32,323 nt of DNA from Deltaproteobacteria bacterium (GTDB lineage: Bacteria; Desulfobacterota; Binatia; UBA9968), in assembly GCA_016180805.1 (NCBI GenBank), contig JACPAM010000111.1, positions 1 to 32,323 of the forward strand, in the 5' to 3' direction. The notes under the pieces are model-generated. The model saw only the letters and a list, made by a program, of their open reading frames with translations. It did not search any database and was not told where the DNA came from. Made by a program: the position numbers and the translations under genes. Positions 1-32,323 of the stretch are shown one piece after another. The first letter of the stretch is position 1. Each line of letters begins with the position of its first letter.

Positions 1-93
1 GTAATTGTAACCGAAAGGGTGTTTCTCTTTGCGGAATTTGATGATCTCCCGAGCCAGGCTTACCGGGTTCGGCTTTTTCGGTTCTGCTTTCAT
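1..93 (-). CDS. N-terminal fragment of an unknown protein (runs off left edge)
   Basis: Reading the minus strand from the ATG at 93 gives 31 open codons to the window edge, beginning MKAEPKKPNPVSLAREI. The ORF track misses it because it has no stop in the window. A GAGG motif lies 8 bases upstream of the ATG and is a fair ribosome binding site. The peptide is Lys/Pro-rich and then turns amphipathic, with no signal peptide visible. It lies on the same strand as the sdh genes, but the ~540-bp repeat-rich spacer makes a shared transcript doubtful. I do not recognise the family. Coding status rests on the start context and the sensible composition. Confidence 0.5.
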   Translation of the reverse strand, partial: MKAEPKKPNPVSLAREIIKFRKEKHPFGYNY

Positions 94-401
94 ATCTTTA
101 GCCTCGGCCAAAAGGCCTGCCGTGCTTCCCTTTGAAGCCGGAGGGGGGGCGAGGAGAAAAGCCGCGGCGGCGCAGGGGGCTTCGGGACTCCCTTCGCTCC
201 ACGGGACTACGCCACGCGACCCACCGGGCCTGCGCTCGGACGAAGCTTCCGGAATTCCCTGCGAAGTAGCCCTGAAAGCTGTCAGTTCCGGCTTTCATCC
301 GGCGCAGTCCTCGGTCGGTACCCGCTGCTCCGTCCCACAGCCTGCTTGCAGGCGGTTAAGATGGTTTCGCTCGGGGAGCCCGCTCAGCCCACAGCGCCCG
401 A
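94..401. other. Non-coding spacer, GC-rich
   Basis: This is the spacer between the truncated left gene and hairpin copy A. The plus and minus ORFs in the track here are low-complexity (Arg, Pro, Ser, Gly-rich), overlap one another and resemble no protein family I know. No RNA gene or convincing promoter is visible. Confidence 0.5.
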
Positions 402-491
402 GGGGAGCGCGAGCGAGGCTGCGGACGTCCGATTACAAGCGATTCGACTCACGCCACAAACCCATCGGCCGCAGCCGAAAGCACGCTCCCC
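402..491. repeat. 90-bp dispersed hairpin element, copy A
   Basis: The left arm GGGGAGCGCG (402-411) pairs with CACGCTCCCC (482-491) with one mismatch. The inner arm GGCTGCGG (417-424) pairs with CCGCAGCC (469-476). A symmetric unpaired patch lies between the two stems, and the terminal loop is about 44 nt, containing GGACGTCC. The same element recurs at 5871-6073 and 23581-23670, and its total length here equals that at 23581. It sits downstream of the HdrB-like gene. It could be a non-autonomous mobile element, a structured RNA or a terminator-type repeat; which of these cannot be told from sequence alone. Confidence 0.75.
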
Positions 492-590
492 GAGGGAGCT
501 TAGTGACGGGGACAGGCACGCAAGCGAGCCAGTCCCCTCCCGAGGGAGCTTAGTGACGGGGACAGGCACGCAAGCGAGCCAGTCCCCTTG
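491..590. repeat. 50-bp tandem duplication carrying two REP-like palindromes
   Basis: Bases 491-540 and 541-590 are the same 50-bp unit, differing only in the last two bases. Each contains an imperfect palindrome (508-537 and 558-587) that starts GGGGACAGGC and ends GCCAGTCCCC. Its arms pair as GGGGAC/GTCCCC, GGC/GCC and CGC/GCG, separated by A-A mismatches. Related palindromes occur at 6018-6047 and 6106-6138. This layout resembles REP elements mobilised in trans by RAYT (Y1-type) transposases, but no such gene is in the window. Confidence 0.8.
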
Positions 591-637
591 CCACGGCCTG
601 ATGCTCGGCCTCCGTTGAGCTTTCGGAGGAATTCGAG

Positions 638-1519
638 CTAGGCCAGCATCTCTACCCGCGACTCCACCACGCGGGTCGAAACGATGTGCCGTTTTAGTTG
701 CATCTCCTCCGGGTCGAAACCGAGCGCCAGCCCGACGAATTGCGGCAGGTGGATAATCGGCAGGTCGATTTTTTCGCCCCTGACAGCCTGCGCCCTGGGC
801 TGGTTCCCATCCAAATTCAGGTGGCACAGGGGGCAGGGGGTGACCATGCAGTCAGCCCCTTTTTCCTTACTCTCACCGGTGTGTTTCGCCACCATGGCCA
901 GTGAATTCTCCTCGCTGGCCGTGAGGATGGGAAAGCCGCAGCACTTTCCCTTGCCGCTGATGTCGACCAAGTCGGCTCCCAAAATTTCGATCAGCTCATC
1001 GAGATAGTTCTTTCGCCTCGACAACTCCTTGGTCGGCGTAATCGCTTCCGGGGGCCGGCGCAGAAAACAGCCGTAAAAGGGTGAGACTTTGAGGCCCTTC
1101 AAAGGCCTGCGGATCAACGATTTCAGGCGGTCCAGCCCGTAATCTTCGAATAGAATCCACAGAAGATGCTTGACCTCCGTGGTCCCCCTGTATTCCAACC
1201 CCTCCTCCGCGAGATACTCCCGGTTGATCTTCTCCCGATACGCCGGATCGCTCTTCAGCCTGTAATTGGCTTGGGCCATTACCCCCTGGCAGGTACTGCA
1301 GATGGTCATGATGGGGAGGCCGAGCCCTTCCGCCTTGGCGAAGGTGCGGGCGTTGATCGGGTCGGAAAGATACTGCGGCAGAACCCCCGCGCCCGTGCAG
1401 CCCACGTCCTTTAATTCTTCGAGCTCAACTTCGAGCTTTTGAGCAACCTTGACCGCCGATGGGTAAAGTTCGGGACAGCCGCCCCGGGAGACGCATCCTG
1501 GGTAGAAGGCGTATTTCAT
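638..1519 (-). CDS. HdrB-like CCG-domain subunit of succinate dehydrogenase/fumarate reductase
   Basis: This 293-residue protein has two CCG (cysteine-rich) domains of the heterodisulfide reductase B type. Domain 1 has C9, then C41 in a CTG context (only one of the usual paired cysteines), then C74-x2-C77. Domain 2 is intact, with C151, C193-C194-G and C229-x2-C232. In HdrB such motifs hold non-cubane [4Fe-4S] clusters. In class E succinate dehydrogenases and in thiol:fumarate reductase the equivalent module passes electrons to or from a quinone or thiol partner. The start overlaps the sdhB stop (ATGA), implying translational coupling, and an AAGGAG site lies about 12 bases upstream. No transmembrane segment is seen. 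It is often named SdhE or SdhC in databases; I give no symbol because SdhE also names an unrelated flavinylation factor. Confidence 0.9.
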   Translation of the reverse strand: MKYAFYPGCVSRGGCPELYPSAVKVAQKLEVELEELKDVGCTGAGVLPQYLSDPINARTFAKAEGLGLPIMTICSTCQGVMAQANYRLKSDPAYREKINREYLAEEGLEYRGTTEVKHLLWILFEDYGLDRLKSLIRRPLKGLKVSPFYGCFLRRPPEAITPTKELSRRKNYLDELIEILGADLVDISGKGKCCGFPILTASEENSLAMVAKHTGESKEKGADCMVTPCPLCHLNLDGNQPRAQAVRGEKIDLPIIHLPQFVGLALGFDPEEMQLKRHIVSTRVVESRVEMLA

Positions 1520-2475
1520 TTTCTCTCGCGCTCTCCTTTCTCGAATATCTTTTTGATCCTGTCCGCGCCGGGGCGCTTTGAGTGCACGTACGGAAGCGGC
1601 GCTTTGCCCCGCACGAGGGCCTTGGCCGCCGTGGGAAGAAGCTTCATCAGCCCCTTGATGTTGGTTAAGCCTTCGGACTCCACAGCAAGCCTCCCCTCAT
1701 CCACCCACCCGCTCTCTTTGACCGAGGCGGCAAAACTTTGGTGGTGGCGGGCGACCTTCTCGTGCGAGATGCCCATTTGAAATGCTTTGTCGCGCAGCGC
1801 CACGATTCGCTCAGTAGGCGCTATGCCGCGCGGGCAATGCTCGCTTGCCTCGAAGCAGTGAACGCAGTCCCAGACTCCCTTGGGCTGCTCCGCGATGCGC
1901 AGCCGCTCTTTTCCGTCGCGATCGCGGGGATCGAAAGCGACGCGATAGGCCTTGGTCAGAGCGGCGGGGCCGAGGAAGTCGAAGTCCACGGGCAATACGG
2001 TGCAGCCCTCGTCGCAAAGGCCGCAGTAGTAGCAGCTCATGACCTGGCGCAGGTCTTTCATGACCGCGTCGGGCAGGCGATGTTCCTCGTTTGCAGGCCC
2101 TTCGCGCGGCTCGAGCCACGGCTTGACCGCTTTGATCTTGTTCCACAAAAAGGCGTCCCAATCGAAAACCAGGTCCTTGATGACCGGAATATTTCGGATC
2201 GGGTCGAGGGCGATCTCCGGCCCTTTCTTGGTAAAGGCGGAGACCTTGGCCGTGCAGGCAAACGTGCTCTTGCCGCTGATTCGCATCGTGCACTCGCCGC
2301 AGTAACCTCTAAGACAAGAGGCGCGAAAGGCGAGCGTTCCATCCAGCTCATCCCGGATCTTGAGCAGGCCATCCATCACGGTGGCGTCGTCGGAAAGATC
2401 CACGGTGTATTCCGAACGGCCCGGTTTGCCGTTGCCCTCCGGGTCCTTGCGGTAAACCTTGAACGTGATTTGCAT
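1516..2475 (-). CDS. sdhB: Succinate dehydrogenase/fumarate reductase iron-sulfur subunit with HdrC-like tail
   Basis: At 319 residues this is longer than the usual ~240. The N-terminal ferredoxin domain has a canonical [2Fe-2S] set (C54, C59, C62, C74). The second domain has C148-x2-C151-x2-C154-x3-C158. The third motif is C204-x2-C207, A210, C214-P, so a cysteine expected in a CxxCxxCxxxCP motif is alanine, although an extra Cys sits at 207. Residues after about 215 (PRGIAPTERIVALR and beyond) read like the tail of HdrC, matching the HdrB-like protein encoded next. The protein would relay electrons from SdhA to the HdrB-like subunit. A GGGAGGA ribosome site lies upstream of the ATG. The gene is 22 bp from sdhA and overlaps the next gene by 4 bp. 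Confidence 0.93.
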   Translation of the reverse strand: MQITFKVYRKDPEGNGKPGRSEYTVDLSDDATVMDGLLKIRDELDGTLAFRASCLRGYCGECTMRISGKSTFACTAKVSAFTKKGPEIALDPIRNIPVIKDLVFDWDAFLWNKIKAVKPWLEPREGPANEEHRLPDAVMKDLRQVMSCYYCGLCDEGCTVLPVDFDFLGPAALTKAYRVAFDPRDRDGKERLRIAEQPKGVWDCVHCFEASEHCPRGIAPTERIVALRDKAFQMGISHEKVARHHQSFAASVKESGWVDEGRLAVESEGLTNIKGLMKLLPTAAKALVRGKAPLPYVHSKRPGADRIKKIFEKGERERK

Positions 2476-2497
2476 CGGTAATTCCTCCCGCGATTCT

Positions 2498-4123
2498 TCA
2501 CCCTGGGATGCCGACCGGTTTATGCTGTAACTTCGGCCCGCCGTCGACGAGGCTTACCGAGATATGGCGCCTCCAGTTTTCGTCGTTGCGCTCGGGAAAA
2601 TCAGTCCGCCGATGCGCGCCGCGGCTTTCGGTGCGCGCCTGGGCCGCCAGGACGACTACCTCGGCCAAGCTCAGCATGGAGCCGAGTTCGAGGTAAGCGG
2701 TGAGCTGGTAATTATAGATCCGAGACGTGTCGCCCACTCGGAGCCTCTGGTGGCGCTCCTTCAAGTGCTGAAGCCGGTCCTGTGCCTCCTTCAGCCCGGT
2801 CTGGTTGCGCGCCAGGCCGACCTTCTCGTTCATGAGCCGTCCGAGCTCGCCGTGAATCTTCCCCAAGGAGTCGCTGGCTGAATTTTTCGAGGTCAATGCG
2901 CCGAGGCGCCTTTCCTCGTCGGAGAGCTTCGGCGCTGGGAAGCTTCGCTTCGGTGCGCTTGCCGCGTAGCGCGCCGCCGCCTCTCCGACTCTCCGGCCAA
3001 ACACGACCGCCTCGGTTAGCGTGTTTCCCGCCAGTCGTCCGGCGCCGTGAACTCCGCTCGAGGCGCACTCTCCGACCGCGAAAAGTCCCGCAAGGGCGGT
3101 TTCACCCTGGCCATTGATCTCGATCCCTCCCATCGGGCGATGCGCGGCCGGCTGGATCGCAATGGGATCCTTCGCGGCGTCTAGCCCCGCGACGGTTCGA
3201 AGCAATTCACAGGTCTGCGGGAAGCGAGAAGAGAGCTTCTCCTTCCCGATGGGTCTCAAGTCGAGAAAGACCGAGCCCCCGCCGTTTTCGATTGTATCCA
3301 TGATGGAGCCGCAGAGCTTTTCTCGAGGCACCGCCTTAGAGCCGGCAATTGTTCCTCCGTTGGCGTCGACCAACTCTGCCCCTTCACCAAGCACCGCTTC
3401 GGTTATCAGCAACCCGGGATTTTTCGGCACAACGGTCGGGTGAAACTGGACCATCTCCATATCCCTCAAGCGCCCGCCGGCGCTCAAGGCGAGACTAAGA
3501 CCGTCTCCAGTGGTTCCCAGCGACGCGGTGGAGGGGAGGTACAGACGCGTGAAACCGCCGGTAGCGAGGATCACCGCCCGCGCCGCAAAGCCTTCGAGCT
3601 TTCCGCTTCTCATGCCGAGACCGATCACCCCGAGACAGGTTCCGTCCTCGACAGCTAACGAGGTCACGTACCATTCTTCAAACGAGGGGATTTCCGCGCG
3701 CAGGAACTGCTCGTGCAAGACCTGAAGCACGATATGTCCGGTTCGATCGTCGGCATAGCAGGTTCGAGGCTGGCTGTTGGCGCCAAAGCGGCGCCGGTCG
3801 AGCCGTCCCTCGCCGTCGCGGTTGAAGGGAACGCCCATGCGCTCAAGCCAGACAGCTTCCTCAGCGGCTCCTTGGGTCAGGATTCGGACGAGTTCCGGCT
3901 CGCTAAGCCCGTCCCCTGCAAGGAGCGTGTCTTCGGCAAAGCGCTCGGAGGAATCCTCCTTGCCGAAAGGCGCGTTGAGCCCGCCCTGAGCCACCCCCGT
4001 GTTGGTTCTCAACGGATGGACCTTCGTGACGAGAGCAACGGCGGCACCCGCGCGCTTGGCGGCGATCGCAGCCCTGAGTCCCGAAGCTCCTCCGCCGATT
4101 ACCAAGACGTCAAATTCTTGCAT
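2498..4123 (-). CDS. sdhA: Succinate dehydrogenase/fumarate reductase flavoprotein subunit
   Basis: This 541-residue flavoprotein interconverts succinate and fumarate. It has the dinucleotide fold GGGASGLRAA (residues 10-19), the substrate-site stretch HPTVVP, PREKLCGSI with the likely catalytic Arg, HRPMGGIEI, the FAD motif GVHGAGRLAGNTL, and a C-terminal RGAHRRTDFPERND block typical of SdhA/FrdA. The sequence RTNTGVAQGG (39-48) has Asn41 where covalently flavinylated enzymes have His (RSHTxxAQGG). FAD is therefore probably bound non-covalently, as reported for thiol:fumarate reductase A and for aspartate oxidase. L-aspartate oxidase is a possible relative, but the sdhB and HdrB-like neighbours argue against it. 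The ribosome site is weak (TTAGGG). fumC lies 159 bp upstream on the same strand. Confidence 0.92.
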   Translation of the reverse strand: MQEFDVLVIGGGASGLRAAIAAKRAGAAVALVTKVHPLRTNTGVAQGGLNAPFGKEDSSERFAEDTLLAGDGLSEPELVRILTQGAAEEAVWLERMGVPFNRDGEGRLDRRRFGANSQPRTCYADDRTGHIVLQVLHEQFLRAEIPSFEEWYVTSLAVEDGTCLGVIGLGMRSGKLEGFAARAVILATGGFTRLYLPSTASLGTTGDGLSLALSAGGRLRDMEMVQFHPTVVPKNPGLLITEAVLGEGAELVDANGGTIAGSKAVPREKLCGSIMDTIENGGGSVFLDLRPIGKEKLSSRFPQTCELLRTVAGLDAAKDPIAIQPAAHRPMGGIEINGQGETALAGLFAVGECASSGVHGAGRLAGNTLTEAVVFGRRVGEAAARYAASAPKRSFPAPKLSDEERRLGALTSKNSASDSLGKIHGELGRLMNEKVGLARNQTGLKEAQDRLQHLKERHQRLRVGDTSRIYNYQLTAYLELGSMLSLAEVVVLAAQARTESRGAHRRTDFPERNDENWRRHISVSLVDGGPKLQHKPVGIPG

Positions 4124-4204
4124 TTAAAACCCTAATCATGTTGGGGTGCGCTTCTTATAACAGATGGCCCCTGGAGGGTCAAGAAAGCAGGCTTTGCCCG
4201 CGCA

Positions 4205-4278
4205 ATTGCAAAATGAAAACTGCAAAATGCAAAGTTCAAAATTTTTCCTTTTGAATTTTTCAATTTGCATTTTGCATT
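4205..4278. repeat. AT-rich inverted repeat between fumC and sdhA
   Basis: GCAAAATGCAAA (4222-4233) is the exact reverse complement of TTTGCATTTTGC (4264-4275). Inside them TTCAAAA (4235-4241) pairs with TTTTGAA (4249-4255). The hairpin lies in the 159-bp gap between fumC and sdhA, so in RNA it could act as a partial terminator or stability element between the two. Its base composition differs sharply from the flanking genes. Confidence 0.7.
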
Positions 4279-4282
4279 GAAG

Positions 4283-5692
4283 TTACTCTTTTTCCGGGAT
4301 TCCCGGCTCGGTCATGCGCCATGGATCGAGAATTTTGTTTAGCCTGTCTTCCGGGAGAACCTTGTGCGCCAGCGAAACCTCCCGCACGGTCTTTCCGGTG
4401 GTAAAGGATTCTTTGGCGATCTTGGCGGCTGCGTCGTAGCCGATGACCGGCGCCAGAGCGGTCACCATCGCCAGGCTCTTTTCGATCATCTCTTCGCAGC
4501 GCTCCTGGTTAGCCTGGATTCCAACCACGCACCTCTCGGTAAAGGCGCGCACGGCGCTGGCGGTGAACGTGATCGCTTCCAGGAGCCTTAGCGCCATGAT
4601 CGGCATCATGACGTTGAGCTCGAAATTCCCCGCCTGACCACAGATCGTGATCGTGGCGTCGCAGCCGATAACATGGGCGGCGACCTGGAGGACCGACTCG
4701 CACATCACGGGGTTGACTTTTCCCGGCATGATCGAGGAGCCCGGCTGGGTATCCGGGAGCCCGATCTCCCCGATCCCGCATCTCGGCCCCGAGCTTAGCC
4801 AGCGCAGGTCGTTGGCGATCTTGGTCAGGCTTGCGGCCAGTGTTTTCAGGCTGCCGCTCAACTCCACGACCGCGTCCTTGGCGGCCTGAGCCTCAAAGTG
4901 ATTTTTCGCCTCACGAAAATTGACGCCGGTCATTTCGGAGATCTTTTTGATGGCTTTGGCGGGAAAGTCGGGGTGGGTGTTGATGCCCGTTCCGACCGCC
5001 GTGCCGCCGAGCGCGAGCTCTTCCAGGCCGGCCGAGGCGCGGCGGATTCGCTCTGCCCCGAGCTCGATCTGCCGCGCGTAGCCGCCAAACTCCTGGCCCA
5101 GGCGGATCGGCGTGGCGTCGGCCAGATGGGTGCGGCCGATTTTGACGATCCGGTCGAACTCCTGCGCCTTCTCTTTGAGGGCGAGATGGAGTTCGTCGAG
5201 GGCCGGCAAAAGCTCTCTTTGAATCGCCTCCAAGGCCGAAACATGAATGGCGGTGGGGATGACGTCATTGCTCGATTGGCTCATGTTTACATGGTCATTC
5301 GGGTGAACCTCCCTGCTCCCGCGCTGCTTGCCCAAAAGCTCGAGGGCGCGGTTGGCGATCACCTCGTTGGCGTTCATGTTCGTGGACGTTCCGGAACCCG
5401 TCTGAAAAATATCGACGACGAATTCTTTATCGAGTTTACCTTCTATGACCTCCGTTGCGGCCCGGCGGATGACGTCCGCAGTCTTGGGGTCGAGCAGCTT
5501 CAGCTCTTCGTTGGCGCTCGCGGCCGCGTGTTTGATGATGGCCAGGGCGCGGGTGAAACGGGGTGGAAAGCCGATACCGCTGATCGGGAAGTTGTCCACG
5601 GCGCGCTGGGTTTGGGCGCCGTAATAGGCGCTTTTCGGCACCTTGACTTCCCCCATGGAGTCCTTTTCGATCCGGTATTCCTGCACAGCCAT
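4283..5692 (-). CDS. fumC: Class II fumarate hydratase
   Basis: This 469-residue protein is almost the same length as E. coli FumC (467). It catalyses reversible hydration of fumarate to L-malate in the cytoplasm without an Fe-S cluster. Diagnostic blocks are VPKSAYYGAQTQRAV near the N-terminus, TGSGTSTNMNANEV, HPNDHVNMSQSSND, GRTHLADATPIRLGQE and the superfamily signature GSSIMPGKVNP with the catalytic loop serine. The aspartase/fumarase family is shared with aspartate ammonia-lyase and argininosuccinate lyase, but the block spacing fits fumarase. AAAGGAGAG lies just upstream of the ATG. It is the first gene of the fumC-sdhA-sdhB-HdrB-like cluster, so product and substrate of the fumarate/succinate step are encoded together. 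Confidence 0.96.
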   Translation of the reverse strand: MAVQEYRIEKDSMGEVKVPKSAYYGAQTQRAVDNFPISGIGFPPRFTRALAIIKHAAASANEELKLLDPKTADVIRRAATEVIEGKLDKEFVVDIFQTGSGTSTNMNANEVIANRALELLGKQRGSREVHPNDHVNMSQSSNDVIPTAIHVSALEAIQRELLPALDELHLALKEKAQEFDRIVKIGRTHLADATPIRLGQEFGGYARQIELGAERIRRASAGLEELALGGTAVGTGINTHPDFPAKAIKKISEMTGVNFREAKNHFEAQAAKDAVVELSGSLKTLAASLTKIANDLRWLSSGPRCGIGEIGLPDTQPGSSIMPGKVNPVMCESVLQVAAHVIGCDATITICGQAGNFELNVMMPIMALRLLEAITFTASAVRAFTERCVVGIQANQERCEEMIEKSLAMVTALAPVIGYDAAAKIAKESFTTGKTVREVSLAHKVLPEDRLNKILDPWRMTEPGIPEKE

Positions 5693-5883
5693 GGTTGACT
5701 CTCCTTTATGAATTTCTTTTTAGCTTTTAGCGGTTTCTCGGTTCTAAGTCTAGCTCCGCCTCGACCCGCGCACGGGGGTAGTTCACCGGTCTCGGGGACA
5801 AGCCGCTCCGGTCGAGGGCAATAACAAAATAAAAATCGCGACTCGCCCCCTCGACCGGTTGTGCGACCGAGGGGAGCGCGAGC

Positions 5884-5943
5884 CCCGTTGAGTAACTGCA
5901 CGGTCGAGGAACCACCCCCGTGGTCAAGACCACACTCCACGGG
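5884..5943. mobile_element. 60-bp putative miniature insertion with inverted ends
   Basis: The segment begins CCCGT and ends ACGGG, so its termini are inverted repeats. It is bounded by direct repeats of GCGAGC (5878-5883 and 5944-5949), as expected of a target-site duplication. An internal ACCAC/GTGGT hairpin is present. It is absent from the otherwise matching copies A and C. No open reading frame of note lies inside, so any movement would have been catalysed in trans. Confidence 0.5.
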
Positions 5944-6011
5944 GCGAGCGAGGCTGCGGAGACGTCCGATTACAAACGGCACGACTCATGGCACGAACCC
6001 ATCGGCCGCAG

Positions 6012-6049
6012 AGTTACGGGGACAGGCACGCAAGCGAGCCAGTCCCCTC
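6012..6049. mobile_element. REP-like palindrome inserted into hairpin copy B
   Basis: This 38-bp insertion contains the palindrome 6018-6047, with the same core as the pair at 508-587. It is flanked by GCCGCAG at 6005-6011 and 6050-6056, a likely 7-bp target duplication. The uninterrupted target GGCCGCAGCCGA is seen in copies A and C. Confidence 0.55.
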
Positions 6050-6105
6050 GCCGCAGCCGAGAGCGCGCTTCCCGAGGGAGCTTGGTCCATCGGCTGAATG
6101 CGAGC

Positions 6106-6138
6106 GGGGACAGGCACCGCTTCGCGGAGCCTGTCCCC
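6106..6138. repeat. REP-like palindrome variant with 10-bp perfect outer stem
   Basis: GGGGACAGGC pairs perfectly with GCCTGTCCCC. An A-A mismatch follows, then CCGC/GCGG closes a TTC loop. It shares the GGGGACAGGC head with the other three palindromes but has a different loop, so it is a second subtype. It lies about 80 bp downstream of the receiver-GAF-kinase gene (minus strand) and could fold as a 3' hairpin in that transcript. Confidence 0.65.
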
Positions 6139-6220
6139 TGAGCCGCGCGCTGACGGCTCGGCCCCCGAGGAGCCTTCAGAGGAATGCAGGCTAGGTACCG
6201 GAGCAGGTATTGCGGCGATG

Positions 6221-7930
6221 CTAACTTCCGCAGGGGATCGTGACCGTGAAGGTGGAACCCTTGCCCGGCTCGCTCGTCACCGCGACGGTTCCGCCGAGCA
6301 TGTCGGTAAACTTCTTCACGATGTAGAGGCCGAGCCCGATGCCGCCGCGCGTTCGGCGGGCCGAGCTATCGCCCTGGTGAAAGATCCTGAAGATGGACGC
6401 CACGGACTCATGGCGGATGCCGATGCCAGTGTCCGTCACCTTGAACTCGACAGAGGCTTGAGGCGGGAGACGTGAGGCATCAGTTAAATCTTCTTCCGTT
6501 GACTGTTGCCCGTTGCCCGTTGCCTCATGCCTGGCGCCTTCTACCAGCCGGGCGGAAACCCGCACCTCTCCACGATCGGTGAATTTGATCGCATTGTTGA
6601 TGAGATTTTGCAGAATCTGCCTGAGCTTCACGCCATCGGTATGGATGGTTGGCAGGTCTGGAGGGTAATCCCACTTCAGCGCGAGGTCTTTGTCCGGAGG
6701 GTAGTCGTAGTCCGTTCGAAGCTCGTCTAAAAAATGGCTCAATCTCACCGGGCGCGAGTTGACCTTGATCGCGTGGGACTCGAGCCTGGTTGCATCGAGG
6801 ATGCTGCTGACCATACTCAGCAACTCATTGGAGCGACTGAGAATTTTGCCGATGACCTTTTCTTGCTCGGAGCTTGTTGCTCCCACCACTTTTTCCTGAA
6901 TCATCCGCGCGTAGCCGTTGATGACGGTGATCGGAGTCTTCAGCTCGTGTGACATAATACTCAGGAATTCGTCTTTCACCTTGTTCGCTCTCTCCAGGTC
7001 CGCTGCTTGTCTTTTCGTTTGTTCGAAGAGCCGGGAATTGTGGATCGCGATCGCCGCCTGTCCGGCAAGCGTCGAGAGAAATTCGATCTCGTCGTCGACG
7101 AAAAGGTGCTCCTCTTTCGTGTAGAAAGAGAGGACCCCCAAAGCCTCCCCTTTGGCGATCAACGGGACACCCAGAAAGGAGACCAGCCCCCGCTTGCGGA
7201 AGGACTCGGGCTCGCTGACCTGCGGGTCGGTATGCAGGTCAGACGACACCAGGGGGGTTTTCGTGTCGAACACGCGACGAGCCAGGTTGCCGCCAGAGTC
7301 CGAGAGCTCTGACTCCGTTTGGTCCTCATCGACATTCCGACTGACGATGGCCTCTAAGGCCTGGGTTTCTTTGTTGTATAACCGAACCGTTGTGGCGGAA
7401 TAGGGGAGAAGCTGATCGATTTTTGCCAGCAGCAACGTCAAGACTTTATGGAGCTCCAGGGTTGAGGTAATGGCCAGGTTGATATCATGCAGACCCGCCT
7501 GGCGCCGCCGATGGTGCTGAACCTGTTCTTCGGCCCGCCGCCGCTCCCGGCGCACTTTGGACTCCCCCAATTCCCGTTCGATGGCGGGAATGAGGCGGGC
7601 GAGGTTCCCCTTCATGATGTAGTCCTGGGCGCCCGCTTTCATCGCCGCCACGGCTGTGTCCTCGCCGATCGTTCCGGAGACGAAGATGAAGGGGATATCG
7701 AGCCCGCTCTTTTTGAGCAACGCCAACGCTCCGGTCCCGGTAAAGTTGGGCATGCTGTAGTCTGACACCACGATGTCCCAACTGTGTCGGGCAAGCGCCG
7801 CCATCATGTCCTCGGCGGTATCCACCCGTTCGTGGATGACATCGTAACCGGCGCGCTGCAGCGCCCGCACCAGAAGCAGCGCGTCGTCTTCCATGTCTTC
7901 GACGATGAGCACCCGCAGCGCTTGGCTCAT
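6221..7930 (-). CDS. Receiver-GAF-histidine kinase hybrid
   Basis: This cytoplasmic protein has 569 residues. Residues 5-120 form a receiver with phospho-acceptor D57 and the conserved Lys at 107. A coiled linker follows, then a GAF domain at about 155-300. HisKA has H328 in SHELKTPITVINGY. The HATPase domain carries LINNAIKF, VTDTGIGI and GGIGLGLYIVKK. It likely accepts phosphate on the receiver and couples it to the kinase, with GAF sensing a small ligand. About 31 residues (463-493), rich in Gln, Glu, Asp and Ser, interrupt the ATPase domain between the N-box and the G1 box. In DNA this insert contains tandem heptamers, so it looks like a captured repeat. The start overlaps the previous gene by 4 bp (ATGA). 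It is the last gene of the five-gene signalling cluster. Confidence 0.92.
   Translation of the reverse strand: MSQALRVLIVEDMEDDALLLVRALQRAGYDVIHERVDTAEDMMAALARHSWDIVVSDYSMPNFTGTGALALLKKSGLDIPFIFVSGTIGEDTAVAAMKAGAQDYIMKGNLARLIPAIERELGESKVRRERRRAEEQVQHHRRRQAGLHDINLAITSTLELHKVLTLLLAKIDQLLPYSATTVRLYNKETQALEAIVSRNVDEDQTESELSDSGGNLARRVFDTKTPLVSSDLHTDPQVSEPESFRKRGLVSFLGVPLIAKGEALGVLSFYTKEEHLFVDDEIEFLSTLAGQAAIAIHNSRLFEQTKRQAADLERANKVKDEFLSIMSHELKTPITVINGYARMIQEKVVGATSSEQEKVIGKILSRSNELLSMVSSILDATRLESHAIKVNSRPVRLSHFLDELRTDYDYPPDKDLALKWDYPPDLPTIHTDGVKLRQILQNLINNAIKFTDRGEVRVSARLVEGARHEATGNGQQSTEEDLTDASRLPPQASVEFKVTDTGIGIRHESVASIFRIFHQGDSSARRTRGGIGLGLYIVKKFTDMLGGTVAVTSEPGKGSTFTVTIPCGS
6504..6524. repeat. 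Three tandem heptamers inside a kinase coding region
   Basis: TGTTGCC is followed by two copies of CGTTGCC, coding on the minus strand for part of the insert in the HATPase domain of the 6221-7930 kinase. Short G/C-rich heptamers of this type are usually intergenic; here the reading frame is kept. Confidence 0.7.
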
Positions 7931-8379
7931 AACGCGGGTCTTCCCACAGGCGGCGGCTCGTTAAGGAGAAGCCAATAGAGACCGAGCTGTCTTACCGCCT
8001 CTGTGAATTGGGCAAAGTCCACTGGCTTTCGAATGTAGCTGTTGGCGCCCAGGCTATACCCGTTGAGGATGTCCTGCTCCTCTTGGGAGGAGGTGAGGAT
8101 CACTACGGGGAGGAGCTTGGTGCGTTCGTGCGCCCGGATTCGGCGCAGGACCTCCAGACCGTCGACCTTGGGCAGTTTTAAGTCGAGGAGGATGAGCGCC
8201 GGCATGACGTCTTGGTCGCGGGAGGCGCGGGCTTCGGTGCCAAAGAGATAGTCCAGGGCTTCCGCACCATCATGCGCGACCACGACCCGATTCTGGATGT
8301 TGTTTTTTTTCAGGGCCCGGAGCGTCAAAGCTTCGTCGTCCGCATTGTCCTCGACCAGCAAGATGCTTTTCTGCTGCAT
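7927..8379 (-). CDS. Single-domain response regulator, Rcp1-type
   Basis: This is a 150-residue stand-alone receiver. Acidic residues D11 and D14-D15 lie near the start, with phospho-acceptor D66 in LLDLKLPKVDGLEVL, then LTSSQEEQD and the Lys of YIRKPVDF. The C-terminal LYWLLLNEPP resembles Rcp1, the receiver that partners cyanobacterial phytochrome kinases. There is no output domain, so it probably shuttles phosphate between kinases or acts by binding a protein. I start at 8379 rather than the track's 8448 because GGAGGG lies 8 bases before this ATG, and upstream codons overlap the neighbouring kinase gene and read as low-complexity Gly/Arg. The stop overlaps the next gene by 4 bp. Confidence 0.9.
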   Translation of the reverse strand: MQQKSILLVEDNADDEALTLRALKKNNIQNRVVVAHDGAEALDYLFGTEARASRDQDVMPALILLDLKLPKVDGLEVLRRIRAHERTKLLPVVILTSSQEEQDILNGYSLGANSYIRKPVDFAQFTEAVRQLGLYWLLLNEPPPVGRPAL

Positions 8380-8396
8380 GGCATTGCCCTCCTTCA

Positions 8397-9563
8397 TCAG
8401 AGGGTAAAGTAAAAGGTAGCGCCTTTTTCCACCTCCGCCTCTGCCCAAATCTCCCCCCCGTGGCGGCGGATAATTCGTTGCACCGTGGCCAGGCCGACGC
8501 CGGTTCCATCAAACTCCGTTGCTTTATGGAGTCGCTGAAACGCGCCAAACAGCTTGGCTTTGTAGGCCATATCAAAGCCTGCCCCATCATCACGAACGAA
8601 ATAGGTCGGCTTGCCATTGTGCTGGGCGGCGCCGAACTCGATGCGAGCGCGCGGGTGTCTCGACGTGAACTTCCAGGCGTTGCTGAAGAGGTTCTCCAGG
8701 ACGACCCGCAGCAATCGCGGGTCTCCCTTGACCTCCAGGCCGTCCTGAATCTGGAACGCCACTTGGCGCTGAGGCTCGCGTTGCTTAAGCTCGGCCGCCA
8801 GGCTTTTCGCCATCTCGCTCAGGTTGACCGGTTCCGGGCGCATCTCGGCCCGGGTGACACGGGACAGATTTAACAGATCGTCAATCAAGTGGCCCATCCG
8901 CTGACTGGCCGTGCGGATGCGCGTGAGGTAGTCCTTCCCCTGCTCGTCGAGCTGCTCGACGTAATCTTCCAGCAAAGCCTGGCTGAAACCGTCGATGCTC
9001 CTGAGAGGTGCCCGCAGGTCGTGGGAGACGGAGTAGCTGAACGCCTCGAGCTCCTTGTTGGCAGCTTCCAGGGCGGCGCTCCGTTCGGCGAGCGCCTCTT
9101 CCGCGCGCTTGCGCTCGCTCACTTCCTCACCCAGGTTCTTATTGGTCAGTTGTAGATTCTCGACGAGCCGCTGATTTTCCAGCAGTAGCCTTTGCTGCCG
9201 GATGGCGTTCCGGATGGTGGCGTGGACCTCGTCCATGTTGAAGGGTTTGCTGATGTAGGCGTAGGCGCCCTGGTTCAGCGCGGCCACCGCAGTCTCCAGG
9301 CTGGCGTAGCCGGTGACCAGGATGAAGCTCGCTTCGGGCTTGATCTCCTTGAGGCTCTCCAGAATCTCAAGCCCGCTCCCGTCCGGCAGCCTCAAGTCCG
9401 CGATCACCACGTCCGGGGCGTCGTTCTCCACGTAGCGCATAGCATCCCTGCCTCGGTTACAGCCGATCACTCGGTAGCCGGCCTCCTCCAGATTGGCGAC
9501 CAGAGTCGTACGCATCCCGCTCTCGTCCTCCACCACCAGGATCTTTGCCGGATCCAGAGTCAT
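8397..9563 (-). CDS. Receiver-histidine kinase hybrid
   Basis: This is a 388-residue soluble protein. The N-terminal receiver has D56 in [13 protein letters not shown] and Lys in ISKPFN. A coiled-coil linker at about 120-175 ([20 protein letters not shown]) leads to HisKA with H181 in [17 protein letters not shown]. That H-box type is common in kinases related to bacteriophytochromes. The ATPase domain shows [19 protein letters not shown] and [12 protein letters not shown] receiver upstream of a kinase implies it is itself regulated by phosphotransfer, probably from the membrane kinase at 10284-11753. It overlaps the tandem receiver gene by 4 bp and ends 17 bp before the Rcp1-type receiver starts, which fits its pairing with that receiver. 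Confidence 0.93.
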
Positions 9564-10294
9564 GGCGTCGGTTCGGATACGGTTTGCTCCACCAGAGTCA
9601 AGAGGTTCTCCAGGTCGAGGGGCTTATAGGCTACGGGATAGGCTCCGGCTTCCAACGCTTGTCTGATGGAGTCTTCCAGAACAAATCCCGTGATGAAGAT
9701 GACCCTGGCGTCGGGATCGATCGCTTTGATCTCCTGGAAGATAGAGACCCCGTCCCTGCCGGGAAGCTTGATATCCATGAAGATGACGTCATAGTGGCGG
9801 TCTTTGACCATCCGGATGGCTTTATCTCCGTCGTCAGCTTCGGACACGCGGTATCCTTTGGTTTTCAGAATCTCGCTCAGCACCGCTCGATCCGAAGTGC
9901 GGTCATCCACGACCAGAATGAGCACGGTCTTAAGCACCGACTGGACGAGACTGATCACCTTTTCCAGGTCGAAGGGCTTGTAGATGACTGAAGAGGCCCC
10001 CTCCTCCAGGGCTTCCTTCACCAGGTCTTCGACAGCGAAGCCCGTCATCATCACCACCACCGATCCCGGACTGATCTTTTTGACCTCCCTGAATGTCTGC
10101 ACTCCGTTGATCCCAGGCATCTTGATGTCCATGAAGATCAGGTCGAAATGCGCTTTCTTAACGGCATCGATGGCCTGGTAACCGTCTTCCACCCCGGTGA
10201 CGTCATAACCCATCTCCTCGATGGTCACCGCCAGGGTAAGGCGCATGCCTTTCATATCATCTACGACGAGAATCTTAGCTTTCTTAGCGGTCAT
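9560..10294 (-). CDS. Tandem two-receiver protein without output domain
   Basis: The 244 residues are filled by two CheY-like domains. The first has VVDD, D56 in [10 protein letters not shown] and Lys106 in YKPFD. The second has VVDD at about 128-131, D174 in [10 protein letters not shown] and Lys224 in YKPLD. The two halves are clearly similar to each other, pointing to an internal duplication. With no DNA-binding, enzymatic or methyl-accepting domain it most likely works as a phosphate relay or sink between the membrane kinase and the soluble kinases. Its ATG lies inside the upstream kinase gene (11-bp overlap), with AAAGG upstream, so the two are translationally coupled. Confidence 0.93.
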
Positions 10295-11753
10295 AGCTTG
10301 TGCCTTTGTTCGCAGAGTTGTTTGTTTGCGCGGTTTGCTCGCGGTTTAGCGGCAGCCGGACCGTGAAGGTCGTGCCCTTCCCCGGCTGGCTGCTTACATC
10401 CAGCGCCCCTTTGTGCCTCTCGACGATTTGTTTGACGATCGCCAAGCCCATCCCGATGCCTCTGGGCTTGGTCGTAAACAGGGGATCAAAGATCTTGGCC
10501 AGGTCCTGTTCGGAGATCCCGTGCCCTGAATCCCGAATTTTTACCTCGCCAAGGCCGTCGGCGGGCCTGGCCGAGATGGTGAGCGTGCCGCCTTCGGGCA
10601 TGGCCTCGTCGGCGTTCTTGATCAAGTTAGCAAAGGCGCGGCGCATTTGGTCGCTGTCGACCACGACCTCGGGCAAGGCGGGCGCAAAGTCCTTGATGAC
10701 TTTGACGTTCTTTTTGACTTCCAAGCGGGATAGAGCATTTTCCAGGACCGTATCCAGCTTGGTGGGGGAGACTTTGGGAGGGTTCACACGCGCGAAGTCC
10801 ATCAGGTCGGTGATGATCCGGTTGCACGCCTCCACCTCCTCGTCCATCAGACCAAGAAACTCCCGGACCCTTGGATTCTCTTTGACTACTTCGGAGCCGT
10901 CTACCTTGCCTTTGATGTAGTAGGTAGCGTTCTTGATGGCCCCCAGGGGATTTCTAAGCTCATGGGCAACGCCCGCCGAGAGCTCCCCGATGGCTGCCAG
11001 TCTCTCCGTTCGGATCAATTTTTCCTGAGCCTCGCGGAGTTCTGCCGTCCTTTCCTCGACTTGCTTCTCCAGTCGCACGTTGAAGGACTCGAGCTGATCT
11101 TGCTGCCTGACGATTGTCCTCCAGCCGCGCCATACAATGGAGACCAAGCACCCATACAACACCGCAAATCCCACAGCTATCCAGCCAAAGAGCCAGCGAC
11201 GCAACTCATTGATCCGTTGTGCCGTCGGCAGGTAATACTGGTAGATCTCGAGGACTCCTTGCGGCTCAGTAGTGCCTGGAAAGATGATAGGGGTGTAGAC
11301 CTCTATCAGGGTGCCGAGATGTCTTTCGTGGACACTTTCCACGTCTTTGGACAGCTTGATCTCGATCGCTTTCTCCCCTCGCAGTCCCTTTAGGAAACTC
11401 GCGTTGTTCGGGAATTTTTCCCCGACGCCGGCGGGGTTGTTGGAGTAAGTTACCGTGCCATCCTTTGCCCACAGCTTTACCCGCGCAGTTCGGTCCGAAA
11501 CAATATATTGCTGCACGAACTCATGGAACTCTTTGTACCTCTCTCCGGTCATCGGGGTTTCTAGATCCGCTGGGGTGATTGCACGCAGAAGGCGGCCTGA
11601 AGAGGCGCCCTTAGCTTCTTCAGCCAGCGCATCAATCGCATCCGATTGAATTTTGTTTGATAGGAATACGGCCAGGACCACCGCCAGGGCTGCCATGACG
11701 ATGAAGCCGGCGAGGGAAAACTGGAGCAATAGATTGTCTTTCAGTTTTCTCAT
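10284..11753 (-). CDS. Membrane-bound sensor histidine kinase
   Basis: This 489-residue protein has a transmembrane helix at about 8-31 and an extracytoplasmic sensor region at about 35-180, probably of mixed alpha-beta (dCache/PAS-like) type. It contains LWAKDGTVTYSN, a pattern seen in such sensors. A second transmembrane helix spans about 186-210. A coiled coil leads to HisKA with H264 in GVAHELRNPLGAIKN. The ATPase domain has NLIKNADEAM, IRDSGHGI and GIGMGLAIVK. The protein would sense an external signal and phosphorylate the receivers encoded next. GGAGGG lies about 10 bases upstream of the ATG. It is the first gene of the cluster, so the 280-bp spacer upstream should hold the operon promoter. 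Confidence 0.93.
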   Translation of the reverse strand: MRKLKDNLLLQFSLAGFIVMAALAVVLAVFLSNKIQSDAIDALAEEAKGASSGRLLRAITPADLETPMTGERYKEFHEFVQQYIVSDRTARVKLWAKDGTVTYSNNPAGVGEKFPNNASFLKGLRGEKAIEIKLSKDVESVHERHLGTLIEVYTPIIFPGTTEPQGVLEIYQYYLPTAQRINELRRWLFGWIAVGFAVLYGCLVSIVWRGWRTIVRQQDQLESFNVRLEKQVEERTAELREAQEKLIRTERLAAIGELSAGVAHELRNPLGAIKNATYYIKGKVDGSEVVKENPRVREFLGLMDEEVEACNRIITDLMDFARVNPPKVSPTKLDTVLENALSRLEVKKNVKVIKDFAPALPEVVVDSDQMRRAFANLIKNADEAMPEGGTLTISARPADGLGEVKIRDSGHGISEQDLAKIFDPLFTTKPRGIGMGLAIVKQIVERHKGALDVSSQPGKGTTFTVRLPLNREQTAQTNNSANKGTSYDR

Positions 11754-11845
11754 CTTACTTTACCCTCCATGGTTCTGTGGCTAGAGAAAGTTTCTAGTCT
11801 GCGGTTAACCCGCCTAGATCGTCCGGCGTGCCTTGAGCGGGCGGG

Positions 11846-11872
11846 AAGATAGTATATAAAAACGGCTATCAA
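11846..11872 (-). promoter_or_regulatory. Possible promoter of the signalling operon
   Basis: On the minus strand TTGATA is followed after 15 bases by TATCTT, and a better -10 (TATACT) overlaps this region. The spacing is short for a sigma-70 site and no alternative -35 was seen, so this is only a candidate. The surrounding stretch is the most AT-rich part of the spacer. Confidence 0.25.
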
Positions 11873-12033
11873 AAGGATAAATTAATCTCCATTATGCACG
11901 CCTAGAAGGCGGCAGTCAAGGCGTAAATTTTCATAATTCGCAAGGAATACGGAGGGTTACGAAAAGAGAACTTGGAAAATAAGCGTGGCTGCCCCGGCAA
12001 TTATAGGATGCGCGGGGAATAATGTGCTAAAGG

Positions 12034-12741
12034 ATGGGGCGTGTGCGTAGCCTCGGGGAACTAAACAAGGCTATCGTTGGGTGCGCAAGATGCCCGCGCT
12101 TGGTCAGGTGGCGAGGGGCGGTGGCTAGAAAACCGCCGCGACGATACCAGGGGGAGACTTACTGGTCCAAACCCCTTCCGGGATTCGGGGATCCGGACGC
12201 GCGTCTGCTCATCGTGGGGCTGGCGCCGGCGGCGCATGGTGGGAACCGGACTGGACGGATCTTTACCGGGGATCGAAGCGGTGATTGGCTTTACGGGACT
12301 CTCCACGCCTTCGGTTTTTCCAATCACGCTACATCAGTTCGCCGCGACGATGGTCTAAGGCTCCGTAGCTGCTACGTGACTGCTGCCGTGCGCTGCGCGC
12401 CCCCGGCGAACAAACCCGCCAAAAGAGAGTTTGACAATTGCCGGCCTTATCTCGTGCGCGAGCTGGGGCTTCTGGGGAATCTCCGTGTGGTCGTCGCGCT
12501 GGGTAAAATCGCTTTTGATTCGTTTCTGAAAGCGTATGAGGAAAGCGGAGGTGTCGTTCCGAAGCCCCGGCCTAAGTTTCGGCATGGTGCTCTATATCGG
12601 CTTTCGGACGCTTTGAGCCTTTTGGCATCTTATCATCCCAGCCAGCAGAACACGTTCACCGGCAAGCTCACTCGCCCGATGTTTCAGGCTGTCTTTGAGA
12701 AGGCGAGGGCGATTCTGGAAGGAGGCGCTAGTCAGTTTTAA
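12034..12741 (+). CDS. Family 5 (UdgB-type) uracil-DNA glycosylase
   Basis: This 235-residue protein removes uracil and related deaminated bases from DNA. The diagnostic motif GLAPAAHGGNRTGRIFTGD (about 62-80) and the second motif HPSQQNTFTGKLT are those of UDGb. In this family the first motif lacks the Asn/Asp used by other UDGs. C17, C20, C121 and C136 match the four ligands of the [4Fe-4S] cluster. The annotated ATG has a poor ribosome site because AAAGG abuts it; the GTG three codons on (12043) is better spaced from AAAGGA and may be the true start. The last codons and stop fall in the arm of an AT-rich inverted repeat. It is divergent from the kinase operon. Confidence 0.93.
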   Translation: MGRVRSLGELNKAIVGCARCPRLVRWRGAVARKPPRRYQGETYWSKPLPGFGDPDARLLIVGLAPAAHGGNRTGRIFTGDRSGDWLYGTLHAFGFSNHATSVRRDDGLRLRSCYVTAAVRCAPPANKPAKREFDNCRPYLVRELGLLGNLRVVVALGKIAFDSFLKAYEESGGVVPKPRPKFRHGALYRLSDALSLLASYHPSQQNTFTGKLTRPMFQAVFEKARAILEGGASQF

Positions 12742-12817
12742 GTTTTTAGTTCTTAGTTTTGAGTTGAAGGAGTTTTCTGATTAACTAAAAACCCAAAATT
12801 CAAAACTAAAAACTGAC
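12731..12817. repeat. AT-rich inverted repeat after the glycosylase gene
   Basis: GTCAGTTTT (12731-12739) is the reverse complement of AAAACTGAC (12809-12817). Between them are degenerate alternations of AGTTTTTAGTT and AACTAAAAAC type. The left arm encodes the last residues of the upstream protein. As RNA it could form a hairpin between two plus-strand genes. Confidence 0.65.
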
Positions 12818-12834
12818 GTGGTATAAGGCTTTCC

Positions 12835-15738
12835 ATGGAATCCATTATGGGCGGAAACTACCGGGAGATCGAGGCCGCGCTCAAGAAGCGGGTCGAAGGG
12901 GAGGTGCGCTTCGACCGCTACACGCGCTTCCTTTATGCCACGGACGCCTCGATGTACGAGATCGAGCCGATCGGCGTGGTGCTGCCGCGCCACAAAGGGG
13001 ACGTCCAAGCGGCGATCGAGGTTGCCAATCGCTTCGGCGCACCGATTCTTCCCCGAGGCGGCGGCACTTCGCTTGCCGGACAAACCGTAGGGCATGCTAT
13101 CGTGCTCGATTTTTCCAAGTACATGAACCGTGTCCTGGAGGTTAACCAGGAGGAGCTCTGGTGCCGGGTAGAGCCCGGTCTGGTCCAGGACGAGCTGAAT
13201 GCTTATGTGAGACCGATCGGGCTCCAATTTGGCCCCGATACTTCCACGTCCAACCGGGCAACCATCGGCGGGATGATCGGGAACAATTCAGCCGGCGCTC
13301 ACTCGCTCACTTATGGGAAGACCCTGGATCACGTTTTGGAGCTGACGGTCTTGCTCGCGGATGGGAGCGAGGTCGTTCTAAAGGATCTTTCGCCGCAGGC
13401 TCTGGATAGCAAGAGCAGGGCGAATGGTCTGGAAGGGCGAATTTACCGCGACATTTTGCGGCTGGCGCAAGAGCACAAAAATGAGATTCTGGCGCGCTAT
13501 CCGAAGATCATGCGCCGCGTCTCGGGCTACAATCTGGATGAATTCGTCAAGTCGCAGCCGTTCAACCTCTCGCGCATGATCGTCGGCTCGGAAGGGACGC
13601 TGGCTTGCGTGGTCGAAGCCAAGATGCGCCTGGTTCCCAAACCCAAGTGGACCGCGCTCGACGTCATCCACTTTCACGATGACCTGGAGGCGCTGGAAGC
13701 GTCCCAAGCCATTTTGGAAACCGCGCCGTACGCTGTGGAGTCGACCGATAAAATGATTCTCGATCTCGCCCGGGGCAACATCGTGCAATCCAGGCGGCTG
13801 GGGTTCGTCCAGGGAAATCCGAATTCATTGCTCATGGTCGAGTACGCCGGCGAGACCGAAGCTGCGGTGACAGAACAGGTCTACGGACTCGAAAGGCTGC
13901 GCCAGGCCCGTGGCATCGGATACGCGGCGACCCAGGCTTTCAAGCCGGAAGAAGTGAGGGCGATTTGGGGTGTCCGTAAGGCCGGTCTCGGTTTGCTTCT
14001 TGGCACCAAGGGCGACAAGAAGCCCGTTGCTTTCGTCGAAGACACCGCCGTGGAGCCGGCCAAGCTGCCGCAATTCATCAAGCGGTTTAGAGAGGTTATC
14101 ACACGCCACGACGCCATTGCCGGCTACTACGGCCACTGCTCTGTGGGCTGCATGCATATTCGCCCGTTGATCAACCTCAAAGAGCAGAGCGAAGTCAAAA
14201 AGATGGTGTCGATTGCAAATGAGATCTCGGATCTGGTGCTGGAGTTCCATGGCGCGCTTTCGGGAGAGCACGGGGACGGATTGGCACGCAGCCACTTCAA
14301 CAACAAGCTGTATGGCCCGACCCTTTACGAAGCGTTCCGGCAGATCAAGCGGGCCTTCGATCCGAAAAATCTTATGAATCCAGGGAAGATTGTCGATGCC
14401 CCAGCGATGACTGAATCTCTGCGCATCGGGCCGTCTTACAAAACTTGGCAACCCGAGACGATCCTGGACTTCAGCAGCCAGGGGGGTTTTGCGGCGGCCG
14501 TGGAGATGTGCAGCGGCATGGGAGAATGCCGCAAGAAGCTGGACGGGACCATGTGCCCGTCCTATATGGCGACGCTGGACGAAGAGCACTCCACGCGCGG
14601 CCGGGCCAACGCGCTCCGCGCGGTCTTATCGGGAAAGGTGCCGAAGGAGGAGTTTGCCGGGAAGCGGCTGTACGCAGTTTTGGACTTGTGTCTCGAATGC
14701 AAGGCATGCAAGGCGGAGTGTCCTTCCAATGTCGACATGGCGAAGCTCAAGTACGAGTTTCTCCACCATTACTACAAAGCGAACGGGCTCCCGCTGCGCA
14801 ACCGAATCTTCGGCCGGATTGAAAAATTGAATCGCTTGGGCTCGCGCCTGGCGCCGCTTTCCAATTGGTTTTTGAATTCTCGGCCCAACCGCTGGCTGCT
14901 GGATCACCTTGCCGGGATCGATCGCCGCCGCCCACTGCCCCGCTTCGCAGAGGAGACTTTTGCGGACTGGTTTCGCTACCGCCCGCGGACGGACGGTGCC
15001 GCGAAAGGGGAGGTTATCCTCTTCCACGACACCTTCAATAACTTCAACACGCCTTCGGTGGCGATCGCGGCGACACGGGTTTTGGAGCGCGCGGGCTACC
15101 GGGTGAAGATCGTGGACAAGAAATGTTGCGGCCGGCCCTTAATCTCGAAGGGAATGCTCGAGGAAGCAAGAGCCAACGCGGCATGGAACGTCGACCGGCT
15201 CGCGGCGGCGTCCAATAGCGGGGCGGCCATCGTAGGCCTTGAGCCTTCGTGCCTGCTGACGCTACGGGACGAGTACCCGGAGCTCCTTAGGACAGACGCA
15301 TCCCGGCAGGTGGCGCGGCAGAGTTTTCTCTTCGAGGAGTTTCTCTTAGGCGAGCGCGAGGCAGGGCGGATCTCGCTCAACTTCGAGGAGAACGGACGCA
15401 AAGCTCTCCTTCACGGCCATTGCCATCAGAAAGCGCTGGTGGGAACGGCGCCGACGGTTTCGATGCTCAAGTGGGCCGGCTTCCAGGTTAGCGAAGTCGA
15501 CTCCGGCTGTTGCGGGATGGCAGGGTCGTTTGGCTTCGAGCGGGAGCACTACGATCTATCGCTCGCGATCGCCAATCGCCGTCTCATTCCTGCCGTCAAG
15601 GCGGCGGGAGAGGATGTCGAGGTGGTCGCGTCAGGTATCTCTTGCCGCCAGCAGATCGAACACCTGACAGGCCGAAAAGCGAAACACCCCGCCGAGCTGT
15701 TGTGGGAAACTATCTTGCATCTAGATCGTGGCTCGTGA
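12835..15738 (+). CDS. FAD-linked 2-hydroxyacid dehydrogenase fused to Fe-S/CCG module
   Basis: This 967-residue protein belongs to the YdiJ/Dld-II group, joining GlcD-like and GlcF-like parts in one chain. The N-terminal FAD-binding domain (PCMH/FAD_binding_4) has LPRGGGTSLAGQTVG and ATIGGMIGNNSAGAHS. The FAD-linked C-terminal domain ends near EHGDGLARSHF. The Fe-S part has CSGMGECRKKLDGTMCPS and CLECKACKAECPSNVDM, then two CCG motifs, KCCGRPL and GCCGMAGSFGFE. It probably oxidises a D-2-hydroxyacid (lactate, 2-hydroxyglutarate or similar) and passes electrons to a quinone or other carrier at the membrane surface. Substrate cannot be assigned. The start is uncertain: no strong ribosome site precedes 12835, and the ATG at 12847 is an alternative. 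Confidence 0.92.
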   Translation: MESIMGGNYREIEAALKKRVEGEVRFDRYTRFLYATDASMYEIEPIGVVLPRHKGDVQAAIEVANRFGAPILPRGGGTSLAGQTVGHAIVLDFSKYMNRVLEVNQEELWCRVEPGLVQDELNAYVRPIGLQFGPDTSTSNRATIGGMIGNNSAGAHSLTYGKTLDHVLELTVLLADGSEVVLKDLSPQALDSKSRANGLEGRIYRDILRLAQEHKNEILARYPKIMRRVSGYNLDEFVKSQPFNLSRMIVGSEGTLACVVEAKMRLVPKPKWTALDVIHFHDDLEALEASQAILETAPYAVESTDKMILDLARGNIVQSRRLGFVQGNPNSLLMVEYAGETEAAVTEQVYGLERLRQARGIGYAATQAFKPEEVRAIWGVRKAGLGLLLGTKGDKKPVAFVEDTAVEPAKLPQFIKRFREVITRHDAIAGYYGHCSVGCMHIRPLINLKEQSEVKKMVSIANEISDLVLEFHGALSGEHGDGLARSHFNNKLYGPTLYEAFRQIKRAFDPKNLMNPGKIVDAPAMTESLRIGPSYKTWQPETILDFSSQGGFAAAVEMCSGMGECRKKLDGTMCPSYMATLDEEHSTRGRANALRAVLSGKVPKEEFAGKRLYAVLDLCLECKACKAECPSNVDMAKLKYEFLHHYYKANGLPLRNRIFGRIEKLNRLGSRLAPLSNWFLNSRPNRWLLDHLAGIDRRRPLPRFAEETFADWFRYRPRTDGAAKGEVILFHDTFNNFNTPSVAIAATRVLERAGYRVKIVDKKCCGRPLISKGMLEEARANAAWNVDRLAAASNSGAAIVGLEPSCLLTLRDEYPELLRTDASRQVARQSFLFEEFLLGEREAGRISLNFEENGRKALLHGHCHQKALVGTAPTVSMLKWAGFQVSEVDSGCCGMAGSFGFEREHYDLSLAIANRRLIPAVKAAGEDVEVVASGISCRQQIEHLTGRKAKHPAELLWETILHLDRGS

Positions 15739-15804
15739 TTGTGGGCGCCAAGGCTTTTTCAAATGCGGTCCCTTGAACTCCAAGGGAATGCCCGATTCCC
15801 CCCA

Positions 15805-16791
15805 CTAGATTCTTGACCTCACAAGGGTGGACGGCGCGAAAATCTCATCGATTCTGAAGCGTCGTGCGGAAAGGCCTTGATCGAAGTGATAGCGAAGAAA
15901 AGCTTCGAGCGTTTTTCGGTTTTCCTCAACCCCGTATGGCCAGAAGTCCCTCCCCATTAGCTCCTGCGCCTCCCGGACAACCCCATCGATCCAGGGGTAG
16001 GTGGCCATCGGTTCGTTTTCCTCCAATAGCCGCTTGATCGCTATGTCCTTGGCCGTCTCGAAGGCCTTGAACAGGCTCGCCGGCAACCAGGGCAGCTCCC
16101 TGATCTTTTTCTTGTGCACGGCCAGGAGATGCATGATGGGGAAGATTCCCGTGCGCCGATAGTAATCCTTCTCCCTTTCGATGTAGTCCGGGAAAAGGCG
16201 CACGATGTCGGGATGCCCTTCGTGAAAACAACTCGGCGCCCGAGGCCCGATCAGGGCATCGATCTCACCGTCCGCAAGCATCTTGGAAAGCGTCTTGCCC
16301 GGCCCGATGCGTTCGAGTTCAACTCCATTGGGCGGTGAGAAGGTCACCTTTTCCGTCCGGCTGGCTTCATACAGTCCGCCTGCGCGCCATCGGATATCGG
16401 ACGGTTTTACTTTATACTCGTCCTCCAGAATGCCGCGGATCCACACCGACGCCGTGACCTGATATTCCGGCGATCCGACGAGCCGTCCCTTGAGGTCTTC
16501 AGGCTTGCGGATGCCGCTTCGGGTGTTGAGGTAAATGCCCGAATGCCGGAATCGCCTGCCCGGGAACACGGGAATTGCAAGGTAAGGGCAGTTGTCGCGC
16601 GCAGTCAGAGTGAGATAGTTGGAAAACGATAGCTCCGTGACGTCGAACTCTTCAAAATGCAGGGCGCGGTGAAACATTTCCTCCGGTTCCAGATCCAGGA
16701 AGGTCACGTCGCAGCCCTCGATCTTCACCTGGCCACTTTCGATCGGCTTGATCCGGTCATAGCTCCAGCAGGCGATGGTGATCGGTTGCAT
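15805..16791 (-). CDS. 4,5-dihydroxyphthalate decarboxylase-like, periplasmic-binding-fold protein
   Basis: This 328-residue protein has no signal peptide. It starts MQPITIACWSYDRIKPIESG and carries the EFDVTELSFSNYL, GRRFRHSGIYLN and RKPEDLKGRLVG blocks that recur in the 4,5-dihydroxyphthalate decarboxylase (Pht5/PhtD) family. The family has a solute-binding-protein fold but is cytoplasmic. Many members encoded outside phthalate clusters have no proven substrate. No phthalate dioxygenase or dehydrogenase gene is nearby, so the decarboxylase reaction is uncertain. It could be an orphan ligand-binding or decarboxylating enzyme for an aromatic or hydroxy acid. A good sigma-70-like promoter lies about 180 bp upstream. 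The ribosome site is weak (GCCGAG). Confidence 0.82.
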   Translation of the reverse strand: MQPITIACWSYDRIKPIESGQVKIEGCDVTFLDLEPEEMFHRALHFEEFDVTELSFSNYLTLTARDNCPYLAIPVFPGRRFRHSGIYLNTRSGIRKPEDLKGRLVGSPEYQVTASVWIRGILEDEYKVKPSDIRWRAGGLYEASRTEKVTFSPPNGVELERIGPGKTLSKMLADGEIDALIGPRAPSCFHEGHPDIVRLFPDYIEREKDYYRRTGIFPIMHLLAVHKKKIRELPWLPASLFKAFETAKDIAIKRLLEENEPMATYPWIDGVVREAQELMGRDFWPYGVEENRKTLEAFLRYHFDQGLSARRFRIDEIFAPSTLVRSRI

Positions 16792-16851
16792 GGCTCGGCT
16801 GGTTCTAGGTCATCAGGAAACAGAGTAGGCTCGCCGCACGTTGTGCACTGC

Positions 16852-16905
16852 CTAAAGTTCTGGGAACGGGTAGTTGTCGCGCGGTGAGTAGATAAAGGGC
16901 GTCAT
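16852..16905 (-). CDS. Possible 17-residue leader ORF
   Basis: Within the predicted ~180-nt leader, an ATG at 16905 opens the peptide MTPFIYSPRDNYPFPEL and stops 60 bp before the main gene. It has no clear ribosome binding site. The aromatic and Pro-rich make-up is unusual, but there is no evidence of translation. It could equally be a gene remnant or chance. Confidence 0.2.
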   Translation of the reverse strand: MTPFIYSPRDNYPFPEL

Positions 16906-16978
16906 CGTGCACGCGGTGCTCGCAATACGGGTCTCAATTCGCTGGATTTTTTATAAGAATTCTCTTTCAATCAAAAAC

Positions 16979-17007
16979 CATATACTGAAAGGTAGGCGCG
17001 TTGTCAA
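16979..17007 (-). promoter_or_regulatory. Sigma-70-type promoter for the dihydroxyphthalate-decarboxylase-like gene
   Basis: On the minus strand TTGACA (17002-17007) is followed after exactly 17 bases by TATATG (16979-16984). The predicted start is near 16972, leaving a leader of about 180 nt before the ATG at 16791. Confidence 0.55.
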
Positions 17008-17042
17008 TGATCCAATGGCAGCGCTGCCAGAGCACAAACGTT

Positions 17043-17954
17043 CTACAGACAATGCTTCTTGACCCAATTCACGATATCGATTCTCCTGGTAAACCAGACA
17101 TCGGGAAACGACTTTGCGTATTTGATGCATTCATCGTACACCTTCCCCGTTGCCGGGAACGCCATCTGGCAGTGCATCGCCAAAGTCAGCATCTTGGGCT
17201 CAGTAGCGGATTCCTCGTAGAGGATATCAAACTCATCTTTGAATGACTGGTAGATGTCGCGCGCTATGATTCCCCGCCGGTACATGCCGGTATCGTTTAG
17301 CCCGCTGATGGCATTTTTATAGGGAACGATGATCATCGTCTTGCCCTTGAGCTCAACGGGATAGGGATTATCGTCATTGACCGAGTCGCCATGCCAGAGA
17401 AAACCTTCCTCTGCCAGTATACCGAGCGTGCGCTCGGTGTGCCGCATGCCGGAAGTCAGCCAACCCGTGGGCCTCACGCCGATAAAGTCTTGAAACATCT
17501 TGGCACAGGTGCGGATCTCTTCGCGCTCTTCCTCTTCGGTCAAATGAATTAACTGCAGATCCTCGGCGTAAGAATGACCGACGATTTCGTGGCCGCGTTC
17601 GTGGATAGCCTTGACCGCCTCGGGGTAGCGATGGATGCACAGAGCATTGGTATTAAAAGAAGCCTTCACTCCGTACTTGTCCAAGATACGCAAGATACGC
17701 CACACGCCGGTCCGGCCGCCGTAATCGTTTTCACTGGCGGTGCGGCAGTCGTACAGAGAAACAACATCATCTTCCTTGATGGGGTTCGACCCGCCGACAT
17801 GATGGGTACGCCGATGCTTCGGACTGGGTGTTTCAGTCCAAGCTTCCAGGTTACCTGCTAAAGCAATCGCCATCCTGGCGTTGTTTGGCCAATGAATTTT
17901 GATTTTCTTGGCTTTGGAGTAGATGTCATAAAAATTGTCGTGTTTGGGTATCAT
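17043..17954 (-). CDS. Polysaccharide-deacetylase-fold amidohydrolase, PuuE-like
   Basis: This 303-residue cytoplasmic protein resembles the NodB-homology/PuuE (cofactor-independent allantoinase) branch. The block NDYGGRTGVWRILRILDKYGVKASFNTN (first 20: NDYGGRTGVWRILRILDKYG), then GHEIVGHSYAED with H127 and FLWHGDSVNDDNPYP fit this branch. The N-terminal strand reads ALAGNLEAW, with Asn where metal-dependent deacetylases have Asp. That also fits PuuE-type enzymes, where the metal site is degenerate. It probably hydrolyses a cyclic or linear amide rather than a polysaccharide. AAGGAGGG precedes the ATG. A promoter and an overlapping palindrome lie upstream. No purine-degradation genes are nearby. 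Confidence 0.82.
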   Translation of the reverse strand: MIPKHDNFYDIYSKAKKIKIHWPNNARMAIALAGNLEAWTETPSPKHRRTHHVGGSNPIKEDDVVSLYDCRTASENDYGGRTGVWRILRILDKYGVKASFNTNALCIHRYPEAVKAIHERGHEIVGHSYAEDLQLIHLTEEEEREEIRTCAKMFQDFIGVRPTGWLTSGMRHTERTLGILAEEGFLWHGDSVNDDNPYPVELKGKTMIIVPYKNAISGLNDTGMYRRGIIARDIYQSFKDEFDILYEESATEPKMLTLAMHCQMAFPATGKVYDECIKYAKSFPDVWFTRRIDIVNWVKKHCL

Positions 17955-17979
17955 AAGCCTATTCCCTCCTTTTCAACGG

Positions 17980-18022
17980 CCTGCCAAGGCAGGAACATAA
18001 AGAATGACGCCTCTACTGTCAA
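17980..18022 (-). promoter_or_regulatory. Promoter with a palindrome at the predicted start point
   Basis: On the minus strand TTGACA (18017-18022) is followed after 17 bases by TATGTT (17994-17999). The predicted start, about 17987, falls in CCTGCC-AA-GGCAGG (17980-17993), a perfect 6-bp inverted repeat. That position suits a repressor operator or a 5' hairpin in the transcript of the PuuE-like gene. Confidence 0.45.
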
Positions 18023-18191
18023 CGATTGGACAACGGCTTCGGGGATCCGGACCCACGTCTGGGCCCAGTATCCCCATTTTTTGGGGGAGAGACCGTCCGA
18101 TAATGAGCTCTTTGTCAAGCTGAGGTCGGCTTGCGAGCAGGGATGTCAAAAATGGGTAGTGACTCGTCATTTGCGTGGTTTTAATTCATGC

Positions 18192-18197
18192 TAGAAT
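18192..18197 (+). promoter_or_regulatory. Possible -10 box for the 18204 gene
   Basis: TAGAAT is preceded 15 bases upstream by TTGCGT. A start about 7 bases downstream would fall on or next to the GTG at 18204, implying either a leaderless message or use of the later GTG at 18237, which has AGGGGG upstream. Confidence 0.25.
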
Positions 18198-18203
18198 GCG
18201 ATT

Positions 18204-18731
18204 GTGGGGTCATCCATCGAACGCGCTAGGGGGAAGGTGAGCGAGTGGCTAGAGCGGCATCGCCAAGCCGTGCTTTACGATGAGGAGAGTTCGACACTTC
18301 TCGATGTGGCATCGGGTAAGTCGGTGCATCTTCCCTGGAGCGAGTTGAAAGCTTACGAAGAGAAAATCCACCCCGAGACCCGGGATGCCTACCTTGTCCT
18401 GCTTTTCGAAAATGGCAATCAGATCGCTTTGGTCGATCCCGGGGGGATCGCTTTTTCTCCATCCGAGGCCAGCACGGGGCCTGTGCGCGATCTCCCGCCC
18501 GTGGTCTGCCTGAAGGATTTTCTGACACTGAAGCAGCGCGTCGACCATTACCTTTATGCGCATCAGGAGGAGGCTCCCCCGCGGGAATGTTTGGTTCTCG
18601 TGACGGTCTGCATCGCGATCCTCGACGGGGCGCGGTTGGTTGGGTTCGATGTCGGCGACCTGGAAGAAGAACTGGACCGTTCTCTTCGCGAGATCGAAAA
18701 GCGGGCCGGATCGGGAGGCAGTAAGCAGTAA
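18204..18731 (+). CDS. Unknown cytoplasmic protein
   Basis: This 175-residue protein is of no family I recognise. It has an N-terminal charged helix (RARGKVSEWLERHRQ), then a beta-rich stretch (VLYDEESSTLLDVASGKSVHLPW; LVLLFENGNQIALVDPGGIAF), and a helical C-terminus with alternating Glu/Lys/Arg. It is soluble, acidic and without cysteine-pair motifs. The start is either GTG 18204 or GTG 18237; the latter has AGGGGG three bases upstream and a -10 box at a sensible distance. The last residues (SKQ) are encoded by the arm of a short repeat. It converges with the ThDP gene at 18803. Confidence 0.7.
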   Translation: MGSSIERARGKVSEWLERHRQAVLYDEESSTLLDVASGKSVHLPWSELKAYEEKIHPETRDAYLVLLFENGNQIALVDPGGIAFSPSEASTGPVRDLPPVVCLKDFLTLKQRVDHYLYAHQEEAPPRECLVLVTVCIAILDGARLVGFDVGDLEEELDRSLREIEKRAGSGGSKQ

Positions 18732-18789
18732 GCAATAGTGGCCCCGAAACTCGAAACTCCTCTCCGAACTAATGCCTGTCGCCTATTGC
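18732..18789. terminator. Inverted repeat between convergent genes, possible bidirectional terminator
   Basis: GCAATAG (18732-18738) pairs with CTATTGC (18783-18789), followed by ATTTTGCC. It sits between the 18204 gene and the convergent ThDP gene. The loop is long (44 nt) and there is no clean T-run, so terminator function is only suggested by position. Confidence 0.3.
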
Positions 18790-18802
18790 ATTTTGCCTAA
18801 TT

Positions 18803-20431
18803 TTACAGGCGGAGTTGAAACGGCGGCGGGAGGGTAGGCATGGGCACTTCGATCACTGTCGGCCGCTTGATTTCCAAGGCCTCCTCCAGGGCTTTGCCTA
18901 TGTTCTCCGGCTCGGCCTTTATTCCCTTTGCCCCAAACACCTCCGCGACTCGGACAAAACTCGGATTGTAGAGCTCCGTACCCACCACCCGGCTCTGGAA
19001 TCGGCTTCGCTGGTCGTTCAATGATGCGCCGAAAGCATTGTCGACGAACAACAAGACGATTACGTTGATGCCGTACTTTACCGCGGTTGCCAGCTCCGGC
19101 AGCGCGTACATGAACCCGCCGTCTCCGCAGATGGCTATCACCGGCCTTTCCGGCGCTCCCACCTTCGCGCCCAGAGCCGTCGGAAATGCATACCCTAAGG
19201 TGGCGAAGTAGGAAGCCGTGAGATAGCTATTCGGCCGCCGCACGCGATACGCCAGATGGCTCCAGTATCCCACATTGGTGATGCCGCTTACGATGACGGC
19301 ATCGTCATCCAGCACCTTTCGGATCTCGCTTATGATCGCGCATTGAAAGGGAGCATGCTGTTCCAACTGCCGCTCAAGGGTCTTGCGGATCTCGTCGAGT
19401 TCCGGCTCCGGCCATTTGTTCCTGGGGTATTCGGTGCGCTCGAGCTCTTCGACTAATGCTTGCAAAGTTGCCTTGGCGTCGGCGACGATTCCGATCTCTA
19501 CCGGGTAGGTTTTTCCAATTACGGTCGGATCCACATCGATCTGGATCAGCTTCCAGCGGGCTTCCGAGCTCGTCGCCCCCAAAATCTGCGGGTTGAAACG
19601 GGTTCCCACGGCAAGAACCACATCCGCCGTCGGCATTGCCAACGACGGGGCCCCAAAGCCATGGTATCCGGTACCAAGAGAGAGGTAGTGATCTTCCGGG
19701 ATGGCTCCTTTCCCCTCGTGCGTGGTTGCTACCGGAGCGCCAAGACTTTCCGCCAGTCGAACGAGCTCGGTTGAAGCGCCGGAAAGCTGCACTCCCCCAC
19801 CGGCAAAGATGAGAGGTTTCTTGGCCGCCATCAGAAGCTCGGCTGCGCTGCGCACATCGTCGCGTCTGGGAAGGGCAGGCGGACTTGTTTCGGGCGGCAT
19901 AAATTCCACGTCCGCGCTCCAGGACAAGACATCCGGCGGTATCTCGACCTCTGTGGGACGGGGTCGCCCGGTTTGCATCTGCCTCATCGCCTCACGGATC
20001 GCCTCGGGGATGTCTTGAACTCTCATGACTCTCTGTCGCCACTTGGTGATCGGCCTTACGAGTTCGAGTTGGTCGTTGACCTCGTGCAAAGCTCCGTGGT
20101 CTTTCCCGATCATGGGGCTTTCCACCTGCCCGGCCAAAAGTAGGACGGGCGTTGAGGCAGCGTAGGCCGTGCCGAGACCTGCGGAGGCATTTTGCACGCC
20201 CGGTCCCGGAGAGACCAGCGCCACGCCCGGCTTTCCCTTGACTCTTGCGTAGCCATACGCCATGTAAGTGGTTGTTTGCTCGTGGCGTACAGTGATCAAG
20301 CGGATCTCGGGATGGTCGTAGAACGCATCGAAGATTCTCATGATCTGGACTCCAGGCAAGCCGAAGACAACCTCCACGCCCTCTCGTATCAGAGATTGCA
20401 CGACCGCTTGCCCGCCCGTTGTGAGTGCCAT
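18803..20431 (-). CDS. ThDP-dependent enzyme, acetolactate-synthase large-subunit family
   Basis: This 542-residue enzyme has the standard three-domain layout. The N-terminal PYR domain has FGLPG and the activating E51 in VRHEQTTTYMAYGYARVKG. The central domain holds the FAGGGVQLSGA fold (about 212-222). The C-terminal PP domain has the ThDP/Mg motif GDGGFMYALPELATAVKYG ending in DNAFG, where many relatives have NN. Family activities include acetolactate synthase, glyoxylate carboligase, benzoylformate decarboxylase and sulfoacetaldehyde acetyltransferase, all decarboxylating or joining 2-oxo acids. No small regulatory subunit (ilvH) or ilv genes are nearby, so biosynthetic acetolactate synthase is unlikely. 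GGAGG lies before the ATG. It is divergent from the threonine-synthase-like gene. Confidence 0.9.
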   Translation of the reverse strand: MALTTGGQAVVQSLIREGVEVVFGLPGVQIMRIFDAFYDHPEIRLITVRHEQTTTYMAYGYARVKGKPGVALVSPGPGVQNASAGLGTAYAASTPVLLLAGQVESPMIGKDHGALHEVNDQLELVRPITKWRQRVMRVQDIPEAIREAMRQMQTGRPRPTEVEIPPDVLSWSADVEFMPPETSPPALPRRDDVRSAAELLMAAKKPLIFAGGGVQLSGASTELVRLAESLGAPVATTHEGKGAIPEDHYLSLGTGYHGFGAPSLAMPTADVVLAVGTRFNPQILGATSSEARWKLIQIDVDPTVIGKTYPVEIGIVADAKATLQALVEELERTEYPRNKWPEPELDEIRKTLERQLEQHAPFQCAIISEIRKVLDDDAVIVSGITNVGYWSHLAYRVRRPNSYLTASYFATLGYAFPTALGAKVGAPERPVIAICGDGGFMYALPELATAVKYGINVIVLLFVDNAFGASLNDQRSRFQSRVVGTELYNPSFVRVAEVFGAKGIKAEPENIGKALEEALEIKRPTVIEVPMPTLPPPFQLRL

Positions 20432-20499
20432 AGTCGCCTCCGAGGTTTGAGTCTGAGAGAGTATTTTGCCGCCGTGATTCGCCTAACCCGCAGCCCGAG

Positions 20500-20505
20500 T
20501 ATAAG
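20500..20505 (+). promoter_or_regulatory. Possible -10 box for the threonine-synthase-like gene
   Basis: TATAAG lies 43 bases before the ATG. A weak TTCGCC is found 16 bases upstream of it. The box is good but the -35 is poor, so an activator or a chance match are both possible. Confidence 0.3.
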
Positions 20506-20547
20506 GATTTAGCTAAAGCTTCTCAACAGAAAAAGAGGGGCAGAACG

Positions 20548-21804
20548 ATGGGCATCGTAAGCTCGCTCAGTTGTCCGAAATGCGGGTGGAAAGCGCCTTC
20601 GAGCCGCGTATTTCAATGCACAACCTGCGCTGTCGTTCTCGAAGCCTGTGTTGAGATCAAACATCTTACTCGGTCCCACCTGCTGGACATTCGCAAGCGG
20701 CCGGATGCGACCATCTGGCGCTGGTTCGAGTTCTTTCCGATCGCGGGGCGGTCGGCCATCGTTTCCCTGGGCGAGGGTTATACGCCGCTCTTGCGCGCGG
20801 GCCGCCTGGGTGAGGAGATCGGGCTTTCTCGCCTTTACCTCAAAAACGACACGGTTTTGCCAACGGGCTCCTTGAAAGATCGGAGCAACGCCGTGGGCAT
20901 TTCACGAGGTCGGGAGCTGGGATTCAAAACCGCCGCGGTCATCTCGACCGGAAACGCCGCCGCATCCGTGGCCGCCTATGCGGCAGCAGCCGGCTTGCAG
21001 AGCGTTGTCATCGTGCCCGCGGGGATATCTCCGGCCAAGGTCATCCAGGCGCGCGCCTACGGGGCAAAGGTGGTGGTGATCAAGGGGAATTTCGAGGAGG
21101 CGGCGCGGCTCTACAAAACAGCCGTTCAGGAGTACGGTTGGTATGATTGTCTTTCGACGAATCCGTACCGCAACGAAGGCAAGAAATCATATGCGTTCGA
21201 GCTTTTCGATCAACTGGATGAGCATGTCCCGCATTGGATCATTCACCCAACCGCCGGGGGAACTGGTTTATATGCGATGTGGAAAGGCTACAGCGAGCTT
21301 GTGAGCCTGGGATGGGCTCATCGTCTGCCGCGGCTCGTGGCCGCGCAGAGCGAAGCCGCGGCGCCCATAGTCAGCGCTTTCGAAAAGGGGCTCGCTCACG
21401 TCGAACCCGTCACGGCGCGGGCTACGGTGGCGGAAAGCATCCAGGTCGGAAATCCCAGCTCCATGGGCTGGCGCGGCCTGGAGGCGCTGAGAAGCTCAAA
21501 AGGAGCGGCGGCGGCGCTCAGTGAGCGGGAGATTCTCGAAGCCCAGTCCCTGTTAGCCTGCTTGACGGGTATCTTCGCCGAGCCCGCCGGGTCGATCTCG
21601 GTCGCGGCCGCGCGCCGCCTGAGGACTCAAGGAACGATCGCACAGGGCGATCTCGTCGTCTGCAACATCACCGGCCACGGCCTGAAGCAACCCTCCGCCA
21701 TAACGATCAGCGATGAGGAGCTTCGTCCGATTGCGCCGGACCTTAGCGCCTTGCAAGGTCGGTTGCAGAAAGCCGAGTCGAGCGCAAGGGGCGGGAAGGT
21801 CTAA
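20548..21804 (+). CDS. thrC: Threonine synthase-like PLP enzyme with zinc ribbon
   Basis: This 418-residue enzyme is of the fold-type II PLP family. The N-terminus holds a zinc-ribbon-like C9-x2-C12 and C24-x2-C27. The PLP lysine is K110 in LPTGSLKDRSN (threonine synthases usually read PTGSFKDRG). VISTGNAAASVAAYAAAAG binds the PLP phosphate region, and HPTAGGTGLYAMWKGY and PAGSISVAAAR follow. It would convert O-phosphohomoserine to threonine; a cysteate synthase or another beta/gamma-replacement role cannot be excluded because of the SLKDRSN variation. No hom or thrB gene is nearby. GAGGGG precedes the ATG. It is divergent from the ThDP gene, with a 116-bp shared control region, and convergent with the VOC gene (25-bp gap). 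Confidence 0.85.
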   Translation: MGIVSSLSCPKCGWKAPSSRVFQCTTCAVVLEACVEIKHLTRSHLLDIRKRPDATIWRWFEFFPIAGRSAIVSLGEGYTPLLRAGRLGEEIGLSRLYLKNDTVLPTGSLKDRSNAVGISRGRELGFKTAAVISTGNAAASVAAYAAAAGLQSVVIVPAGISPAKVIQARAYGAKVVVIKGNFEEAARLYKTAVQEYGWYDCLSTNPYRNEGKKSYAFELFDQLDEHVPHWIIHPTAGGTGLYAMWKGYSELVSLGWAHRLPRLVAAQSEAAAPIVSAFEKGLAHVEPVTARATVAESIQVGNPSSMGWRGLEALRSSKGAAAALSEREILEAQSLLACLTGIFAEPAGSISVAAARRLRTQGTIAQGDLVVCNITGHGLKQPSAITISDEELRPIAPDLSALQGRLQKAESSARGGKV

Positions 21805-21829
21805 AAACGGTCCCAGCAGCTTTGCGGCG

Positions 21830-22327
21830 CTAAGGGACGACGGTTCCCGGGCGCTGCGGGACCTTGCCCGCGAGTTCGTCCTCGATGTCGCCGAACGATC
21901 CGAACTCATTGGGCACGCTTTTGCGATAGACCTCGGGCGGCACGTTGCAGTAGACCTCGAGCATGTTCCCATCAGGATCAAAAAAATAGATGCTCTTGGT
22001 CACTCCGTGGAAGACCGTGTGGTGAATGCGCACGCCGTTTTCCTTGAAGATCCGGTAGGCTTCCTGAAGCTCGGCAAAGGAGCCCAATTCATAGGCGACG
22101 TGCTCCATCCCCAACTGCTCCGGATTGGGCATGGCGGCGCTCTCTTTGGCCTGGCGGATCGCCAGCACGTGATGGTTGTCTTTCGTGTCGGCGCTGAAGA
22201 AGAGCATGCCTACATCGTTTTCCCCCACGAGGGGAAGGCCCAGGATCTCGGTGAAAAAACGCTTCGAGCGCTGTAGGTCTTTGACCCGCAATACGAGATG
22301 ACCCGTTCGCTTTATCCTGATCGGCAT
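21830..22327 (-). CDS. VOC-family protein, extradiol-dioxygenase/glyoxalase-like
   Basis: This 165-residue protein contains one vicinal-oxygen-chelate domain made of two beta-alpha-beta-beta-beta modules. H10 (TGHLVLRV), H76 (MEHVAYEL) and E124 (GNMLEVYCNVP) match the two-His-one-Glu metal site of type I extradiol dioxygenases, and FFDPDGNMLEVY is a strong VOC signature. Substrate could be a catechol or a glyoxalase-type adduct. About 35 residues after the core (after 130) are a tail specific to this protein. GGGGGG lies about 8 bases before the ATG. It is on the same strand as the TAXI gene, with 77 bp between them, and could be co-transcribed with it. Confidence 0.87.
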   Translation of the reverse strand: MPIRIKRTGHLVLRVKDLQRSKRFFTEILGLPLVGENDVGMLFFSADTKDNHHVLAIRQAKESAAMPNPEQLGMEHVAYELGSFAELQEAYRIFKENGVRIHHTVFHGVTKSIYFFDPDGNMLEVYCNVPPEVYRKSVPNEFGSFGDIEDELAGKVPQRPGTVVP

Positions 22328-22404
22328 CGTTAGTGCCCCCCTTTTCCCAAGGCTTCAGGCGGATGCCTTTTAAGCGCAATTATAGGAAGCTGGCTTCAGA
22401 TATC

Positions 22405-23358
22405 CTAACCGTGCTCTCGGTACCACCGGGCAGCGCCGGGATGGAGCGGTACATCCATCGGCGTGGCATCGGTATCCTGCCCGAGCTGGCCGACCCCCGT
22501 ATACGAGGACTCCCAAAAGATCTCGTCCTTGCGCGCTTCGATAGCCTCGACCACCTTATAAGCGTCCTCATCGGGGAGCGAAGCGCGGGTGTAGAGCGGC
22601 CAGCCGCTATAGTCGAGGCATGCGTGATCTTGCTTCAAGTGGGGGTAGCGACCCGCCGGGATGACGACGCGCCGCCAGCCGATCGCTTCCATCTGGCGAA
22701 AGATCGGCTCTTCTAGCGTGATGGGCTGCATACCGGCGGCGAGCGCTTCGTCGAACCACTGCACTATGCCCTCGTCGAAGATGGCGTCGATCGTGCCGTC
22801 GTGCAAGGCTTTCATCCTGCGCTTGTCACCCGGGGGGCCGTTGAGCTGAAAGCTTCCGCCCCACGATTCGATATCCGAAAGGCTGAAGCCATAGGCCGCA
22901 AGCGCCTGGTCGGTCAGCACCCGCGTCGAGTGGGTTGTGTCCTCACGGATCGAAAGGCGCAGCGGATAACGTTTTTCTTTGATTTCTGCGACGGACTTGA
23001 GGCCCGTGCGCGGATGGACCATAAAGACGAAGCGATCCCAGGAGGGGTAGACAGCCAAAATCCGAACCGGCAGCGGCTCGCTGAACAAGCCGGTGCCCCG
23101 ATAAGCCTGGGTGAGTAGCCCAGATGGATTGACCATGGCCATCTCAAGCTCACCGCGCGCGACCGCATGGGCCAGAATCGGCGAGCCCGTGGACATGCGC
23201 AGCCACGGGCGATACGTCTCTGCGGAGCCGCTCCCTACGACAATGCACATGTCCCGGTTGCCGTAGTAGGGGGTTTCGGGGTTTCCTGCGACGTGAAGAC
23301 CGATTTCCCAGAGAAACTTGGCACGCTGAAAGTTGGCTCCTCGCGGAAGTGGTTCCAT
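22405..23358 (-). CDS. TAXI-family TRAP solute-receptor-like protein lacking a signal peptide
   Basis: This 317-residue protein has the TAXI fold. GSGSAETYRPWLRMSTGSP, ARGELEMAMVNPSGLLTQAYRGTG and the C-terminal VPLHPGAARWYREHG are typical of TRAP TAXI receptors. No hydrophobic signal sequence is present. The start is well fixed by AGGAGGTCGATC just before the ATG, with no extension upstream. It therefore stays in the cytoplasm, unlike ordinary receptors, and no TRAP membrane subunit genes are in the window. It may bind a metabolite inside the cell as a sensor or chaperone, or act enzymatically like other solute-binding-fold decarboxylases. Upstream is the repeat-rich spacer. Confidence 0.85.
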   Translation of the reverse strand: MEPLPRGANFQRAKFLWEIGLHVAGNPETPYYGNRDMCIVVGSGSAETYRPWLRMSTGSPILAHAVARGELEMAMVNPSGLLTQAYRGTGLFSEPLPVRILAVYPSWDRFVFMVHPRTGLKSVAEIKEKRYPLRLSIREDTTHSTRVLTDQALAAYGFSLSDIESWGGSFQLNGPPGDKRRMKALHDGTIDAIFDEGIVQWFDEALAAGMQPITLEEPIFRQMEAIGWRRVVIPAGRYPHLKQDHACLDYSGWPLYTRASLPDEDAYKVVEAIEARKDEIFWESSYTGVGQLGQDTDATPMDVPLHPGAARWYREHG

Positions 23359-23580
23359 GATCGACCTCCTGGATAAAATGGCTGGCCCGGAACCCTTTTT
23401 ATGTTTAGTTGGGTGCAGTTGTCAAACAGGCTGGCGAAGGAAGCGGGAGCTCCGTTCGGGGACCCGCCTCTCGCACCGAAGGCGATGGGCCTGCGCTTTT
23501 GCCGAACCGTTCAGTCTCGGCGCCTTCGGCTTGCTCGGCAGGCCCCCTCACTCTGAGACGGAGTAGCCGGAAGCGACCGA

Positions 23581-23670
23581 GGGAAGCGCGAGCGAAGCTG
23601 CGGACGTCCGATTACAAACGCTATGACTCATGGCACAGGCCCATCGGCCGCAGCCGAGAGCGCGCTTCCC
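23581..23670. repeat. 90-bp dispersed hairpin element, copy C (best paired)
   Basis: GGGAAGCGCG (23581-23590) pairs perfectly with CGCGCTTCCC (23661-23670). The inner GCTGCGG (23597-23603) pairs with CCGCAGC (23648-23654). A 6-by-6 unpaired patch separates the stems and the terminal loop is 44 nt. Relative to copy A the fourth stem pair is A-T here and G-C there, so both sides changed together. Confidence 0.78.
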
Positions 23671-23935
23671 GAGGGAGCTTATTCCACCGACCGCGGCCCG
23701 ACGGCTCGGTCGCTTCCAGGCAGCACGATGGCTCACCGGTCTCGGCGGCAAGCCTCTCTGTCCGAGGGCAATGCGCCTCTACCTTGAGGAGGCCTTCAAA
23801 CGAAACAATCGGTGTGAGCACCGATGAAGAAACGCGCTACGATCTGCCAAGCACCACAGACGTCATTGGAGCTTCACGTCCGGTGCCCTCGTCCGTCGCG
23901 GCTCGCCCCCTCGACCGCGACTTTTTCCTTCGAAG

Positions 23936-23978
23936 CCCGAAGGGAAGCGCGAGCGAAGCTGCGGACAAGCCCTTCGGG
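23936..23978. repeat. Truncated hairpin copy D embedded in a second inverted repeat
   Basis: Bases 23942-23966 match only the left arm of copy C (GGGAAGCGCG through GCTGCGGAC). The flanks CCCGAAGGG (23936-23944) and CCCTTCGGG (23970-23978) form a perfect 9-bp stem around it, so the fragment has been recast as a smaller hairpin. Confidence 0.6.
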
Positions 23979-23996
23979 ATTTCAAATGGCAAATTT

Positions 23997-24025
23997 CAGA
24001 TCTCAGATTTGAGATATGAGATCTG
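23997..24025. repeat. AT-rich inverted repeat
   Basis: CAGATCTCA (23997-24005) and TGAGATCTG (24017-24025) are perfect inverted 9-mers, followed by further GATCTGAG alternations. It resembles in style, though not in sequence, the AT-rich repeats at 4205 and 12731. Confidence 0.6.
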
Positions 24026-24143
24026 CGATCTGAGATTCCGAGCCAGGCGAGGACAGCCTATCGGCCGCCCTTCGATTTTACTCAGGGTGGTGAGTTTATC
24101 GAACCACGGCCTGATGGATCGGCCCCCGTAGAAGAAAATTCTC

Positions 24144-24173
24144 TTGACAACTGTCCCGGTGGGGTCGGAGAAT
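24144..24173 (+). promoter_or_regulatory. Promoter of the NMT1-like binding-protein gene
   Basis: TTGACA (24144-24149) is followed after 18 bases by GAGAAT (24168-24173). A start near 24180 leaves a 20-nt leader that contains the AAGGAGC ribosome site. It begins at the track's ATG 24144 region, a further reason to place the true start later. Confidence 0.45.
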
Positions 24174-24200
24174 CGCCTGGTGGAAAGGAAGGAGCTTCCA

Positions 24201-25208
24201 ATGTCACACTCCCGCGCCGCGTATCCAGTAGTGTTCGGTTGTCTTTTGGCTTCACTCCTTTTTCCGGCTGCATGGGCCGATGCTGCCGCTCCCATGGAAA
24301 AAGTCGTCATCGCCTTTGCCGGTTTTAATGAGAGGAGCGGATTTCTCTTCGTTGCCAAGGACCAGCGCTTTTTTGAAGAGCAGGGATTGGATGCCCAGAT
24401 CGTGCAGGTGCGCAGCGGGCCTATCGCCATATCGGCGCTGGCGGCTGGCGACGCTCAATTCTACGCTGCCTCCGCCACGGGCGCCACCCTTGGGGCGATG
24501 GCCGGGGGATTGGATGTGGTCTTCCTCGCCGGCATAGTCAATAAACTTGACGGGGATTTCGTCGTCTCACCCAAGATCAAGAGCCCATCTGACCTCAAAG
24601 GCAAGATCCTGGGCGTGCAGAGTCTGGGCGGTGGGATTTGGATGTTTACGATGTTGGCCCTCGACCACTGGGGCCTGGTACCGGAGCGAGACAAAATACA
24701 GTTCAGGGTCGTCGGAGATCAGGCGGTCATAGCCCAATCTATTTTAACCGGGACGGTGGATGCTGCCTATTTGGGTTATACGTTCAGTAAAGTGGTGCAG
24801 CGCCAGGGATACCACGTACTGGCCGATCTTGCCAAACTCGACATTCCATATCAAGGGATTGGCGTTCTAGCCCGCAGGGGGTTTATCGCTCAGTCCCCTG
24901 AGGTTGCGGAAAAAACGCTCAGGGCATTGGTGAAAGCGATCGTCTATTTTCAGGATCCGGCAAACAAAAAGTCGGTGACGGGGATTCTGGCCAGGTGGCT
25001 GCGGTTGCAGCGTATGGAGGATGCTGAAGCAGGATACGAGATGATCAAGGGTCTCTATGACCGTCGCATCTTTCCCACCAGGGAGGGGCTGCTGAATACC
25101 CAACGCGTCCTCAGCAGAGTCGATCAAAAATTCTCGCGCCTTAAGGTAGAAGATATTGCCGATGATCGGATTGTGCGCAAGCTCGAAAGAGAAGGGGTCT
25201 TTAAATAA
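24201..25208 (+). CDS. ABC-transporter substrate-binding protein, NMT1/SsuA/THI5-like
   Basis: This is a 335-residue secreted protein. I start at 24201, not the track's 24144, because AAGGAGC precedes this ATG and the product then begins with a clear Sec signal (residues 1-28, hydrophobic VVFGCLLASLLFPAAWADA with cleavage near ADAAA). The mature part has the periplasmic-binding fold: FLFVAKDQRFFEEQGLDAQI, SALAAGDAQFYAASATGA, LKGKILGVQSLGG and a domain with DAAYLGYTFSKVV. Family ligands include sulfonates, taurine, nitrate and pyrimidines. No permease or ATPase gene is adjacent, so it is an orphan receptor here. Its own promoter is visible at 24144. It converges with the M20 hydrolase gene. 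Confidence 0.9.
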   Translation: MSHSRAAYPVVFGCLLASLLFPAAWADAAAPMEKVVIAFAGFNERSGFLFVAKDQRFFEEQGLDAQIVQVRSGPIAISALAAGDAQFYAASATGATLGAMAGGLDVVFLAGIVNKLDGDFVVSPKIKSPSDLKGKILGVQSLGGGIWMFTMLALDHWGLVPERDKIQFRVVGDQAVIAQSILTGTVDAAYLGYTFSKVVQRQGYHVLADLAKLDIPYQGIGVLARRGFIAQSPEVAEKTLRALVKAIVYFQDPANKKSVTGILARWLRLQRMEDAEAGYEMIKGLYDRRIFPTREGLLNTQRVLSRVDQKFSRLKVEDIADDRIVRKLEREGVFK

Positions 25209-25282
25209 GACGAACTTTGCCACCGCGTTGTGCTCGCCGATTTAACGACGCTGACGCTCAGAAAAAACAGGGCCGCGCGAGC

Positions 25283-26539
25283 CTAAGGTTTCTCCCCACC
25301 GCAGAGCGACGCGGCGGTGAGGGCGTAGACTTTCGTTGCGGTCACCAGATCGGAAATCTTCATGGCGCGGTTTCCCGCCCCGCTCAGCGCCTCTCTCTGC
25401 CGCGGCGGCCCGTAGCAAACCGACGGTATTCCGACTTCGTTAAAGACATTGAGGTCGCGCCACATGCTAAGTTCCGCCGAAGGCGGTGCGGGAGGATCGC
25501 TCCGGAAAATCTCCCGGTGGGCCGCTTCGAGCGCGTGGATCAGGGGCTCGGCGTTCTTCGCGATGTAGCCACGTGAGTACTGGTACGTCGTGACTTCACA
25601 GTCGAGCTCCAAGCGGCGGGTGAGCCCCATGATTTCTCTCATGACGGCCCGGGGATTCTTGCCTGGGACGATTCTCGCATCTAGGTAAATGTCGCACTGC
25701 CCGCCCGAGCCGCGGACTTGGATGACCTGTGCCTTGGGAATGATCGTGCCGCCGTCAAACTCGCACTTTTCCTTTTGCTCGTAGTTCTTAGCCCACTCTT
25801 CCAGCGCGAGCACGACATGGGCCATTTTCACAAACGCGTTCGGGTGCTCTTTGACATTCATGCCCCGCTCGAGCCTCGGCGTGTAGACCTCTTTCCCCTG
25901 CACCCGTATCTTGAACCACGCGGCGCCGCATTCGGCCTTGACGATGCCGAAGCCCGAGGTCTCACCGACCAGCGCGTAGTCGGCGGTCACGCCGCGGTCG
26001 ACCAGCCATTTGGTGCCGAATCCTTCGCCCGGGTAGTTGATCCCTTGGTGTTCATCGACCGAAGGAGCTCCGGTCTCAAAGGCAACTCCGGTGATCGTAA
26101 GATCGCCCCTGAGCCGGAAGCCCGCCCGTTTGATGGCCCTGGCCGCGATCATGAAGGCGCAAAGCTGCGCCTTATCGTTGATGACGCCCTTGCCGAAGAT
26201 GAGATCCCCCTCCACCCACGCCCCTTCGATTTTTCGCTCCGCCTCCGTTGCCTCCGGTCCTAACTCCTTTCCGGTATCCGTGTGGGCGTTGAGGATGAGA
26301 CTTGTGCCGTTGCCGGTTCCGGGGATCGTGCCCACCGCGTTCACGCTCTGCTCGGTGATCGATTGGAGCCCTGCATCCATACCGTTTTTCTTCAGCCACG
26401 CAACAACCTCCTCTCCAACCTTCCGTTCCTTGCCGTGGGGACTCGGCGTATTGCCGAGATGGAGGCAGAGTTCGACAAGATCTTCGCGGTCCGCGTCGAT
26501 CATGGTCAAGAGCGCTTCACGGTCTTTTTCGTTCCGCAT
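25283..26539 (-). CDS. M20-family metallohydrolase (ArgE/DapE-like)
   Basis: This 418-residue cytoplasmic protein has the M20 fold with an inserted dimerisation domain (about 205-320). Visible site residues are H86 and D88 in NAHTDTG, D122 in GKGVINDKAQ and E193 in LVGETSG. The usual DEE catalytic block is not standard. E155 (AFETGA) and E163 (VDEHQG) are the candidates, with an unusually long stretch before GTKWLV. The C-terminal position normally holding a metal-binding His reads GAGNRAMKISDLV. The enzyme probably deacylates an N-acyl amino acid or cleaves an amide, but with an altered second metal site. GAGGAGG lies just before the ATG. No arginine or lysine pathway genes are nearby. Confidence 0.85.
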   Translation of the reverse strand: MRNEKDREALLTMIDADREDLVELCLHLGNTPSPHGKERKVGEEVVAWLKKNGMDAGLQSITEQSVNAVGTIPGTGNGTSLILNAHTDTGKELGPEATEAERKIEGAWVEGDLIFGKGVINDKAQLCAFMIAARAIKRAGFRLRGDLTITGVAFETGAPSVDEHQGINYPGEGFGTKWLVDRGVTADYALVGETSGFGIVKAECGAAWFKIRVQGKEVYTPRLERGMNVKEHPNAFVKMAHVVLALEEWAKNYEQKEKCEFDGGTIIPKAQVIQVRGSGGQCDIYLDARIVPGKNPRAVMREIMGLTRRLELDCEVTTYQYSRGYIAKNAEPLIHALEAAHREIFRSDPPAPPSAELSMWRDLNVFNEVGIPSVCYGPPRQREALSGAGNRAMKISDLVTATKVYALTAASLCGGEKP

Positions 26540-26669
26540 AACTGTCCTCCTCGTGCATGCCTAGCTTACTTTGCCCTATCGCACGGGTCAACGTGTGTAT
26601 TGAAAGCGGCTCCAGGACACTGATTTGCAGCGACCAAAAGACTCCACTATGCTACAGGGACTTTAATTT

Positions 26670-27095
26670 ATGGCGGCCGCAGGACAACCGGAAAAGAGTG
26701 TGGTAAGCGTTGTGGCGGAGCTGCTTCGCGAGGTGACCTCTCTTCCCGATATGCTCTTCGTCATGGGCAAGGGGCCGCAAGCCGTGATGGAGGCCTGGGT
26801 CGATAGCGCGAAAACACGGGTGGGCGCTGAGCGAGATTGGGTGGCGGTCGAGTGCGAAGCCTGGCACTGCCATCTCGATGTTTCCTCGATCGCTTGCCTC
26901 CGTTTCGTCGAAGAGAAAGACGTCCACGATCCCACGCGGAAAGCTTTCAGCGTCCGCTTTCTTGGCAGTGATGGTGAACCTTATCTGATGGTCTTTTTCG
27001 GCAAGATGTATGATGACGCGGGCGCGTTGCGGTCTGACAAGCTTGCTCTGTTTCGATCGCTGCAGAAAAAGTACGAGTTGACCGAGGCCGACTAG
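26670..27095 (+). CDS. Unknown small protein coupled to an MFS carrier
   Basis: This 141-residue soluble protein opens with a helix (VVSVVAELLREVTSLPDMLFVMGKG) followed by alternating strands (RDWVAVECEAWHCHLDVSSIACLRFVEE; KAFSVRFLGSDGEPYLMVFFGKMYDD). The AFSVRFLxxDGEPYLxVFFG part vaguely recalls ChuX/HemS-type heme proteins, but I cannot assign a family. AGGGA lies 9 bases before the ATG. The stop TAG is followed directly by the ATG of the MFS gene, so the two are translationally coupled and probably act together. A weak promoter (TTGCAG, 17 bases, TATGCT at 26648) lies immediately upstream. Confidence 0.8.
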   Translation: MAAAGQPEKSVVSVVAELLREVTSLPDMLFVMGKGPQAVMEAWVDSAKTRVGAERDWVAVECEAWHCHLDVSSIACLRFVEEKDVHDPTRKAFSVRFLGSDGEPYLMVFFGKMYDDAGALRSDKLALFRSLQKKYELTEAD

Positions 27096-28349
27096 ATGGC
27101 TCAGCCGACGACCTCTTCGTTCAAGCGATATGGCCTGGTCGGTCTCGGGTTTGCCCACCTCGGAGTCAGCCGCGGGGTTCATGGCACGTTCAGCGTGTTC
27201 TATGTCGCTTTTATCGAAGCCTTTGGCTGGTCGCGAGCCGCGGCTGCCGGGGCGCTCTCGCTCGCGGTCATCACCGAGGGCCTTTCCTTACCCCTGGTCG
27301 GCTCCTTCACGGATCGCCTCGGCCCGCGGCGGACCTTGCTGCTCGGCGGGGTCACCCTAGCTCTGGGCTTGGGATTCACTGCAACGGTTTCATCCCTCTG
27401 GGAGCTCTACTTTTGGCTCGGATTGGTGACCGCGTTGGGATTGGGGTTGATCGGAATGGTCCCTCACATCGCCATTCTGTCGCGCGAATTCTCCGCGCGG
27501 CGTGGAACGGCTTTGGGGCTCGCCTTTGCGGGCGGCGGATTCGGTATCATGATCTTGGTCCCGCTCTCCCAGGTGCTTATCAGCCGATGGGGATGGCCTA
27601 CGGCGTACGTGGGCCTCGCTGTCCTGGCCGCGGCACTGGTGATCCCGCCGGTCCTGCTCTTTTTTCCTGCAGCGCCCTCGGCAGCTCCTGCGGCTCGGGC
27701 GCACGGATCGGTGAATGGAAAAGACTGGACTGTGGCCCAGGCGCTTAGAAGCTTGGTCTTCTGGCTGCTTTTTGGTGCGCGTGTTTTGGCCAGCATGGGG
27801 AACCAGATCATCGTTACCCACCAGATTGCCTACGCCGTGGATGTTGGATTCTCCAAGCTGTTTGCTGCCTCGATTTTCGGACTTATGGGTATCTCCAGCA
27901 TCTTTGGCAGGATTTTTTTCGGCTATCTTACCGACCGGATCAAGGGAGAAGCCGCGTTCACTTGGGTTCAGGTGGTCTCTGTGCTTGGCATTGTCGCGCT
28001 CCTGCTTCTCAAAGACGATTCCCTTCCGGAGCTCCTGTACGCCTACGCGATTTTCTACGGTCTCGGACAGGGTTCGCGGGCGCTGGTGCTTTCCGCAATC
28101 TCCGCGGACATCTTTTTGGGCAGGAGCTTTGGCGCGATCCTGGGATATTTCACCCTTAGCATCGGGATCGGGGGAGCCATGGGATCGTGGTTGGGAGGCT
28201 TCATTCACGATGTGACCGGGAGCTATACCAGTGCCTTTGCAATTGCCGTTCTCTGTTTTATCGTTTCCGTGGTCGCGGTCTGGGTGACCCGGCGAATGAT
28301 TATTGCGCAGGCCAAAGGTCAGGAGATGGCCTCTTGCGGCGGGCGCTGA
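27096..28349 (+). CDS. Major facilitator superfamily transporter, OFA-like
   Basis: This 417-residue inner-membrane protein has about 12 hydrophobic segments in two six-helix halves separated by a polar loop near 200-215 (AAPAARAHGSVNGKDWTVAQ). The motif A region GSFTDRLGPRRTLLLGG lies between helices 2 and 3. The start VHGTFSVFYVAFIEAFGWSRA resembles oxalate/formate-antiporter-type and monocarboxylate carriers, which suggests transport of an organic acid. The ATG abuts the stop of the small unknown gene, with GAGG inside that gene as its ribosome site. A ThDP enzyme gene follows after 58 bp on the same strand, so carrier and enzyme may share a substrate. Confidence 0.92.
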   Translation: MAQPTTSSFKRYGLVGLGFAHLGVSRGVHGTFSVFYVAFIEAFGWSRAAAAGALSLAVITEGLSLPLVGSFTDRLGPRRTLLLGGVTLALGLGFTATVSSLWELYFWLGLVTALGLGLIGMVPHIAILSREFSARRGTALGLAFAGGGFGIMILVPLSQVLISRWGWPTAYVGLAVLAAALVIPPVLLFFPAAPSAAPAARAHGSVNGKDWTVAQALRSLVFWLLFGARVLASMGNQIIVTHQIAYAVDVGFSKLFAASIFGLMGISSIFGRIFFGYLTDRIKGEAAFTWVQVVSVLGIVALLLLKDDSLPELLYAYAIFYGLGQGSRALVLSAISADIFLGRSFGAILGYFTLSIGIGGAMGSWLGGFIHDVTGSYTSAFAIAVLCFIVSVVAVWVTRRMIIAQAKGQEMASCGGR

Positions 28350-28407
28350 GTTGGACTATGTTTCCGATGAATTTATTCGTAGGGTTTTATTCGGAAAGGA
28401 GTAAGTC

Positions 28408-30222
28408 ATGAGCAAACCCGCAAGAGTCGCCGAGAAGCCTAGAGCGGAGTATGGGTCGGATGTGGTCGTGGATGTGATAAAGGCGTTTGAGATCGAGTAT
28501 ATCGCCATCAATCCCGGGGCCACGTTCCGCGGACTTCACGATTCTTTGGTGAACTACGGCGGCAATCACATGCCTGAAATCATTCTGTGCCCACATGAAG
28601 AGATCACCGTGGCCCTGGCCCAGGGCTACGCGCGCGCGAAGGGAAAGCCGATGGCCGCTGCGGTCCATAACATCGTCGGGCTGCAGCACGCCGCGATGGC
28701 GATTTACAACGCCTGGTGTGATCGCCTGCCCGTGATCGTCCTGGGCGGCACCGGACCCATGGATACGGCGCAGCGCCGTCCCTGGATCGACTGGGTCCAC
28801 ACGGCTCTCGTGCAGGGAAATCTGGTGCGGGACTTTGTGAAATGGGACGATCAGCCCGGCAGCGTGGAGGCCGTGCCCGATTCCTTCATCCGGGCCTACC
28901 GGCTGGCCACTACAGACCCGATGGGTCCTGTCTACATCTGCTACGACGGCGAGGTGCAGGAGAAAAAACTGAGCGGCGAGATTTCGTTCCCGCCGCCGGA
29001 TCGCTATCCGGCCCCGCTGCCCATGCAGGCCCCGGAAGAAGGATTCGATAAAACGATTCGCTTGCTCCTTGAGGCGAAGACGCCGGTGATCATCGCCGAC
29101 TGGGTAGGGAGAAGGGAAGCGGGGTTCAACGCCCTGTTGGAACTGGCGGAGCTTCTCGCCATACCGGTCTTTGACCAGTTGGGCCGTTTCAATTTCCCGG
29201 TCGACCATCCATTGAACCTTACGGGAATGCAGGAGAAGGTGCTGGGGCAGGCGGACCTGGTTGTGGTCTTGGATGTGCCGGACTTGGAAGGATCGGTTTC
29301 GAAAAGAGCTCAAGAGAAGGGGCAGCGGCGGGCGATTCCCCTGCTTTCGTCCAAGGCCAAGATCGTGAACGTCGGCCTCGACGATCTCCTGGTGCGGGCC
29401 TGGTCGCATGACTTTAACAAACTGAGAGAAGCGGATCTTGCCATCTTGGCAGACACTTCGGTCTTCCTTCCCGAATTGGTGCGCCGCTTGAGAAGCGAGA
29501 AGGAAGCGCTCAAAAAGAAGGCGAGCGAGATCGAAAAGAGGCGCGGTGAGTGGGCAAAGCTCCACAGCGAGAGAGTCGAGGCGCAGGACAAACAGACCAA
29601 GGCCAAATGGGATGAGAAGCCGATTGCAACCAGCCGGTTTTACACGGAGCTGGCCGAGGCGCTCAAGAACGAGGATTGGGTCCTGACCAACGGGACCTCG
29701 TCAGGGAAGGAAAACCTCTTCCTGCCGGCGAGCAAGTTCAACCAGATCCTCGGCAAATACAAAGGCGGTGGTCTCGGCTACGGCCTGCCAGCTTCTTTGG
29801 GGGCGGCCCTGGCGCTTAAGGGGTCAGGCAAGATCTGCGTCGATCTGCAGCCCGATGGCGATTTTCTCTTCACCATCAGCGGCCTCTGGACTGCGGCGCA
29901 TTACAAGATCCCGCTGCTCATCGTCGTCTGCAGCAACCGCTCCTATTACAACGACGAAGAGCATCAGGAGAGGATGGCCGTGCTCAGGGGAAGACCGGTG
30001 GAGAACAAGACCATCGGGATCCGGATCGACGATCCCGCAGTGGACTTTGCCACCAACGCCCGTTCCTACGGCGTCTGGAGCACGGGACCGGTCACCGAGC
30101 CAAAGGATCTCGGCAAGGCGCTACGTGACGCGCTTAAGGTAGTCAAGGAAGGAAAGCCTGCGCTGGTCGACGTGGTCTGCCAGTTCCGCTTGTTAACGGA
30201 TCGTATGAAGCGGCAACGTTAG
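28408..30222 (+). CDS. ThDP-dependent enzyme, acetolactate-synthase-like, long form
   Basis: This 604-residue enzyme has the three-domain ThDP layout. The PYR domain has NPGATFRGLHDSL and the activating Glu E64 in CPHEEITVALAQGYARAKG. The central domain includes IADWVGRREAG and a charged helical linker with many Lys and Glu (EKEALKKKASEIEKRRGE) before the PP domain. The ThDP motif reads QPDGDFLFTISGLWTAAH, a DGD in place of the usual GDG, and ends with CSNRSYYND. This variant subgroup has no defined substrate that I can name; 2-oxo-acid decarboxylation or condensation is likely. GGAAAGGAG lies before the ATG. It follows the MFS gene by 58 bp and differs clearly from the ThDP enzyme at 18803. 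Confidence 0.9.
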   Translation: MSKPARVAEKPRAEYGSDVVVDVIKAFEIEYIAINPGATFRGLHDSLVNYGGNHMPEIILCPHEEITVALAQGYARAKGKPMAAAVHNIVGLQHAAMAIYNAWCDRLPVIVLGGTGPMDTAQRRPWIDWVHTALVQGNLVRDFVKWDDQPGSVEAVPDSFIRAYRLATTDPMGPVYICYDGEVQEKKLSGEISFPPPDRYPAPLPMQAPEEGFDKTIRLLLEAKTPVIIADWVGRREAGFNALLELAELLAIPVFDQLGRFNFPVDHPLNLTGMQEKVLGQADLVVVLDVPDLEGSVSKRAQEKGQRRAIPLLSSKAKIVNVGLDDLLVRAWSHDFNKLREADLAILADTSVFLPELVRRLRSEKEALKKKASEIEKRRGEWAKLHSERVEAQDKQTKAKWDEKPIATSRFYTELAEALKNEDWVLTNGTSSGKENLFLPASKFNQILGKYKGGGLGYGLPASLGAALALKGSGKICVDLQPDGDFLFTISGLWTAAHYKIPLLIVVCSNRSYYNDEEHQERMAVLRGRPVENKTIGIRIDDPAVDFATNARSYGVWSTGPVTEPKDLGKALRDALKVVKEGKPALVDVVCQFRLLTDRMKRQR

Positions 30223-30411
30223 GCAAGAAAGTGCATTACCTCAGGCCTGACAGCGCGACCTGATGCCGGACGCCATGACGACGTAGGTTAACCAGTTGAC
30301 GGGGCGTGAGCTTCTAAATTGCGTACACCCAAACAGGCCGTTTTCAAATTCTCCATGTGGATCGCGCTGGAAACGGGGTTGCCTAGTCATCCCACGGCTC
30401 GGGGAAAGTCC

Positions 30412-30426
30412 GAGAGGAGGTGATTC
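30412..30426 (+). promoter_or_regulatory. Near-perfect Shine-Dalgarno site
   Basis: GAGAGGAGGTGATTC directly precedes the ATG. AGGAGGTGAT is the full complement of the 16S rRNA 3' tail, unusually long pairing compared with the other genes here, so the message should initiate strongly. Confidence 0.6.
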
Positions 30427-31317
30427 ATGATAGGCTTTTACTTGACGCTACTCAGCCTGTTCGCATGGGTCGGTCTTTGGAAGGCCACGGTCCAGGCACA
30501 GGACAAGGCTCTACTAGCCGAACTGGTCTCAGCAGCTAAAAAGGAGGGAGTTATAGAGTACTACGGTCCTGGCACTATGACCCCCATGGACGCCCAACGC
30601 TTGGCCGCGCCCTTCAATAAGAAGTACGGACTCGATATCAAGCTAAATTTCCACCCCGCTGGGAACATGGTGAGGGACGCCGGTAGGGTAGTATCCCTGG
30701 CTGCTGCCGGGCTACCTCCCGAATGGGACCTCATGGTCATGAGCGACGGTATTCACGCGACGCTCTGGCTGAGAAACTTGCACCAGAGGTTCGACTATAG
30801 AAAGTTAGGTGTAGGTTCACAACTCATCGAGTTCGATGGGGGCGTGGTCTCCTTCGCCAACCAGTACGTGCTTCCCGCCTATAACACCAAGGTGCTGCCG
30901 GCCAAGGACGTGCCTAAGAGCCTGGGAACTCCGGCCGAAGTTGACACGAGACTTCAGATCGGTGAGATCCTTGTCTTTGTCAATCAAATTGATAGCTATA
31001 TCCACACAGCAAAAAAGTCAGGGGCACCACTGGCCGTTGCCGGAGGGGTAGAGCCGGTGATCTCGCCTGCTTTCCAGGCCGGGGTACCCAAGGGGGCCAA
31101 GCACCCCAACGTGAGTCATCTTTTTGCTGCCTTTCTTGCCACCCCCGAGGCGCAAGGACTTTGGGAACAGTTTGTCGGCCAGAGCTCACCGTTCATTCCC
31201 GGCACGACGATGCACAAATTTGCCCAGGGGAAAAAGATGCTGTATTTGAGGGCAGACGAAGCCAAGCTGGTAGACCGGCTCGCTCGGGAATACGCCAAGA
31301 TTCTAGGATTTCGGTAG
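30427..31317 (+). CDS. Iron-type ABC substrate-binding protein with an internal deletion
   Basis: This 296-residue secreted protein has a signal peptide of about 24 residues (hydrophobic FYLTLLSLFAWVGLW, ends TVQA). AAKKEGVIEYYGPGTMTPMD and FNKKYGLDIKLNF are typical of AfuA/FbpA-like binding proteins, and the 3' part VNQIDSYIHTAKKSGAPLA is also familiar. The expected segment between them, in which relatives read PKSWEDLLDPKWKGKI and then continue for about 50-60 residues, is missing: KDVPKSLG runs straight into TPAEVDTRLQIGE (junction about residue 166, DNA about 30925). The frame is intact, so this is a clean in-frame deletion in the second lobe, and ligand binding is doubtful. AGGAGGTGATTC just upstream is a near-perfect ribosome site. 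No permease or ATPase gene is nearby. Confidence 0.85.
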   Translation: MIGFYLTLLSLFAWVGLWKATVQAQDKALLAELVSAAKKEGVIEYYGPGTMTPMDAQRLAAPFNKKYGLDIKLNFHPAGNMVRDAGRVVSLAAAGLPPEWDLMVMSDGIHATLWLRNLHQRFDYRKLGVGSQLIEFDGGVVSFANQYVLPAYNTKVLPAKDVPKSLGTPAEVDTRLQIGEILVFVNQIDSYIHTAKKSGAPLAVAGGVEPVISPAFQAGVPKGAKHPNVSHLFAAFLATPEAQGLWEQFVGQSSPFIPGTTMHKFAQGKKMLYLRADEAKLVDRLAREYAKILGFR

Positions 31318-31439
31318 GAAGAAGCCGGTGCGAGCCACGGATGACGATGTTTCCGTTTGCGAAACTGGCGAAGCAGGGAGTGTGACGATTCAACGCGAGA
31401 TGAGGGTTTAACCCGAGCGGCTTCGCGGGAGGTAACAAA

Positions 31440-32069
31440 ATGATTTCGCAAGTGGAATCCGAGCTCTTTTCGCTCTTGGCTCCAGAACGCACCTTGCTTT
31501 TAGTTGTGGATGTGCAGAACGACTTTTGCCACGACGAAGGCGTTCTTGGCCGGGCTGGAGTTCCGCTCGGTGCTATCCAGGCTGCCGCCGAAACGCTTCT
31601 GCAGTTCACTGAGGTGGCACGGCGCGCACGAGTGCCGATCGTGTTTATCAAAACGCATCACGATCCCTCGAATAACTCCCCCGCCTGGTTGAGCAAGATG
31701 CGTGGCAGAGCGGCGTGCACCACCGGCAGTTGGGGCGCGGACTTCTATCGGCTCCGCCCTACGGATGCGGACGCGGTGGTCGTGAAACACCGCTACAGCG
31801 GCTTTGTCGGTACAAACCTGGAGGTCATCCTGAGAAGCCTTGGCCGGCCCACGCTCCTCCTCACGGGAATAACGACGAATGTCTGCGTGGAGTCCACTGC
31901 GCGTGATGCCTTCATGCGCGACTACCACGTTTTTCTCGTAGAAGATTGCGCCGCTGCCCCCACTAAGGAGGAGCACCAATCGACCGTCTACAATATCCGC
32001 ACATGCTTTGGTTACGTGCTTGACTCGTCAACCGTCGCGGCCTTCTGGGGGGAGGCCAAAGCGCCATAG
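31440..32069 (+). CDS. Isochorismatase-family cysteine hydrolase
   Basis: This 209-residue cytoplasmic enzyme has the family's catalytic triad: D24 in VVDVQNDF, K116 in VVVKHRYSGF and C149 in GITTNVCVESTARDAF. TTNVCVESTARDA is the hallmark of amidohydrolases of this superfamily, which include nicotinamidase, N-carbamoylsarcosine amidase and biuret/ureidoacrylate hydrolases. The isochorismatase reaction itself is less likely because of the nucleophilic Cys. Substrate cannot be fixed. GGGAGG lies just before the ATG. It follows the shortened binding protein after 122 bp. Confidence 0.92.
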   Translation: MISQVESELFSLLAPERTLLLVVDVQNDFCHDEGVLGRAGVPLGAIQAAAETLLQFTEVARRARVPIVFIKTHHDPSNNSPAWLSKMRGRAACTTGSWGADFYRLRPTDADAVVVKHRYSGFVGTNLEVILRSLGRPTLLLTGITTNVCVESTARDAFMRDYHVFLVEDCAAAPTKEEHQSTVYNIRTCFGYVLDSSTVAAFWGEAKAP

Positions 32070-32132
32070 GAACACGCCGAAGACTTTCAATCCCGGGACG
32101 TGCGGCCCACACGTCCCCACACAAACCGGGCT

Positions 32133-32323
32133 CTACGCCAGGAACGCTGACGCTATCGGCACCGGGTGCGGCAGGGTGCCCATTTCTACGAACATGTTCA
32201 TCTCGGACTCGGCGATCTTCCGCTCGGTCTCGGTAAAGGTGAACTCGATCCTGGGGTAGCGAGCGGAAGCGAGCAGGGCCTCCTTGTTCCCGCCGTAGCG
32301 CTCGATGAACTTGTCCGCGATCT
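32133..32323 (-). CDS. C-terminal fragment of a minus-strand gene, possibly a substrate-binding protein
   Basis: The minus strand is open from the right edge to TAG at 32133-32135, giving 62 residues ending MNMFVEMGTLPHPVPIASAFLA. The track misses it because it has no start in the window. The late acidic helix followed by a phrase like MFVEMGTLPHPVP resembles the C-terminal end of NMT1/SsuA-type binding proteins, but this is a weak match. It is convergent with the cysteine hydrolase gene (63-bp gap). Confidence 0.65.
   Translation of the reverse strand, partial: IADKFIERYGGNKEALLASARYPRIEFTFTETERKIAESEMNMFVEMGTLPHPVPIASAFLA

Follow-up and report, generated by a model that had tools for sequence, protein, structure and literature searches.

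The spacer between a histidine-kinase gene and a fumarase/lyase gene, upstream of the latter, holds a copy of a hairpin repeat (copy B) that is interrupted by two short segments, each enclosed by an exact direct repeat, and it raises the question of whether such segments are mobile units with defined ends and, if so, how they reached the hairpin. The window (the whole stretch of DNA analysed, 32,323 nucleotides) is contig C24, and the assembly to which it belongs is fragmented (4.46 Mb in 339 contigs, ~91% complete); the genome was read as stretches around matches. The preliminary description of the locus had placed a 60-bp segment, CCCGT...ACGGG, between two GCGAGC repeats and a 38-bp segment between two GCCGCAG repeats, and had counted two surplus bases in copy B; the coordinates and letters are correct and the surplus bases were found (Table 1). 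Hairpin copies A and C are indeed empty sites, with joined sequence at both insert positions. The two segments had been called nested, but they lie side by side in one hairpin, neither inside the other. They had also been thought to reveal their order of arrival relative to the hairpin, which holds in that both are later than the hairpin family, while their mutual order is not fixed by the data.

Table 1. Positions in the window of the three hairpin copies and of the repeats and inserts in and beside copy B.
Feature	Positions	Strand	Remarks
Hairpin copy B, host element, ~92 bp minus the two inserts	5865..6081	+	copies A and C belong to its family
Left GCGAGC direct repeat	5878..5883	+	exact GCGAGC pair in 26/31 copies
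60-bp unit of class v1, with CCCGTTGAGT/ACTCCACGGG as imperfect inverted ends	5884..5943	+	33 genome copies, one site only
Right GCGAGC direct repeat	5944..5949	+	read from letters
Two surplus bases (GA/AG) seen in copy B only	~5959..5961	+	GGCTGCGGAGACGTCC versus GGCTGCGGACGTCC elsewhere
Left GCCGCAG direct repeat	6005..6011	+	read from letters
38-bp REP-like segment, R1: AGTTAC-GGGGACAGGCACGCAAGCGAGCCAGTCCCC-TC	6012..6049	+	~60 R1/R2 places in the genome; junction census
Right GCCGCAG direct repeat	6050..6056	+	read from letters
Second REP-like palindrome, R2: GGGGACAGGCACCGCTTCGCGGAGCCTGTCCCC; preceded by GAGC, followed by TGAGC	6106..6138	+	
Hairpin copy A, lacking both the 60-bp and the 38-bp insert	386..502	+	
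Hairpin copy C, without both inserts	23565..23681	+	

The host hairpin is a large family. Its left-arm pattern has 267 matches in the genome, the core lies far above chance (0 expected in shuffled sequence) and copy C folds as a long hairpin. The same hairpin is present in two same-genus genomes and several same-family genomes, and more distantly in two others; the named hairpin-bearing genomes are metagenome-assembled and labelled Deltaproteobacteria, several of them from groundwater. For about a dozen of the loci filled by the 60-bp unit, an ortholog was identified in G001, a genome of the same genus, at an identity of roughly 75–93% depending on the stretch, and there the hairpin is absent wherever the alignment crosses the spacer, with a clean empty site at L038. 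The hairpin family is not young, yet its insertion is ongoing. At one locus (L012 1480–1510, compared with L225) the hairpin element interrupts a gene at its 3' end; in G001 the reading frame runs on, whereas here a new C-terminus results. Near the centre of L096 a further palindromic unit (GGGGTCGGGAGTC...GACTCCCGACCCC) lies within the hairpin loop, and a GTCCGCC...GGCGGA-type palindrome is present in the same hairpin, so that hairpins gather several kinds of small inserts.

The 60-bp unit recurs in 33 copies in the genome of this groundwater bacterium, as identified by a degenerate search, and in 33/33 it occupies the same point of the 5' hairpin arm, GGGAGCGCGAGC^GAGGCTGCGG. Terminal inverted repeats, CCCGT/ACGGG with an inner GAGT(A)/(T)ACTC and one mismatch, are found in all five sequence classes of the unit. 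An exact GCGAGC pair flanks 26 of the 31 copies with both flanks readable, and, since all insertions share one site, target duplication and a hexamer carried by the unit give the same pattern. A search with the unit's ends yielded 68 matches in the genome, all of them units, two truncated copies or one chance match. For this unit the preliminary description is largely borne out, and on stronger grounds than it gave, as the ends that it placed recur in 33 copies; the copies that it named as a refutation, lacking direct repeats or having other ends, do not hold for the 60-bp unit. Two copies, L295 (G000:C150, G000 being the genome of the window) and L294 (G000:C336), start only at unit position 39, GGTCAAGACC, and one of the two lies at a contig end. 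No larger or full-length element with the unit's ends is present in the ~91% complete assembly, and no other units occupy the same hairpin site in this or the related genomes, four other matches in this genome being ordinary hairpin context.

Only ~33 of the 267 arm matches carry the unit, leaving more than 200 empty sites in the same genome. The comparison with close relatives that had been proposed showed unfilled hairpins in genomes of the same genus and of the same family, where the hairpin is contiguous through the unit site; the 55 exact-arm hairpin copies in the named relatives are likewise all contiguous there, and no unit is present at their loci. No copy of the unit was found in 57 relatives, in GTDB sampled as one genome per species (84,980 species), in viral contigs (IMG/VR) or in plasmids, and an Rfam search returned a single sub-threshold hit at chance level. 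Since the hairpins of relatives are uninterrupted at the site and the unit is absent there, the unit is a derived insertion, and since those hairpins are empty it is later than the hairpin. The alternative that the unit was an original part of the hairpin, lost from copies A and C by slippage between the GCGAGC repeats, finds some footing in that such repeats could recombine and in the internal 7-bp deletion of the copy at L004; it was rejected as contradicted by the empty hairpins of relatives, and the minority of filled arms and the far greater uniformity of units than of hosts leave it hardly credible.

The 31 complete units fall into five sequence classes, within which copies show no difference or a single-base one, apart from the one 7-bp deletion. 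The host hairpins differ within a unit class by a mean of 7.3 in 85 bp (8.6%) and have no class structure, those of the same class being no more alike than those of different classes (permutation p 0.50). Private substitutions number 2 in 1860 bp of units versus 13 in 1275 bp of hosts, roughly tenfold rarer in the units (p 3e-4). Near-invariant classes in diverged hosts that show no link to class indicate that the unit postdates its hosts and did not merely multiply along with them. Its entry into hairpins that had already diverged must have been recent and repeated, from few sources.

How the unit spread is a matter of weighing several readings. The most probable, by our assessment and with some reserve, is that it is a very small non-autonomous mobile unit that inserted into the hairpin with a 6-bp repeat and spread recently from five source versions. 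According to this proposal, a non-autonomous unit with imperfect inverted ends of the CCCGTTGAGTA/TACTCTACGGG type would have arisen or arrived after the species split from its same-genus relative; insertion at the one point of the 5' arm would leave the direct repeat GCGAGC; and the five source versions would recently have spread into hairpins that had already diverged, presumably by transposition in trans through a putative enzyme rather than by conversion between hairpins. Of this picture, the derived insertion, the single site, the young age and the five classes are established, and movement in trans is inferred. Inverted ends together with a 6-bp repeat are the classical anatomy of miniature inverted-repeat elements, which supports insertion in trans; against it stands the absence from the assembly of an autonomous partner with the unit's ends. 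Insertion in trans with a 6-bp duplication is favoured over gene conversion, but not by much. Conversion is a serious rival, one that we regard as having a smaller yet substantial likelihood: the unit would have inserted once or a few times and then passed from filled to empty hairpins by short-tract gene conversion or template switching guided by the arms, with no dedicated transposition. This would account for the single site, which does not discriminate because homology-driven copying would give the same pattern, for the missing partner and for class v5, which seems to have arisen by recombination between v1/v4 and v3 and indicates that units do recombine. It is also consistent with the tandem partial duplications or deletions ending at (GCG)CGAGC in L007, L008, L009, L012 and L022, which show recombination at the site, and with the GGCA left variant shared by 2 of the 4 v4 copies and seen in no other class. 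However, the arms are just 20–30 bp long and diverged, and unit class is not significantly linked to, or transferred together with, differences in the left or the right flank, a comparison of low power given 18 intact left arms and first right-hand bases that hardly vary.

A spread of the filled hairpins as a single subfamily, unit and hairpin moving together, is improbable. In its favour, wherever a filled locus has an alignable ortholog in G001, the latter lacks unit and host hairpin together, so that whole composites did insert in this lineage, and L009 and L012 share both class and host type. Same-class hosts are, however, no closer to one another than different-class hosts, and most filled hosts lie nearest to an empty copy. 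The absence of class structure in the hosts also led to the rejection of simple co-amplification with the hairpin.

A further reading, to which we give a little less than even weight, is that the unit may live as an obligate parasite on a single hairpin repeat, entering it site-specifically by means of a putative enzyme or of a hairpin (single-strand) mechanism; if so, it would rank with the smallest site-specific mobile DNAs known from bacteria. For the question of how REP-like sequences and small mobile repeats move, a young, uniform unit is available here with 33 filled sites, more than 200 empty ones and empty relatives, so that the choice of target, the definition of the ends and the decision between transposition and gene conversion can be tested directly. 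Among rearranged filled hairpins (L009, L012, L007, L008, L022, L023 and L111), left breakpoints cluster a few bases from (GCG)CGAGC.

The 38-bp segment is of a separate and sloppier kind of insertion than the 60-bp unit. It is one of ~60 dispersed palindromes of the form GGGGACAGGC...GCC[AT]GTCCCC, in two types, R1 and R2, of which R1 mostly follows TGAC and R2 mostly GAGC; over both types, TGAC stands at 30 and GAGC at 7 of 55 junctions. The preliminary description had taken its ends to be fixed, with an exact 7-bp direct repeat on either side. The census of 55 genome junctions does not bear this out, as GCCGCAG is present in 5 and no repeat of at least 3 bp in 24, and copies lacking repeats or having different ends, the outcome named beforehand as a refutation, do exist; a fixed 7-bp duplication was accordingly rejected in view of the variable repeats. 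Within hairpins the palindromes occupy two main places, usually directly 5' of GCCGC(A/G)G. At a single loop site the flanking repeats measure 7 bp (copy B included), 5, 4 or ~1 bp, and at the second place there is none; the length shifts with the left junction, which varies, whereas the right one hardly does. Outside hairpins (n = 14, from this genome and G001), an exact repeat of at least 6 bp flanks 36% of the palindromes versus 3% in re-paired controls, the control having been chosen post hoc with the data already seen; repeats there are of 6–8 bp, or longer and imperfect, and variable in length. It is probable that the direct repeats at the REP-like palindromes are real and that their length is not fixed. 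Single-strand insertion by Y1 transposases of the IS200/IS605 type would make no direct repeats.

At L102 and L174 of this genome and L329 of G001, imperfect direct repeats of roughly 20–37 bp, judged by eye, flank the palindromes as though long stretches had been duplicated upon insertion. In the window, a third insertion-like segment of R2 type, flanked by GAGC and absent from the preliminary description, lies beyond copy B (Table 1), and positions 489–588, beside copy A, hold 50 bp of hairpin tail and R1 palindrome (CCCGAGGGAGCTTAGTGAC-REP-T) twice over, as an exact tandem duplication.

Like a REP mobilised by a RAYT, the 38-bp segment is a short, imperfect, dispersed palindrome with a conserved tetranucleotide at its 5' foot. 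Ten Y1 transposase genes are encoded in the genome, several of them flanked by GGGGTCAG-type inverted repeats, while GGGGACAGGC occurs in the flanks covered at none of these 10 loci or of 26 Y1 loci from relatives, and no RAYT flanked by the 38-bp palindrome was found. The junction census revealed no GTAG or CGTC tag, as described for REPs (PMC3733652), at the 38-bp palindromes. The hairpins and the 38-bp palindromes resemble the REP/REPIN/BIME sequences associated with RAYTs (PMC3116915, PMC3733652) in being short, dispersed and imperfect with a conserved 5' flank (TGAC/TTAC or GAGC), and differ in that the sampled Y1 genes are flanked by GGGGTCAG-type palindromes, not by GGGGACAGGC, and in the missing GTAG tag. 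Yeast mitochondrial GC clusters (PMC4478555) are likewise palindromic units of ~40 bp that have short direct repeats, occur in identical copies and undergo shuffling and merging, but they are organellar, have AG/ACT repeats and lack a single obligatory host repeat (PMC4478555). Judged as a MITE, that is, a derivative of a DDE transposon, the 60-bp unit has the terminal inverted repeats and lacks a parent transposon with the same ends; its exact 6-bp pairs (26/31) all come from one shared site, where duplication and carried sequence are inseparable.

The 60-bp unit is closest to two known kinds, the SMR-A elements of Haloquadratum and the IS elements that target REPs. SMR-A of Haloquadratum walsbyi are archaeal elements of ~110 bp that insert into PATE/IS605-type palindromes and were described without target duplication (PMC3119063). 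Like them, the unit is small and geneless, with inverted ends, uniform copies and tens of copies per genome; it has no known transposon with the same ends, these being unrelated to the transposons of its genome, and it prefers the palindromes of another mobile element, in 33 of 33 copies. It differs in being bacterial and 60 bp long, in its restriction to a single point of one hairpin family and in its flanking 6-bp repeats, the GCGAGC pair (a duplication or a carried sequence) departing from the SMR-A description. ISRm22, ISPsy8 and IS1397 enter REP-like palindromes, the former two always at the same point, and ISRm22 makes 6-bp direct repeats (PMC1525189). These elements share palindrome targeting with the unit but carry a transposase gene, and none with the unit's ends was found here. 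An obligatory single palindrome target has its precedent both in the REP-breaking IS elements and in the small mobile repeats of Haloquadratum.
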